56,483 nucleotides of DNA from Spirochaetales bacterium. GTDB lineage: Bacteria > Spirochaetota > Spirochaetia > Sphaerochaetales > Sphaerochaetaceae. Made by a program: the position numbers and the translations under genes. Below the pieces are notes generated by a model that ran no database searches, was not told the DNA's origin, and worked only from the letters and a program-made list of their open reading frames with translations. The stretch spans positions 1 through 56,483 of the forward strand of contig JALEVV010000090.1 in NCBI GenBank assembly GCA_022788185.1, written 5' to 3'. Below, piece after piece: positions 1-56,483 of this stretch (position 1 is its first letter; every line of letters starts with the position of its first letter).

Positions 1-146
1 GGGCCATTACTATTTTTTTCCTCCACGATTTGAATGACATGCTGAATTATCAGTATTTCATTGACTATTATGATGGTTACTGTTTTCTGTGTATGTTTGT
101 ATTACTTACTCCCCTTATATTTCCTTTCAAGTTTTATTATACACAT

Positions 147-224
147 AGAATACTTAATTATTCTAGCTATCTGTCAAGGTAAAGAAAAGCTGCTTTCATC
201 CCACACGCAAGCGTGTGGGTTTTT
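147..224 (+). ncRNA. Candidate small RNA ending in an intrinsic terminator
   Basis: A perfect 9-bp GC-rich stem, CCCACACGC (200-208) and GCGTGTGGG (211-219) around a two-base loop, is followed by a T run (220-224): a textbook Rho-independent terminator. No ORF ends just before it. About 40 bases upstream is a small hairpin with arms AGAATA (147-152) and TATTCT (159-164), preceded by a -10-like TATTAT/TATACA (135-143). A transcript of about 78 nt is therefore possible. It could instead be the 3' UTR of a gene outside the window. A tracrRNA-like role cannot be tested because no repeat or cas gene is visible. Confidence 0.3.
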
Positions 225-402
225 CGCAGCATATATATAACGACAGACAGCAAAAGAATTAAGAACAGTATTAACTTCTTCATGCTTTAATTTCTCACGT
301 TTCAGTAAACGGTCAAGTCAATTCATGCAGCTGAAAACTGTCAGCCTTCCCGTACAGGCTGAAGGAACCGGTTAAGGTGTATACTGAAGGGGGTACTCCA
401 AA

Positions 403-432
403 TTGACAAACAGAGCCCTGAAGAAGTATTCT
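403..432 (+). promoter_or_regulatory. Candidate promoter for the DbpA-domain gene
   Basis: TTGACA at 403-408 and TATTCT at 427-432 are separated by 18 bp. This would give a 5' leader of about 110 nt before the start codon at 548. A second TTGACA at 475-480 has no well-placed -10. Confidence 0.4.
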
Positions 433-547
433 GATAGAGGCATTTTTTGCCCGGTATGATTGCATTTACTTATTTTGACAATCCGCTTCCTGAAATTTCA
501 TCATAATAAAACATGTTGGCCGCATGATAACATGTAGGAGTTTTAAA

Positions 548-1180
548 ATGGAAAAAGAGATGGAGCTGGATCTTGAAGGACTTGCCGCAAAGATAAAGGA
601 ACTGGCAGCAAGCGTCCGGACAGACAGCAATCCCGAGGAGCTAGATGTCCTCAGGAAACTTATCAAGAAGAACGTTCCCTTCATGCTCAGAGGTTATTTC
701 TCAGCTTACCTCCTCAGGGAACTCACCAGAAAGCCGCAGAGACGCGAAAGACCTGAAAGAGCCGCAAAGAAGGAATTCAGAAAGCCTGAAAAGCCCGTCC
801 AGAAGGAACAGGCACCTGCCGAAAAGCCTCAGGCAGAACAGAGCGCAGCTCCTGCCCCCAGAAAGCAGCCCAAGGTACTCCCCGAAGGTGCAAAGACCCT
901 TTACATCAACCTCGGAAAGATGGGAAGGATCTACGCAAAGGACCTCGTCGAGCTCATCTGTGCCGACACAGGCATCACCAGGGATGACATTTACATGGTA
1001 AGGGTACATGACAAGTATTCCTTCGTTTCAATGAGTGAGGAAAACTGCAATAAGGCGATCGAGAGCCTCCTCGGAAAGGTCATCAAGGGCCGCACCGTCC
1101 AGATCAACATCTCCAACAGGGAGAAGAAGGATCAGGAGGCAAAGCCCGAAGAGGCCCCTCAGGAAGAGAGTGCTGAGTGA
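548..1180 (+). CDS. Stand-alone DbpA-type RNA-binding domain protein
   Basis: A 210-aa protein with three visible parts: an acidic helical N-terminus (about 1-65), a Lys/Arg/Pro/Ala-rich linker (about 66-115), and a C-terminal RRM-like fold (about 118-190) resembling the C-terminal domain of the DEAD-box helicase DbpA, which recognises 23S rRNA hairpin 92. No helicase motifs are present, so it is not DbpA itself. A role in rRNA or RNA binding is inferred from the domain alone. The start at 548 is chosen because TAGGAG lies 8 bases upstream; an upstream in-frame ATG at 524 lacks this. The stop overlaps the start of the next gene (TGATG), so the two are probably translationally coupled. Confidence 0.7.
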   Translation: MEKEMELDLEGLAAKIKELAASVRTDSNPEELDVLRKLIKKNVPFMLRGYFSAYLLRELTRKPQRRERPERAAKKEFRKPEKPVQKEQAPAEKPQAEQSAAPAPRKQPKVLPEGAKTLYINLGKMGRIYAKDLVELICADTGITRDDIYMVRVHDKYSFVSMSEENCNKAIESLLGKVIKGRTVQINISNREKKDQEAKPEEAPQEESAE

Positions 1181-1821
1181 TGAAAATCACACCAATGACC
1201 ATCGGAGCCTTTTCAACGTGCTCATACATAGTTGAAAGCGGGTGCGGAGTCACCCTGATCGACGCCCCTGCAGAGGCCGAAAAGATCATTCAGGTACTTA
1301 AGGACCGGGACATCACTCCCGGTCTTGTCATACTTACCCATGGCCATTTCGATCACGTGCTTGCCCTCGGTAAGCTGAAGAGGGAATACCCGGATCTTAA
1401 GATCGCCGTTTCGGAAAAGGATGCGGTATACCTCTCAGACGGAGGTGAGAGGATCAGCGGGGACATCGCCCTCTTCGACACCGGCTCCTTCTACAACAGG
1501 ATGACTTCACTGCTTCCCGTTCCCGGGGCCGACATACTGCTTTCGGACGGGGATGAGGTCGCAGACTTCAGGGTAATCGGAACCCCGGGGCACACAAAGG
1601 GCTCCATCTGCCTTTACTCTGAAAAGGAAAAGGTCATCTTCACGGGTGACACCCTCTTTTCAGGCAGCATCGGAAGGACTGACATGCCGGGCGGCTCCTA
1701 CCGCGACATCTGTTCGTCCCTCACGAAGCTGAAAGCCCTTCCGGGCGACACAGCCGTGTTCCCGGGTCACGGACCTTCCACGACAATCGCCAATGAGGTG
1801 AAAAACAATCCCTATATGTGA
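1180..1821 (+). CDS. MBL-fold metallohydrolase, glyoxalase II-like
   Basis: A 213-aa protein of the metallo-beta-lactamase superfamily. It shows the metal-binding motif THGHFDH (HxHxDH), then GTPGHTKGS, FTGDTLF and FPGHGP, the ordered motifs of hydroxyacylglutathione hydrolase-like enzymes that bind two metals. Its length is typical of the short glyoxalase II-like group, so it is probably a cytoplasmic thioester or ester hydrolase; the substrate cannot be read from sequence. The ATG at 1180 overlaps the TGA of the preceding RNA-binding gene, and a strong terminator follows directly, so the two genes form a small operon. Confidence 0.8.
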   Translation: MKITPMTIGAFSTCSYIVESGCGVTLIDAPAEAEKIIQVLKDRDITPGLVILTHGHFDHVLALGKLKREYPDLKIAVSEKDAVYLSDGGERISGDIALFDTGSFYNRMTSLLPVPGADILLSDGDEVADFRVIGTPGHTKGSICLYSEKEKVIFTGDTLFSGSIGRTDMPGGSYRDICSSLTKLKALPGDTAVFPGHGPSTTIANEVKNNPYM

Positions 1822-1857
1822 GAAAAGCACCCAACAGGGTGCTTTCTCAGCATTTTT
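1820..1857 (+). terminator. Intrinsic terminator after the MBL gene
   Basis: Stem GAGAAAAGCACCC (1820-1832) pairs with GGGTGCTTTCTC (1837-1848) with one bulge and an AACA loop, followed by CATTTTTC. The stem starts inside the stop codon. Confidence 0.8.
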
Positions 1858-1863
1858 CGCCGG

Positions 1864-2217
1864 TTATCTGGATCTCCTTTCCTCCGCCGTCTTGCAGTCA
1901 ATGCATAAAACCGCGGATGGCATCGCTCTCAGGCGGTCCTCCGGAATCTTCTTACCGCACTTAAGACACACACCGTAACGGTTCTCACTGATCCTCTTTA
2001 AGGCATTTTCTATGGCAGTGAGTCTCTTTGCATCCATGGCGTTGAGTGCTTCCATCTTCTTGAACGCACCTTCATCACTTGCCAGATCGACGCTGTCACC
2101 TCTGCCGGTTGCCGCTTCAGTCTTGAACTTCGCATTGTCGCCATGCATCCTGGCGATCAGCTCGGCTCTTTCGTTTAGCAGGCGTGTTTTCATCTCCTGA
2201 GTAAATTCATTAGCCAT
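1864..2217 (-). CDS. DksA/TraR-family zinc-finger protein
   Basis: A 117-aa protein with a helical N-terminal half and a C-terminal C4 zinc finger (CLKCG ... CIDCK, CxxC spaced by 17 residues), the signature of the DksA/TraR family. DksA proteins bind RNA polymerase through its secondary channel and alter promoter opening in response to ppGpp. Whether this protein has the acidic coiled-coil tip needed for that is not certain; many short family members are uncharacterised. The start at 2217 (MANEF) follows AGGAGG with good spacing, so the longer upstream frame is leader. A consensus-like promoter lies at 2250-2277. The gene is transcribed alone. Confidence 0.75.
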   Translation of the reverse strand: MANEFTQEMKTRLLNERAELIARMHGDNAKFKTEAATGRGDSVDLASDEGAFKKMEALNAMDAKRLTAIENALKRISENRYGVCLKCGKKIPEDRLRAMPSAVLCIDCKTAEERRSR

Positions 2218-2249
2218 ATCACACCTCCTGAAGAGATAAACATAAAGTG

Positions 2250-2277
2250 AATATACTTCATTTTTTTCCATTGTCAA
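2250..2277 (-). promoter_or_regulatory. Promoter of the DksA-like gene
   Basis: On the minus strand TTGACA (2272-2277) and TATATT (2250-2255) are separated by 16 bp. It lies about 35 bases upstream of the start codon and is followed by an AGGAGG ribosome site. Confidence 0.7.
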
Positions 2278-2310
2278 GTAAAACCGTTGCAAAAACCAAC
2301 TTTTTGTCTA

Positions 2311-2340
2311 TTGACTATGGTTTCGCCTTCATTGTACATT
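2311..2340 (+). promoter_or_regulatory. Promoter of metK
   Basis: TTGACT (2311-2316), an 18-bp spacer, and TACATT (2335-2340). The 5' leader would be only about 48 nt. I see no SAM or S-box riboswitch in it. Confidence 0.5.
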
Positions 2341-2394
2341 TTCAGGACACGGAGTGGACCAGAAGCGCTCCGATGACACATTTCAGGAGCACAT

Positions 2395-3528
2395 ATGAGG
2401 ACATTTTTCTCATCGGAGTCCGTTACCGAAGGACATCCCGACAAGGTGTGCGACCAGATTTCAGACGCACTTCTGGACGCACTTTTACAATCAGATCCAT
2501 CTTCAAGAGCCGCAATCGAGACCACATGCTGCACCGAGTTCGTCCATGTGATGGGTGAGGTCACGACCAAAGCCGATGTGGATTACGAGGCAGTCATCAG
2601 AAAGACCATTGCCGCAATCGGCTACACCAGGGATGAATACCTCTTCACCGACAAAACCAGGGTAATCGTCACACTCCATACCCAGAGCCCCGACATCGCC
2701 CTCGGCGTTGACCGGGAGGGTGCCGGAGACCAGGGCATGATGTTCGGCTATGCGACAAACGAGACGGAAGAGTACCTTCCCCTGGCATTCACGCTGGCCC
2801 ACCGCCTCACCTCGGCCCTTACCGAGGCCAGGGAAAGCGGCATTCTGCCCTATCTCAGACCGGACGGCAAGTCCCAGGTGACGGTCCAGTACGATGATGG
2901 GAAGATAACGAGGGTCGATACCGTTGTCCTCTCAGCCCAGCACGATGAGGACGTACCGCTGGAGAAGCTGAGAAGCGATCTGCTTGAAAAGGTTATCAGG
3001 AAGGTCATTCCTTCCTCCCTTCTTGATGAGGAAACGAAATACTACATCAATCCGACGGGACGCTTCGTACTCGGCGGTCCTGCCGCCGACACGGGGCTTA
3101 CCGGACGCAAGATCATAGCCGATACCTACGGCGGATATGCCCACCACGGGGGCGGTGCCTTCAGCGGCAAGGATGCCACGAAGGTGGACAGAAGTGCCGC
3201 ATATGCGGCCAGGAACGCCGCAAAGACGATCGTGGCCGCCGGAGCCGCGGATATATGCGAGATTCAGCTGGCTTATGCAATCGGAGTGAAGGATCCGGTA
3301 TCGGTCCATGTGGATACCTTCGGCACCGGAAAACTCAGTGAGGAGGAGATTACTTCCTTCGTAAGAAGCAACTGGGATCTCTCACCTAAGGGCATCATCA
3401 CCGAGTTCAGGCTGACGGAGCCGTGCTATCAGGGACTTTCCCGCACGGGACACTTCAGAAACCCGGCCTCCTCATGGGAGCAGGTTTCCGAAGAAAAGAC
3501 AGCCCGTCTGAAGGCCCTTCTCAGATAA
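2395..3528 (+). CDS. metK: S-adenosylmethionine synthetase
   Basis: A 377-aa enzyme, the usual family length, making SAM from methionine and ATP in the cytoplasm. Motifs visible in order: [12 protein letters not shown] near the N-terminus (ATP/metal binding), [12 protein letters not shown] (the family signature) and [16 protein letters not shown]. The ATG at 2395 has AGGAG 4-5 bases upstream. The gene converges on the ECF transporter operon and its 3' end overlaps the transporter T-component gene by 8 bp, with no terminator between them. The neighbouring minus-strand operon encodes a SAM-cleaving enzyme and a transporter, so the locus deals with SAM both ways. Confidence 0.97.
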
Positions 3529-4351
3529 AGGGATTGAAGTACCGCCCTCCGTTGACGAAGTTCAGCGCGAGGGAAACGGCCATCAGAAGGACTGAAAAGC
3601 CGCATGCAGCAAAGTCGGCGGCCCTGAAGGGACGGGAAGAGTACCACGTTCTCTTCCTGTTCTTTCCGAATCCCCTGAGCTCCATCGCATTGGCGATGAC
3701 CTCAATGCGGTCCATAGAGGAGATGATGAGGGGAAAGAGCATTGCCGATGCATTCGTGAGCCTCTTCACAAGGCTCTGCTTGCGCGATGCCATCTCAAGG
3801 CCCCTAGCCTGCTGACTCACCATGATCTCACCGAACTCCCGCTGGATGTCGGGAATGTATCTCAGCGCAAGGGAGACTGAGTAGGCGGCCTTGTAGCTTA
3901 TTCCGATCCTGTTTAAGGAGGATGCGAACTCACTGGGGTCCGTCGTGGATACGAAGAGTATCACGAGGGGGATGGTTGCCAGGTACTTCAGCACCACATT
4001 GAGGTGGTAGAAGAGCTGCTCGGCGGTCACGGTCCACCTTCCCACGCCCTCAAGCAGCACGGTGCGCGTCCCGTAAATTGATACGCCGTGCTCGGGGGAG
4101 AAGATGAAAATCAGCACGTTGTTCAGCACCATGAAGACAAACGTGAACCAGAGCAGGAACTTCACGTCGGAAAACCTTATCCCTGAGATGAAGAAAAGCA
4201 CGAGCGCCACCACGGGAAGACATGCCAGGAACCGGGTGTCAAAGGTGGTCATTGCCGCCAGGGACCAGAGGATCAGGACAATGAGCTTCGTTGCCCCGGT
4301 AAGCTCATGGATCGGGGACTTTCTGTCAATGTAGTTGAAAATTCCGTTCAT
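3521..4351 (-). CDS. ECF transporter T component (EcfT/CbiQ-like)
   Basis: A 276-aa membrane protein of the CbiQ/EcfT family, the scaffold that couples the ATPases to the substrate-binding S component. Several hydrophobic segments lie in the N-terminal two thirds, followed by the cytoplasmic coupling region with the Ala-Arg-Gly motif ([10 protein letters not shown]) and a second ELRGFG motif, both typical of T components. Its ATG overlaps the stop of the ATPase gene by one base. It is the last gene of the thrH-SAM hydrolase-S-A-T operon and overlaps metK tail to tail. Confidence 0.88.
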
Positions 4352-6057
4352 CAGGCTCTTACCCTCCTGTCATGTTCTATGAAGCGTCTGACAAAGCCGT
4401 TGCCGTCCAGAGCGCAGAGCTCTGCCAGATCGGAAAGCGACGTGCGCTTGAGACTTGCCTTTTCAGTTAGCGTATCGGAAGTGAGGATATCCTCACAGTC
4501 CGAATCGGCAATTACCGTCCCGTCCGTGAAGACGACCGCACGGCGCGTGTATTCCAGCATCAGGTGCATGTCATGGGTGATGAGTATTATCGTCACGCCC
4601 AGGGAGTTGAGTCCCCTCAGGAACTCCATTATCTCGGTGTATCTGCGGAAATCCTGTCCCGCCGTTGGCTCATCGAGGATCACGATCTCAGGATCCATAG
4701 CCAGGATGGAGGCAATGGTGACTCGTTTCTTCTGCCCGTAGGAAAGGGCACTTACCGGCCAGGAGCGCATCTCGTAAAGGGAGCATATCCTGAGAACCTC
4801 ATCGGTCTTTTTCAGGATTTCCTCCTCACTGAGTTTTCCCCTGAGCCTCAGGCCCAGTGCCACCTCATCCCTTATCATGGGCTTGGTCAGCATCTGATTA
4901 GGGTTCTGCATCACGTATCCGATGCGCTCGGCACGCTCCTTGATTGAAAGCCGTGAAAGGTCCTCTCCGGAGAGGTAAAGCATTCCCTTCTGTGGCTTCA
5001 GGAAGCCGCAGATTATCTTGGAAAACGTGGACTTACCTGCCCCGTTCCTGCCCACTATGCTAATCATCTCACCCTTACGGACCTTAAGGCTCACGTCTTT
5101 CAGGGCCTCATGGCCGTTGTCGTAGTGAAATGCGATGTTCTCTGCTTCAAGAATTACTTCCCCCTTCTCCTTTTCGGGAGGAAGAAGGGTATTCTCATAC
5201 CACGACCTTACCCTTTCAATGTCCGCTTCACTCAGGGTAAGGGTGTCGATGAGACCGGGATGCATGTCCGCATTCACACTTACTCCCGCATACTTCAGTG
5301 CCGTGACGTAAAGCGGCTCCCTTATGCCGCACTCCTTCAGCAGCGGGGAGGAAAGCAGTTCATCGGGACTCATGTCCGCGGCGATCCGGCCGTCGTTCAT
5401 CAGCACGATGCGGTCAACGGGACGGTGAAGCACGTCCTCTATGCGGTGTTCTATTATGACGACCGCGGCGTCGGTGGTTTTCTGTATCTGATCAATGAGC
5501 TCGATTGTCGTCTTTCCGGTGGCGGGATCGAGGTTGGCAAGGGGTTCGTCAAAGAGGAAGAGGGAGACGTCATCCACCATTACGCCGGCCAGGGAAACCC
5601 TCTGCTTCTGGCCACCTGAAAGCTCATGGGGAGCGTGGGAGAGGAACTTCTCCACTCCTACCCTCCGGGCGGCACGCATCACCTTCTCCTTCATTTCGGA
5701 AAGTGGCGTATTGTCATTTTCCAGTGCAAAGGCGATATCCTCCCCGACGGTAAGTCCGATGAACTGTCCGTCAGAGTCCTGAAGCACGGTGCCCGTTATT
5801 CTGGAGAGGGAAAAGATCGTATGGTCCAGAAAGCTTTTTCCACCTATTATGAGGTCACCTGAAGCCTCTCCAGGATAGGATGCGGGAATAAGGCCGTTCA
5901 TGCAGTGGGAGAGCGTCGACTTGCCGCATCCTGAAGGTCCGCAGATGAGAACCTTCTCACCCTTTCTTATCTTCAGGTTGATGTCATAGAGCGTCTTCTC
6001 AGCCTGACTGTCATAACGGAATGAAAAATTCCTGAATTCTATTATGGCATCATCCAT
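4351..6057 (-). CDS. ECF transporter ATPase, two ABC domains fused (DUF3744-type)
   Basis: A 568-aa protein with two complete ABC domains. The first has Walker A GPSGCGKST (about 40-48), signature LSGGQ (146-150) and Walker B with D170-E171. The second has GRNGAGKST (about 335), a changed signature LSYGQ, and VILDEPTAGQD. This is the fused A-component that accompanies UPF0397 S components. It hydrolyses ATP on the inner face of the membrane to drive uptake through the T and S subunits. GGAGG lies upstream of the ATG. A UUCG-type hairpin lies between this gene and the S gene. The changed second signature suggests asymmetric ATP sites. Confidence 0.9.
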   Translation of the reverse strand: MDDAIIEFRNFSFRYDSQAEKTLYDINLKIRKGEKVLICGPSGCGKSTLSHCMNGLIPASYPGEASGDLIIGGKSFLDHTIFSLSRITGTVLQDSDGQFIGLTVGEDIAFALENDNTPLSEMKEKVMRAARRVGVEKFLSHAPHELSGGQKQRVSLAGVMVDDVSLFLFDEPLANLDPATGKTTIELIDQIQKTTDAAVVIIEHRIEDVLHRPVDRIVLMNDGRIAADMSPDELLSSPLLKECGIREPLYVTALKYAGVSVNADMHPGLIDTLTLSEADIERVRSWYENTLLPPEKEKGEVILEAENIAFHYDNGHEALKDVSLKVRKGEMISIVGRNGAGKSTFSKIICGFLKPQKGMLYLSGEDLSRLSIKERAERIGYVMQNPNQMLTKPMIRDEVALGLRLRGKLSEEEILKKTDEVLRICSLYEMRSWPVSALSYGQKKRVTIASILAMDPEIVILDEPTAGQDFRRYTEIMEFLRGLNSLGVTIILITHDMHLMLEYTRRAVVFTDGTVIADSDCEDILTSDTLTEKASLKRTSLSDLAELCALDGNGFVRRFIEHDRRVRA

Positions 6058-6084
6058 TCTTTACCTCCCCGGCGGATATGCAAA

Positions 6085-6102
6085 GGGGAGCCGAAGCTCC
6101 CC
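6085..6102 (-). promoter_or_regulatory. Intercistronic hairpin between ECF S and A genes
   Basis: On the mRNA strand GGGGAGC and GCTCCCC form a perfect 7-bp GC stem closed by a UUCG tetraloop, followed by only three T residues. This looks like a stabilising or partly terminating hairpin that could keep S-component mRNA above A and T. Confidence 0.55.
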
Positions 6103-6110
6103 TTATTACA

Positions 6111-6662
6111 TCAGTTTTCCTTCCTGAGGCTTCCGGCCTTAGGCTTTGCCGCATTGTATGCAACTGCAAGCAGTGTGCCCACGATGGCGGTTGTGACGAT
6201 GTTGGCAAGTCCGCCCACAAGGCCCTGTACGAATACCTTGTTTGCAGGCTCTGCGTAGATGAGGATGTCAAGCACGGGTGCGACGACAACCCATGCAACC
6301 AGATGCGCGATCACCTGTGAGACGTTGAAGGTGATGATCTGCTTCTTACCGAAGCTCTTCTCAAGGCTGATCTTCTTTGTGAGAACGCCCATGATGAGAC
6401 CGGCTACCGCTGAAGCGATGACCCAGCTCCACCATACGCCCCAGCCGTAGGAAAAGTCGATCAGGGCATGTCCGATGAATGCGATGAGGGCGCCTGCAAG
6501 AGGTCCGAAGAGTGCTGCCATGAAGGCAAGCAGGCCGTACTGCAGTGAGATATTGGTGTTTGGAACCGGACTGGGGATGGCGACGAAGCGTCCGAGCACG
6601 AAGAAGAGTGCTGCTCCGATACCGATTGCGACAAATACCGTGATGGGTGATTTCTTTGTCAT
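6111..6662 (-). CDS. ECF transporter S component, UPF0397 family
   Basis: A 183-aa integral membrane protein closely matching the UPF0397 pattern: AIGIGAALFFVLGRF near the start, PNTNISLQYG, then GPLAGALIAFIGHALIDFSYGWGVWWSW. About five or six hydrophobic segments are visible. S components bind the substrate in the membrane. This family is often labelled riboflavin-like, and I recall regulon-based predictions linking it to methionine-related compounds, but I am not certain of that. Here it sits directly downstream of a SAM hydrolase gene and near metK, favouring a methionine, SAM or adenosine-related substrate (inference). The start at 6662 is preferred because AAAGGAG lies 8 bases upstream. 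Confidence 0.85.
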   Translation of the reverse strand: MTKKSPITVFVAIGIGAALFFVLGRFVAIPSPVPNTNISLQYGLLAFMAALFGPLAGALIAFIGHALIDFSYGWGVWWSWVIASAVAGLIMGVLTKKISLEKSFGKKQIITFNVSQVIAHLVAWVVVAPVLDILIYAEPANKVFVQGLVGGLANIVTTAIVGTLLAVAYNAAKPKAGSLRKEN

Positions 6663-6694
6663 GTGATATACTCCTTTCCCATTTTTCATGGGGT

Positions 6695-7549
6695 TCAGTG
6701 CTTTTTGATTTTCAGTTTCCAGCCTTCACCTGTCCTTATGTGCCAGACATCGGCGAAGTTCCCCTGATTGAGGGCGATTCCCACATTCAGGAGGCTGTTT
6801 ATGTAGACAAGGGGTTCGCCCATGGAAACCTCCGTGAAGTTCCTGCAGAAACGTAAGGGACAGCCGAAAACGATGCATCCCTTATAGCTTATCTTCACAT
6901 CGACCATGTCGCCATACCCGATTCCCGCCTTTTCAATGAGATTTTTGGGAATATTGCTCCAGAGGGAACCGTATCTGGCATCAAGAATGTCGATGTTGCC
7001 CGAAACTTCCCCGTTTTCGACCGTGGCGGGGATGAGATCAAGCTTCACCGCGGAAGCGGGATCAAGCTCGGCGCCCACATCCTCAAAGGAGATGATGCCG
7101 CTGGCCAGGCGTGCCGCCGTATAGGCGTACACATCCCTTCCGTGGAAGGTATAGCTTGCCTGGGAGTCCTTCAGGCGGTTCACCGCTTCCTCAATCTCGC
7201 GAAGGGCCACGATCCCGATCTCAGAGGCCACGTGGGTCAGCGTCCCGTTGTCGGGTGTCACGATGTAGTGACCGCTTTTCGTCAGTGCGACCACGCTCTT
7301 CCTGTCAGATCCCACTCCGGGATCGACGACACAGACGAAGACAGTGCCCTTTTTCCAGTAGGTCAGCGCCTGGATCAGGCGATAGCTTGCCTCCCAGATG
7401 TTGAACTGGGGGATCTCGTGGGTGAGGTCCTCGAGACGGAGCGTCTCATCCACCTCATCGGCCACGGCATGCATTGCGCTGACGGCACCGTCAACGGTAC
7501 CGAAGTCCGAGAGGAACACGACGCATTTGCGGCTCTTATACTCTTCCAT
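6695..7549 (-). CDS. SAM hydrolase / hydroxide adenosyltransferase (DUF62)
   Basis: A 284-aa protein of the DUF62 family, which includes the SAM-dependent chlorinase and fluorinase; most members hydrolyse SAM to adenosine and methionine. Visible motifs: FLSDFGTVDGAVSAMHAV at the N-terminus, VVDPGVGSDRKS and TFHGRD, which carry the Asp, Arg and His of the hydrolase triad, and PDNGTLT. That triad argues for hydrolysis rather than halogenation. The start overlaps the preceding small membrane protein gene by 14 bp and the gene lies 32 bp from the S component. Removing SAM beside metK looks futile unless it salvages imported SAM or controls its level. Confidence 0.88.
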   Translation of the reverse strand: MEEYKSRKCVVFLSDFGTVDGAVSAMHAVADEVDETLRLEDLTHEIPQFNIWEASYRLIQALTYWKKGTVFVCVVDPGVGSDRKSVVALTKSGHYIVTPDNGTLTHVASEIGIVALREIEEAVNRLKDSQASYTFHGRDVYAYTAARLASGIISFEDVGAELDPASAVKLDLIPATVENGEVSGNIDILDARYGSLWSNIPKNLIEKAGIGYGDMVDVKISYKGCIVFGCPLRFCRNFTEVSMGEPLVYINSLLNVGIALNQGNFADVWHIRTGEGWKLKIKKH

Positions 7550-7766
7550 TGCTCTTTTTCTCCTCCGCCTTTATCGCGGCAACGACCTTCCCGGTCGCCC
7601 TTACCACCAGGAATATGACGAGAATGCACAGGACACCGACAGCCACCTTGACGACGGGACTTCCGTCCCAGACAAAGGCCAGGAGCAGAAAGCCCAGGCT
7701 CATTGCGGCAAGGAAGAAGATGACGGATGCCCAGATACCGCGTGAAGCGCTTTTATTCTCAGCCAT
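7536..7766 (-). CDS. Small two-helix membrane protein of unknown function
   Basis: A 76-aa protein with two predicted membrane segments (about residues 11-30 and 36-55) and a charged Lys/Glu-rich tail. I do not recognise a family. It overlaps thrH by 8 bp and the SAM hydrolase by 14 bp, so it is clearly part of the operon and probably translationally coupled. The start at 7766 (MAENKS) is preferred over an upstream in-frame ATG that would overlap thrH further. It may assist the transporter or be an unrelated membrane peptide. Confidence 0.6.
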   Translation of the reverse strand: MAENKSASRGIWASVIFFLAAMSLGFLLLAFVWDGSPVVKVAVGVLCILVIFLVVRATGKVVAAIKAEEKKSNGRV

Positions 7767-8367
7767 TCCTGACGAACTTCTCGATTTCCCCGTAGAAACC
7801 CTCATAGGTGGTATGCAGGGGAAGGTCGGGGTACTCCTTCAGGATGTTTTCCGGTGCCCGGAAGAGACATCCGGCATCGGCGGTCTTTATCATATTGAGG
7901 TCATTGTAGCTGTCACCTGCGGCAAAGGTCCTGAAGCCGCAGCTTCTGAGGGCCTCGATGGCCTTCCTCTTGCCATCCTCCTGCCTCATGCGGATGCCTG
8001 TAAGCATTCCCTTATCATCGAGCACCAGGCTGTTGCAGAAGATCGTGGGCCAGCCGAGCTGCTTCATGAGGGGAGAAGCGAACTCACTGAAGGTATCGGA
8101 GAGGATGATGACCTGTGTGATCGAGCGGAGCTTATCCAGAAACTCCTTTGCACCGTCCAGGGGCCTGATCGTGGCAATCACATCCTGGATGTCCTTAAGC
8201 GTGAGCCCATGCTCCCTCAGGATATTCATGCGTCCGTTCATGAGGACGTGGTAATCGGGGATGTCGCGGGTTGTCAGTCTGAGTTTTTCGATTCCTGTCT
8301 TTTCGGCAAAGGCAATCCAGATCTCGGGTACAAGCACTCCTTCAAGGTCAAGGCATACTGCTTCCAT
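7759..8367 (-). CDS. thrH: ThrH phosphoserine phosphatase / homoserine phosphotransferase
   Basis: A 202-aa HAD-superfamily protein matching ThrH along its whole length: CLDLEGVLVPEIWIAFAEKTG at the start (nucleophile Asp in DLEG), TTRDIPDYHVLM, VVILSDTF-like IILSDTF, and AAGDSYNDLNMI with the metal-binding Asp pair. ThrH dephosphorylates phosphoserine and can move the phosphate to homoserine, a branch point between threonine and methionine synthesis. It is the first gene of the SAM hydrolase/ECF operon and has GGAGG upstream of its ATG. Its position fits a methionine-linked module. Confidence 0.88.
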   Translation of the reverse strand: MEAVCLDLEGVLVPEIWIAFAEKTGIEKLRLTTRDIPDYHVLMNGRMNILREHGLTLKDIQDVIATIRPLDGAKEFLDKLRSITQVIILSDTFSEFASPLMKQLGWPTIFCNSLVLDDKGMLTGIRMRQEDGKRKAIEALRSCGFRTFAAGDSYNDLNMIKTADAGCLFRAPENILKEYPDLPLHTTYEGFYGEIEKFVRNG

Positions 8368-8479
8368 GATAAAGCCTCCATAAAAAAAGTGTGATGGAGA
8401 GATAATAAGGTGAAAATCCGCGATTACTCAAGGGTTTCCCCCTTTTTTCCTGCTGAAGACAAGGATGAGATATGATATC

Positions 8480-9391
8480 ATGGCCGTCATGTTCAACTAT
8501 TTACTGTCATTCATAACGGGCGCCGTCATCTCACTGATGGTAGTGGCAAATACACAGTTCGGCGTGGCGACTTCCACAGAAGTCAGCACTATAATCAACC
8601 AGGCGGTGGGAATTATCGTCCTAACGCTTCTGATGGTGATCCTGAGGAAGAACAGGAAGCTGTGTCCCGAAAGGAAGAAGAGCCACTGGTACATGTACTT
8701 CGGAGGCATCTTCGGTCTCTTCATCCTTACCTTCAACTACTATACGGTCACGGCAGTTGGTGCCACCCTGGCAATGGCCCTGGCGGTCTTCGGCCAGAGC
8801 CTTGTCGGACTCATCTTCGACCTCACGGGTCTCTTCGGCATGGAAAAGAAGAGGATCACGGGGGAAAAGTGGTGCTCCCTGGCAGTATCTTTTGCGGGAA
8901 TCCTGGTAATGAGCATCCTCTCAGGAGGAGCCTTCCGCCCCCTCTACCTGCTCATGGGTCTGGCAGCAGGAGTCCTGACTATGACACAGATGGTCTACAA
9001 CAGCACCTTCGCAAAGGCAAAGGGACCTCTCTTCTCAGCCCGCCAGAACGTCATATCGGGTCTCATCGGGATGGTAATCTTCTCCTTCATCACCAAGCCT
9101 TCGGAGACCATGGGTGCATTCCGGGCTGTTCCCTCCGTTCCCTTCTTCCTGATAGTGGGTGGAGGAGTGCTCGCCTGCTGGGTCGTGGTATGCACCAACA
9201 TCGTGATACCGAAAATCCCGGCAGTGTACTCGGCACTCCTCTTAAGCGCAGGTCAGCTCATTGCCTCCCTGATTCTGGACACTGTCATCTACAGCACGTT
9301 CACTCCCGCCCTGCTAATCGGCAGCATCATAATGATGGCGGGAATGTTCCTGAGCTTTCTTGCAGACAGGAAGGAAGCTAAAAGGCAGTGA
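8480..9391 (+). CDS. DMT-superfamily transporter, YdcZ-like
   Basis: A 303-aa integral membrane protein with about ten hydrophobic segments in two repeated halves, matching the DMT YdcZ group (start FNYLLSFITGAVISLMVVAN, then NYYTVTAVGATLAMALAVFGQSL). Probably a small-metabolite exporter in the inner membrane; the substrate is unknown. Start at 8480 (MAVMF) is chosen from AAGGATGAG just upstream; ATG at 8465 overlaps that site and 8489 is also possible. The 3' end overlaps the convergent oxidoreductase gene by 14 bp. Confidence 0.75.
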   Translation: MAVMFNYLLSFITGAVISLMVVANTQFGVATSTEVSTIINQAVGIIVLTLLMVILRKNRKLCPERKKSHWYMYFGGIFGLFILTFNYYTVTAVGATLAMALAVFGQSLVGLIFDLTGLFGMEKKRITGEKWCSLAVSFAGILVMSILSGGAFRPLYLLMGLAAGVLTMTQMVYNSTFAKAKGPLFSARQNVISGLIGMVIFSFITKPSETMGAFRAVPSVPFFLIVGGGVLACWVVVCTNIVIPKIPAVYSALLLSAGQLIASLILDTVIYSTFTPALLIGSIIMMAGMFLSFLADRKEAKRQ

Positions 9392-10466
9392 CGTCGAAGG
9401 GCTTACCCATGGCAAGCTTTGCCTTCACAAGGTTTGCCGAGGTCCCTATCGCATAGTATCCGGTAAGGACCCCGTCCTTCGTGACGAACACTTCCCTCTT
9501 GTCCTCATCCTCCCTCACGGTCCTGAGGGAGCCTTCATCCTCACTGCCCATTGAGATGGCATCGAGGCCCGCGATCTTGAGAACTGCCGAGGGAGCTGCG
9601 GCTTTGTAACTCTTCTGGGGATTCAGGACGACACGGGCCATGTCCAGGGCCGTCGAGATCATGCATGGAGTCCTGCCGTCCGCTTCAGCCACATCCCCGA
9701 TCGCTGATATATGCTCATCTGAGGTTCTGAGGTGCTCATCTACCACGATGCCCCTGTTAACCTTAAGGCCGCATGCGGCTGCAAGCGAGGTTTCGGGGCG
9801 CACTCCGATGGAACAGACCAGAAGGTCGAATTCAAAGACCCTGCCGTCAGCAAGAGTTACCTTCACTCCGTCCTCTGTTTCCGCTCCCGCTGCTCCCGTG
9901 ATGATATCCAGTCCCATGGCTGAAAGCTTTTTCTCAAGGTAGCGACCCTCAGCTTCCTTAAACTGACGGGACAGCAGCCATCCGGCACTCTCAATGACAC
10001 TCACGCGCTTTTTCGTGTACTCATGGATCTTCACCGCAGCCTCCAGTCCGAGAAGGCCTCCTCCGAGCACCGCCACACGCTCTGAGGCATCGAGCTTTCT
10101 CATCATGTCCTCGGTATCGGCGATGGTCCTTACGGTGACGATGCGCTCACTCTTCACAGGAAGCGAGTTGGCATTTGCACCCGTTGCCAGGATGAGTTCA
10201 TCGTATGAAACCCTCTCGCCGCTCTCAAGCACCACGGCCCTGCCCTCTCTGTCTATCTTTACGGCAAGGCCCTGTATGACATTCACATCCTCCCTGGGCA
10301 TCGAGATGTCCTGAACGCTCTTTCCCTCAAGCAGCTCCAGTACCCTGGCCCTGTAGAAGGGTGCATGCTCCTCTGCAGAAATGATTGTGATGTCGTGGCC
10401 TTCCTTTTTCAGCCTCTTTGCCGCATTTGCCGCCGCAATGCCATAGCCGATTATTACGATTTTCAT
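9378..10466 (-). CDS. FAD-dependent NAD(P)H oxidoreductase, rubredoxin-reductase/NADH-oxidase-like
   Basis: A 362-aa flavoprotein of the pyridine nucleotide-disulfide oxidoreductase class. It has an N-terminal FAD Rossmann motif (GYGIAAANAA), the ATG motif (LATGANANSLP), a second NAD(P) motif (AVLGGGLLGLEAA) and the C-terminal FAD-binding ISAIGDVAE. No redox-active CxxC is seen, so it resembles rubredoxin or nitrite reductase-type NADH oxidoreductases and the Nox-like group. Likely role: electron transfer from NADH to a small carrier, perhaps in oxygen protection of an anaerobe (inference). AAGGAG precedes the ATG. A strong terminator lies about 45 nt upstream of the start, so transcription must begin between or read through. 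Confidence 0.8.
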   Translation of the reverse strand: MKIVIIGYGIAAANAAKRLKKEGHDITIISAEEHAPFYRARVLELLEGKSVQDISMPREDVNVIQGLAVKIDREGRAVVLESGERVSYDELILATGANANSLPVKSERIVTVRTIADTEDMMRKLDASERVAVLGGGLLGLEAAVKIHEYTKKRVSVIESAGWLLSRQFKEAEGRYLEKKLSAMGLDIITGAAGAETEDGVKVTLADGRVFEFDLLVCSIGVRPETSLAAACGLKVNRGIVVDEHLRTSDEHISAIGDVAEADGRTPCMISTALDMARVVLNPQKSYKAAAPSAVLKIAGLDAISMGSEDEGSLRTVREDEDKREVFVTKDGVLTGYYAIGTSANLVKAKLAMGKPFDVTAF

Positions 10467-10508
10467 GATTTTCTCCTTACCTGAAGTAATTTATCACAGT
10501 CCGGAGGC

Positions 10509-10546
10509 AAAAAAAAGGTCCTGTCAGCTTGCACCTCAGACAGGAC
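10509..10546 (-). terminator. Intrinsic terminator upstream of the FAD oxidoreductase gene
   Basis: On the minus strand GTCCTGTC and GACAGGAC form an 8-bp stem around a 13-nt loop, followed by eight T residues. It lies 43 bases before the oxidoreductase start codon and points toward it. It may end transcripts coming from the SIMPL gene, or act as a 5'-UTR attenuator. Confidence 0.8.
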
Positions 10547-10640
10547 GGTTGTAAACACAAAAGTATTACAATGCTCAGGCGTAAACAGGGGAAATCCTGA
10601 ACACATGAAAAGCTTAACATATGCCACATGTTTTGTAAAT

Positions 10641-10747
10641 ATGCATTTGAAATTTTTCCTGATCCGATCTTAACCGGTCGAATCGGGATTTCTTGATGAC
10701 ATAAGTCACTTCTGAAGGAAAAATCAGCCTCCACGTCACCCGTGACC
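10641..10747 (-). pseudogene. Decayed tail of a second SIMPL gene copy
   Basis: This segment aligns by eye with the 3' end of the intact SIMPL gene and its downstream sequence (11042-11143): both read GTCACGxGTGACGTGGAGG, then a similar LQK-stop region (frame-shifted by one base here), a TATGxCATCA block, a hairpin with 12-base arms, and ATGCAT. The rest of the second copy is missing. It looks like the remnant of a tandem duplication. Confidence 0.6.
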
Positions 10748-10967
10748 ATAAAATGGTATGCATCAATAATGAATTACATCGTCAGACCGCGCTTCCGATC
10801 TCCGGAAACTGAAGCGCCAGAATCACCGCATATTGGTGACGTGTTTCCATACAGCTCAATCAACTCCCCACTCAGCAGAACTACTGTCCATCGGTCCTGC
10901 CGGCCTGAGGCGGTCTTCCGTCTTTTTTCCTTCAGTTTCACAGCCGAAGGAACAATGGCAGAAAATC

Positions 10968-11009
10968 CTACTGGACAATTTTTCGATTTTTAAGAAAATT
11001 GTCCAGTAG
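10968..11009. repeat. Perfect 15-bp inverted repeat
   Basis: CTACTGGACAATTTT (10968-10982) is matched exactly by its reverse complement at 10995-11009, with a 12-base AT-rich spacer. It could form a stable hairpin in either transcript but lacks a clean T tract. It may be an operator, a terminator-like structure or a short palindromic repeat. Confidence 0.75.
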
Positions 11010-11101
11010 CACTAAACAAAACTGTATTTTTCGGTGTTAACATGCATCTTCTTCCCGATCTGACCCTGAAACGGTCAAATCAGGAATCATGATGTCATAT
11101 A

Positions 11102-11812
11102 TTATTTCTGCAGTAAGAACTCAACCTCCACGTCACTCGTGACCGTGATGGTTGAGAGATAGTATCCGGTGGATACTCCTTCCATGTCGGCAGCAACCGC
11201 AGCCGTCTTCATGACTGCATTGCCCAGGCGGTATGCCGATGAGTCCGATCCAGCTTCGGTGACGGAAGAAACTCCTCCCACCTTAAGACCTTCGGCTGCG
11301 GCATAGTCCTCTGCACGGGCTCTGGCATCCTCCATGGCCAGGGCCCTGGCCGATGAAAGGCTGTCGGAACGTACAGAGGAGTCGAGGGAGATGCTTCCCA
11401 CCGAGATACCTGAGATCTCACTGAGGCTGTCAAGCACATTACCGAGAGCCTCAAGGTCCCGGAGCGTCACGCTTATCGTCTGAGTCGCCCTCTGGCCCTG
11501 GAGCACCTGCTTTCCATCCATCCAGGAATACTCCGGAGAGAGATTCATGTAGGTGGTGGCGATGTCCCTGGCATCGATTCCGTAGTTCTCTGTAAGAATC
11601 CGGTATGCGAACTGGACATTGACGTTGGCCCTCTCCTGGGCCTCCCTTGTCGTTTCCGCCCTCTCAGTGACGGTGAAAGAGAATGTGGCCATATCCGGTT
11701 CGATCTCGACCCGGGCACTGCCGCTTACCCTGATGGTTCCATTCGGGGAACCAAGCGTGGCACATGAGGCCAGAAGAAGTGAAGTCAGGATGATAAGTGC
11801 TGTTTTCCTCAA
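11102..11812 (-). CDS. SIMPL-domain (DUF541) lipoprotein
   Basis: A 236-aa exported protein. The N-terminus is a lipoprotein signal peptide with lipobox LLLASC, giving a mature lipidated Cys. The rest is a SIMPL/DUF541 domain: IRVSGSARVEIEPDMATFSFTV at its start, TYMNLSPEYSW in the middle and a C-terminal beta strand TVTSDVEVEF. Family members form envelope-associated oligomers, but their biochemical role is unclear. The start is TTG at 11812 with GGAGG 9 bases upstream; it overlaps the Nudix stop as TTGA, so the genes are coupled. A broken second copy of its 3' end lies 300 bp downstream. Confidence 0.75.
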   Translation of the reverse strand: MRKTALIILTSLLLASCATLGSPNGTIRVSGSARVEIEPDMATFSFTVTERAETTREAQERANVNVQFAYRILTENYGIDARDIATTYMNLSPEYSWMDGKQVLQGQRATQTISVTLRDLEALGNVLDSLSEISGISVGSISLDSSVRSDSLSSARALAMEDARARAEDYAAAEGLKVGGVSSVTEAGSDSSAYRLGNAVMKTAAVAADMEGVSTGYYLSTITVTSDVEVEFLLQK

Positions 11813-12423
11813 AGAAGCTTTCCTCCGCGTTTTCTCTCCTCCTTCATGACGAGGGCGGCCGCGGCGGTCATGAGCGCATTATCGGAAATGCCGGTTCCCA
11901 TTTCCCCGATCACATCATCAAGGGGGAGAGCGATGAGATCAATCTCCTCATTGGGATCCAGTTCCTGTCCGCTGACCTTCTCCAGCTCCTCTGCCAGGAA
12001 GAAGTACTGTCTGTTTGACATAAACGCATTGTTGGGTGAAAGGTTACCGAGCATGGTAACCTTCCCTGCCCTGAGGCCGGTCTCCTCAAGCAGCTCGCGA
12101 AGAGCGGCATCTAGGGCATTCTCATCACTCTCGACAAGACCTGCGGGAAACTCCCTGGTGACGCTGTCGGAGCCGTGACGGTACTGCTGTTCCACTATTA
12201 CCCTGACGACCCCGTCCTCGTCCTTAAAGACGGGAACGATTACGACCCAGTCCCTGCAGGAAACGGTCATGAACTTTCCGGTTCTGCCGTCCTGGCTCTG
12301 GCGTACGACCTCATAAACGTCGAAGATCGGACAGTGGTAAGCCTTTCTGGGCTTCTCGGAAGCCCAGTAGAGGTGATTCACGTCCACATTGGGATCGGTG
12401 GGAAAATCGTGCTTTGTCATCAT
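11809..12423 (-). CDS. Nudix hydrolase, ADP-ribose pyrophosphatase type
   Basis: A 204-aa cytoplasmic protein with a perfect Nudix box (G-x5-E-x7-REUxEExGU) in the segment starting GLVESDEN. The upstream strands and AGxVE pattern resemble ADP-ribose or nucleotide-sugar pyrophosphatases (NudF/YjhB-like), which split the pyrophosphate of ADP-ribose. The start at 12423 or 12420 (MMTKHD) overlaps the TGA of mrp (ATGATGA), so translation is coupled. The downstream SIMPL gene overlaps by 4 bases. Exact substrate is unknown. Confidence 0.8.
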   Translation of the reverse strand: MMTKHDFPTDPNVDVNHLYWASEKPRKAYHCPIFDVYEVVRQSQDGRTGKFMTVSCRDWVVIVPVFKDEDGVVRVIVEQQYRHGSDSVTREFPAGLVESDENALDAALRELLEETGLRAGKVTMLGNLSPNNAFMSNRQYFFLAEELEKVSGQELDPNEEIDLIALPLDDVIGEMGTGISDNALMTAAAALVMKEERKRGGKLL

Positions 12424-13343
12424 TTCTTCCTTGAGGCGCAGTTGGAGGTACAGCCCGCACAGGCGCTGGGTGAGCACTGGGGAGTACCGATGAAGGAGGT
12501 ATCACGTCCGGTGGAGCATGCCGTACCGAAGTTGATCTTCCTTGCGATCTCGAGCAGGGCCTCCCTGGAGGGATGGGTTGCCCCGTCCTTCATGAAGTCC
12601 TCACCCGCATCCTCTGCTTCCCGGAGTTCGACCTCCATCGGAACGCGTCCGAGGAAGGGAACGTGCATGTCGATGCACATCTTCTCACCGCCGCCGATTC
12701 CGAAGATGGGGATTTCCTTTCCGCAGTCCGGGCACTTAAGGCCGGACATGTTCTCGATCACACCTATGATCGCGACACCCATGCGTCTGGAGAAGCCCAC
12801 GGATCTCCTGGCATCAAGGACCGCCACGCTCTGCGGGGTGGTCACTATGATAGTGCCTGTGAGCTCGGGAATTGCCTGACATACCGTAAGCTGCTCATCA
12901 CCGGTTCCCGGTGGGGAGTCGATGAGAAGGTAGTCAAGCATGCCCCACTCCACATCAGCCAGGAACTGCCTGATTGCGCTGTTCTTCATGCTGCCGCGCC
13001 AGATTATAGGTGCGGTGGGATCGCTGATTGCGAAAGCCAGGGATACGACCTTAAGTCCCTTCCTGGGCTCCACGGGGTAAAGTCTCTGACCGTCAGGGGA
13101 ACCGAGCACTCCGTCCTCACAGCCAAGCATCTTGGCCACGTTCGGACCGTGGATATCGGTGTCAAGGATACCGACGGTGGCACCCATATCCACTAGTGCG
13201 TTCGCAAGGTTAACCGTGACGGTTGTCTTGCCGACACCGCCCTTACCCGACATGACGAGGATCTTTCTTGAGATTCTGTCCATGTTGGCCCTTATGGCCT
13301 GGGACTGAAGCTCAAACTCGTCCATTTCTGAATTATCTGCCAT
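12420..13343 (-). CDS. mrp: Mrp/NBP35-family Fe-S cluster carrier ATPase
   Basis: A 307-aa P-loop ATPase. Walker A GKGGVGKTT lies about residues 34-42 with the deviant two-Lys form; DSPPGTGDEQL and the CPDCG motif follow, as in ApbC/Mrp/NBP35. The C-terminus carries an extra Cys-rich tail (CSPSACAGCTSNC). These proteins hold a bridging [4Fe-4S] cluster at the dimer interface and pass it to target enzymes. The start at 13343 (MADNSE) has AGGAG just upstream, inside the end of the PerM gene. It forms an operon with perM, nudix and simpl. Confidence 0.88.
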   Translation of the reverse strand: MADNSEMDEFELQSQAIRANMDRISRKILVMSGKGGVGKTTVTVNLANALVDMGATVGILDTDIHGPNVAKMLGCEDGVLGSPDGQRLYPVEPRKGLKVVSLAFAISDPTAPIIWRGSMKNSAIRQFLADVEWGMLDYLLIDSPPGTGDEQLTVCQAIPELTGTIIVTTPQSVAVLDARRSVGFSRRMGVAIIGVIENMSGLKCPDCGKEIPIFGIGGGEKMCIDMHVPFLGRVPMEVELREAEDAGEDFMKDGATHPSREALLEIARKINFGTACSTGRDTSFIGTPQCSPSACAGCTSNCASRKK

Positions 13344-13344
13344 A

Positions 13345-14550
13345 TTATTTCTCCTCAATGCTGTTAGGTCCCACGGGAAGTATTATGTCATCATTCCTGT
13401 CCCCCATGGTGCCGCTTTCGGCGGCCCTGCTCCTGCGTTTGCGCACGATCGTCTTCTTCAGGGCTTCCTTCTCCCTGTACTCCCTCACATAGGACTTTCC
13501 TGAGGACAGGATGATGGCCACAGGCTTCAGTGACGGAACGGTAAGACATACGATCTGGATGATGGACATGATGGGAACGGCCAGGAACATTCCGGCAATT
13601 CCCCAGATATAACCCCAGAAGGACAGGGAAATGAGAATCATCAGGGGTGAGATGTTGAGCTGCACTCCCTGTATCCTCGGATCTATTATGTTGCCGAGCA
13701 CCATCTCGATCGAGATGGTAAGGACGGCGACGTAAACTATCATGACCCAGTTCGGAGTGAACTGGATGACGGCCATCATGATCGTGAGGCCGGTGACCAC
13801 GATCGATCCGATCGTGGGAATGAAGTTCAGGACGAAGGCCAGAAATCCCCAGAGCAGGGCGAAATCAAGTCCGGTCACGAGGGCCGTAAGATAGAAGCAC
13901 ACTCCGGTGGCCAGCGAGATTACGGCCTTTAGCGAAAGGTACTTGGCTATCTGCCTGTTGATACGTCCCAGCATCGATGAGAACTTCTGTCCCCTTTCCC
14001 TGTCCAGGGCCACCGAGACCTTGGGCATGAACGTGGAGCGTTCCAGGAGGAGGAACATCAGCGTTATCAGGATGATCATCACGTCGGAAAGCAGTGAGAG
14101 GACCCGGGAGGAGATGCTCGTGAGCCAGCTCATGAGAATCGAGTACCAGTCCACGTTCAGCGATCCGATGAGTGAGAAGTTGGCCGGAATGTCATCTATG
14201 TACTCCACCGCATAGGCGCTCAGCAGGGCATCCACGCTCTTGACCCGCTCCGCATAGTAGGGAAGCTTGGCAATGAGCATGTTGACCATGATGCCGAGAA
14301 AGTATGCCACGACAAGGAAAAGGGAGACAACAAGCACCATTACCAGCAATATGGCGACGCCGCTGGGAACCCTGAACTTGGTGAGCCTCTCCATGATGGG
14401 ATTGACGAAAGCGAACAGGAACAGGGCAAAGGCTACGGGGAGTGTCACCTCCGAGGTGGCCTTCAGCACGAAGAGCGCCAGCACGATAACCGCCAAAACC
14501 ATTACCGTCCTGATCTGTCTGAGATACGCCGTGTTCAGTTCATCTTTCAT
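13345..14550 (-). CDS. AI-2E family transporter (PerM/YdiK-like)
   Basis: A 401-aa integral membrane protein with about eight hydrophobic segments, matching the AI-2E transporter/PerM family (central LLERSTF and the conserved GxILGNIIDPRIQG-like stretch here VLGNIIDPRIQGVQL). Family members have been linked to Na+/H+ antiport or peptide export; the function here is unknown. The start at 14550 (MKDEL) has no Shine-Dalgarno sequence but lies 7 bases after the -10 TACACT, so its mRNA is predicted to be leaderless. It is the first gene of a four-gene operon. Confidence 0.8.
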   Translation of the reverse strand: MKDELNTAYLRQIRTVMVLAVIVLALFVLKATSEVTLPVAFALFLFAFVNPIMERLTKFRVPSGVAILLVMVLVVSLFLVVAYFLGIMVNMLIAKLPYYAERVKSVDALLSAYAVEYIDDIPANFSLIGSLNVDWYSILMSWLTSISSRVLSLLSDVMIILITLMFLLLERSTFMPKVSVALDRERGQKFSSMLGRINRQIAKYLSLKAVISLATGVCFYLTALVTGLDFALLWGFLAFVLNFIPTIGSIVVTGLTIMMAVIQFTPNWVMIVYVAVLTISIEMVLGNIIDPRIQGVQLNISPLMILISLSFWGYIWGIAGMFLAVPIMSIIQIVCLTVPSLKPVAIILSSGKSYVREYREKEALKKTIVRKRRSRAAESGTMGDRNDDIILPVGPNSIEEK

Positions 14551-14557
14551 GTCAAAA

Positions 14558-14586
14558 AGTGTAAAACACAAGACAAAAAGTCTCAA
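14558..14586 (-). promoter_or_regulatory. perM promoter, predicted leaderless start
   Basis: Minus strand: TTGAGA (14581-14586), 17-bp spacer, TACACT (14558-14563), then 7 bases to the ATG at 14550. No ribosome-binding site is possible. It overlaps the divergent trmJ promoter. Confidence 0.65.
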
Positions 14587-14598
14587 GGCATGTATTAT
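14570..14598 (+). promoter_or_regulatory. trmJ promoter, predicted near-leaderless start
   Basis: AAGACA (14570-14575), 17-bp spacer, TATTAT (14593-14598), then 8 bases to the ATG at 14607. No Shine-Dalgarno sequence precedes the ATG. Confidence 0.5.
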
Positions 14599-14606
14599 TT
14601 GGTTTA

Positions 14607-15347
14607 ATGGAAAAGCAAAAATATCTGGACAGGATAAACATAGTTCTGGTGGATACTCAGGACGGGGCCAACATCGGCTCCGTGTGCAGGGCCATGAAAA
14701 CCATGGGTATCACCCATCTGACACTGGTCACTGAGAGGAATTACGATGAGAACAGGGTAAGGACACTGGCCCTCCATGCCTCCGATCTCTGGGAGAACGC
14801 AGTTTTCTGCACTTCCCTGGAGGAAGCACTGAAGACAAGCATCTTCGCAGTCGGCGCGACGAGGCGCCGGGGCAGGCACAGGAAGCTCTCCGCCTTTTCA
14901 CCCGAGCAGCTGGCGGACCACATCGCCACCCTGCCTGAAGGACAGGTCTCCATCGTCTTCGGCCGGGAGTCCGACGGGCTCAGGGATGATGAGGTTGCGC
15001 TATGCAGCTCCATAGTCACCATTCCGACCAGCGATGCCTTCCCTTCCCTCAATCTGGCTCAGGCCGTCCAGATCATCACCTACACCCTATTCCAGAGGGC
15101 TCAGGAATACCCGACCGGAAAGACCGCGGTGACCCGGGAGAGGATTGCTGTATCAAGCCGTGAGGCGTGCGCCCATCTTTCGGCCATCGGCTACTTCAAG
15201 TGGGATGAGGAGGAAAAGTGGCTTGACCGCTTCTTCTCTGACACCCTGGAAAAGGCAGGCCTTCAGGAAGGCGAGCTGCAGCTCTTCGACAAGCTCTTCA
15301 GAAAGATCGAACAGATAAAAATACACAAAGGGGACAAAGATGTATAA
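14607..15347 (+). CDS. TrmJ-like SpoU-family RNA 2'-O-methyltransferase
   Basis: A 246-aa protein of the SPOUT class. Motif 1 is DTQDGANIGSVCRAMKTMG; motif 2 VFGRESDGL and motif 3 IPTSDAFPSLNLAQAVQII form the SAM-binding knot. The segment after the knot is helical, as in TrmJ, which methylates the 2'-OH of nucleotide 32 in tRNA. The exact target could also be another RNA. The gene is divergent from perM with overlapping promoters and starts a plus-strand operon (GDPD, DUF362, DUF1232) in which each gene overlaps the next. Confidence 0.82.
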   Translation: MEKQKYLDRINIVLVDTQDGANIGSVCRAMKTMGITHLTLVTERNYDENRVRTLALHASDLWENAVFCTSLEEALKTSIFAVGATRRRGRHRKLSAFSPEQLADHIATLPEGQVSIVFGRESDGLRDDEVALCSSIVTIPTSDAFPSLNLAQAVQIITYTLFQRAQEYPTGKTAVTRERIAVSSREACAHLSAIGYFKWDEEEKWLDRFFSDTLEKAGLQEGELQLFDKLFRKIEQIKIHKGDKDV

Positions 15348-16146
15348 GGATTTCCTATCTCCCATGCCACGTGTAGTGGCCCACAGGGGAGACAGCATCA
15401 ACTATCCGGAAAACACCCTTCCGGCATTCCTTTCGGCAGTGAAAATGGGAATTGACGTGGTTGAGACCGACGTCCATCTTACCAAAGACGGCGAGCTCGT
15501 CATCTGGCATGATCCCACACTGGAGCGCAACACTGACGGTGAAGGCACGCTGGAAAGCCATACCCTTGCCGAGCTCAGAAAGCTCGATGCAGGATACACC
15601 TTCACGAAGGATGGGGGAAAGACCTTCCCCTTCAGGGGCAAGGGGGTGAGGATATGCACGCTTTCAGAGGCGCTGGAGGCATGTCCCGAACAGAGATTCA
15701 ACATCGACCTGAAGAGCCAGGAAAAGGAAATCGTCGATGTCTTCATAAGGGTAATCAGGGAGCATCATGCGGAAAAAAGAGTCTGCGGAGCCTCTTTTCA
15801 CCTTAACAACCTGAAAGCACTCAGGGCAAAGGCACCCGATATCCTTACATCCATAACCACTCTGGAGGTAATCCCGCTGCTTCTGAGGCAGAAGCTCCAC
15901 ATCCTGCCCGGCAGCTTTGAGAGGAAGATCATCTTCCAGATCCCGATGGCCCAGTGGGGCATTAAGGTCATCACTCCTGACTTCGTGAAGCAGATGAAGA
16001 AGAGGGGATGCGTCATCATGGTATGGACCATCAATGATGAACCGACAATGAGAAGACTGTTTGAAATGGGCGTCGACTCCGTCATGACGGATGATCCCGC
16101 CACAGTTATAAAAGTTGCAGAGGAGATGAAAATCCGTGAAAAGTGA
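15340..16146 (+). CDS. Glycerophosphodiester phosphodiesterase
   Basis: A 268-aa TIM-barrel protein of the GDPD family, cutting glycerophosphodiesters from phospholipid turnover to glycerol-3-phosphate and an alcohol. The hallmark AHRGDSINYPENTLPAF and ETDVHLTKDGELVIWHD segments carry the catalytic His pair and the metal-binding Glu/Asp; VWTINDE lies near the C-terminus. No signal peptide is seen, so it is likely cytoplasmic. The start overlaps trmJ by 8 bp and the end overlaps the DUF362 gene by 11 bp. AAAGGGGA lies upstream of the ATG. Confidence 0.92.
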   Translation: MYKDFLSPMPRVVAHRGDSINYPENTLPAFLSAVKMGIDVVETDVHLTKDGELVIWHDPTLERNTDGEGTLESHTLAELRKLDAGYTFTKDGGKTFPFRGKGVRICTLSEALEACPEQRFNIDLKSQEKEIVDVFIRVIREHHAEKRVCGASFHLNNLKALRAKAPDILTSITTLEVIPLLLRQKLHILPGSFERKIIFQIPMAQWGIKVITPDFVKQMKKRGCVIMVWTINDEPTMRRLFEMGVDSVMTDDPATVIKVAEEMKIREK

Positions 16147-17242
16147 AGTCTATTACACGAACCTGAGGACAGGTTTCAACAATTCGCTCATTGACAAGCT
16201 CGACCGCCTCATGGTCAGGGCAGGTATCGAAAGCATCGATTTCAAGGACAGATACGCCGCCATCAAGATGCACTTCGGTGAGCCGGGCAATCTGGCATTC
16301 CTGCGCCCCAACTGGGCAAAGTGCGTTGCCGACAGGGTAAAGGCCCTGGGCGGAAAGCCCTTCCTCACGGACTGCAACACCCTCTATGTCGGCGGCAGGA
16401 AGAATGCACTGGACCATATGCTTACTGCCGAGATGAACGGTTTTTCCTACGTCTCCACGGGCTGTCAGGTCATCATCGGTGACGGACTCAAGGGAAGCGA
16501 TGACATCGAGGTTCCCGTTGAGGGCGGTGAGTATGTGAAGACCGCAAAGATCGGAAGAGCCGTGATGGATGCAGATGTCTTCATCTCCCTTTCCCACTTC
16601 AAGGGCCATGAGGGAACCGGTTTCGGCGGTGCCCTCAAGAACATCGGAATGGGCTGCGGCTCCAGAAGGGGCAAGATGGAAATGCACGTTTCGGGAAAGC
16701 CCCGGGTCGCTGAGAAGGACTGTATCGGCTGCGGCATGTGCTCAAAAATCTGTGCCCACGGAGCACCGGTAATCAAAGACAGGAAGTGCACCATCGACCA
16801 TGAAAAGTGCGTCGGCTGCGGAAGGTGCATCGCCGTATGTCCCAAGGATGCGATCCATGAGGGCACCAGCCACTCCAATGAGATCCTGAACTGCAGGATG
16901 ATGGAATATGCAAAGGCCGTCGTAACGGGACGCCCCTGCTTCCATGTCTCCATCGCGATCGACATCTCACCAAACTGTGACTGCCACGGCGAGAACGACA
17001 TGCCGATCATCCCGAACATCGGACTTTTTGCCTCCTTCGATCCCGTTGCCCTCGATCAGGCATGCGCCGATGCGGCCAACAGGATGCCCGTTAACCCCAA
17101 TTCAATGCTGAGCGAGGCTGAGCACTGCCACCACGACCACTTTGACGACATCCACCCCGACACCTCCTGGAAGCAGGGCCTGGAATATGCGGAGAAGATA
17201 GGTCTCGGTTCAAGAGAGTACACCCTCATTGAAGTTAAATGA
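16136..17242 (+). CDS. DUF362 protein with two 4Fe-4S ferredoxin motifs
   Basis: A 368-aa protein. The N-terminal two thirds match DUF362 (KMHFGEPGNLAFLRP, HFKGHEGTGFGGALKNIGMG). Between about residues 195 and 245 are two ferredoxin motifs, CIGCGMCSKIC and CVGCGRCIAVCP, each able to bind a [4Fe-4S] cluster. DUF362 proteins are common in anaerobes and their reaction is unknown. The start is GTG at 16136 with AGGAG upstream, overlapping the GDPD gene. The C-terminus has a His/Asp-rich patch (HCHHDHFDDIHPD), which could bind a metal. Confidence 0.82.
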   Translation: MKSEVYYTNLRTGFNNSLIDKLDRLMVRAGIESIDFKDRYAAIKMHFGEPGNLAFLRPNWAKCVADRVKALGGKPFLTDCNTLYVGGRKNALDHMLTAEMNGFSYVSTGCQVIIGDGLKGSDDIEVPVEGGEYVKTAKIGRAVMDADVFISLSHFKGHEGTGFGGALKNIGMGCGSRRGKMEMHVSGKPRVAEKDCIGCGMCSKICAHGAPVIKDRKCTIDHEKCVGCGRCIAVCPKDAIHEGTSHSNEILNCRMMEYAKAVVTGRPCFHVSIAIDISPNCDCHGENDMPIIPNIGLFASFDPVALDQACADAANRMPVNPNSMLSEAEHCHHDHFDDIHPDTSWKQGLEYAEKIGLGSREYTLIEVK

Positions 17243-18344
17243 CAGACAGAAGGACGATGCGCTCCGCTATGCCGAAAGGCTTGCAGCTGAAAGCGATGAG
17301 CGCACCGTCACTGACGCAATAGAAAAGACCGGAAAGTTCCGGAACAATCCGACGATCAGAAAGATCTGGGACAACGTCCAGATCCTCATCGAGATCATAA
17401 AGTCACCGCTCTTTCAGAGGACGGTGACCTTCGGTGCGGTCGCTGCAATCCTCTATCTTGTCTCACCCATCGACATCATCCCCGATGTCATACTCGGCAT
17501 CGGGCTCATCGATGATGCGTTCATCCTCTCCACAATGCTGGCAGGTGTCGTTTCAAACATAAAGAAGGATCCCCTGAAGGCCGCCGAGTTCATCGACTCC
17601 CTTCCGCCTCACCTGAAAACAGCCGCATCGAAGCTCTTCGGCCTCACTGCCGGTGCCTTTGCAGGGTACAAGGCGGGCGAAGTGGCAGGCGAATACCTTA
17701 AAAAGCATAAAATCGGGGACACGCTGGAAACCCTGATCGAGAAGGAAGAACCTCTCGACGGCTTCATCGAGCGGGAAAAGGAAGAGATCAGGAAGCAGGC
17801 GATGACATTCCTTTCTAAGGAAATGCGCAAGAAGATGAAGGAGTCCTTCAGGGAGAGGGTGACCAAGAGCCTCGTGATCCTTGTCCTCACCCTCCTTGCC
17901 GTCATCCTGACCCTGGAACCGATCTTCGGAGATGCATCAAAGTACACGGCCTCAGCCCTGCTCCTGCTTGGCTACTTCATGACGGCTTTCGGCGTCTTCA
18001 ACTCAGCATTAAGGCTTTGGCCCTATCTTAAATCATGCTGCAGGGAAAAAAGCATAATGAAGGGTGTTGAGAAAAGGCTTCTTGAAGAATTCGTGATCCT
18101 GAGGAAAGGCAAAGTGCTCCTTGAAAAGGCTGCGGAAAAGTTCTCGATAAAGCTTGAACTCACGTCAGACGAAGTAAGGAAACTCGCCCTCTTCCTGATA
18201 AAAAGCTTCTCAGCGGAAATACTCTTCTATGCAGCCGGGACCGCCGCAATAGCGCTTGGCTTCCTGGCAGTAAGACTGATGCTTGTCGCCCAGAGCGTTT
18301 CGCTGACTCCGATGAAGCTTCTTCTGTTCCCCTTCTTTTCATAA
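17229..18344 (+). CDS. DUF1232 (YkvA-like) membrane protein
   Basis: A 371-aa protein. The DUF1232 core (about residues 60-95) shows YLVSPIDIIPDVILGIGLIDD, the family signature, in a membrane-associated segment. A charged helical region follows (about 155-210), then two pairs of hydrophobic segments (about 215-260 and 325-365). Function is unknown. The start is TTG at 17229, overlapping the end of the DUF362 gene; no better codon is in frame nearby. It is the last gene of the trmJ operon, ending at a bidirectional terminator. Confidence 0.7.
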   Translation: MKLNDRQKDDALRYAERLAAESDERTVTDAIEKTGKFRNNPTIRKIWDNVQILIEIIKSPLFQRTVTFGAVAAILYLVSPIDIIPDVILGIGLIDDAFILSTMLAGVVSNIKKDPLKAAEFIDSLPPHLKTAASKLFGLTAGAFAGYKAGEVAGEYLKKHKIGDTLETLIEKEEPLDGFIEREKEEIRKQAMTFLSKEMRKKMKESFRERVTKSLVILVLTLLAVILTLEPIFGDASKYTASALLLLGYFMTAFGVFNSALRLWPYLKSCCREKSIMKGVEKRLLEEFVILRKGKVLLEKAAEKFSIKLELTSDEVRKLALFLIKSFSAEILFYAAGTAAIALGFLAVRLMLVAQSVSLTPMKLLLFPFFS

Positions 18345-18380
18345 GCCATAGAAATAGTCAGTTGCCCCTCAGGATACAGA

Positions 18381-18416
18381 AAAGCCGTATCGGAGTCCCC
18401 GGTACGGCTTTCTTTT
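18381..18416. terminator. Bidirectional terminator between DUF1232 and nagB
   Basis: AAAGCCGTA (18381-18389) pairs with TACGGCTTT (18403-18411), extended inward by CGG/CCG pairs. T-rich sequence follows on the plus strand and CTGTATC on the minus. It separates two convergent genes. Confidence 0.75.
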
Positions 18417-18419
18417 CAA

Positions 18420-19229
18420 TCAGAGGATCGCATCCACGTTAATGTGGGCAGCCTCAATGTCCTTGAAGTACTTGTAGGTGTCAACCTTGAGTTCACCGCA
18501 GGCACTCTCGTCACACACGATGATCGCCTTCGGATGCATCTGGAGTGCGGAGCATGTCCAGGCCTGGGAAACAGCACCTTCTACGGTTGCCTGAAGGGCA
18601 CGTGCCTTGCTGTGACCGTTTACGAGGACCACGACTTCCCTGCTGTCGGTAACTGTCTGAACACCGACCGTGAGGGCTGTATTGGGAACCTTTGAGATGT
18701 CCCCGCCGAAGAAGCGGGAGTTCATGACCTTCGTATCGTAAGTAAGGGTCTTTTCCCTTGTCCTGGAGTAAAGGGAGCTGAAGGGCTCATTGAAAGCGAT
18801 GTGACCGTCAGCACCGATACCTCCGAGGAAGAGGTCGATACCGCCTGCTTTGCGGATCTTCTCCTCATATGCGGCACACTCAGCCTTAACATCCTCGGCA
18901 TTGCCGTTGAGCATGTTTATGTTCTCTGCGGGGATGTCGATATGGTTGAAGAAGTTCTCGTGCATGAAGGTCCAGTAGGACTGCTCATGGTCCCTGGGAA
19001 GACCGACATATTCATCCATGTTGAAGGTAATGACGTTTTTGAAGGAAATGTATCCTGCCTTGTTGAGGCGGATTAATTCCTTATATGTTCCGATCGGGGA
19101 TGAGCCGGTGGGAAGACCGAGCACGAAGGGTCTGTCAGATACCTTCTGATGCTCCTTGATTGTCTTTGCGATATGTCTTGCCGCCCAGAGGGAAAGCTTC
19201 TCATAATCGTTCTGAATGATGACACGCAT
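18420..19229 (-). CDS. nagB: Glucosamine-6-phosphate deaminase
   Basis: A 269-aa enzyme, the typical length, converting glucosamine-6-phosphate to fructose-6-phosphate and ammonia in amino-sugar use. Motifs: [15 protein letters not shown] (phosphate loop), NMDEYVGL with the catalytic Asp, and [14 protein letters not shown] with the ring-opening His. AAGGAG precedes the ATG, and a TATACA -10 lies about 30 bases further up. It is transcribed alone, ending in the bidirectional terminator. Confidence 0.96.
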
Positions 19230-19298
19230 AAATTATTCTCCTTATTTCCTGTACTTGTATACTACCATGAAATATATGGCAGAACAACAGCAAAACCG

Positions 19299-20372
19299 TC
19301 AGAGGGCCTTCTCGATGATCCCTCCGGCGACGACTATGTCCCCGTCGTAAACCACCGCACTCTGACCTGCGGTAGCCGCCTTTACATAGGAAAGGAACTT
19401 CACCTCAAAGCCGTCCGGGGTCTCATGGACATGGGCGGCCTCTCCGGGAGATGCGCTCCTGATCTTAACGGAATAAACCCTGTCATCCTCAACATGCGTG
19501 CGGGAGACCCAGTTCACGTTGCTGACACGGACCGTCTCCTGGTGGGTTTCCTCATCAAAGCCGACGATTACCCTGTTATTCACGCTGTCAAGGCCGATGA
19601 CATACATCGGTCTGGGAGCCGCGATGCCGAGTCCCCTTCTCTGACCTATCGTGTAGTGCCAGAAGCCGTTATGGTGTCCGAGCACTTTGCCGTCCCTGTC
19701 AGTGATGTCACCCGGACGGTCAGCTGTCTGAAGGAGGTCGGAGTAATCACCGCCGTAGAAGTCCTGACTCTCATCCATGTCCTCCCTGTGGAAGCCCATG
19801 GCCGTGTCAATCTTCCTGACATCGGTCTTGAGCATTGAGCCCAGCGGGAAAAGGGTCCTTGAGAGCTGCTCCTGGGAAAGGCGGTAGAGGAAGTATGACT
19901 GGTCCTTTCTCAGGTCCTTTGCCTTCAAAAGCATCCATCTCTTATCTTCCTCATTCCATTCAATCCTGGCGTAGTGCCCGGTTGCGAAACGGTCGAATTC
20001 AAGTCCTGACTCTTTGGCGAAATCCACCAGGGCACCGAACTTTATCTTCGCATTGCACCAGACACAGGGATTGGGGGTGCGGGCGTTCATGTACTCATGC
20101 CTGAAGTTTGCCAGCACCGTGCTTTCATAGATGTCGGAGCAGTCCAGCACATGGTAGGGTATTCCGATGGAGCGTGCAAAGGCGGCGATCTCCTCCTTAT
20201 CCTCCGCTTCGGCAGGCGAATAGCAGCTGTTTGCCGAGACAGGTGCGGGATACGGTGAGTCCTTTTTCCAGATAAGCATGGTCACACCGGCCACATCATG
20301 GCCTGCCTGCTTCAGAAGATATGCACTTACACAGGAATCGATTCCACCGGACAATCCTACCAGTACTTTCAT
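19299..20372 (-). CDS. mnmA: tRNA 2-thiouridylase, MnmA-like, lacking the usual second catalytic Cys
   Basis: A 357-aa ATP-pyrophosphatase-fold enzyme that puts sulfur on U34 of Glu, Gln and Lys tRNAs. The PP-loop GLSGGIDSC is at residues 6-14, ATGHYA at about 130 and the C-terminal beta domain is complete. Cysteines are C14, C50, C78 and the pair C103/C106 (NPCVWCN). Where the E. coli enzyme has the second catalytic Cys (DSTGIC), this protein reads DESQDFYGGD (about 200-209) with no Cys. It may therefore use a Cys-bound Fe-S cluster rather than a persulfide pair (inference). GAGGTGATG upstream supports the start. Confidence 0.88.
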   Translation of the reverse strand: MKVLVGLSGGIDSCVSAYLLKQAGHDVAGVTMLIWKKDSPYPAPVSANSCYSPAEAEDKEEIAAFARSIGIPYHVLDCSDIYESTVLANFRHEYMNARTPNPCVWCNAKIKFGALVDFAKESGLEFDRFATGHYARIEWNEEDKRWMLLKAKDLRKDQSYFLYRLSQEQLSRTLFPLGSMLKTDVRKIDTAMGFHREDMDESQDFYGGDYSDLLQTADRPGDITDRDGKVLGHHNGFWHYTIGQRRGLGIAAPRPMYVIGLDSVNNRVIVGFDEETHQETVRVSNVNWVSRTHVEDDRVYSVKIRSASPGEAAHVHETPDGFEVKFLSYVKAATAGQSAVVYDGDIVVAGGIIEKAL

Positions 20373-20406
20373 GTCATCACCTCTTGGTTAAAGTTTAAGA
20401 ATTACT

Positions 20407-20940
20407 TCACCTGCTTTCAAGTGGGGGAATGAGACGTGCCTTTTCCAGGGCGATCATGACAGCAGGGACGAAGATCAGCTGGATGATGATTCCGGGCAGG
20501 CATGTCACGAAGTAGGACGTGAACCACACTGAAAGGGAGTACGAACCCGCAGAGAAGATGAGGGCCTTGAGAAGTCCTCCGACCACACGGCCCGCAATCA
20601 GTGCCGTGACGAGGGCCACGTAAACGGTGACGGATGGCTTAGTGAACTTCACGAAGGAGCACATGAGACCCGTAACCAGACCGTAGACAGCCAGCTCGGC
20701 CATCATCGACGGAAGCATCGCACTGGCAGGCATGCCGGTGAGAAGGGATGAGATGAGAGGTCCGGCAAGGCCGCAGATGAAGCCTGTAACCGGTCCCGTG
20801 ATAAGACCGCAGAGCAGCACGGGGATGTGCATCGGTGTGTAGATGAGACCTGCCTTCGGGATGGCATGGAAGGCCATGGGAAAGACAGTGCAGAGTGCGA
20901 CGCACACCGCAGCGATAACCGTTTTCTTGATCGTGCTCAT
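20407..20940 (-). CDS. ECF transporter S component (second system)
   Basis: A 177-aa membrane protein with about five or six hydrophobic segments. The early segments (KAGLIYTPMHIPVLLCGLITGP) and the Gly-rich repeats fit the general ECF S-component family (ECF_trnsprt). Substrate, probably a vitamin or base, cannot be read from sequence. Its ATG overlaps the stop of the T gene by 4 bases. It is the last gene of the A-T-S operon. The mnmA gene follows 35 bp downstream in the same direction. Confidence 0.75.
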   Translation of the reverse strand: MSTIKKTVIAAVCVALCTVFPMAFHAIPKAGLIYTPMHIPVLLCGLITGPVTGFICGLAGPLISSLLTGMPASAMLPSMMAELAVYGLVTGLMCSFVKFTKPSVTVYVALVTALIAGRVVGGLLKALIFSAGSYSLSVWFTSYFVTCLPGIIIQLIFVPAVMIALEKARLIPPLESR

Positions 20941-21650
20941 AAGAATATACCTCCTGACAAGAGCAATAGTGATATGAAAAGCGCGAGGACGTCCCGGAAA
21001 GAGACCCTCACGTGCTTTGATGTTCTGATGTCACCGGCACTCTCAATGCCCCTTGCCTCCATGGCCAGGGCCAGCCGGTCTGCCCTCTGAAAGGCGATGA
21101 CGAAGAGCGGAATGACAAGTGAAAGCATCGCCTTTGCCTTTGCGATGATGCCTTTCCCTTCATCCGAAACTCCCCTGAGGCGCTGTGCCTTCCTGATCCG
21201 CTCCGCTTCCTCCGTCAGCATCGGGATGAACTGAAGCGAGAGGGACAGAATGAGTGCTGTCTGTTTAACGGGGAAAAAGACGAGCTTCAGCGGGGACAGC
21301 AGAAGGGAAACCGCGTCGGCGGTGTCTCCTGCCCCGGTACATGATGTGAGGACGGAGGAGAGCATTATCACGGTGATGCAGTTGACCGTTATCCTGACTC
21401 CCGTGAGAAAGCCCATGTATGTGAATATCCCATCCCCTGAAAAAAGCGTGTTCAGCACAAGCAGGAAGAGAAAGAACCATTTCACGGATGATAGCTGTCT
21501 GAGCGTTTTTTCCATGCCTGAGGGTGTCATGATTGCAATAAAAAGCGTGAATGCCAGGATAATGAATTTCATCACCCACCCCGACAATATCATGGCAGAA
21601 GTGAGGATTATGAGGCATAGGACCTTCGTCAGGGCGGAAAGCTTCGTCAT
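20937..21650 (-). CDS. ECF transporter T component (second system)
   Basis: A 237-aa CbiQ/EcfT-type protein. Four or five hydrophobic segments are followed by the coupling motifs KAQRLRGVS and LAMEARGIES, the two Ala-Arg-Gly-type motifs of T components that contact the ATPases. It overlaps both neighbours by 4 bp (ATGA type). It would form the transmembrane scaffold with the fused ATPase and the S component. Confidence 0.85.
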   Translation of the reverse strand: MTKLSALTKVLCLIILTSAMILSGWVMKFIILAFTLFIAIMTPSGMEKTLRQLSSVKWFFLFLLVLNTLFSGDGIFTYMGFLTGVRITVNCITVIMLSSVLTSCTGAGDTADAVSLLLSPLKLVFFPVKQTALILSLSLQFIPMLTEEAERIRKAQRLRGVSDEGKGIIAKAKAMLSLVIPLFVIAFQRADRLALAMEARGIESAGDIRTSKHVRVSFRDVLALFISLLLLSGGIFL

Positions 21651-23155
21651 GAGAGTGCCTCCGCCATTTCCGAGAGGTTTGAAAAGCCGTGCTTCATGGC
21701 ATCGGTGAGCGGAAGGGAATACCTTTCAAAGACAGCTGTAGTGAAGAATTCCGAAACAGAGTGCATGATGCCCCTTCCCCCCTCAAGCCGCAGTACGCTG
21801 TCACATACCTCTGAAAGAAGCTCAAGATTATGGTCCGCGATTATTATGGAAACTCCTTTTTCCTTAAGGGTGCGGATAAGCTTCTCAAGCTTTTCCCTAC
21901 CCTCGGGATCAAGGGCGGAGGACGGCTCGTCAAGCAGGAGGATTTTCACATCCTTTGCAAGGAAAAGCGAAACGGCAAGCCTTCTCTTCTCCCCGCCGGA
22001 GAGAGTGAACGGGGATGAGGAAAGGAGCGCTTCATCAAGGCCCGTGAGTGCAAGGATTTCCCTTATATCACATGTTCTGCCGCCGTAAAGCAGCTCCTTT
22101 TCCACCGATGTGCAGAAGAAGAGCTTTTCCGGTTCCTGCACCGCATATCCGATCGGGGAAGAAAACTGAATTCTTCCCGAATAACGCTTCTCAAAGCCGG
22201 AGATGCAGTCCAGAAGTGTTGTCTTACCCGAGCCGTTGTCTCCGGTAAGGCCCAGGACCTCTCCCTCATGGAGGGAGAAGGTGACATCGGAAAGAATTCG
22301 GGATGATGCTCTCTCCAGACTCAGGGCAGTGCATTCCAGGATAACCCTGTCACTGGGGACAGGGTGATGATGTCTTACTTCTTTCTTCCTTTTTTCCAGA
22401 CGGAGACTGAATGGAAGGAAGGGATACCTTCCCGAATAAAGCAGCTCACGGGGAGGTGCGAACGCACCGTCATCGAGGATGAGGAGTTTATCAAACAAAA
22501 GCGCCTCATCCGCTTCCTGAGTTATGTAGATGACCGTTTTGCCCTCATCCTTCAGAGAAAGGATTATTTTCAGGAAGTCCTTCCGTTCCTTCGGATCAAG
22601 CGAGGATAAGGCTTCATCAAAGACAAGCACCGATGCCCCTGTAAGCATTGCAAGTGCCAGTGCCATCTTCTGCTTCTCACCTCCGGAGAGAGCTGTAAAC
22701 TCCCTGTCCATGAAACGTGCATATTCACAGAAAATACGGCTGATGTCATCTTCATTCTTATCAAAGAGTCCTGCGACAAGACGTGCTTCTTCCCGGGGCG
22801 TTGCGGTAACGAACTGCCCAGAGGGCTCCTGAAATACACTCTGAATGTGCCACTTCACTTCCTTACGGCTTTTTTTATCTGAAAGGACAATTCCATCGGT
22901 GATGACACTTCCCGATGTGGGGACAAGCAGACCCGACAGCAGCCTGATCAAAGTCGATTTCCCGGATCCGTTGCTGCCCATGACGGCAAGGGACTCACCT
23001 TTCTCAAGGGAGAACGTAAGGCCGTTTATGGTCGGCTTCTTTTCATATGGATAGGTGAAGCAGAGCTTATCTGCCTTTATTGCGGTCAAGTCTGTCTTTA
23101 CCGTCTGCAGACGGCCGTTGATTTGATCTTTACACCCTGAATGCGACCCGTTCAC
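21647..23155 (-). CDS. ECF transporter ATPase, two ABC domains fused (second system)
   Basis: Up to 502 aa with two ABC domains: Walker A GSNGSGKST, signature LSGGEKQK and VFDEALSSLD in the first; GDNGSGKTT, LSGGEKRRL and LLLDEPSSALD in the second. In the first domain the Walker B Glu is followed by Ala instead of Pro. The true start is uncertain: GTG at 23155 lacks a ribosome site and the first 20-25 residues do not look like ABC sequence, so TTG at 23089 is possible. The disputed stretch contains two palindromes (23101-23114, 23145-23160). It begins the A-T-S operon. Confidence 0.85.
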   Translation of the reverse strand: MNGSHSGCKDQINGRLQTVKTDLTAIKADKLCFTYPYEKKPTINGLTFSLEKGESLAVMGSNGSGKSTLIRLLSGLLVPTSGSVITDGIVLSDKKSRKEVKWHIQSVFQEPSGQFVTATPREEARLVAGLFDKNEDDISRIFCEYARFMDREFTALSGGEKQKMALALAMLTGASVLVFDEALSSLDPKERKDFLKIILSLKDEGKTVIYITQEADEALLFDKLLILDDGAFAPPRELLYSGRYPFLPFSLRLEKRKKEVRHHHPVPSDRVILECTALSLERASSRILSDVTFSLHEGEVLGLTGDNGSGKTTLLDCISGFEKRYSGRIQFSSPIGYAVQEPEKLFFCTSVEKELLYGGRTCDIREILALTGLDEALLSSSPFTLSGGEKRRLAVSLFLAKDVKILLLDEPSSALDPEGREKLEKLIRTLKEKGVSIIIADHNLELLSEVCDSVLRLEGGRGIMHSVSEFFTTAVFERYSLPLTDAMKHGFSNLSEMAEALS

Positions 23156-23160
23156 GGGTC
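23101..23160. promoter_or_regulatory. Two palindromes upstream of or within the ECF A gene start
   Basis: A perfect 14-bp palindrome, CCGTCTGCAGACGG (23101-23114), and a 16-bp one, GACCCGTTCACGGGTC (23145-23160; 7-base arms, two-base centre), lie between DUF3842 and the ABC core. They may be operators, with the real start codon downstream, or the hairpin end of the DUF3842 transcript. Confidence 0.4.
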
Positions 23161-23191
23161 ATGGATCACTTCGTGTGAAACATGCGGTGTG

Positions 23192-23599
23192 TCAGCTGAG
23201 AAGCTTATCCAGCTCCTCAAGGACTCCATTAACCATAACAGATATGCTGAGATTTGTCACTCCGATCACGATGTTGCTGCAAAGATTCACCGGGATGAGC
23301 AACCTTCTTGCCCTGCTCTGCCCCACTGCCTTTGCCATTTTGGGAGTTATCTCACCGAAGAGGGAGTCGGCTATGACGATGCCTACGGGACCGATGATGA
23401 CATCGGCATTTCGGACATTGACGATGAGGGGATTTTCACCTGTTGCGGCCACATCCGCACCCGCCTTCAGCATCGCCTGCGTCGCAGTGGCGTTGGTCCC
23501 GATGGCAACGACCTCTATATCCTTATACTTACCCTTAACCGCGGCTACGACCTGACGGCCGAGTCCTCCGCCCTGTCCGTCGATGACAACTGCTCTCAT
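23192..23599 (-). CDS. DUF3842 protein
   Basis: A 135-aa protein matching DUF3842 throughout: VVIDGQGGGLGRQVV with a Gly-rich nucleotide-binding-like loop, GTNATATQAMLKAGAD, and PVNLCSNIVIGV with a conserved Cys. These proteins are common in Firmicutes and spirochaetes; their function is unknown. The gene precedes the second ECF operon in the same direction, so they may be cotranscribed. The ATG has no Shine-Dalgarno sequence and lies 7 bases after a TACACT -10 box. Confidence 0.8.
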   Translation of the reverse strand: MRAVVIDGQGGGLGRQVVAAVKGKYKDIEVVAIGTNATATQAMLKAGADVAATGENPLIVNVRNADVIIGPVGIVIADSLFGEITPKMAKAVGQSRARRLLIPVNLCSNIVIGVTNLSISVMVNGVLEELDKLLS

Positions 23600-23606
23600 G
23601 AAGATG

Positions 23607-23635
23607 AGTGTATTTGAAAGAAGTCATTAATTCAA
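23607..23635 (-). promoter_or_regulatory. DUF3842 promoter, predicted leaderless start
   Basis: Minus strand: TTGAAT (23630-23635), 17-bp spacer, TACACT (23607-23612), then 7 bases to the ATG at 23599. This is the same -10 sequence and spacing as for perM. Confidence 0.6.
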
Positions 23636-23719
23636 CATTGACTTTTCCATGATGGGGGATATATTTTCAGTAAGCAGCTTTATGCCATTATCGGCAAAGA
23701 TGTTTAATGAGGGGTAAAT

Positions 23720-24259
23720 ATGAAGAAAATTCTGTTCATAGTCGGTTCAGCCAGAAAAGGTTCGTTCAACAGACAGCTTGCCGGGCAGGCTGAAAAACTC
23801 CTGGAAGGCCGTGCTGAGGTCTCCTATCTGGATTACTCCTCCATCCCCCTGATGGATCAGGATATCGAGTATCCGGCTCCATCCGAAATCGAAAGGGTCA
23901 GAAAGGCATGCATCGAAGCCGATGCCCTCTGGTTCTTCACTCCTGAATACAACCACAGCTATCCGGGAGCGGTTAAGAATCTCATCGACTGGCTCTCCCG
24001 CCCCCTTTACAAGGGTGCACCGAGAAGCGAGAATGCCCTCGCCGGTAAGGTTTTCACCGTATCAACCGCAGCCGGAGGCTCCGGAGGAAGTTTCGTAAGG
24101 GAAAAACTCATCGAGCTCCTTTCATTCCTGGGCGTTAAGGAAGCCACTCAGACCTATACCGGGATCATGCTTGACAGGGAAGCCTTCACGACAGGCATCC
24201 TGAAAGCAGATACCGAAAAGCTGAAGAAACAGGCAGATGAGCTTCTGGAGGCACTCTGA
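23720..24259 (+). CDS. NAD(P)H-dependent FMN reductase
   Basis: A 179-aa flavodoxin-fold protein. VGSARKGSFNRQLA binds the FMN phosphate, and PEYNHSYPGAVKNLIDWLSR is the family signature of NADPH-dependent FMN or azo/quinone reductases. Likely a soluble flavin or quinone reductase. GAGGGG precedes the ATG. The stop overlaps the next gene as CTGA. With the phosphatase and nitroreductase it forms a tight three-gene unit. Confidence 0.88.
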   Translation: MKKILFIVGSARKGSFNRQLAGQAEKLLEGRAEVSYLDYSSIPLMDQDIEYPAPSEIERVRKACIEADALWFFTPEYNHSYPGAVKNLIDWLSRPLYKGAPRSENALAGKVFTVSTAAGGSGGSFVREKLIELLSFLGVKEATQTYTGIMLDREAFTTGILKADTEKLKKQADELLEAL

Positions 24260-25032
24260 GATACTACATAACAGCTGACATCCATTCCTACTTCACTCCC
24301 TTTGAAAAAGCACTTGAGGAAAAGGGCTATTTCCGTGACGACGGACCGAAGAAGCTGGTAATCTGCGGTGATCTCTTTGACAGGGGAAAGGAGCCTCTTA
24401 AGCTCCAGGCCTTCCTCATGGATCTCATCGAAAGGGATGAAGTGATCCTCATAAAGGGAAACCACGAGGACCTTCTGGAGGCCATGATTGACACCTGGGA
24501 TGAGATGAGCTACCTGGAGAAGGAAAACATCTCAAATGGGACTGCTGAAACAGTACTGAGGCTGACCCTCAGTACCCTTTCCGATCTGCTTACCGATCCC
24601 AAAGCGATACTGAAGAAGTTTCTTGAAACTCCAGCCATGAAGGTGATCCTCCCTTCCATGAAGGATTACCATGAGACAGAGCATTACATCTTCACCCATG
24701 GCTGGATACCTGCACGGCAGTACTTCACCGAACAGGGGGAAGAAATATATCTCATGGATCCTGACTGGAGGGATGCAGGAAAGGAAGACTGGATGATGGC
24801 CAGATGGACAAACGGAATGCTTGCCCACCACAGTGGGGTGTGGGAAAGCGGGAAGACGATATTCTGCGGCCACTGGCACACGTCGTTTGCCCACTCAAGG
24901 TACGAAGGGAAAGGACCGGAGTTCGGTCCCGGTGAGGATTTCTCACCTTATATCACAGAGGGTATCACCGCACTTGATGCCTGTACCGCCCACACGGGAA
25001 AGGTCAATGTGGTGATTGCGGAGGAGGAATAA
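24256..25032 (+). CDS. Calcineurin-like metallophosphatase with a CTG start
   Basis: A 258-aa Ser/Thr-phosphatase-like protein. The metal-binding motifs appear in order: ADIH (DxH), CGDLFDRG (GDxxDRG), KGNHED (GNHE), then FTHGW and CGHWHT. The first in-frame ATG is at 24418, but starting there would cut off DxH and GDxxDRG. The only plausible start is CTG at 24256, with GGAGG 4 bases upstream and a CTGA overlap with the preceding stop, like the usual ATGA junction. It resembles PrpA/Ap4A-hydrolase-type enzymes; the substrate is not known. The end overlaps the nitroreductase start (TAATG). Confidence 0.75.
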   Translation: MRYYITADIHSYFTPFEKALEEKGYFRDDGPKKLVICGDLFDRGKEPLKLQAFLMDLIERDEVILIKGNHEDLLEAMIDTWDEMSYLEKENISNGTAETVLRLTLSTLSDLLTDPKAILKKFLETPAMKVILPSMKDYHETEHYIFTHGWIPARQYFTEQGEEIYLMDPDWRDAGKEDWMMARWTNGMLAHHSGVWESGKTIFCGHWHTSFAHSRYEGKGPEFGPGEDFSPYITEGITALDACTAHTGKVNVVIAEEE

Positions 25033-25700
25033 TGGATCTTAAGGAAGCAATGCTCGTGAGGCACTCGGTGCGCTCATTTCTGGATAAGAGAATCGAAGGT
25101 GAAGAGAAGGAAAAGCTTGAAGCTTTCATCAGGTCATGCAACTCGGAAAGCGGACTTCACATGCAGCTTATAACAGAAGAACCGGAAGCATTCAGCTCGT
25201 TGCTGGCCCACTATGGATCATTCAGGAATGTAAGGAACTATATCGCCGTGGCAGGCCGGGATACTCCTGATCTGGACGAAAAGTGCGGATATTTCGGAGA
25301 GAAGGCAGTGCTTTATGCCACCACCCTCGGTCTTGATACCTGCTGGGTTGCCCTGAGCTTCAGCAGAAAGAAGACCAGGTGCTCTCTTGAAGAGGGTGAG
25401 AAGCTCGCTCTTGTGATCGCCATTGGGTACGGTGCTGACAAAGGCAAAATGCATAAATCGAAATCCCTGGACAGCGTCATCAGGTGTGAGGGTAATCCTC
25501 CCCTGTGGTTTACCAAAGGTGCGAAAGCCGCCCTCCTCGCCCCCACTGCCATGAACCAGCAGAAATTCCGTTTCACCCTTTCCGGTGATGATATGGTGAA
25601 GGCAGAGGCGCTCTTCGGTCCATATTCAGCCATCGATCTCGGAATCGTGAAGTATCACTTTGAAATCGGTGCGGGAAGAGAGAACTTCCACTGGGCTTAG
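25032..25700 (+). CDS. Nitroreductase-family protein
   Basis: A 222-aa protein with the nitroreductase fold: RHSVRSFLDKRIE at the start (FMN phosphate binding), EKAVLYATTLGLDTCWVAL in the middle and the AIGYG motif. The C-terminal half has a second, degenerate repeat (KAALLAPTAMNQQKFRF). It is likely an FMN-dependent oxidoreductase forming a dimer; the substrate is unknown. The ATG overlaps the phosphatase stop. Downstream is the accessory block with the IS element. Confidence 0.85.
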   Translation: MDLKEAMLVRHSVRSFLDKRIEGEEKEKLEAFIRSCNSESGLHMQLITEEPEAFSSLLAHYGSFRNVRNYIAVAGRDTPDLDEKCGYFGEKAVLYATTLGLDTCWVALSFSRKKTRCSLEEGEKLALVIAIGYGADKGKMHKSKSLDSVIRCEGNPPLWFTKGAKAALLAPTAMNQQKFRFTLSGDDMVKAEALFGPYSAIDLGIVKYHFEIGAGRENFHWA

Positions 25701-26056
25701 GATATTAAGCAGGAAAGACCATCATGAACAGTCACAGCCCATCAGTTGTGTCCAACGGTCGGCACGTCTGTTTCCAATCCAGATGCAACATATCCCGGAG
25801 CTGTTATTTTTCACCGATCCCGCTTTTTTAAGCAATCTGTGCTGCCGTGTCACAGAGATGAATAACCGACACTTTATCAGGATTACCGCCATTATCCGGC
25901 GGTCTGAAGTTATTCTTTTTCCCGGAAAGAAGGTTTCCGGTCCGGTTATGGGTAAACAGAAGGAAAATCAGTGGTCCTGAAATATCCCGGTATCTGCCCT
26001 GAATGTAAAGCGACAATAAGATCTAGGAGCCTTGAGCCTGAAGCTGTCCTTTCCGA
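25701..26056. other. Non-coding or decayed stretch left of the IS element
   Basis: No intact gene is seen. Several short frames contain scattered Cys codons but no family is recognised. The last part holds the 5' portion of a possible small zinc-ribbon ORF (25971-26056), cut by the IS. Confidence 0.5.
26053..26056. repeat. Left 4-bp target duplication of the IS
   Basis: CCGA directly precedes the left IS end; the same four bases follow the right end at 27769-27772. Confidence 0.75.
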
Positions 26057-27768
26057 TGTTAGCGTCGGGAGAAAATAACCAAAAGGGACTGCGGACAAAA
26101 ACCTAGACTTTTCTTAAGGAGGAAAAGGGTTTTGGCAAAGTATACAAAGGAAGAGAAGCAGAAGGCAATCAATCTCTACATCAGGTATTGCAAGCAGACC
26201 ACCAGAGTCATTAAGGAACTTGGGTATCCTAATGAGCGGCACACATTGGTCAGATGGTACAGGGAATATGAAGAGAAAGGTGAAGTGAAGGATGACAGAC
26301 GAGAGGAGAAGAAGCTCTCCCATGTCTATTCAGAAGATCAGGTCAGTGCTGCAGTGTCGTTTTACGTTGAGCATGGGAAAAGCCTAAGCAAGACCATTGA
26401 GACCTTGGGATATCCACATGGGACAAGGACTCTGAAGGAGTGGGTCGAGAAGCTGGCAAAGGAAGAGCTGGTCCAGCGGGACTATGGCGATACTCAGAAG
26501 AGATACTGTACTGAAGATGTAGCAAAAGCCCTCTGTTCTTCTCAGGTGCGGGGAAAAGCCTCTGTGGCGGAGATAGCAAAGAGGCATGTTGTATCTCGTG
26601 GTTCCATATACCACATAAAGACAAAGCTGAAGGATAACGGTTATGATTTCAACATGCACAATGGACACGACGAGCTTCCCCAGGAGATAAAGGAGCTTAC
26701 GGAAGAGGCGGAAAGGCTCCGTAGCCAGATTGATGAGCTGAACCGCGATGTGAATCGGCTTAGGATGGAGAAAGATATCCTGGAAATGGCGGCCAAGATA
26801 ATAAAAAAAGATGAGGGCATCAGTCTGGAGTCCCTTACGAACAGGGAAAAGGCCACGGTGATCGATGCCCTCAGAAAAAGATATAAAGTGGCGGATCTCA
26901 TTTCAGCGGCAGGAATTGCCAGAAGCACATACTTCGCACAGATCAGGTCTATGAGAAAAGGCGACAAGTACTGTGAGATACGCATAAAGCTGAAGGACCT
27001 CTTCGACCACAGCTATGGATGCTACGGCTACAGGCGCCTCAATAAGCTCCTAAGGGAGGCAGGGGATATCGTTTCAGAGAAGGTAGTAAGAAGGCTCATG
27101 AAGGAGGAGAACATACATGTGCCATCTTACAAAAGCCCGAAGAAGTACAGTTCATACATCGGAGAGGTCACACCTCCTGTCGAGAACCTGCTGAATAGGG
27201 ATTTCCATGCAGACGCCCCCAACGAGAAATGGCTCACTGACATAACTGAGTTCCACATTCCTGCAGGCAAGGTCTACCTTTCCCCCATCATAGACTGCTT
27301 CGACGGGATTCCTGTTTCCTGGACCTTAGGGACATCCCCAAGCTCAGACCTTGCAAACACAATGCTTGACAAGGCTATAAATACGCTTAAACCTTGGGAG
27401 AAGCCGATTGTCCACTCAGATAGAGGAGGACACTACAGGTGGGATGGCTGGATATCCAGGATGGAAAGCAGCGGCCTTACCAGATCCATGTCGAAAAAGG
27501 GATGCTCTCCGGACAACTCTGCATGCGAAGGATTCTTTGGAAGGATAAAGAATGAAGTCTTCTACGGAAGAGACTGGAAAGGATGGGCTCTCGATGACTT
27601 CATGTACTTTATTGACAGGTACCTCAACTGGTTCAGAAATGAAAGAATAAAGATACGTTTAAACAACAAAAGTCCAAAGGAGTATAGAACTGAACTTGGT
27701 CTATTACTATAATTCAGTCCAAGAAAACGTCCGCACTCCCGAATGGTTGATTTAGGCCGACGCTAACA
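26057..27768 (+). mobile_element. Complete IS3-family insertion sequence, 1712 bp
   Basis: The ends are long imperfect inverted repeats, starting TGTTAGCGTCGG at 26057 and its reverse complement ending at 27768, with similarity continuing for about 40-45 bases (including AACCA and TGCGGAC blocks). A CCGA duplication flanks both ends. The single transposase ORF is intact, so the copy looks recent and possibly active. IS3-family ends with TG...CA fit. Confidence 0.9.
26132..27712 (+). CDS. IS3-family transposase, single uninterrupted ORF
   Basis: A 526-aa transposase. Two or three N-terminal helix-turn-helix units (about 1-50, 60-110 and 125-170) are followed by a leucine-rich coiled coil (about 185-220) and the integrase-type catalytic core. 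Catalytic residues sit in WLTDITEF (first Asp), HSDRGGHYR (second Asp) and NSACEGFFGRIKNE (Glu). Most IS3 elements make OrfAB by a -1 frameshift; here both parts are fused in one frame. The start is TTG at 26132 with AAGGAGG upstream. Confidence 0.92.
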   Translation: MAKYTKEEKQKAINLYIRYCKQTTRVIKELGYPNERHTLVRWYREYEEKGEVKDDRREEKKLSHVYSEDQVSAAVSFYVEHGKSLSKTIETLGYPHGTRTLKEWVEKLAKEELVQRDYGDTQKRYCTEDVAKALCSSQVRGKASVAEIAKRHVVSRGSIYHIKTKLKDNGYDFNMHNGHDELPQEIKELTEEAERLRSQIDELNRDVNRLRMEKDILEMAAKIIKKDEGISLESLTNREKATVIDALRKRYKVADLISAAGIARSTYFAQIRSMRKGDKYCEIRIKLKDLFDHSYGCYGYRRLNKLLREAGDIVSEKVVRRLMKEENIHVPSYKSPKKYSSYIGEVTPPVENLLNRDFHADAPNEKWLTDITEFHIPAGKVYLSPIIDCFDGIPVSWTLGTSPSSDLANTMLDKAINTLKPWEKPIVHSDRGGHYRWDGWISRMESSGLTRSMSKKGCSPDNSACEGFFGRIKNEVFYGRDWKGWALDDFMYFIDRYLNWFRNERIKIRLNNKSPKEYRTELGLLL

Positions 27769-27772
27769 CCGA
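27769..27772. repeat. Right 4-bp target duplication of the IS
   Basis: CCGA directly after the right terminal inverted repeat, matching 26053-26056. Confidence 0.75.
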
Positions 27773-27841
27773 ACAGACCTGCAGCTATGCCATTAAAGTA
27801 TTACAGGTCATTTACTGACTCTTTCCTCCCTATGCATTGCA

Positions 27842-27975
27842 TAAAAATCAAATAAGCATCAAATAAAAATCAAATAAAATCAGGCTAAAGTCATACATTT
27901 AAACCGATTTCTGTACGACTTTAAGCTGTTTTTCCGGTAAATCGTCAAACGCGTGCAAATAAGAGTCAAATAAAA
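27842..27975. repeat. 134-bp direct repeat, copy 1
   Basis: Aligns without gaps to 29479-29612 with 12 mismatches of 134 by hand count (91% identity). It has three TCAAATAA motifs at 11-bp spacing (27848, 27859, 27870), an inverted repeat AAAGTCATACA / TGTACGACTTT, and another TCAAATAA at 27966. It begins the sequence just past the stop codon of the AlbA_2 gene. Confidence 0.9.
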
Positions 27976-27976
27976 C

Positions 27977-29443
27977 TCAGGCCCAGTATGGTTCATACCT
28001 TGAAAACTTGTTGCTGCTGGTAGGATCCGACTTCTTAATCAGCCCTGCTTCAGAGGCATCCCTGATGAGTCTTGATATCTGTGACATATAAGATTCATCC
28101 AGACCGAATCGTTCACGAAGGGTTGCATTGCTCATTACTTCATCATTGACATGTTTTATACAGGCATGAGAATAACAGGACCACAGTCTGTCCTCCCGTG
28201 ACATTTTACCGAACGGGACACTGCTGAATATCGTTACCTTAGTGAGTTCAAGGTTATCATATACGGAAACTGTCGGAGTAGGCAGATAATCCTTCTCGCA
28301 GTCCATTGTTATTCTGTCCCACCCGGAGCCGGCAATCTCACACATCTTCATGCGTCTCATCAGATCGGCAAGCCTGATATTCCTGCTTTTCGGAGGATTG
28401 TCAATAAATCGTCTTGGGTCAATAATGGGACATCCCGGATTGGTTACCTCTACTCTTGAACTGAATACTTCCACAACTATCCCCTGTCCCGGAATGGACA
28501 GATCCTGATGTATCATGGCGTTGGATATCACTTCCCTCACAGCTCTTTCAGGGAATCTTTTTTCTGTTTTCCTAAGACCTCCGCCAATTACTTCCCTGGA
28601 AGGAAGAACGCCGTCAAGGAAAGCAGTCATTTCCCTGTAAACCAGTGCATATCCTGATTCAAAGACACTGTCCTTCAGGATTTCTGCCTTTGAGTTATCA
28701 GCATATACTATAATTCTGAGACGCTTATCACGCACAGATGGGAACTCCCTTATATTCTTTGCAAAAAGCAGCGCACCAAGGTTTGTAACAGCATATAAAC
28801 CATTATCCTGTTTTACTATCAGATCATCGGAAAGGGCATAGTTAAGCACAACCTCAGGACTATTATTCCCGCTCTGGCCCTGGAAGAGGAAATAATTGGA
28901 AAAATCGAGCATGGAGATTACTTCAGTAACGCTGAGGTCAGTCTTTGCCTTCAAAAGTTCGAAATCCGTTTCTGCAAGCTTTTTCCAAAGCTGAACCTGC
29001 AGGTCCGGAACATCCTTAAGCGGTTTTGTATAACTTCCGATACGAATATATGGATTATTATTGAAAGTAACCGGAACTCTGTAAGCCCTCTCTATGGTAA
29101 GGATGACTGCAACCTTGCCATCAATTACACAGTCCTCAAATACATAATGGGCATTGGGAGAAAGGCTTCGGCGCAGGAAAGAGGAAATCTCTTCATTCCC
29201 CTTCAGCCTGCTGAAACGGGTATATTCAGTACCAACGATATCATGTGTTTTATCATCGATTCCCCATACCATATAGGCATTCTCCCGATCCATAATACAT
29301 GCACTGTTGGCAAGGGCACTGATGTCCTTACCGATCATCTCCGGATCATAGTTATCATGTTTGAATTCAACAAATTCCGTTTCAGCAGGAAGACTGCACA
29401 GAGTACGTATAAGAAGTTCCAGATTGTCATCAGCACCGTTCAT
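27977..29443 (-). CDS. AlbA_2 (Schlafen-like) DNA-binding / ATPase-like regulator
   Basis: A 488-aa protein of the COG2865 type. The N-terminal AlbA_2 domain (about 10-130) starts at AETEFVEFKHDNYD and includes ALANSACIMDRENAYMVWGI. The middle contains a GHKL-like ATP-binding region (PERAVREVISNAMIHQD, about residue 300, then EVTNPGCP). The C-terminal 70 residues look like a winged helix. Members are thought to be transcription regulators, and some sit in phage-defence islands; the role here is unknown. The ATG lacks a ribosome site and lies 6 bases after TATTAT. Two direct repeats flank the gene exactly. Confidence 0.82.
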   Translation of the reverse strand: MNGADDNLELLIRTLCSLPAETEFVEFKHDNYDPEMIGKDISALANSACIMDRENAYMVWGIDDKTHDIVGTEYTRFSRLKGNEEISSFLRRSLSPNAHYVFEDCVIDGKVAVILTIERAYRVPVTFNNNPYIRIGSYTKPLKDVPDLQVQLWKKLAETDFELLKAKTDLSVTEVISMLDFSNYFLFQGQSGNNSPEVVLNYALSDDLIVKQDNGLYAVTNLGALLFAKNIREFPSVRDKRLRIIVYADNSKAEILKDSVFESGYALVYREMTAFLDGVLPSREVIGGGLRKTEKRFPERAVREVISNAMIHQDLSIPGQGIVVEVFSSRVEVTNPGCPIIDPRRFIDNPPKSRNIRLADLMRRMKMCEIAGSGWDRITMDCEKDYLPTPTVSVYDNLELTKVTIFSSVPFGKMSREDRLWSCYSHACIKHVNDEVMSNATLRERFGLDESYMSQISRLIRDASEAGLIKKSDPTSSNKFSRYEPYWA

Positions 29444-29449
29444 GATCCA

Positions 29450-29477
29450 ATAATAGCATAATCATGCTTCCTGTCAA
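29450..29477 (-). promoter_or_regulatory. AlbA_2 gene promoter, leaderless, overlapping the repeat boxes
   Basis: Minus strand: TTGACA (29472-29477), 16-bp spacer, TATTAT (29450-29455), then 6 bases to the ATG. The -35 overlaps the first of four TCAAATAA boxes spaced 11 bp apart (29474, 29485, 29496, 29507), so a protein bound there would block or recruit polymerase. Confidence 0.65.
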
Positions 29478-29478
29478 A

Positions 29479-29612
29479 TAAAAATCAAATAAGCGTCAAA
29501 TAAAAATCAAATAAAATCAGGCCAAAGTCATACATTTTCACCAATTTATGTACGACTTTACGCTGTTTTTCCGATAATTCGTCAAACGAGTGCAAATTAG
29601 CGTCAAATAAAA
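29479..29612. repeat. 134-bp direct repeat, copy 2
   Basis: The partner of 27842-27975. It has an inverted repeat of 12-base arms (AAAGTCATACAT / ATGTACGACTTT, 11 of 12 paired), phased TCAAATAA boxes, and ends by merging with the T tract of the EF-G terminator. In this copy the box series extends into the AlbA_2 promoter. Confidence 0.9.
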
Positions 29613-29637
29613 AAAGCTCCGGCATTTTAACCGGAGC
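29608..29637 (-). terminator. Intrinsic terminator of the EF-G gene
   Basis: Minus strand: GGCTCCGG and CCGGAGCT form the stem around TTAAAATG, followed by seven or eight T residues that coincide with the end of direct repeat copy 2. Confidence 0.85.
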
Positions 29638-29661
29638 CTCTGGCTGTTTCGGATCAGATGA

Positions 29662-31770
29662 TCACTTCTTCTCAGCCTTCTTCTTTTCCTCGTACTTCTT
29701 CTTAAGGTCGTCAGAAACACTCTGGGGAACCTTGCCGTACTTGGCAACTTCCATCGTGAACTCTGCCTTACCCTGAGAGAGGGAGCGGAGGACAGTTGAG
29801 TAACCGAACATCTCTGAGAGAGGAACTTCAGCGATGACCTGACACTGGTTGTTATCCTCAGTGGAGGAGATGATCATACCTCTTCTCTGGTTGATTGAAC
29901 CGAAGATGTTACCCTGGAACTCGGAAGGACCTTCAACCTCAACCTTCATGATAGGCTCGAGGATTGCGGGCTTAGCCTTCTCATATGCATCCCTGAATGC
30001 GCCGATGGCTGCAGTCTGGAATGCCATATCTGAAGAGTCAACCGGGTGCCATGCACCATCGTTTACGACACAGCGTACGCCAACAACGGGGAATCCGATC
30101 TGAGTACCCTTCTTCATGGCTGTCTGGAAGCCCTTGTCACATGAAGGAATGTATTCGGTAGGAATTGCACCACCCTTGACTTCATCAACGAACTCGTAGT
30201 CCTTGACCTCTTCACCGTCAACCTGCACGATCGGCTCGATGTAACCTGCAACACGTGCATACTGACCGGAACCACCTGTCTGCTTCTTGTGGGTGTAGTT
30301 GAAGTCCGCTCTCTGAGTGATTGCCTCTCTGTAAGCAACCTCAGGCTGACCGACTTCGACCTCTGCCTTGTACTCTCTCTTCATTCTTTCGATGTAGACA
30401 TCGAGGTGGAGCTCACCCATACCCTTGATGATCGTCTGAGATGATTCAGGATCGACATAGGTCTGGAAGGTGGGGTCTTCCTTGGTGAATCTGTTGAGAG
30501 CCTTTGCCATGTTGTCAGCTGCCTTCTTGTCAACCGGCTTGATGGCAAGGGAGATAACAGGCTTGGGAACGTACATACTTGTCATTGAGTAGTTGGTACC
30601 GGGAGCACAGAAGGTATCACCTGAAGCACAGTCGATACCGAAGAGTGCTGCGATCTCACCGCATCCTGCCTCGTTGATATCTTCCATGGTGGAAGCGTGC
30701 ATCTTTACGAGACGGCCGACACGGAACTTCTTTCTTGACCTTGTGTTGTAAAGTTCATCGCCCTTCTTGATCTTACCCTGATAGATACGGATGTAAGTGA
30801 GCTGACCGAACTGACCGTCCTCAAGCTTGAATGCGAGAATGACGGGAGGAAGGCTGTCATCTGAAGGAAGCTCGATTTCCTTTTCGTTGTTGTCAAGGTC
30901 GAGGGCATAGTTATGAACGTCCGTGGGGTTGGGCAGATAGTCGATGACACCGTCAAGGAGCTTCTGAATACCCTTGTTCTTATATGCGGAACCCATGAAA
31001 ACGGGACAGAGTCTGAGAGCGATGGTTTCCTCACGGACGACCTTCTTGATGAGATCAACCGTGACTGCATCCTCAAGCATTGCCTCCATGAGCTCTTCAG
31101 AGTTCATTGAGATGGTGTCGAGGAGCTCTTCCCTCTTGCTCTGAGCCTCTTCAAGAAGCTCTGCGGGGATCTCTGCTTCCCTGATACCCTTTCCGTCTTC
31201 ACCGGCATCGAAGTAGTATGCCTTCATCTCAACGAGATCAACGACACCCTGGAGCTTGTCTTCCAGTCCGATGGGGATCTGCATGAGAACTGCGTTGAGG
31301 CCGAGCTTCTCACAGAGCTGATCCTTTACGCGGTAGGGGTTTGCACCTGAACGGTCACACTTGTTTACGAATGCGATGCGGGGAACGTGGTATCTCTTCA
31401 TCTGGCGGTCAACTGTGATGGACTGTGACTGTACGCCGCCTACTGAACAGAGAACGAGGATTGCACCGTCAAGAACCCTGAGGGAGCGTTCAACCTCGAT
31501 CGTGAAGTCAACGTGGCCCGGAGTATCGATGACGTTGATTTCGTGGCCTTTCCAGAATACGTTGGTAGCGGCAGAAGCGATCGTGATACCTCTCTCCCTC
31601 TCCAGCTCCATTGAGTCCATGGTCGCACCGACACCGTCCTTGCCCTTAACATCATGGATGGCATGGATCTTGTTGCAGTAATACAGGATACGCTCACTGA
31701 GAGTTGTCTTACCTGAGTCGATATGAGCACTGATACCGATGTTTCTCATATCCAGAAGGTTGTTTGCCAT
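29662..31770 (-). CDS. fusA: Elongation factor G, spirochaete/mitochondrial type
   Basis: A 702-aa translational GTPase that moves tRNA and mRNA through the ribosome. GTPase motifs: AHIDSGKTT (about 16-24), [22 protein letters not shown]; then domains II-V are complete with a Lys/Glu-rich C-terminus. Ordinary bacterial EF-G has AHIDAGKTT; the Ser form and overall pattern match the mtEFG1/spdEFG1 group found in spirochaetes, planctomycetes and mitochondria. This supports a spirochaete origin. GAGG precedes the ATG. It is a single-gene unit with a strong terminator. Confidence 0.93.
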
Positions 31771-31951
31771 AATCTGATAAACCTCTTAAATAGAATTCAC
31801 TGTAAAAAATAGGGGCAAGTGTGTCCACTTGCATCCGATTTGGCATATTATTAGTTTTATTGTAATTGTGCAAGTGAGTTATGGAAAAAAGGAGTCAAAA
31901 ACTGTTTTACGGCGTTTAAATGTGCTACTATCAGAAGTTAAGGAGCACATT

Positions 31952-32356
31952 ATGAAAACAGTGTTTGAAATGATAAGGGACGGTGAGATCCCCTCGGTAA
32001 AACTATATGAAGATGACGTGTGTTTCGTCATACTCGATATCAATCCCATAAGCAAGGGACACTCCCTGGTCATATCAAAGGAAGTATATCCTTGCTTCAC
32101 GGATGCACCCCTTTCCACCCTCGGACACATGATGGAGGTTGCATCAAGGGTTGATGCGAAGCTCAGGTCAGTACTAGGTGCCGAGGGAACGAACATCCTC
32201 ATCAACAACGGTCCTGCAGCGGGACAGGAAGTTCCCCACCTGCACATCCACGTCATTCCCAGATACAGCGGGGACGGAAAGAACTTCATTCCGTCAAAGG
32301 ACAGCTATAAGGACGGTGAGATGGCAGAGTTCGGAGCCAGACTATGTCTCGATTGA
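31952..32356 (+). CDS. HIT-family nucleotide hydrolase
   Basis: A 134-aa histidine-triad protein. The triad HLHIHVIP lies near residue 97 and the substrate loop [10 protein letters not shown] in the first half. HIT (Hint-like) enzymes hydrolyse adenosine phosphoramidates or dinucleotides in the cytoplasm. The start at 31952 (MKTVFEM) has AAGGAG 6 bases upstream; the longer frame is non-coding leader. The end overlaps the lipoprotein start by 13 bp. Confidence 0.9.
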
Positions 32357-33804
32357 AAATCCTGATCATCTTTCTTTCAGCGTTACTCATATTATCAGGG
32401 TGTGCGACCTACACCTCTTCCCAGGGCATGGAACATCTTGACCTGCCCCGCTACTCCGATCTTCCCGAAACCCGTATTTCGGCCATAAATGCCGAAGCGG
32501 AAAGGGCTGCCGAGGAAGCCCGCCTCGAAGCCGAAGCAAGAGCAAGGGCCGAGGAGGAAGCAAGGCTTGCAGCTGAAGCAAAGGCCGAAGCTGAACGTCT
32601 TGAAACCGAACGCATTGCTGAAGAGGCACGGCTCGAAGCTGAAGCCAGGGCTGAGGTAGAGAGGCTCGAAGCAGAGCGCCTGGCGGAAGAAGCACGCCTG
32701 AAGGCGGAAGCGGAAGCAAAAGCGGAGGCTGAGCGTCTTAAAGCAGAACGCCTTGCCGAGGAAGCACGTCTCAAGGCTGAAGCAGAAGCAAAAGCCGAGG
32801 CCGAGCGTCTTGAAGCAGAACGCCTGGCGGAAGAAGCCCGTCTCAAAGCTGAAGCAGAGGCTAAGGCAGAGGCAGAACGCCTGGAAGCGGAGCGCATTGC
32901 AGAGGAAGCACGCCTCAAAGCTGAAGCGGAAGCAAGAGCCGAGGCGGAGAGAAAGGCAAGGGAAGCATCCCTGGCTGCATCCCTTGCAAAGCTGAGGAGG
33001 ATCAACTCATATCCGGCAGATGCAAAGGATCTCAGGATCCCCCACGTCTGGCGTCCGGTGGATGAGCAGCTTCTCAAAAGCGACTCCTTCACCCGTCTCG
33101 ACGTCCTCCTGATCCCGCTTTCGGGCATCTCGGATGAAAATGTCCTGAGATCAGCGGCATCAGTTGCCGACATGGAAGCCGACTTCATCTTCGTAACAGG
33201 TCCCGTCTCATCCCAAATCGCCTTTGCAAAGGCCCTCTACCGGGATGCGGTCACCCTGTCAGGCGGCACCGTTATCTTCCGTTCGGAGCTGCTCAGCGCC
33301 GATGAGTACACTGCCCTCTTCCGAGTTTCCGAAAGCAAGGACATACAGCTGACGGCAGTAACTGAGGACAATTCCTCCGCCAGGACGGCAGTGAAGCCTG
33401 TAGACTGGAAGGAGTACCTGCTGCTCACCTCCGAAAAAAGGGTTGAGGAGGTTAAGGACATCACTGAAAGGCTCAGTGACACTGAAGCCATAATGGCACT
33501 CTCAGCGGCAGAGCCCAGCTCACTGGACTGGACGATCTTCACGCCCTACTCCTACAGGAGTGATGCGTCATTCCCCGTATCCGACTACCTCAATACGGTG
33601 CTCTCGGACACCTTCAGGGCAACCCACTTCTCTGAAGAGACCTCCGGAGGAATAACGCTTGAGACGAAGGTCCTCAGCGAGCGACTGGACTTCCTGTACA
33701 CAAAGGGCATCATAGAGGTAAGCTCATCCACGCTTGCGGTAGCAGGGCTCACGGATGCGGAGCCGAAGCGGTTTGCCGTGGCTGCCACTTACCTCTTGCC
33801 GTAA
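32344..33804 (+). CDS. Lipoprotein with 24-residue helical repeats and an EEP-like C-terminal domain
   Basis: A 486-aa protein. A signal peptide ends in the lipobox LILSGC (Cys about residue 19). Residues about 50-220 are nearly all Ala, Glu, Arg, Lys and Leu, with about five 24-residue units of the form [28 protein letters not shown] segments, predicting a long single helix or coiled coil. The C-terminal 250 residues are globular; [10 protein letters not shown] ... [10 protein letters not shown] resembles the end of the endonuclease/exonuclease/phosphatase fold, but the usual SDH catalytic motif is replaced. It may be a structural or binding version of that fold, held off the membrane by the helix. 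Function is unknown. Confidence 0.65.
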
Positions 33805-33848
33805 GGGTTTACGTATTATTAGATTGAAATCAAGGAGAACAGACTGAA

Positions 33849-34163
33849 ATGATTTATCATGTAAATAAGGAAAACTTCGAGCGTGCCGTGCTTAAAAGCC
33901 CGGTACCGGTACTGGTGGACTTCTTTGCCACCTGGTGCGGACCATGCAGGATGCAGGCCCAGATCCTGGAGCGTTATGAAAAGCTCCATGGAGAGGATGA
34001 GGTGAGACTCGTCAAGATTGACTGCGATGAGGAGCAGGAACTTGCCGGACAGTACAGGGTCGAGACCATCCCGACGCTGCTCGTCTTCAGAGACGGCGAG
34101 CTTACCGAAAGGGTATCGGGCGTAAGACGGGAGAACGAGCTGGACAGACTCCTCGGGCTCTGA
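33849..34163 (+). CDS. trxA: Thioredoxin
   Basis: A 104-aa protein with the thioredoxin fold and the active site WCGPCR (about residues 31-36), the cis-Pro segment IPTLLVF and the usual length. It reduces disulfides in the cytoplasm. The start has AAGGAG about 12 bases upstream. It lies 45 bp after the lipoprotein gene and ends at a strong terminator. Confidence 0.93.
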   Translation: MIYHVNKENFERAVLKSPVPVLVDFFATWCGPCRMQAQILERYEKLHGEDEVRLVKIDCDEEQELAGQYRVETIPTLLVFRDGELTERVSGVRRENELDRLLGL

Positions 34164-34172
34164 TAAAGGAAA

Positions 34173-34207
34173 AGACTTCAGGAAACTATGTCCTGAAGTC
34201 TTTTTTT
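34173..34207. terminator. Terminator between trxA and the barrel-like gene
   Basis: AGACTTCAGGA (34173-34183) and TCCTGAAGTCT (34191-34201) form a perfect 11-bp stem, with a T tract to 34207 on the plus strand and CTTTTCC on the minus, so it can serve both convergent genes. Confidence 0.88.
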
Positions 34208-34213
34208 GTCTTA

Positions 34214-34720
34214 TCAGAAGAGATATCCGACCGTAACCTTGGGAAGGGGTACCGTTATGTCGAGGTAAGCGGTTGTCTTTCCGTTTTTGAACTCGGCAAA
34301 GTACATCTCCAGTCCGGTTGCGACTCCCAGGAAGATCTTCTGGGAAAGACTGATCCTGAACGATGTCATGATGTCGGCGCCCAGGGCCCAGGAGGCGGAC
34401 TTCACGCTGATGCGGGGACCGGCGGTGAAAATCATTTTGGTGGAATCGCCCACCCTGGTCTGATAGAGGTAGCTGCCTCCGATCACGAAGCTGTTTCCGG
34501 TGAGATCCGGAGCAAAGATGATGTCAAACCCATTCTTCTGATCAAAGATGAAGCTTGCATTAAGATCGGCCTTCGCATTGAACTTCACGTTTCCGCTGTT
34601 TCCGGCGTAGGAAAGGGAGAGATCAGTGTTCTGAACGCCCAGCTCAAGTGACATCTGAGTCGCAGCGAAGAGCGGAAGTACCGCAGCTGTCAGAATAAGA
34701 ATCAATAGAATTTTCTTCAT
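34214..34720 (-). CDS. Exported beta-barrel-like protein, unknown function
   Basis: A 168-aa protein with a cleavable signal peptide (LLILILTAAVLPLFA then AT). The mature part is rich in alternating hydrophobic/polar strands (MSLELGVQNTDLSLSYAG, NVKFNAKADLNASFIF) and ends in ...KVTVGYLF with a terminal Phe, as in outer-membrane barrels. It is probably a small outer-membrane or periplasmic barrel. No family is recognised. AAGGAG precedes the ATG. Confidence 0.65.
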   Translation of the reverse strand: MKKILLILILTAAVLPLFAATQMSLELGVQNTDLSLSYAGNSGNVKFNAKADLNASFIFDQKNGFDIIFAPDLTGNSFVIGGSYLYQTRVGDSTKMIFTAGPRISVKSASWALGADIMTSFRISLSQKIFLGVATGLEMYFAEFKNGKTTAYLDITVPLPKVTVGYLF

Positions 34721-34843
34721 TTAGTTTTCTCCTTAAGTTCAGATTCTAGACATGATGGCGGAAGTTGCAAGCACCCGGGAAAGAAAAAACTTTACAGAAC
34801 CCCAACTTTGGTGAAAAATCAGATTCAGGGGTTTTTAGGTAAG

Positions 34844-35191
34844 ATGATAAAGAAAAACAATGACATGACAAGGAAGACGGTGGAGCACATGAGGGACGGT
34901 AATGGCAGTGTCGACCAGATGCTGATCCTGGACGGCAGGGACATGGCGCCCCATACGAGGCTTTTCGGCATGATGACCCTTGATAAGGGTTGTTCCATCG
35001 GACTTCACACGCATATTAAGGAAACCGAGTACTACTTCATCCTCTCAGGTGAGGGAATCGTTACCGAGGCCGACGGGGAAAAGAAGGTCTCAAAGGGTGA
35101 TGTCGTCATCACCGGAGACGGTGAGAGCCATGCCATCAGAAATGAAAGCACGGCTCCCCTGGTATTCGTCGCCCTTATAGTCCTGGATTAG
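34844..35191 (+). CDS. Small cupin-domain protein
   Basis: A 115-aa single-domain cupin. The two cupin motifs are visible: GLHTHIKETEYYFILSG (metal-binding His, His, Glu) and GDGESHAIRNE (His). Metal binding and a dioxygenase, isomerase or small-molecule sensor role are possible. The start at 34844 follows TAGGTAAG; the earlier in-frame TTG at 34808 has no such support. It overlaps the acyl-CoA synthetase gene by 4 bp, convergently. Confidence 0.8.
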   Translation: MIKKNNDMTRKTVEHMRDGNGSVDQMLILDGRDMAPHTRLFGMMTLDKGCSIGLHTHIKETEYYFILSGEGIVTEADGEKKVSKGDVVITGDGESHAIRNESTAPLVFVALIVLD

Positions 35192-37074
35192 AATAGCGAG
35201 GCTATTTCCTTTTCATAGAGCTTTGCAACCTGGAATCTCTTGATCTCCTGCTTGCTGCTGAGCTCATTGTTGACCTCGAAGGACTTCTTTAAAAGTGCGA
35301 ACTTATAGATCTGTTCGAAGCTCTTGAAGCCGTTCTTCGAGCTTACGCGCTCCCTGATCTCATTCTCGATGAGGGCATGGACCTCGGGGAGTGTGAATAT
35401 GTCATCCCGGTTCACATAATAAATCCTGTTCTGCTTGAGATAGTACTCGATTGCCTGCACTGCGGGCACGATGAGGGCACCCAGATACTTCTGGTCCTGT
35501 CCGACGACCACGCTTGCCTCAATATACTCACTCTCGTTAAGGGCCGCCTCGATGGGTACGGGCTCCAGGTTCTCACCGCCTGAAAGCACGATCGTGTCCT
35601 TACTGCGTCCCACAATGTGGTACTCATGGTCATAAGTCCATACAGCCAGATCCCCGGTATTGAAGTAGCCTTCCTTATCGATGACCTTTTCCGTCAGATC
35701 GGGTCTCTTATAATAACCCTTCATGACCTGATCACCCTTGATGTGCAGTTCCCCCTTCTCTCCGGGACTGCAGAGGTGTCCGTCCTCCAGGGAAACGATC
35801 CTGATGTCCACGTCCCCGTAGGGGATCATGGTTCCGGGGCGTCTCTTCGCAAAGAGCCTTATGCCGATGACCGGGGAAGTCTCGGTAAGTCCGTATCCGT
35901 CCACGAGCGTGATCCCGATTGCATTGAAGAAGTCATCGATCTGGGGCGAGAGGGAACCGCCCCCGCTGATGCCGCAGGTGAAGTTGGTACCGAGCTTGTT
36001 CCTGATCTGGGAGTAGACCATGACGTCCCCGAGCTTGTAGAGGGGCTTTAAGAGGAGGAGAGGCAGGAAGGAACAAAGCACTTCAGCTGCCCTGTTTCTT
36101 TTGGTGTACCTTCTGGTAAGACCATGGAACATGTTGCTGTACTTATAGTGTTCCATGGCGACAGCAACGAAGAAGTCGAAGGCCTTCTTCTTAAAACCTC
36201 CCTCCTTCTTCATCTGTGCATAGACCGCACTCTTCACGCTCTCCCAGATACGGGGTACGGAGCCCATGAAATGGGGATTGATCCTCTTGAGGTCTCCGAG
36301 CATTATCTTTCCGATCGGCTTGCTGTATGCGATCGTCGACTCCAGATAGATTACGATGTACTGCAGGATTCTCTCGAAGGAGTGCCAGACGGGAAGCACG
36401 CTGAGCCAGCGCTGCCGGGGCGCTGTCGGGAAGTGCACCGTATCAATGTTCCTGATGATGCCGTCAAAGTTACCCTGCGTGAGCATTACTCCCTTGGGCT
36501 CTCCGGTGGTACCGGAGGTGAAGATGACGGTTGCAAGATCATCCTCAGTAAGTTCGTTTATGCTCTTTAAAAGCATGGGATCCTCATCCGTCCTGTTGGC
36601 CTCGATAAGGTCTTCATAGCAGTAAACGGTCACCCCCTCACACTCAGGGATCTCTCCCAGCCTGTCGCTGTCAAGCACGATGAGATTCTTCAGGGCGGGC
36701 AGGCTCTCCTTAACGGAAAGCATCTTGAGAAGCTGGTCCCTGTTCTCACAGATCACGACTTCAGCTTCGGTAGTGCCGTAGATGAAGGCTGCCTCTGCTG
36801 CCGTACTGTCCCTGCCGCGGGGAACGTCCGCAGCCCCGAGGGACATGATCGCCAGGTCAGAGACCATCCAGGCAGAGCGGTTGTCACTCAGAAGACCCAC
36901 CAGTGAGCCCTTCCCCACTCCGAGATTCCTCAGCGCCCGGGCAAAGGAGTGCACCAGCGATCTCACGTCGCCATATGTGAATTCATGGAACTTTCCGCTT
37001 TTGTCCTTTTCCATCAGGAATATATATTCAGGATGTTCCTTGCATTTCTCCTCAAATAAATATGGTACTGTCAT
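35188..37074 (-). CDS. Long-chain acyl-CoA synthetase (AMP-forming)
   Basis: A 628-aa adenylate-forming enzyme activating fatty acids to acyl-CoA at the membrane. Motifs: TVIFTSGTTGEPKGVMLT (P-loop, about 175-190), GYGLTETSP, YFNTGDLAVW and the C-terminal GRSKDTIVLSGGENLEP. The start at 37074 (MTVPYL) has GGGGAAA upstream; the earlier ATG at 37110 does not. A 23-bp palindrome, a likely operator, sits about 30 bp before the start. It is probably the only member of its transcript. Confidence 0.9.
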   Translation of the reverse strand: MTVPYLFEEKCKEHPEYIFLMEKDKSGKFHEFTYGDVRSLVHSFARALRNLGVGKGSLVGLLSDNRSAWMVSDLAIMSLGAADVPRGRDSTAAEAAFIYGTTEAEVVICENRDQLLKMLSVKESLPALKNLIVLDSDRLGEIPECEGVTVYCYEDLIEANRTDEDPMLLKSINELTEDDLATVIFTSGTTGEPKGVMLTQGNFDGIIRNIDTVHFPTAPRQRWLSVLPVWHSFERILQYIVIYLESTIAYSKPIGKIMLGDLKRINPHFMGSVPRIWESVKSAVYAQMKKEGGFKKKAFDFFVAVAMEHYKYSNMFHGLTRRYTKRNRAAEVLCSFLPLLLLKPLYKLGDVMVYSQIRNKLGTNFTCGISGGGSLSPQIDDFFNAIGITLVDGYGLTETSPVIGIRLFAKRRPGTMIPYGDVDIRIVSLEDGHLCSPGEKGELHIKGDQVMKGYYKRPDLTEKVIDKEGYFNTGDLAVWTYDHEYHIVGRSKDTIVLSGGENLEPVPIEAALNESEYIEASVVVGQDQKYLGALIVPAVQAIEYYLKQNRIYYVNRDDIFTLPEVHALIENEIRERVSSKNGFKSFEQIYKFALLKKSFEVNNELSSKQEIKRFQVAKLYEKEIASLF

Positions 37075-37104
37075 AATTTCCCCGTATGTATGTATTTGAC
37101 ATTT

Positions 37105-37127
37105 TGACAATTTATGTAAAATTGTCA
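37105..37127. promoter_or_regulatory. Palindromic operator candidate before the acyl-CoA synthetase gene
   Basis: TGACAATTT and AAATTGTCA form a perfect 9-bp inverted repeat with a five-base centre. It lies 31-53 bases upstream of the start codon, in the expected promoter zone, as a repressor site for a fatty-acid regulator might. Confidence 0.5.
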
Positions 37128-37176
37128 GAAATAGATATACATGAGGAAATATTTCTTGTCAACACCCTCAGAAAAC

Positions 37177-37205
37177 GAAAAAAACTGCTCCCCTTGAGGA
37201 GCAGT
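37177..37205 (-). terminator. Terminator of the nucleotidyltransferase gene
   Basis: Minus strand: ACTGCTCC and GGAGCAGT form an 8-bp stem around TCAAGG, followed by a T tract of seven. Confidence 0.88.
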
Positions 37206-37225
37206 GTGTCATGTAATGACTTTTC

Positions 37226-38137
37226 TTATTTTTCCCAGAGCTTTTCAGGATAGTAGCCTTCAGCTATCTTCTTCCTGAGTTCCTCAACGACGATCTTCTT
37301 GTCTTCGGGATAGGTCATGCCGAACCATCTTTCCTGGCTGGTGAGAACCTTAATGGTTCCCTCGCCGTCCTCAACCATCTTTCCGGCACCGTTGGGAAGC
37401 AGGCACTCTGCCTTGGGAGCAGTGATGTTTGCCTTCTTGAAGTCCTCCCAGTAGGGAACGAAGGAATCGAACACCTTGGGTGTGAAGCCGAAGAAGTTCA
37501 TTGAAACGATTTCCTTTCCGGTGAGCATCTCATCGCCCCTGTCCAGGTGGGATACGATGCCGCCGTCAGCAGTGTATTCGATCTTCGTGTTCTCTTCCAT
37601 GGTCACAAGCTGACCGTCCTTAACCTTACAGATACCGCGGGATACGGATCCGGAATGGCTCATGGTGTTCTCAAGAACGTAACCGACCATTGCATGTTCA
37701 GTTGAGTCATTGTCAAGCTTTGAAAGATAAGCTCCGAGATCCTGATAAGCGGTCCTTCCGTAGTAGTCATCGGCATTGACGACCGTGAACGGGGTCTTCA
37801 CCGCATCCTTTGCACAGAGAAGTGCATGGATGGTTCCCCAGGGCTTTGCCCTTCCGGTGCTCTTCACGATTTCCTCAGGGGTAAGCAGGCTGTCCAGTGA
37901 CTGGAAGACATATTCCGCATCCATGTTGCGTGCAATTCTGTCGAAAAGACGCTCCCTGAAGTCATGCTCGATGTCCTTCCTGATGATGAAGACCACCTTG
38001 CCGTAACCGGAGTTCTTTGCATCGTAAACACCGAAATCCAGAAGTGTCTCATTGTGCATGCCGACAGCATCGATCTGCTTCACTCCGCCGTAGCGGCTTC
38101 CCATACCTGCAGCCAAAACCAAAAGGGTAGGTTTCAT
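37226..38137 (-). CDS. Sugar-phosphate nucleotidyltransferase-like protein
   Basis: A 303-aa protein starting with the nucleotidyltransferase signature LVLAAGMGSRYGGVKQI (NTP binding) and a VVNADDYYG motif with the metal-binding Asp pair. This group resembles UTP- or dTTP-sugar pyrophosphorylases but the exact nucleotide and sugar are unknown. It is divergent from the sugar ABC operon. AAAGGAG lies 12 bases before the ATG, a rather long spacing. It has its own terminator. Confidence 0.8.
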   Translation of the reverse strand: MKPTLLVLAAGMGSRYGGVKQIDAVGMHNETLLDFGVYDAKNSGYGKVVFIIRKDIEHDFRERLFDRIARNMDAEYVFQSLDSLLTPEEIVKSTGRAKPWGTIHALLCAKDAVKTPFTVVNADDYYGRTAYQDLGAYLSKLDNDSTEHAMVGYVLENTMSHSGSVSRGICKVKDGQLVTMEENTKIEYTADGGIVSHLDRGDEMLTGKEIVSMNFFGFTPKVFDSFVPYWEDFKKANITAPKAECLLPNGAGKMVEDGEGTIKVLTSQERWFGMTYPEDKKIVVEELRKKIAEGYYPEKLWEK

Positions 38138-38263
38138 TTTTCTAAGTTTCTCCTTTATCCAATTGACTCAATTACTCAACACACCGATTCCTGTGCGTTT
38201 TCCTTTCTCTATGTTACAGCGAAAAATGGAAAAATGACAGTAAAAAAGATAAGAAAGAAAAGA

Positions 38264-38303
38264 TTACGGAAATAAAAGTTACGTAAGGTTTTATTACGTA
38301 ATA
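38264..38303. promoter_or_regulatory. Three TTACGTAA-like boxes at exact 15-bp spacing
   Basis: TTACGGAA (38264-38271), TTACGTAA (38279-38286) and TTACGTAA (38294-38301, extended to TATTACGTAATA) start 15 bases apart. They lie 25-65 bp upstream of the -35 of the sugar ABC promoter. Palindromic 8-mers in regular array suggest a cooperative transcription-factor operator. Confidence 0.55.
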
Positions 38304-38327
38304 TTTATATATATTACAACGATTTAA

Positions 38328-38356
38328 TTGACATAAAACATAAAAAGTCATATCTT
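38328..38356 (+). promoter_or_regulatory. Sugar ABC operon promoter, predicted leaderless start
   Basis: TTGACA (38328-38333), 17-bp spacer, TATCTT (38351-38356), then 6 bases to the ATG at 38363. A transcript starting 7 bases after the -10 would begin on the A of the start codon. Confidence 0.75.
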
Positions 38357-38362
38357 TCACGC

Positions 38363-39220
38363 ATGAAACCGAAGCAGATGAAGCCCTATCTATACCTCCT
38401 GCCGGCACTTTTACCGGCACTGCTTTTCGTTTACTATCCCTTCATCAGGAACGCGGTTTCATCCTTTTTCGACATCACGATAAAGGGCGAGCTGGCAGCC
38501 TTCAGGGGCTTTGGCAACTACGCATCCCTCTTTACCGATCCCGTATACTGGGAGAGCCTTAAAAACACGTTCATATTCATAATCATGTTCGTTCCGGTGA
38601 ACACGGCGGTCGTGGCTGCCGCAGTTCTGCTAAGCAGCGGGAAGGGAAAGCTCTCTGCCTTCTCCCAGACCGTCTTCATACTGCCCATGACACTGGGCCT
38701 CAGCAGTGCAGCCCTTCTCTTCCGCTTCATGTTCAATGAGACCAACGGGATAATAAACTCCATATTCCGCCACGATTTCCCCTGGACAAGTTCTCCGCTG
38801 GCCGCAATGCTCTCCCTTGTCTTCCTGGGAGTGTTTCTCGACCTTGCCCTGGACTACCTTCTCCTCCTTTCCGCATACAGGAACCTGGACAGGGGACCCG
38901 TGGAAGCCGCAATGCTTGACGGCTGCGGCAGGGCCGGACTTTTCTTCCGGATCAAGGTTCCGATGATGCTCCCCACCCTGTCCTTCATAGTGTTCATGGC
39001 TCTCAAGGATGCCCTATTGATCTGTGCACCCGTCATGGTCATGACCGAGGGAGGCCCGGCAAGAAGCACGCAGACGATCGTGTATTACTACTATCTTTCG
39101 GCGTTCAAGAACGCGGCATTCTCAAAGGCGGCCGCCATAAGCATGACGGTCTTCGTCATGGCAGGCATTCTGATACTCGCCTATAAGGAGTTCGAGAAGC
39201 GGAGGATCACATACAGATGA
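38363..39220 (+). CDS. Sugar ABC transporter permease, UgpA/MalF-like
   Basis: A 285-aa membrane protein with six hydrophobic segments and the EAA loop EAAMLDGCGRAGLFFRIKVPMMLP that contacts the ATPase. It belongs to the CUT1 carbohydrate permeases. The N-terminal ATG at 38363 has no Shine-Dalgarno sequence and follows the promoter directly. It overlaps the next permease by 4 bp. Its partner ATPase is not in this window, so a shared MsmX/UgpC-type ATPase is expected elsewhere. Confidence 0.9.
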   Translation: MKPKQMKPYLYLLPALLPALLFVYYPFIRNAVSSFFDITIKGELAAFRGFGNYASLFTDPVYWESLKNTFIFIIMFVPVNTAVVAAAVLLSSGKGKLSAFSQTVFILPMTLGLSSAALLFRFMFNETNGIINSIFRHDFPWTSSPLAAMLSLVFLGVFLDLALDYLLLLSAYRNLDRGPVEAAMLDGCGRAGLFFRIKVPMMLPTLSFIVFMALKDALLICAPVMVMTEGGPARSTQTIVYYYYLSAFKNAAFSKAAAISMTVFVMAGILILAYKEFEKRRITYR

Positions 39221-40023
39221 AAACAGTGAAAAGACTCCTCCTGATCATGCTGACACTTGCAGTGCTCTTCCCATTCCTCTATGCCTTCTCGTCCTCGTTC
39301 TTTTCCGCAGCCGACTTCACCACCTACCCCGCAAGGCTTTTCCCGTCGGCACTCAGATTCTCCAACTACACCAAGGTCCTGAAGCACAGATACTTCCTGA
39401 CCTACGTCATGAATTCAGCCATCACGGGCACTCTGGGAACTGTTCTCAGGCTTTTCATCGCATACCTTGCCGCCTTCGCATTCGCCCACTACCGTTTTCC
39501 CGGAAGCAGCTTTCTCTTCAGCTTTCTGATTCTCACCATGTTCATTCCATCGGACCTCCTGCTGGCCCAGAACTACATCACGATCCAGAGGCTGGGCCTT
39601 CTGGACACATACCTCGGTATCATATCCACATCCCTTCTGGGAGCCGGTCAGATCTTCATGCTGAGACAGTTCATGAAGACAGTGCCCGAGGAAATCCATG
39701 AGAGCGCGCTTCTGGACGGAACGGGGGACTTTGCCTACATGAGGTACATCCTGCTCCCTCTTTCAAAGGCAGTTATCGTGACGCTCTCGCTTCAGAGCTT
39801 CGTCGGCATCTTCAATGCCTACCTCTGGCCCCTGCTCGTCACAAACAAGGCCTCAATGAGGACCGTTCAGGTCGGCATCACGACCCTGGGCTTTTCGGAA
39901 AGCCTCAACTACGGACCGACAATGGCCGCGGTAATCATTCTGTTCATACCCTTTGCAATGCTTTTCATGGTCTTCAAAAAGAGCATCCTGAAGGCACTTG
40001 AGAAAGGTTATCTATACACATAA
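39217..40023 (+). CDS. Sugar ABC transporter permease, UgpE/MalG-like
   Basis: A 268-aa membrane protein with six hydrophobic segments, the second CUT1 permease. The coupling loop reads ESALLDGTGDFAYMRYILLPLSK, a close match to the EAA motif. ATGA-type overlap with the upstream permease shows coupled translation. The binding protein gene follows 13 bp later. Confidence 0.9.
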   Translation: MKTVKRLLLIMLTLAVLFPFLYAFSSSFFSAADFTTYPARLFPSALRFSNYTKVLKHRYFLTYVMNSAITGTLGTVLRLFIAYLAAFAFAHYRFPGSSFLFSFLILTMFIPSDLLLAQNYITIQRLGLLDTYLGIISTSLLGAGQIFMLRQFMKTVPEEIHESALLDGTGDFAYMRYILLPLSKAVIVTLSLQSFVGIFNAYLWPLLVTNKASMRTVQVGITTLGFSESLNYGPTMAAVIILFIPFAMLFMVFKKSILKALEKGYLYT

Positions 40024-40036
40024 GGAGAGTTTCATC

Positions 40037-41374
40037 ATGAAAAAACTGATTGCGACCTTATTGGTACTCACCGCCGTACTGACCCTTTTCGCAGCAGGCG
40101 CGAAGGAAGATAAGAGCGTTAAGGAGATCACGTTCTGGCACTCAAACAGCGGTCTCCTCGGGGAGGCAACCGATGCCCTTGTGGAGAAATTCAATGAAAC
40201 CACCGGTAAGGAAGAGGGCATAGTGGTAACTGCCGTTTATCAGGGAAAGGCAAGTGATGTGCTCACCAAGATCAAGGCCGTGGCCCAGAGCGGGGATGCG
40301 GACGAGTACCCCACTGTCGTGCAGCTCGATGCCACCGGAGTCGTCGACATGGCAGCCAATGATGATCTTCTCTTTGCAGAGGAGCTTTTCACCTCCCAGG
40401 GCCATGACCTTTCCTGCCTTCTCGACCATGCAAGGGAATCGATGATGTACCGCGGCAGGGTGATCGGACTTCCGTTCAACGCCTCCACGATCCTCTACTA
40501 CTACAACAAATCCCTCTTTGACGAAAAGGAAATCGAGGAAATAAGAACTCTTGACGACCTTATCGCGGCAGCTCCCCTTCTTACCGAAAAGGATGCTTCC
40601 GGAAAGACGTTGAGATATGCCATTTCCTCCGTCCCGACCACCTATGAGATGTGCTCCTTCATCGGAAGCCAGAACGGCGGAAGCTACCTTACCGACATGG
40701 AAAACGGACACGCCGGCTTTGCAACCAGAACGGTCTTTGCGGAGGAAGGAACCCTTGAGGCTTTCCTCACCAAGTGGAACGAACTCTATCAGACCGGAGG
40801 CCTCAGGAACTCCACAAGCGGTGTCACAACCGAGTTTGTCTCAGGACAGACCGCTTCGATGTTTGCCTCCACAAGCAGTCTCACGACGGTCCTTGAGGCG
40901 ATCGACGGACGCTTTGAGCTCGGAGTAAGCTTCTTCCCGATGGTCAATGAAAAGGCAACGGGCGGCGTTAACCTGGGCGGCGGCGCGCTCTTCACCTTCA
41001 AAGGCGATGCTGAAACCGAGAGGGCCGCATACATCTTCATGAAGTTCCTGACCAGTGCGGAAAGCCAGCTTTACTGGCACCTGGAGACGGGCTACCTCCC
41101 CGTGAACAAGGACACATACAGTCTCGATGAGTATAAGGCACACTGTGGGGAAAACCCGCTCTTCAAGGTCGCTTCCGACCAGCTGCTTGCCTCCAATCCC
41201 AAGGTCGTGGGTCTCTGGATCCCCAACGGCTATGAGGTCTACTATGCCTTCCAGTCAAATATCAAGGCAATGCTTGAACAGGGTGTTTCCGTTGCAGACA
41301 CGGTTGAGAAGATGAGAAGCGAGATTGACAGGGGTCTTGATGATTTCAACAGACAGAATATCAACCAGCACTAA
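40037..41374 (+). CDS. Extracellular sugar-binding protein (CUT1, UgpB-like)
   Basis: A 445-aa exported protein with a signal peptide ending at LFAAGA and no lipobox Cys, so it is periplasmic and soluble. The mature N-terminus KEITFWHSNSG is typical of UgpB/MalE-like binding proteins, as are the later FNASTILYYYNKSLFDE and GGGALFTFKG segments. The start at 40037 has AAGGAG upstream. It supplies substrate, perhaps glycerol-3-phosphate or an oligosaccharide, to the two permeases. It overlaps the isomerase gene by 35 bp. Confidence 0.9.
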   Translation: MKKLIATLLVLTAVLTLFAAGAKEDKSVKEITFWHSNSGLLGEATDALVEKFNETTGKEEGIVVTAVYQGKASDVLTKIKAVAQSGDADEYPTVVQLDATGVVDMAANDDLLFAEELFTSQGHDLSCLLDHARESMMYRGRVIGLPFNASTILYYYNKSLFDEKEIEEIRTLDDLIAAAPLLTEKDASGKTLRYAISSVPTTYEMCSFIGSQNGGSYLTDMENGHAGFATRTVFAEEGTLEAFLTKWNELYQTGGLRNSTSGVTTEFVSGQTASMFASTSSLTTVLEAIDGRFELGVSFFPMVNEKATGGVNLGGGALFTFKGDAETERAAYIFMKFLTSAESQLYWHLETGYLPVNKDTYSLDEYKAHCGENPLFKVASDQLLASNPKVVGLWIPNGYEVYYAFQSNIKAMLEQGVSVADTVEKMRSEIDRGLDDFNRQNINQH

Positions 41375-42170
41375 TCTGCTTTGCTTCAAAAGGGGCGGAA
41401 GGAGGGAGATGGTCACATCCATCCCCCTCATCGCTTCCTATGGGTACAGGAACATCGATCTGAATTTCTGTGAGCTCATGAATCCAGTCCATCACATCGA
41501 CGATACGTACATAGAAAAGCTTAAGGAATACAGGAAGGAGTACGGCCTTACCTACAACCAGAGTCACGTCCCATACACTGCAGACTACCTCAGCCTCAGC
41601 GCCGAGGAAAGGCTTTCTCTTGATGCTCTTATCAGGAAGGCCTTCATCCACTCGGCGGAGCTCGGTGTGGACACAGTCGTCATCCACCCCGTGAAGGGAA
41701 GCATAAAGGATAACATCGCATACATGAAGGAGCGGCTTTCGGAGCTTCCTTCCCCTTGCCGCCTGGCAGTGGAGAACATGGAAAGGGAAGATGAGATCTC
41801 GACTGCCGAAGACCTCATGGAAATAGTCGATGCCCTTGGTCCCAGGGCCGGTGTCTGCCTCGATACCGGGCATGCCCACATGAGGGGGCTGGACATCGGA
41901 AAGATGATAGGGAAGCTGGGGCAGCGCCTCATCGCGACTCACATTGCGGACAACCATGGGAAGTCGGACGAGCACTTCATGCCCTACTTCGGCACTATTC
42001 CCTGGGAAGCTGTGACCGCAGCCCTGAACGCTGTTGATTATCAGGGCTTCATGACTTACGAGATCATGTTCTTCATGAGGTACGTTCCCGAGGAGCTTCA
42101 GGATGATGTGGGCCGGCTCTCATACCGGGTGCTGGAGCACCTTACTTCGCAAACGAACAGTGCTTCTTGA
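41340..42170 (+). CDS. Sugar phosphate isomerase/epimerase-like TIM-barrel protein
   Basis: A 276-aa protein of the xylose-isomerase-like superfamily. IASYGYRNIDLNFCE, VVIHPVKGS, LAVENMERED and VCLDTGHAHMRG carry the metal-binding Glu, Asp and His residues. The start at 41340 has AGGGG upstream and includes the first strand RISTSTNLLCF; a start at 41409 would remove it. It overlaps the binding-protein gene by 35 bp and the convergent merR by 29 bp. It probably processes the imported sugar. Confidence 0.8.
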   Translation: MISTDRISTSTNLLCFKRGGRREMVTSIPLIASYGYRNIDLNFCELMNPVHHIDDTYIEKLKEYRKEYGLTYNQSHVPYTADYLSLSAEERLSLDALIRKAFIHSAELGVDTVVIHPVKGSIKDNIAYMKERLSELPSPCRLAVENMEREDEISTAEDLMEIVDALGPRAGVCLDTGHAHMRGLDIGKMIGKLGQRLIATHIADNHGKSDEHFMPYFGTIPWEAVTAALNAVDYQGFMTYEIMFFMRYVPEELQDDVGRLSYRVLEHLTSQTNSAS

Positions 42171-42588
42171 AGCTGCAGTTCTCACAGAGGGCGCCGGGGC
42201 ACTCCTGGAAGGAGTCCGAAGCGCCCTCCAGCTGTCTTATGTGCCATTTCAGCTCCCCGATATGCTCATTCAGGACCCTGGCCTTCTCCTCGGCACCGGC
42301 AAGCTTTTCCCGGTACTGGGAGAGCAGTATCTGACGCCGCTTCTCACCGCTTCTGTCCTCACCGGAGAGGAGTATTATCTTCCTGATTTCCTCAAGTGAG
42401 AAGGAGAGACTCTTAAGCTCCATAATGCGCTTGATGTACACCAGATCGGCATCGGAGTAGATCCTCTGCCCTCCGGCCGTTCTCTCGGTGCTCTTCAGCA
42501 GTCCCATCTCATCGTAATATCTTATCGTCCTGACGGTAAGGCCGGCGGCCTCTGCCAGCTGGCCAACCTTATATTTCTTCTCACTCAC
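42142..42588 (-). CDS. MerR-family regulator with a C-terminal Cys cluster
   Basis: A 148-aa transcription regulator. The N-terminal winged helix reads YKVGQLAEAAGLTVRTIRYYDEMGLL, followed by the dimerisation helix. The C-terminus CPGALCENCSFKKHCSF has four Cys (spacing x4, x2, x5), which could bind a metal or Fe-S cluster and act as sensor. The start is GTG at 42588 (VSEKK), 6 bases after TATATT, with no ribosome site. Divergent from radC; the target could be radC or the gene itself. Confidence 0.8.
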   Translation of the reverse strand: MSEKKYKVGQLAEAAGLTVRTIRYYDEMGLLKSTERTAGGQRIYSDADLVYIKRIMELKSLSFSLEEIRKIILLSGEDRSGEKRRQILLSQYREKLAGAEEKARVLNEHIGELKWHIRQLEGASDSFQECPGALCENCSFKKHCSFAK

Positions 42589-42594
42589 GCCTAA

Positions 42595-42600
42595 AATATA
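42595..42600 (-). promoter_or_regulatory. merR -10 box, predicted leaderless GTG start
   Basis: TATATT on the minus strand ends 6 bases before the GTG at 42588. The matching -35 is weak (TCCTCT at a 17-bp spacing), which would fit a promoter needing an activator. Confidence 0.4.
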
Positions 42601-42664
42601 CACAAAAACAGACTTTCAGAGGAACGGCCTTGGGGAAAAATGTCATTTTCCGGTTATTATTAGT

Positions 42665-43348
42665 ATGAGATACGAAAAAAACATCCACACCACACTTTCC
42701 ATCGCGGAGCTTCCGCCCCAGGACAGACCCAGGGAGAAGCTGGAGAACAAAGGGGCAGTCGCCCTCTCAGATCTGGAACTGCTGATGATCCTGCTTTCCA
42801 GCGGTAGCGGGAAAAGACGGGTCGGCGAAATCGCCATCGACCTGCTGGCACTGCTTGACAGGAACAGCGAGCCTGCCGTGAGCGAGATAGCCCGCATAGA
42901 CGGCATCGGTCAGGCAAAGGCCTCGGTGATATCGGCGGCATTGGAGCTGGGTAGAAGAAGGACCGTCAGAAACGGCAGCACCATATCGACTCCCAACGAC
43001 ATCTTCATGGAAATAAGGCACTTTGCCTCGAGACAGCAGGAGCAGTTCATCGTGGTCGCCCTTAACGGTGCCCATGAGGTTCTCAACGTCTTTTCGGCAA
43101 CCACCGGGCTTGTAAACAGGACCCTCATCCACCCCAGGGAGGTTTTTGCGGACCCCATCTCCCGCAGGGCCACTGCCGTTATCCTGGCCCACAACCACCC
43201 CTCCGGAGTACTCGACCCCAGTGCGGAGGACATTTCAACCACGACACGTCTTGTGGAGAGCGGGGAGCTGCTGGGAATAAGGGTTCTCGACCATCTGGTA
43301 TTCAGTCAGAAGGGCTTCTTCTCATTCAAAGAGCATGGACTGATGTGA
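42665..43348 (+). CDS. radC: RadC/MPN(JAMM)-domain protein
   Basis: A 227-aa protein. The N-terminal helix-hairpin-helix region (RIDGIGQAKASVISAALELG) is followed by the JAMM metalloprotease-like motif ILAHNHPSGVLDPSAED with its two His and Asp. The family is widespread; a DNA-repair role is disputed. No Shine-Dalgarno sequence precedes the ATG, and an AT-rich TTATTATT sequence lies just upstream. Divergent from merR with 76 bp between starts. Confidence 0.9.
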   Translation: MRYEKNIHTTLSIAELPPQDRPREKLENKGAVALSDLELLMILLSSGSGKRRVGEIAIDLLALLDRNSEPAVSEIARIDGIGQAKASVISAALELGRRRTVRNGSTISTPNDIFMEIRHFASRQQEQFIVVALNGAHEVLNVFSATTGLVNRTLIHPREVFADPISRRATAVILAHNHPSGVLDPSAEDISTTTRLVESGELLGIRVLDHLVFSQKGFFSFKEHGLM

Positions 43349-43540
43349 TCACATTTGTGGAGTTACAAAAAACTGTGAAGAAGAAAAAATGTATATCCTG
43401 AAATCGGAGTGAATTCTGATATGCATACCTCTTTGAGAGGACGTCCGCTGCCACCCACCGCCTTGCCTTCACCCTTCCCCGGTTCGGGGAATAAGTCAGG
43501 GATGTCACCGGCGGGCTTTCAATGACTGGATAAAGAGGAT
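43349..43540. other. Gap between radC and the his operon end; GC-rich structured segment
   Basis: No gene is recognised. Around 43430-43520 is a GC-rich segment with hairpins: CCTCT/AGAGG around 43430-43442 and TTCCCCG (43475-43481) with CGGGGAA (43485-43491). A CCACCCACCGCC run and GGCGGGC also occur. No intrinsic terminator for either convergent operon is evident. It may be the remnant of an inserted element. Confidence 0.4.
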
Positions 43541-44107
43541 CTACTTTACCGTGACTCCAAGGAGCTTCACGATGTCAACAGCCTGGGAAATATCAAGCTC
43601 CGCACCCCTCACTTCCTTCAGCGATTCGCTTAGGAAGATTCCGTCAAGGGATGAGCCCGTAAGGGAAAGATCCCTGAGGGATGTTCCCGTCAGAACGGCA
43701 CGGCGGAGGTTTGTATCGTGGATCCTTACTCTTTTGTGAGTCACGTCGGTAAAGCCGGTCTCCTCCAGGGAGGAGGATGTGATTTCCACGTCCTGAATGC
43801 GCATGGAAGAAAGATCGCTGTATGAGAAGTTCACTCTCAGAAAACTGCTTTTCCTGATCCTCGCGCCCTCCAGCGTAACGCCCATGAGCTTTGAGTCCGT
43901 GAAGGAACAGCCGTCGATGAGGCACTCCGGCATGCGGCAGGAAATGAAGGTACAGGTATCAAAGGTGCACGAAGTGAAGACTGCAGACGAGAAGTCACAG
44001 TCAGTGTATGTCTGGTTTGAGAAAACACAGTCCGAGAAAGTGTGAAAAGAAAAAGCTTCCCCTGTGTGAGTTTCACCGGAGAAGCTCTCGTAGCTGCAGT
44101 CTTCCAT
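43541..44107 (-). CDS. Pentapeptide-repeat protein
   Basis: A 188-aa protein made mostly of five-residue repeats with a central Phe or Leu (for example CTFDT CTFIS, then SYSDLSSM, NLRRAVLTGTSL), predicting a right-handed quadrilateral beta-helix like McbG or Qnr. The C-terminal ELDISQAVDIVKLLG is a short helix typical of these proteins. Function is unknown; some relatives mimic DNA and protect gyrase. Its ATG overlaps the hisIE stop by one base, making it the last gene of the his operon. Confidence 0.8.
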   Translation of the reverse strand: MEDCSYESFSGETHTGEAFSFHTFSDCVFSNQTYTDCDFSSAVFTSCTFDTCTFISCRMPECLIDGCSFTDSKLMGVTLEGARIRKSSFLRVNFSYSDLSSMRIQDVEITSSSLEETGFTDVTHKRVRIHDTNLRRAVLTGTSLRDLSLTGSSLDGIFLSESLKEVRGAELDISQAVDIVKLLGVTVK

Positions 44108-44715
44108 TATCTGGAGTGGCGGCCCTTCAGCACTTCCACTACCTCAGAGAGGGATGAATCCTTCTGGGCAAGAAGTACCAGGAAGTGGTACATGAGGTCT
44201 GCGGCCTCACCGAGGAAGAGTTCCTTGTTGTTGTCCTTGCTCTCGATGATGAGTTCGACTGCTTCCTCACCTACCTTCTGTGCGATCTTATTGAGGCCTC
44301 TTGAGAAGAGGTGGTTTGTATATGAGCCTTCCTGAGGGTTGTTTCTTCTGTCGTTAATGACATCCTCAAGATAGAACAGGAACTCGGTTGAGGTCATCTC
44401 ACTGGGTTCATTTACCTCATCGAAGCAGGTATCAGCACCGGTATGGCATACGGGACCGGTCGGTATGGCCTTAACCAGGAGCGTGTCCCCGTCACAGTCC
44501 GCAAGGATTTCGCGTACCTGGAGGAAGTTTCCGCTGGTCTCTCCCTTGGTCCAGATTCTCTTTCTCGATCTTGACCAGAAAGTCACGAGGCCTCTGTCCA
44601 GAGTGAGCTGATAAGCCTCTGCGTTCATATATCCGAGCATGAGCACGCGATGCGTCACTGCATCCTGAACGATAGCCGGAACAAGTCCGTCACCTTTTTC
44701 AAAATCAATAACCAT
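44107..44715 (-). CDS. hisIE: HisIE: phosphoribosyl-AMP cyclohydrolase / phosphoribosyl-ATP pyrophosphatase
   Basis: A 202-aa fused enzyme catalysing steps 2 and 3 of histidine synthesis. The HisI part shows [34 protein letters not shown] and DCDGDTLLV with the zinc-binding Cys (CHTGADTCF); the HisE part shows [19 protein letters not shown]. Its order at the end of the biosynthetic operon matches enterobacteria. AGGGTGACATT precedes the ATG. Confidence 0.96.
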
Positions 44716-44719
44716 AATG

Positions 44720-45499
44720 TCACCCTACTAATGAATTTAACCTAACAGGAATGTCATGTTTTTGTAAATACCTTTTTAGGTCGATAATGTCTATTTCGTG
44801 ATAGTGGAACACGCTGGCAGCCAGGGCCGCATCGGCATTTCCCTCCAGGAACACGTCCCTGAAATGCTCCATCGTTCCGGCACCTCCCGATGCGATTACG
44901 GGAATCGAGAGCGCGGTGCTCACTGCCGAGGTTATGTCATTTGAAAAGCCCGCCTTGGTGCCGTCGGCGTTCATGCTCGTCAGCAGGATCTCACCGGCTC
45001 CGAGGCTCTCGCACCTTCGCGTCCACTCCAGCGCATCGAGTCCGGCAGGGGTTCTGCCCCCGTCGATGTACACCTCATAGCCTGACGGGAAGGCAGGATT
45101 CTTCCTGACATCCACCGCGCATACCACGCACTGACTGCCGAAACGGCCCGAGAATTCGGTTATTACCTCCGGCTTTCTTACCGCCATGGAGTTAACCGAT
45201 ATCTTGTCCGCTCCCCTGGAAAGGAGCATGTAGGCATCATCGGCACTTCTTATTCCGCCGCCGACGGTGAAGGGAATGTCGATGGCGGCCGCGATCCTCT
45301 CAACGAGGGAGGAAAGCGTCTTCCTGTTCTCGACCGTGGCCGTAATGTCCAGGAAAACCAGCTCATCGGCTCCTGACTGGCTGTAGCGCACCGCATTCTC
45401 AACCGGGTCTCCGGCATCGGCGAGGGAAAGAAAGTTTATGCCCTTGACCGTGCGTCCGTTCTTTATGTCCAGACAGGGAATTATCCTCTTTGCAAGCAT
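44720..45499 (-). CDS. hisF: Imidazole glycerol phosphate synthase, cyclase subunit
   Basis: A 259-aa TIM-barrel subunit. [16 protein letters not shown] and the DITATVENR segment carry the catalytic Asp residues; a second set is at [12 protein letters not shown] and LTSMNADGT. With HisH it makes imidazole glycerol phosphate and AICAR. Its ATG overlaps the end of hisA by 19 bp. Confidence 0.97.
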
Positions 45500-46212
45500 T
45501 CAGCCTCCTTCATCTCCTTCAGGGTGATGTGTCCTTCATAATAAGCCTTACCCACTATCGCGCCGTAAAGGCCTGAAAGGGCAAGCTTCTTCAGATCCTC
45601 AGTGGTGGTTATCCCGCCGGAGGCGATTACCTTCATTTCAGGAACGCACTCCGCTATGGCGTCATAAAGTGCGAAGGAAGGCCCCATGAGCATGCCGTCC
45701 TTTGAGATATCGGTGCTTATGCACGTGTCAAAGCCCTTCTCACGCCACCCCTTTATGAAGGAAGTAACCTCCAGGGCGCTGTCCTCCATCCAGCCGGATG
45801 TGGATACGAAGCCATTCCTGCAGTCGGCCCCGAGGATGAGGCATCCCGGGTGCTCTTCCAGCCAGAGGAGCACCGTTTCCGGATCCCTTACGGCAATGGA
45901 GCCGCAGGTGACGAAGGCCGCCCCTGCACAAAGTGCCGCATTGAGGGAAGCAGTTGTCTTCACGCCGCCGCCGAAGTCAACGGTAAGACCGGTACTTCCG
46001 GCAATGCGTTCCAGGGTCTTCAGGTTCTTTATCTCCCCTGAGCGGGCTCCGTCCAGATCGACGAGATGGAGTCTTGTAAGGCCTGCATCCTCAAAGCGTT
46101 TTGCCACCTCCAGAGGATCACGGAAATAGCTCTTCTTAGCCTCGTAATCGCCCTTGCTGAGGCGGACGCACTCACCGCCGATAATGTCTATTGCGGGTAT
46201 TACGGTCATCAC
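45481..46212 (-). CDS. hisA: ProFAR isomerase
   Basis: A 243-aa TIM-barrel enzyme opening the ribose ring of Pro[23 protein letters not shown] and [13 protein letters not shown] match the family; [14 protein letters not shown] carries the second catalytic Asp. Overlaps hisH by 4 bp and hisF by 19 bp. Confidence 0.97.
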
Positions 46213-46799
46213 TTCACCTCCAGAAAATTCTTAAGCAGAAGGGCACCTGCCCCGCCGCTCTTCTCAGGGTGGAACTGGACTCCGCAGAAGTTGTCCTTCC
46301 TGATGGCCGCGGAAAAGGTTACGCCTGCGTAGGAGCATGAAGCGATGGTGCGTTCGGAGGCTTCAGCATAGTATGAGTGGACGAAGTAAAACCAGGTGCC
46401 GTCCGCAATGCCCTTAAAGAGCGGGTCATCGCTGACCTGAATCTCATTCCAGCCCACATGGGGTATCTTGTCACCCGCGGCCCTGTCGAAGAGGCGAACG
46501 TGCTCCGGCGTGATGCCGAGAAGGCTGACGTTTCCCTCCTCTGAGAAGGAGTTCATGAGCTGCATGCCGAGGCATATTCCCAGAAAGGGACGTTCATACT
46601 CCCTCAGGACCTCGGTAAGACCCCTCTTCTCCAGCTCCGCCATTGCGGAAGCGGCCGCACCCACACCGGGGAAGATGACCCGGTCCGCCCTTCTTATCTG
46701 ATCAGGGTCGGCAGTGAGAACCGCATCCGCTCCCAGACGGGAGAGGGCGTTCATGACCGAACGGACGTTTCCGGAATTGTAATCAACGACTGCTGTCAT
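46209..46799 (-). CDS. hisH: Imidazole glycerol phosphate synthase, glutaminase subunit
   Basis: A 196-aa class I glutamine amidotransferase. Catalytic Cys in FLGICLGMQLM, His and Glu in FCGVQFHPEKSG, and the P-loop-like GVGAAASAM. It supplies ammonia to HisF. Overlaps hisB and hisA by 4 bp each. Confidence 0.97.
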   Translation of the reverse strand: MTAVVDYNSGNVRSVMNALSRLGADAVLTADPDQIRRADRVIFPGVGAAASAMAELEKRGLTEVLREYERPFLGICLGMQLMNSFSEEGNVSLLGITPEHVRLFDRAAGDKIPHVGWNEIQVSDDPLFKGIADGTWFYFVHSYYAEASERTIASCSYAGVTFSAAIRKDNFCGVQFHPEKSGGAGALLLKNFLEVK

Positions 46800-47923
46800 A
46801 GTACCCCCTTGGTGGAAGGAAGCTCATCGGAGGCGGGATTTCTCTTAACCGCAACCTTTATGCTTCTGGCGAAGGCCTTGAAGAGGACCTCCGCCATGTG
46901 GTGGGAGTTGCCCTGCGTCACATGGAGATAAAGGTTGCACTCCGCCGCATTGGAAAAGGACTTGAAGAAGTGCTGGATCATCTCGGTCGGGAAGGTGCCG
47001 ATGTACTCCCTTCTGAAGTCCACGTCGTAGATGAACTCGGCCCTGCCAGAGAAGTCGAGGGCGACCGTCGCGACCACGTCATCCATGATGAGGATGTCCG
47101 AGCCGTAGCGGTTGATGCCCCGCTTGTCCCCGAGGGCCTTTTTCATGAGCTGTCCCAGCGTGATGGCAAAATCCTCGACGCTGTGGTGCTCATCCACCTC
47201 CAGGTCTCCCCTGAAGGTGCCTGAAAGATCGATTCCCGAGTGCTTAACGATCTGCTCGGTCATGTGATCGAAGAATCCGATTCCCGTTATGATCCTGCCC
47301 TTTCCGGTGCCGTCGAGGGAGAGGTCAAACTCAAATCCGGTCTCATTGGTGTTTCTCACGAGAGTGGCACGCCGAACCTTCTTAACCTTTCCTCCCGTGA
47401 GGAAGGAGGCAATTTCATTCCAGCTTTCACTCGTCAGCATAACGGTGTCCCGAAGCTCTTCCGGCACACTCTCATTTCCAAACCAGATTCCCCTGGCACC
47501 GAGAGAGCGGGCAAGCTCCATGTCCGTCTTCCGGTCCCCGATCACAAACGAGGAGGCAAGATCCCACTCCCCGTTCTCATAGGACTCAAGCATGGCCTTT
47601 CCCGGCTTTCTTCCGGGACAGTGGTCCTCCGGAAGGGAGAAATCCACGTTAATGTCGGAAAAGAAGATCCCTTCCCCCGCAATCGTACCCATGATGAGGT
47701 CCTGAGCCTTCTCATAGACCTCCCTAGGCAGGGCCGGGGTTCCCACCCCGTCCTGGTTGCTTACGAGCACCAGGGCGTAATCGGTGTAATCCTGAATCGC
47801 CTTGAGGGAGGTGAAGACACCTTCCATGAAGCGGATGTCCTCAGGTCTGTTCTTATGGCCCTTTTTCACCAGGACGCCGTCCCGGTCGATGAAGAGGGCC
47901 CTCTTCTGCTTCTTAAACTCCAC
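46796..47923 (-). CDS. hisB: HisB bifunctional histidinol phosphatase / IGP dehydratase
   Basis: A 375-aa two-domain enzyme. The N-terminal HAD phosphatase (LFIDRDGVLVKK, then a Cys/His zinc loop in DHCPGRKPGKAM and GDRKTDMELA) joins the C-terminal dehydratase (DHMTEQIVKHSG, DEHHSVEDFAI, GNSHHMAEVLFKAFAR). This fusion is the enterobacterial and Bacteroidetes form. The start is GTG at 47923 with GGGAGG upstream, overlapping hisC by 11 bp. It does steps 7 and 9 of the pathway. Confidence 0.96.
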   Translation of the reverse strand: MEFKKQKRALFIDRDGVLVKKGHKNRPEDIRFMEGVFTSLKAIQDYTDYALVLVSNQDGVGTPALPREVYEKAQDLIMGTIAGEGIFFSDINVDFSLPEDHCPGRKPGKAMLESYENGEWDLASSFVIGDRKTDMELARSLGARGIWFGNESVPEELRDTVMLTSESWNEIASFLTGGKVKKVRRATLVRNTNETGFEFDLSLDGTGKGRIITGIGFFDHMTEQIVKHSGIDLSGTFRGDLEVDEHHSVEDFAITLGQLMKKALGDKRGINRYGSDILIMDDVVATVALDFSGRAEFIYDVDFRREYIGTFPTEMIQHFFKSFSNAAECNLYLHVTQGNSHHMAEVLFKAFARSIKVAVKRNPASDELPSTKGVL

Positions 47924-48968
47924 CGAGCACCTCCCTGACCGCACTGACGAGAAGATCATTTTCCTCCCGGGATCCTATCGTTATCCTGAGGCAGGAGTCG
48001 CACAGCACCTCCCGGGACCTGTCGCGGACGATGATGCCCCGCTTCCTGAGTTCGAGGAAGACCTCATGGGCCTTATTCATCCTGACAAGGAGGAAGTTGG
48101 CATCGCTTGAAAAGACGGTGTGAACGCCCTCCGTCTCCTCCAGCAGCTTTTTCACCCTCTCCCTCTCCGCAACTGTCAGGGCCACTTCCTTCCTGACACG
48201 GTCGGCACGGGAGAGTGCCGCAGCCGCATAGGCCTGGGAGAGCAGCGGCACGTTGTAGGGGTACTTCACCATGTAAATGAGATCCGCGATCTCGGGGGAT
48301 GTGACGGAAATTCCGATACGTCCTCCGGCCAGCGCCCACGCCTTTGAGAGCGTCCTTAGGACGACCACCCTCTCATTACCGGCAATGAGATCGACGGCAC
48401 TCCTGTTGGATGAGAAATCGAGATATGCCTCATCCACAACCGTAATGCCCCTGTTGTACTCGGTAAGCTCCCTTATCACTTCAAAGGGCACGGAAACACC
48501 CGTCGGATTATTCGGGGAACAGATGAACATCAGCTTCGGTGAGCACTCATCCAGGGCCTTTTTTATCGCTTCGACATTCAGCGAGAAATCACTGTTCTGC
48601 ACTACCGTATGGACATCCACGTCATTTATGGAGGCAAGCACTTTATACTCGCCGTAGGTGGGAGGCATTATCAGGACCGAGTCACGGCCCGGGGTGCAGA
48701 AGAGACGGTACATGATGTCAATAAGCTCATCGGAGCCGTTTCCGATGCTCACCATCCGCTCGTCGTAGCCGAAGACCTCACTGACGGCCCTCTTCACCGC
48801 CGATGAATGGGGATCGGGATAGCGGTTGATATTGTCAAAGTCCACGAAATCCTGCCAGTTCTCATTGGCATCGAGAAAGACAGAAGCGGTTCCCGAAAAG
48901 TCATCACGGGCCGATGAATAGGGCTCCAGTGATCTTATGTTATCCCTTAAGAGTTCCCTTATGCTCAT
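47913..48968 (-). CDS. hisC: Histidinol-phosphate aminotransferase
   Basis: A 351-aa PLP enzyme of fold type I. SPNNPTGVSVPFE, VVDEAYLDFS and the PLP-Lys motif RTLSKAWALAGGRIG are present, as is the DANENWQDF N-terminal motif. It aminates imidazole acetol phosphate. Overlaps hisD by 4 bp and hisB by 11 bp. Confidence 0.96.
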   Translation of the reverse strand: MSIRELLRDNIRSLEPYSSARDDFSGTASVFLDANENWQDFVDFDNINRYPDPHSSAVKRAVSEVFGYDERMVSIGNGSDELIDIMYRLFCTPGRDSVLIMPPTYGEYKVLASINDVDVHTVVQNSDFSLNVEAIKKALDECSPKLMFICSPNNPTGVSVPFEVIRELTEYNRGITVVDEAYLDFSSNRSAVDLIAGNERVVVLRTLSKAWALAGGRIGISVTSPEIADLIYMVKYPYNVPLLSQAYAAAALSRADRVRKEVALTVAERERVKKLLEETEGVHTVFSSDANFLLVRMNKAHEVFLELRKRGIIVRDRSREVLCDSCLRITIGSREENDLLVSAVREVLGGV

Positions 48969-50260
48969 GCCATCCTCACTCTTGCCGCCTCGGCGTGGGC
49001 GGTAAGCTCCTCCGCCTCAGCCATCGTGATCACGGTGGGGGCAAGGCTCCTGATGCCTTCCTTCGTAAGCTCCTGTACCGTGATCTTCTTTATGAAGCTG
49101 TCCACGCTGACACCGGACTGGGAAGCGGCATGACCCGAGGTGGGAAGCGTGTGGTTGGTTCCGCTGGCATAATCCCCTGCCGACTCAGGCGAGTAGGGAC
49201 CGAGGAAGACGGAGCCCGCGCTCTCAACTCCCTCAAGCAGGGCATAGGGATCGGAGGTGTTGATGATAAGGTGCTCGGGAGCATAGCTGTTTACCATCTT
49301 CAGGACACTCTCATCGTCGTAGAAGCTGAACGCCGCAGAGTGGGAAAGGGAGGGAAGCATGTACTCCTTCCGTCCAAGCTTCTCCACTTCATAGGCAAGC
49401 TTTTCCTCAATTGCCCCATGGATCCGGGAGGCTTCAGCCTCATCTGCTGCCCTTATGACAAGCATGACCTGACTGTCCCTCCCGTGCTCTGCCTGGCTTA
49501 ACAGGTCCGTCGCCACGTATAGGGGATCGGCAGTGGAGTCACAGACTACCATTACCTCGCTGGGACCTGCCACCATGTCTATGGAGCACACCTCAGAGGC
49601 CATGGACTTGGCGAAGGCCACATATCTGTTTCCGGGTCCGAAGATCTTGTCGACCCTGCCGACGGAATCCGTTCCGTAGGCCAGTGCCGCAATTGCCTGG
49701 GCACCGCCGCACTTCAGAACCCTCTTCACCCCGCATAGGGCTGCGGTATAGAGGACGGCGGAGTTGACCTTTCCGTTCTTCGCCGGGGTTGCCAGCGTGA
49801 TCTCACCGCACCCTGCCACCTTTGCGGGCACGCACAGCATGAGGACGGTGGAAAAGAGAGGTGCAGTGCCTCCCGGGATGTAGAGACCGACCTTCTTAAT
49901 GGGGACGATCTTCCTGAAGCATCTCACACCGGGCTCGGTGCATACGTCCTCACCTGTGCTGAGTTCAGCCTCATGGAAGGTAAGGATGTTTCCATAAGCC
50001 CTCTTTATCGCCGCCTTCAGCTCCTCAGGTACCTCGGCTTCGGCTGCGGCAAACTCCTCCTCGCTGACGAAAAGCTCATCAAGGTCCGAGCCATCAAACT
50101 TCAGTGCATATTCCCTCAGGGCCTCATCGCCGCGCTTTTTCACATCCTCCATGATCGCGGCAACCCTCTCCCTTACCGCGGCATCATCGCTCTGAATGCG
50201 CTCAAGCAGCGGGAGATAGAGCTCCTCTGAAGGATTCGGGTAGTATTTTATCAGTGCCAT
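48965..50260 (-). CDS. hisD: Histidinol dehydrogenase
   Basis: A 431-aa zinc enzyme that performs the last two oxidations to histidine. YIPGGTAPLFSTVLM, the signature in the region IDMVAGPSEVMVV, and the C-terminal NHTLPTSGHA with Zn-binding His are visible. It lies 3 bp after the hisG stop. Confidence 0.97.
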   Translation of the reverse strand: MALIKYYPNPSEELYLPLLERIQSDDAAVRERVAAIMEDVKKRGDEALREYALKFDGSDLDELFVSEEEFAAAEAEVPEELKAAIKRAYGNILTFHEAELSTGEDVCTEPGVRCFRKIVPIKKVGLYIPGGTAPLFSTVLMLCVPAKVAGCGEITLATPAKNGKVNSAVLYTAALCGVKRVLKCGGAQAIAALAYGTDSVGRVDKIFGPGNRYVAFAKSMASEVCSIDMVAGPSEVMVVCDSTADPLYVATDLLSQAEHGRDSQVMLVIRAADEAEASRIHGAIEEKLAYEVEKLGRKEYMLPSLSHSAAFSFYDDESVLKMVNSYAPEHLIINTSDPYALLEGVESAGSVFLGPYSPESAGDYASGTNHTLPTSGHAASQSGVSVDSFIKKITVQELTKEGIRSLAPTVITMAEAEELTAHAEAARVRMA

Positions 50261-50263
50261 CTC

Positions 50264-51130
50264 TCACTCCGTCATCTTCTCGATGTCCATTACCAGGATA
50301 CCCTCGGCACCGAGCTCCCTGAGGCTCTCGAATACCGTCCAGAAGCGGTCCTCGGCAACAACTGACTGGACTGAAACCCAGTCGGGATCCATAAGGGGTG
50401 TGACCGTGGGGCTCTTCATGCCTCCGATGATGGCCGCAGCCTCATTGAGATTCTTCTTCGGGAGGTTGAAGAGCACGTACTTTTTGTGCTTGGCCATTGC
50501 CACCGTATCCATCCTGACGAGAAGGCGCTTAAGCACGTCGTAGCGCTCACTCTCCTCCCTCTCGAACTCCTTCCTGCTGATCATGACGGCGGAGGTGTAG
50601 TAGATGGGCTCAACTTCCTTAAGGCCATTCATCTTGAGTGTGGTTCCGGTGCTGACAAGGTCACAGATACAGTCCGCGATACCGACCTGCGGCGTGATCT
50701 CGACGGAACCGGAGACGGTCACGTAGGAGGCATTTACGCCTGCCTTTTTCAGGATTCTTTCGGTGATCCGGGGATAGGAGGTCGCGATCCTCTTACCCTC
50801 CAGCGATGTAAGGTCCCTGTAGTCGAAGTCATTGGGAACTGCGATGGAGAGACGGCATGCGGCAAAACCCAGGTCACGGACGATATTGAGGTCGTATCCC
50901 TTTTCATCATATTCGTTGCGTCCCACGATTCCGATGTCGGCAACGCCGTCATTCACATAGGTCGGAATGTCGTCATCCCTGACGAACAGGAATTCGAGGG
51001 GAAAGTTAGGGCTGAACGTCCTGAGTACCCGTGAATCCTCACTGAACTCAATTCCGCATGACCTGATAAGCTCCAGACTCTTCTCCGAGAGCCTGCCGCT
51101 TTTCTGTACCGCTATTCTCAGGTTTTTCAT
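50264..51130 (-). CDS. hisG: ATP phosphoribosyltransferase, long form
   Basis: A 288-aa enzyme for the first, controlled step of histidine synthesis. RIAVQKSGRLSEKS and DDIPTYVNDGVADIGIVG form the catalytic part; the last 80 residues form the histidine-binding regulatory domain of the long form, so feedback control by histidine is expected. The sequence looks more like Bacteroidetes HisG than most spirochaete proteins (recollection). AAGGAGAG precedes the ATG. It is the first structural gene after the attenuator. Confidence 0.96.
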   Translation of the reverse strand: MKNLRIAVQKSGRLSEKSLELIRSCGIEFSEDSRVLRTFSPNFPLEFLFVRDDDIPTYVNDGVADIGIVGRNEYDEKGYDLNIVRDLGFAACRLSIAVPNDFDYRDLTSLEGKRIATSYPRITERILKKAGVNASYVTVSGSVEITPQVGIADCICDLVSTGTTLKMNGLKEVEPIYYTSAVMISRKEFEREESERYDVLKRLLVRMDTVAMAKHKKYVLFNLPKKNLNEAAAIIGGMKSPTVTPLMDPDWVSVQSVVAEDRFWTVFESLRELGAEGILVMDIEKMTE

Positions 51131-51146
51131 TCGTGTCTCTCCTTAT

Positions 51147-51175
51147 AAAAAAAGTCTCCGACATGAGCGGAGACT
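51147..51175 (-). terminator. his operon attenuator (intrinsic terminator in the leader)
   Basis: Minus strand: AGTCTCCG and CGGAGACT form a perfect 8-bp stem around CTCATGT, followed by seven T residues. It lies 37 bp after the stop of the His-rich leader and 17 bp before the hisG start. It is the expected attenuator position. Confidence 0.9.
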
Positions 51176-51212
51176 CCTATATGTGCGAATCCATTCCATG
51201 CCGTAACAATGG

Positions 51213-51257
51213 TCAGCCAAAGTGATGGTGGTGATGGATGTTCATTTCTGTTTTCAT
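51213..51257 (-). CDS. hisL: his operon leader peptide with five consecutive His codons
   Basis: A 14-codon ORF reading MKTEMNIHHHHHFG, stop TGA. The five His codons are CAT CAC CAC CAT CAC. It sits between promoter and attenuator, as hisL does in enterobacteria (whose leader has seven His in a row). Ribosomes stalling at the His run when charged tRNA-His is scarce would prevent the terminator from folding. The first ATG lies 6 bases after the -10, so this mRNA is predicted to be leaderless; the second ATG at 51245 is an alternative start. Confidence 0.9.
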   Translation of the reverse strand: MKTEMNIHHHHHFG

Positions 51258-51263
51258 GTAAAC

Positions 51264-51292
51264 AGCATAGTTATTTTCATACGTTAGGTCAA
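51264..51292 (-). promoter_or_regulatory. his operon promoter
   Basis: Minus strand: TTGACC (51287-51292), 17-bp spacer, TATGCT (51264-51269), then 6 bases to the first ATG of the leader peptide. A start 7 bases past the -10 falls on the A of that ATG. Confidence 0.75.
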
Positions 51293-51308
51293 TATGTAAG
51301 AGGGAAAA

Positions 51309-51899
51309 TCACTCCTTTTCACTCCACTCGGCCTCGGCAACCTTCTCCCGTCCGGAATACTTTCTGATGACGAGGGAGAGCTTAATGGCCCAGGCAACCA
51401 CGAAGATGCCGCTCGTGATCAGCACCACTCCCACAACGAGGAGCAGCGTTGAGTTGATGAAGTTCGGAAAGAGGAACATCAGAACGGCAAAGACGATGTA
51501 GAGCCACCCGGAGGAACCGTAGTAGAAGGGATCGGCATAGCCGCTCTTTCTGATGAGATAGGACTCACACACCTCGGAAAGACCCGTAAGCAGGAGGTTG
51601 AGAGCAATGAGCCATACCAACCAGGCAGCCACCGCTGCACCTGGGCTGGTTGCGGCGAAGTACACGACCAGTATGCTTATGAATAGGTTTATGAGGGTCT
51701 TCACGATGTTGAAGCGCACCACACCGGAAATGCTCCTGAACCTGAATGAGGTTCCCAGTGCCGTGAGGGATTCGATTATGTTGAAGACACCGAATGCGAT
51801 CACGCCGATCTTCACGACCGATGCCGGAGCCGCGATGAACAGGATGCCGAGGGCTGCGAGCAGAATGCCGCTGCCGATATAAGAGAGATAACGTTTCAC
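51309..51899 (-). CDS. DUF308 (HdeD-like) membrane protein
   Basis: A 196-aa membrane protein with six or more hydrophobic segments in repeated pairs, matching DUF308/HdeD. Family function is unclear; some members are linked to acid stress. The start is GTG at 51899 with AAGGAGG 4-5 bases upstream, chosen over the ATG at 51926. It is divergent from the HAD gene; the his promoter lies just past its stop. Confidence 0.72.
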   Translation of the reverse strand: MKRYLSYIGSGILLAALGILFIAAPASVVKIGVIAFGVFNIIESLTALGTSFRFRSISGVVRFNIVKTLINLFISILVVYFAATSPGAAVAAWLVWLIALNLLLTGLSEVCESYLIRKSGYADPFYYGSSGWLYIVFAVLMFLFPNFINSTLLLVVGVVLITSGIFVVAWAIKLSLVIRKYSGREKVAEAEWSEKE

Positions 51900-51946
51900 C
51901 TTTTCCTCCTTGATTAACCCCTTCATCTTCCTTTAGGTTTAGATCC

Positions 51947-52624
51947 ATGAAAAGATACACTCACCTGCTTCTGGATGCTGACGGGACCTTTTATGATTTT
52001 GCTTCCTGTGAAAATATAGCGCTCAGAAAGCTGTTTGACCACTATAATATTCCTTTTACAGAGGAAAACATACAGCTGTTTCACTCGGCCAACCGGGCCC
52101 TCTGGGAGGCCTTTGAGCGGGATGAGGCGACTACCCGGGACATCAGGGACAGGAGACTCATCCCACTGCTGGAGAAATTCGGCCACGGCGATGAGGCGGT
52201 AAGTGCCGGTCAGCTCTACTGCGATTACCTTGCGATGAACGGCATCCTCTTTCCCGGCGCCAGGGAGTGTCTTGAGGCCCTGAAGGAAAAGTATTCCCTC
52301 ACCATGATCACGAACGGACTTACCGAAGTCCAGTACGGACGCTTTGAGTCGTCGGGAACGACCAGATTTTACGACCACATAATAATCAGTGAGGAAATCG
52401 GGGTGCAGAAGCCGAAGAAGGAGTTCTTCAGTCACACGCTCAGGACTATCGGGGCAGAGCCCGGGGAGTGCCTCATAATCGGGGACAGTCTCACCAGCGA
52501 CATTCAGGGAGGCATCAACAGCGGTATAGACACCCTCTATCTCTGTCTCTCGGGAGAGAAAAAGGAAGGAGGGTACACCTACAGCGCAGGAGACTATGAA
52601 ACGCTGCTTGCCCTCCTAACTTAA
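51947..52624 (+). CDS. YjjG-type HAD nucleotidase
   Basis: A 225-aa HAD hydrolase. The nucleophile motif is LLLDADGTFYDF; motif II MITNGL; motif III KPKKEFF; motif IV GDSLTSDIQGG. It resembles YjjG pyrimidine 5'-nucleotidase, which removes non-canonical pyrimidine nucleotides. No Shine-Dalgarno sequence precedes the ATG; a weak TTGATT-17-TTAGGT promoter ends 8 bases before it, another possible leaderless case. Confidence 0.85.
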   Translation: MKRYTHLLLDADGTFYDFASCENIALRKLFDHYNIPFTEENIQLFHSANRALWEAFERDEATTRDIRDRRLIPLLEKFGHGDEAVSAGQLYCDYLAMNGILFPGARECLEALKEKYSLTMITNGLTEVQYGRFESSGTTRFYDHIIISEEIGVQKPKKEFFSHTLRTIGAEPGECLIIGDSLTSDIQGGINSGIDTLYLCLSGEKKEGGYTYSAGDYETLLALLT

Positions 52625-52627
52625 GAC

Positions 52628-53377
52628 TCATTTGTCAACGCTGATAAGCTCTATGTCGAAGATGAGCAGCTGGTTGGGCTCGATGTTGCTCGACCCGTTG
52701 ATCCCATAGCCCAGATCCGGATGGACCCATGCCCTGATCTTCTCACCCTCGCTCATGACTGAGCATGCGGCCCTGAAGCCCTCGATGATGTTGGTGGAGA
52801 GATCGAAGGTGGAGGTCTGACCGCGCTCGTAGGAGGAGTCCTTGACCTCCCCTGAGAGGGTAATGAGCTGGTAGTTGACCGTAACGGTGGAGTTGGCTTC
52901 AGCCTTCTTACCGCCCTCCTGGGGCTCGCGGAGCACCTCGTACTGCAGCTTGTCGCTGTAGGCCTTCACGCCGGAGCGCTTGCTGTTCGTCGAGAGGAAA
53001 CTCTCAGCGGCAGCCAGGTTCTTCTCTCTGAGGACATTCATCTCGGCCTCATAGGACTCATAGCGCTTCTGCTGATATTCGTTCATTATCTCCTGACTCT
53101 CGGCCATCGTGTAGCTGAAGTCATTGTCCACATACGCCCTTACTCCCTCGGCAAAGTATTCGGAGTCAAGCTCGGGCATCTGAGCGATGATGGAGTTCAG
53201 CAGCTGATAGCCGTAGACGTAGGCAAACCTCTCCTCAAGGGTGTCCGGCCCGGGGAGAGCTGTTTTTTCCCCAACTGTCACTTCAACAGGCTGTGTTACC
53301 ATCTCTGTAACCGGAGCGGGCTTTGAGCACGATACGGCAAGTGCCGCAAGCAGTAGGAAAACAAGATATTTTTTCAT
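52628..53377 (-). CDS. FKBP-type peptidyl-prolyl isomerase lipoprotein
   Basis: A 249-aa exported protein. The lipobox LAVSC follows the signal helix. The N-terminal part is a helical FkpA/Mip-like dimerisation region (about 50-130), then the FKBP domain with VTVNYQLITLSGEV, SYERGQTSTFDLS, and the motif KIRAWVHPDLGYGINGSSNIEPNQLLIFDIELI. It likely assists folding in the periplasm, anchored by lipid. The start at 53377 (MKKYL) has AGGGTGG upstream. Confidence 0.88.
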   Translation of the reverse strand: MKKYLVFLLLAALAVSCSKPAPVTEMVTQPVEVTVGEKTALPGPDTLEERFAYVYGYQLLNSIIAQMPELDSEYFAEGVRAYVDNDFSYTMAESQEIMNEYQQKRYESYEAEMNVLREKNLAAAESFLSTNSKRSGVKAYSDKLQYEVLREPQEGGKKAEANSTVTVNYQLITLSGEVKDSSYERGQTSTFDLSTNIIEGFRAACSVMSEGEKIRAWVHPDLGYGINGSSNIEPNQLLIFDIELISVDK

Positions 53378-53389
53378 AATCATACCACC

Positions 53390-53932
53390 CTAAAATATAA
53401 GCTTTATCCCCTCACCCGTCAGCACATAACCGCGGCAGTCGGCAACGGCAATGGCGGGAAAGTCCTTTACGGTGAGCCTCAGCAGTGCCTCGGGCCCGAG
53501 CTCGGGATAAGCCACCGTCTCACAGGACGTGATGCATGAGGAGTAGAGCGCACCGCAGCCCCCGAAGGCCTGAAGGTAGAGTCCGTGGTACTTTCTCACG
53601 GCATCCAGCACCGGAGGCTTTCTCGGTCCCTTGCCCACCATGAGCCTGAGTCCCTTTTCGACGAGAAGCGGTGAGAAGGGATCCATGCGGGCACTTGTCG
53701 TGGGTCCGCAGGAACCCATTACCTGCCCCTCCGCGGCGGGGGAAGGTCCCATGTAGTAAATTCCGTTGCCCTCAAAGTCAAAGGGCAGACACTCACCCTT
53801 CATAATGGCATCGTAAAGTCTCATGTGCACCTGATCACGGCCCACATAGAGAGTGCCTGATATGGAAACGGTGTCACCCGCATTGATTTTCTCAAGTTCA
53901 TCACCGCTGTACGGCAGCTCAAGCTTCACCAT
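53390..53932 (-). CDS. Fumarase class I / tartrate dehydratase, beta subunit
   Basis: A 180-aa protein, the beta half of the two-subunit class I fumarase family. GPTTSARMDPFSPLL and the region YMGPSPAAEGQVMGSCGP carry substrate-binding residues; YGPGA-type loops follow. The alpha subunit gene lies directly upstream and overlaps it by about 14 bp. The start at 53932 follows GGAGG; GTG at 53929 is also possible. It could be fumarase or L-tartrate dehydratase. Confidence 0.88.
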   Translation of the reverse strand: MVKLELPYSGDELEKINAGDTVSISGTLYVGRDQVHMRLYDAIMKGECLPFDFEGNGIYYMGPSPAAEGQVMGSCGPTTSARMDPFSPLLVEKGLRLMVGKGPRKPPVLDAVRKYHGLYLQAFGGCGALYSSCITSCETVAYPELGPEALLRLTVKDFPAIAVADCRGYVLTGEGIKLIF

Positions 53933-54773
53933 CATAACCTCCGAGTACCACCACCGTTGCCCGGCGCTCCGCATGGCAGTTAACGGTCACTGCCAGGGGA
54001 AGGCCTGCGATGTGGGTGGGATATGTCTCGATCGCAACCCCGAGACAGGTGTTGTCGCCGCCCAGGCCCCCGGGTCCGATGGGAAGGGTGTTGACACTCT
54101 CCCTTATCCTCTCCTCCAGGGCCCTGTAGCGCTTATCCGGGTTTTCTCCGCTTCTTAAGAGGGCCTTCTTGCTGAGGAAGGCGGCCTTATCCATTGTTCC
54201 GCCAAGCCCAATGCCCAGAAAGACGGGAGGACACGGCTTTCCGCCGGCGCTTCTCATGATGTCGGTGACGGCCTCGACGACCTCATCCTCACCCGCGGTG
54301 GGGTTGAGCATCCTGACGCCTGAGCAGTTCTCACTGCCGAAGCCCTTCAGCAGGAAGCTGATCGTGATGTTCTCACCGTCGCACATCTCATAGTAAATGA
54401 CACATGGAAGATTGTTCCCCGTATTGGTCCGGTCATAGAGGGGATCCCGGACGACGCTCTTTCTGTAGAGGGAGTTTTTCGCGGCTGCCCTGGCCCCCGC
54501 ATTTATCTCTTCCTCGAGAAGGGGCAGGTTTACCCTGGCCTTCCGTCCGATGGAAACAAGGACGAAGAACATTCCCGTATCCTGACAGAGGGGAATGCCG
54601 CTTTCCCGGCTTATGTCGATGTTTTTCACGATATGGGTCAGTACCGTCTTTCCGTACTCACCGCTTTCGCACTTCTCAGCCTTCCTGATCCTCTCCTCAA
54701 CCTCCGGAGGAAGGATTCTCGCCGCCGACGTGAGTGCGTTCTCTATGCTCTTTCTCAGTTTCATGGGCATCAT
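53919..54773 (-). CDS. Fumarase class I / tartrate dehydratase, alpha subunit
   Basis: A 284-aa protein binding the catalytic [4Fe-4S] cluster. Cluster Cys are expected in LCQDTGMFFV, ENCSGVRML and GDNTCLGVAI, all present, together with IGLGGTMDKAA. With the beta subunit it hydrates fumarate (or dehydrates tartrate). The start is uncertain: ATG at 54773, 54770 or 54764, all lacking a clear ribosome site and all overlapping the end of the VanZ-like gene by up to 77 bp. Confidence 0.9.
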   Translation of the reverse strand: MMPMKLRKSIENALTSAARILPPEVEERIRKAEKCESGEYGKTVLTHIVKNIDISRESGIPLCQDTGMFFVLVSIGRKARVNLPLLEEEINAGARAAAKNSLYRKSVVRDPLYDRTNTGNNLPCVIYYEMCDGENITISFLLKGFGSENCSGVRMLNPTAGEDEVVEAVTDIMRSAGGKPCPPVFLGIGLGGTMDKAAFLSKKALLRSGENPDKRYRALEERIRESVNTLPIGPGGLGGDNTCLGVAIETYPTHIAGLPLAVTVNCHAERRATVVVLGGYDGEA

Positions 54774-55236
54774 TGTACCAAAGCATCTTGTCCATTACCA
54801 GCGACAGGAAGAGATCGAGGAGCAAAATACCGAGGGCAATCCCCAGGACGAGGCCGAGGAAGTCGGCAGCCAGGTCAAGAAGCTCGAAGCTGCGTCCGAC
54901 GAAGGGCTGCAGGACCTCAATGAGAAATCCCAGAATGGTTCCCGAGACCAGACTTATTACGATGGTCCCGGTCGTGTATGTCAGTACCTTGAGCTTTCCG
55001 TCTCCCCGCTTTCTTTCCCGTCTCCGCTCCATGAAATGAGGAAGATTCACCAGGGAAAGAAAGAGGGAGAAGCCCAGGGCCGTATAGGCCAGGGAGTGGG
55101 CTATCTTGTCATTGCCCACTCTGCTGACAGGGTCTACCGGTACGCTTACAAAGGAAAACAGGAGTATCAGGGAAGTCGTTATCACGAGGAGGACCACTCC
55201 TGCGGTCCTGACACTTTTCTTTATCGATAGGGTCAT
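54697..55236 (-). CDS. VanZ-like membrane protein
   Basis: A 179-aa membrane protein with four hydrophobic segments, matching the VanZ-like family (VGNDKIAHSLAYTALGFSLF, then VLQPFVGRSFELLDLAADFLGLVLG with the conserved Asp/Asn residues). The Arg/Lys-rich loop lies between helices 2 and 3. Function unknown; VanZ relatives affect teicoplanin resistance. Its 3' end overlaps the fumarase alpha gene by up to 77 bp. Confidence 0.82.
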   Translation of the reverse strand: MTLSIKKSVRTAGVVLLVITTSLILLFSFVSVPVDPVSRVGNDKIAHSLAYTALGFSLFLSLVNLPHFMERRRERKRGDGKLKVLTYTTGTIVISLVSGTILGFLIEVLQPFVGRSFELLDLAADFLGLVLGIALGILLLDLFLSLVMDKMLWYNDAHETEKEHRERTHVGGENPSSGG

Positions 55237-55242
55237 GAATCT

Positions 55243-56220
55243 CTAAACTCCAAATATGTCTTCAGGTAACATGCATCCCTGAAAAAGTCCGCGCTCATTC
55301 ATGTATGAAGCCAGGGCCTCAATGAGGTCCCTCTTGTCGGGGAAGGAAACAGGGTATACCAGCCGGGCCCGGGGTGTTTCCGTAAGTATCCTCTCCACTA
55401 TCACGCCCCGCCTCAGGTGGGATATCACCATCGACAAAAGCGCGACGTGGCGTCGGAAGGAGGAGGTGGAGAAGCAGCCGTTCTCCAGAAAGCTCCTCTC
55501 CAGAGCCGTAGAGTGCGTGATGTGGATGTTGTGGATCTTTATCGCCTCTGCCCCGGACTCATTCACCAGCTCCACGCTCCGCATGATGTCATCAGGAGTG
55601 TCGTAGGAGGGCATGAGCATGATGTGGGCCGTGACCTTGAGGCCGAAGGAGCGGGCCCTTCTGACGGCATCAAGCCATGTGGCGGCATTGTGGCCGCGGT
55701 TCACCCTCTCAAGGGTCCTGTCACTGGCACTCTGAAGCCCGACTTCAACCCAGACATCACGCCTGGGTGTAATGTACGAGGAAAGCAGGCGGCACACCTC
55801 CTCCCCCAGGAGGTCAGGCCGGGTCGAGACTATGAACTCCCTGAAGTCAGAGAGGGATAGAACGTGGTCGTAGACTGCCCTGAGGCGCTCGGGCGTGTCG
55901 AAGGTGTTTGACCAAGCCTGAAGATAGAGGGCGGCATAATCGGCCCGGTAGCGGCGACGGATGAATTCCAGTCCCCTTTCAACCTGCTCATCGATGCTCT
56001 TCATCCTGGCGGTGAACAGATCGTCCCTGAAGACCCAGCCCTTCTCCTCTTCCCTCTGGTAGACGGCAACTGCCCCGCTGCCGTCGCAGTAGGTACACCC
56101 GCCGCTGCGGTCAGGAGAGCGGTTTGGACAGGAGAAGCCCGCATCCACTCCGACCCGGTAGAGTTTCCTGCCGTATTTCTCACTTATGTATGATGAGTAT
56201 GTTCTCCAGGGAAGCGTCAT
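55243..56220 (-). CDS. Radical SAM protein, TIGR01212/YhcC type
   Basis: A 325-aa radical SAM enzyme. The cluster motif is spread as CPNRSPDRSGGCTYC: the family spacing of Cys-x9-Cys-x2-Cys. SNTFDTPERLRAVY, EVGLQSASDRTLERVNRGHN and IKIHNIHI are also family-like. Substrate unknown; it binds SAM and a [4Fe-4S] cluster. It overlaps the next upstream gene by 4 bp. Confidence 0.9.
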   Translation of the reverse strand: MTLPWRTYSSYISEKYGRKLYRVGVDAGFSCPNRSPDRSGGCTYCDGSGAVAVYQREEEKGWVFRDDLFTARMKSIDEQVERGLEFIRRRYRADYAALYLQAWSNTFDTPERLRAVYDHVLSLSDFREFIVSTRPDLLGEEVCRLLSSYITPRRDVWVEVGLQSASDRTLERVNRGHNAATWLDAVRRARSFGLKVTAHIMLMPSYDTPDDIMRSVELVNESGAEAIKIHNIHITHSTALERSFLENGCFSTSSFRRHVALLSMVISHLRRGVIVERILTETPRARLVYPVSFPDKRDLIEALASYMNERGLFQGCMLPEDIFGV

Positions 56221-56483
56221 TTCAGTGTAAGTCCTATCGAGAAGTCAAGGGTATCTGAGAGTGATGCCGTGAGTCTCAGGTCAGGGCCTGAGTCCAGGCC
56301 GACGGATATGATGCCGCCCCAGCTGATTTTCCTGAGGGCCGTGAAGGGCACAGGGCTTATGGAAAGATCCCCGGAAAGATCCGCATGCTCCGAAAGGGCG
56401 AAGAAGCCTCCCGCCTCCACGAAGAGGGGACATGACGTGTCAAAGTGCCAGAGAAGGGACGTGTCTATGAGGTCCCGGCTCCT
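56217..56483 (-). CDS. Partial gene, C-terminal end of a barrel-like protein
   Basis: The frame is open to the window edge, so the 5' end is missing; 88 codons are visible. The residues alternate hydrophobic and polar (GGIISVGLDSGPDLRLTAS, SDTLDFSIGLTLK) and end in a Lys, suggesting beta strands of an outer-membrane or exported protein. No family is recognised. The stop overlaps the radical SAM start (TGACG ... ATG), so they are in one operon. Confidence 0.6.
   Translation of the reverse strand, partial: RSRDLIDTSLLWHFDTSCPLFVEAGGFFALSEHADLSGDLSISPVPFTALRKISWGGIISVGLDSGPDLRLTASLSDTLDFSIGLTLK

Follow-up and report, generated by a model that had tools for sequence, protein, structure and literature searches.

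A candidate ribosome-mediated attenuator ahead of the histidine operon of a spirochaete, with a leader mRNA predicted to be leaderless

In enterobacteria, the his leader (hisL) combines a leader ORF carrying histidine codons, mutually exclusive RNA pairings, and a terminator, and hisG is the first gene behind it. The E. coli leader is described in terms of stems A to F. Leader-peptide attenuation of his genes has been described or predicted in Proteobacteria and in some Gram-positive groups, as far as the accessible parts of two papers go (PMC9413887, PMC2965389). One of them, in its accessible text, predicts candidate his attenuators in Firmicutes, namely in the Bacillus cereus group, Eubacteriales, and Erysipelotrichales (PMC9413887); the other states in the part available that leader-peptide systems were, to its authors' knowledge, not shown outside Proteobacteria and Actinobacteria, to which it adds the bacilli (PMC2965389). 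Leader genes were counted in Spirochaetales, among others, in a survey whose available portion places hisG attenuation only in gammaproteobacteria (PMC4833913). Another paper included Spirochaetes genomes, and its text contains neither "histidine" nor "hisG" (PMC8632094). Two further systems bear on how such a leader may begin. The Sinorhizobium meliloti trpL RNA (rnTrpL/peTrpL) begins with the ATG of a 14-amino-acid leader peptide ORF (PMC7298713), and in the spirochaete Leptospira interrogans leaderless mRNAs are common, about 440 having a UTR of under 10 nt (PMC5243855), both according to the accessible parts of these papers. The original prediction on the locus described here knew of no ribosome-mediated his attenuator described in spirochaetes, and the accessible open-licence literature indeed yielded no paper on one; older comparative surveys might list spirochaetes. 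The surveys of Vitreschak in 2004 and, later, of the Lyubetsky group are reportedly comparative attenuator studies of this kind.

The window, by which we mean the whole stretch of 56,483 nucleotides that was analyzed (contig JALEVV010000090.1 of assembly GCA_022788185.1), comes from a Spirochaetales bacterium of the family Sphaerochaetaceae whose genome assembly comprises 90 contigs and 2.27 Mb. By HisG, its closest named relative is the spirochaete Bullifex porci, at 89% identity. Pfam searches identified eight his genes in a compact run, hisG, D, C, B, H, A, F, and IE, from 51130 down to 44107 (Table 1), and hisB joins a HAD-like domain to IGPD as E. coli HisB does. Ahead of hisG, TTGACC (51292-51287) and TATGCT (51269-51264), separated by 17 nt, were read directly on the minus strand as -35 and -10 elements, and a consensus scan returned this 51292-51264 promoter as the sole promoter-like site in 51100-51400 (one found, against a shuffle mean of 0.4). 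The leader ORF consists of 14 codons and a stop, ATG AAA ACA GAA ATG AAC ATC CAT CAC CAC CAT CAC TTT GGC TGA, and a 37-nt spacer (51212-51176) leads from it to a terminator whose stem is formed by AGTCTCCG (51175-51168) and CGGAGACT (51160-51153), with six T at 51152-51147. RNAfold gave this hairpin -13.8 kcal/mol; nevertheless, the consensus scan reported no terminator in 51100-51400, presumably because extension of the stem consumes the T run. The leader measures about 110 nt, counted from its AUG through the last T of the run.

Table 1. Coordinates of the his leader and his operon in the window
Feature	Coordinates	Strand	Basis
Sigma-70-type promoter; start predicted on A51257 or a neighboring base	51264..51292	-	Scan; TTGAC-to-ATG distance alike in relatives
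Leader peptide ORF, hisL-like, MKTEMNIHHHHHFG	51213..51257	-	Sequence reading; His-rich ORF in relatives
Five consecutive His codons (CAT CAC CAC CAT CAC), presumed sensor	51222..51236	-	At least 2 His codons in other leaders
Segment 1 core, ATCCAT (Ile-His codons); would pair with segment 2 if no ribosome covers it	51234..51239	-	Folding
Segment 2 (CATGGAATGGATTC); would pair with His codons or with terminator arm and loop (antiterminator)	51187..51200	-	Folding
Segment 3, terminator 5' arm and loop (GAGTCTCCGCTCATG), putative antiterminator partner	51162..51176	-	Folding
Intrinsic terminator: 8-bp stem, 7-nt loop, six T	51147..51175	-	Sequence reading; RNAfold
hisG, first structural gene, SD-like AAGGAGAG	50264..51130	-	PF01634 + PF08029
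hisD	48965..50260	-	PF00815
hisC, aminotransferase class I/II (name by operon position)	47913..48968	-	PF00155
hisB, HAD-like N terminus + IGPD fusion	46796..47959	-	PF13242 + PF00475
hisH, glutamine amidotransferase (name by position)	46209..46799	-	PF00117
hisA (name by operon order)	45481..46212	-	PF00977
hisF (name by operon order)	44720..45499	-	PF00977
hisIE	44107..44715	-	PF01502 + PF01503

The minus-strand order given by the original prediction (promoter, His ORF, 37-base spacer, terminator, hisG) was thus borne out by direct reading, and its 14-codon ORF with five consecutive His codons was placed correctly to within a base. Of the two pairings that it named, ATCCAT with ATGGAT is present in the minimum-energy fold (51239-51234 with 51194-51189), one base away from the approximate position given for ATGGAT. 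The other, CCATT with AATGG (51212-51208 with 51195-51191), does form when the His region is blocked, but in a terminated fold of the window, and it opposes the antiterminator rather than building it. The antiterminator supported by folding would instead pair the spacer at 51200-51187 with the terminator arm and loop at 51176-51162, a partner that the original prediction had left unnamed.

We propose, with a probability of roughly 87%, that the his-operon leader is a ribosome-mediated transcription attenuator at which RNA polymerase starts, as the promoter spacing suggests, on the A of the leader AUG or next to it. A ribosome would then load on the 5' end of the RNA without a Shine-Dalgarno site. 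With charged tRNA-His plentiful, it would clear the five His codons and leave; the His-codon segment would bind segment 2, as folding supports, the terminator arm would stay free, and the terminator at 51175-51147 would halt transcription. With tRNA-His short, the ribosome would stall on the His codons and cover segment 1, the freed segment 2 would bind the 5' arm and loop of the terminator before the 3' arm exists, and polymerase would continue into the eight his genes. Two elements of a classical attenuator were observed directly, a His-codon ORF ahead of the eight his genes that is kept in relatives and an intrinsic terminator between that ORF and hisG.

The layout is conserved in relatives. 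Within the genus of the window, a hisG match was found in 15 of 16 genomes, the window included, and a His-rich short ORF precedes hisG in all 15; the same held for 13 of 13 spirochaete loci of a genome collection, several of which are contigs of the genus set. Another 120 hisG upstream regions, among the matches listed, extend the comparison further afield: 25 come from other genera of the family, 64 (from 63 genomes) from the class beyond the family, and 31 from the phylum beyond the class. Of the 25 from other genera, among the matches listed, 23 showed the layout, and it was absent in L031, where hisG lies closely behind another frame (by eye), and L035, where hisG lies within a 531-aa open frame. 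The class outside the family, likewise among the matches listed, gave 7 clear positives from four families, 56 negatives, and one region (L147) that was doubtful until its family was searched separately. Outside the class, the His-ORF scan found the layout in none of the 31 sampled hisG regions, among the matches listed. The 56 negatives were scored as such by requiring at least 3 His among 6 residues in an ORF no longer than 40 aa, a criterion that weaker leaders would escape; two of the 120 regions are truncated because their contigs end there (L065 at 400 bases, L091 at 547 bases). The checks proposed with the original prediction, the presence of the same structure in related genomes and the retention of the His codons, therefore came out in its favor among the close relatives examined. 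Every leader in the resulting set of 50, one of them a duplicate, has a hairpin with a T run and at least two His codons, the minimum of two being found in L029. In many members of the genus, an element resembling GGCATGGCTGG and matching segment 2 could be seen by eye. On this evidence, several spirochaete families would share his attenuation as a conserved point of control.

The doubtful region belongs to one further family of the class (f4). When this family was searched in its own right, 14 of 23 genomes proved to have hisG, and in all 14 a His leader precedes it, with a hairpin and T run behind the leader. These leaders (L175 to L188) represent a second, GC-rich type, many reading HLHHHGHAxAVAMIVIP, with a terminator before hisG in 14 of 14. 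Their peptides resemble each other more than those of the 50-leader set do, the tail being similar among many, and their promoter spacing suggests a leaderless start. Folding revealed no clear switch in this family (11.6 antiterminator pairs free and 13.6 stalled, against 10.9 and 12.4 for shuffles), and for L185 to L187 it took a second hairpin further down than that of the leader search. Since folding was not clearly above shuffles, the family was dropped as evidence for switching and kept for distribution and promoter spacing.

Folding and pairing were tested on 49 leaders, L033 being dropped as a duplicate of L026 and the near-duplicates L014/L015 and L052/L055 being kept. For the blocking test, up to 13 nt were masked, counting from the start of the first His codon, and the RNA was made only as far as the terminator loop. 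Blocking the first His codon raised the expected number of segment 2:3 pairs from a mean of 3.92 to 9.66; the gain exceeded 0.5 pair in 45 of the 49 leaders, and in no leader did antiterminator pairing fall. A ribosome on the stop codon gave a mean of 5.70. Dinucleotide-shuffled spacers went from 5.60 to 5.95, a change of 0.36 (sd 0.36), whereas the observed change of 5.74 was reached by none of 60 shuffled-spacer replicates. The segments also fit their own partners better than those of other leaders: His codons with spacer gave -13.13 against -10.68 (sd 0.34) for swapped partners, and spacer with terminator gave -10.96 against -9.00 (sd 0.32), each reached in 0 of 5,000 swaps among leaders that are related and so not independent. 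An initial swap run with 20 leaders gave 0 of 5,000 and 9 of 5,000, respectively. In 36 of 49 leaders, a His stall gave at least one pair more than either the free or the stop state; in 5 of 49 the stop-codon ribosome exceeded the first-His stall, a pattern to which the window belongs. At full-length equilibrium, the terminator fraction was 0.95 free, 0.73 with a ribosome on the first His, 0.67 on the last His, and 0.93 on the stop, and the leaders less than half terminated numbered 0, 12, 15, and 0 of 49 in these states. Co-transcriptional kinetics are usual for attenuators, and in our folding model the remaining leaders would need them to switch. For the 49-leader set, an antiterminator that cannot coexist with the terminator and that a His-codon stall would free was thus found in silico, and folding with and without the His region blocked, as proposed at the outset, revealed a competing fold that is conserved over that set.

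Folded alone, the window is a typical example of the leader set in this model, not a strong one. Its fold is modestly better than shuffles (z of -1.94), and of 300 shuffled spacers, 83 attained the energy of its His-codon:spacer duplex and 99 that of its spacer:terminator duplex. Blocking the first His codon raised its antiterminator pairs from 1.2 to 8.5, and this change of 7.3 was reached by none of 60 shuffles. Before the 3' arm is made, the window had 1.2 pairs without a ribosome, 5.7 to 10.5 when the ribosome stalls at a His codon, and 10.6 when it sits on the stop. A stop-codon ribosome leaves segment 2 free, and therefore termination at high histidine would come about through ribosome release and 1:2 pairing, or through the 3' arm winning. 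At full-length equilibrium, the window was 0.93 to 0.97 terminated for stalls at His1 to His4 and 0.26 at His5, a switch position that moves when the assumed footprint is shifted by 2 to 4 nt.

How much of this could arise with the terminator constitutive or controlled by a protein, and with the His-rich ORF incidental or encoding a small His-rich peptide, for example a metal-binding one? A terminator before hisG would by itself only give a low basal level, and the permissive search for short His-rich ORFs gives background hits, which amounted to 9 among 120 reverse strands and 85 among 2,400 shuffles. It is because of the conservation, set against this background, that the observation stands beyond chance, the fold of the window alone being modest. 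The peptide outside the His run varies widely between genera in the 50-leader set, which suggests selection on codons and RNA rather than on the peptide, and the ORF stop lies 17 to 38 nt ahead of the hairpin in 50 of 50 leaders. Together with the release of the antiterminator by a His block, far beyond that seen with shuffled spacers, the position of the ORF and the terminator make an incidental ORF very unlikely, and we set it aside. Still less probable, to the point of being nearly negligible, is direct sensing of histidine or tRNA-His by a T-box, riboswitch, or RNA-binding protein without translation of the leader. Such control has a precedent in Firmicutes, whose his genes are placed under histidine T-boxes and the HisR repressor in the accessible text of one paper (PMC9413887). 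In positions 48000-54000 of the window, at E up to 5, the T-box covariance model had no match and neither did any other plausible Rfam family; moreover, the leader of about 110 nt is largely filled by the ORF, the switch segment, and the terminator. T-boxes, riboswitches, and known leader families were rejected for want of a convincing Rfam match. The classical attenuator reading is thus the one that the complete anatomy, the conservation, and the pairing tests support.

A further alternative keeps attenuation and disputes only the leaderless part: transcription might start further upstream, with a distant or weak ribosome site. In the window, six bases (GTTTAC) separate the -10 element from the leader ATG, and therefore transcription would begin on the A of the ATG or an adjacent base, which leaves no space for a Shine-Dalgarno site. 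The leader is accordingly predicted from its sequence to be leaderless, a feature missing from the original prediction, and the sole promoter-like site found would set the start on the AUG. Of the 49 leaders, 31 share this gap of exactly 6 nt, where mononucleotide-shuffled upstream regions gave a mean of 0.27 and a maximum of 3, although start codons were hand-picked after the 6-nt gap had been noticed by eye and in-frame upstream starts were sometimes passed over. TTGAC lies 33 to 38 nt ahead of the ATG in 38 of 49 leaders, and 8 of the 11 exceptions are from the genus of the window. It is this genus that speaks for an upstream start, since 8 of its 15 leaders, with start codons hand-picked as elsewhere, have 19 to 44 nt from -10 to ATG and 7 of these 8 were flagged with an SD-like sequence. 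The GC-rich leaders argue the other way, with TTGAC 36 to 40 nt ahead of the start in 14 of 14, a count that covers TTGAC only and uses starts chosen by hand in the same manner. On balance we regard an upstream start as unlikely, although clearly less so than the two explanations above.

Returning to a leaderless attenuator, a broader joint reading can be formulated, to which, taken as a whole, we give about even odds. The his attenuator of several spirochaete families would be run by a leaderless leader mRNA, with polymerase starting on the AUG and the ribosome on the 5' end, coupling the two from the first nucleotide. The switch could then sense the capacity for 5'-end initiation besides charged tRNA-His. 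Some members of the window's genus would have kept the switch but exchanged this leader for one with a Shine-Dalgarno site and an extended 5' UTR, and the terminated RNA of about 110 nt may be a free leaderless mRNA, by analogy with S. meliloti rnTrpL. A his attenuator in these spirochaetes would imply close transcription-translation coupling there, and a genus in which the attenuator occurs both leaderless and SD-led would offer natural pairs in which the effect of the start mode is directly testable.

Other leader candidates came to light alongside. In the genome of the window (contig C30, L158:379-545), an Ile/Leu/Val-rich ORF, MTGSQLIQKKHLPLIALISLILVVLLRN, with an SD and then a strong hairpin with a T run lies before ilvN, a gene named by eye; past ilvN follow an ilvC-like frame (by eye) and leuA. 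Such a leader with a hairpin and T run occurs in 12 of 13 ilvN upstream regions of the genus, that genome included, and L168 showed neither Ile/Leu/Val leader nor hairpin with T run upstream of ilvN. A candidate ilv attenuator thus shares the genus with the his attenuator. On contig C15 (L160:1921-2381), an ORF with tandem Trp codons and an SD, MTDLKRWWRCRA, precedes a 148-aa frame matching the trpE N terminus; this trpE-like frame looks truncated, and a trpC-like frame comes next (by eye). The frame was found in this one genome of the genus and in none of the other 15 searched, and a trp attenuator is no more than a lead. Just upstream of the tandem-Trp ORF lies GGGTGGCACCGGGG, which we take to resemble the T-box core motif; Rfam called no T-box in that region. 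In the myxobacterium Corallococcus interemptor (L030:2796-3003), an ORF containing HHHHAHH lies before hisG, as does, by eye, a strong hairpin with a T run.

The original prediction also held that enterobacterial hisL works in this way, which stands for the principle but not for homology, RF00514 failing to recognize the leader. This Rfam model had no match in 48000-54000 of the window at E up to 5, and none over its cutoff in 41 genomes; weaker matches at E up to 1 occurred in 14 of the 41, none in G000, and in genus genomes having both such a match and hisG it never lay on the hisG contig. Among 14 control genomes, one had a match over the cutoff. Spirochaete leaders would accordingly be missed in annotation because the Rfam His_leader model does not detect them.

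In layout, the window resembles the enterobacterial his leader (hisL; RF00514) in its His-codon leader ORF, its mutually exclusive pairings, its intrinsic terminator, and hisG as the first gene. It is simpler than that of E. coli, with three segments (1:2, 2:3, and the terminator), and unlike the enterobacterial leader its ORF has no room for an SD. The Firmicutes candidates share with it a short leader, three to five His codons running, a terminator and antiterminator, and a comparative mode of prediction; they belong to another phylum, and the accessible text, with which we compared by description, does not mention leaderless leaders for them (PMC9413887). S. meliloti trpL is likewise a ribosome-dependent attenuator with a leaderless leader mRNA, predicted in the window and experimental in S. 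meliloti, although it serves tryptophan in an alphaproteobacterium, as the part of the paper available describes (PMC7298713). The principle of attenuation is thus classical, and its leaderless form is the most unusual trait of the spirochaete leader.
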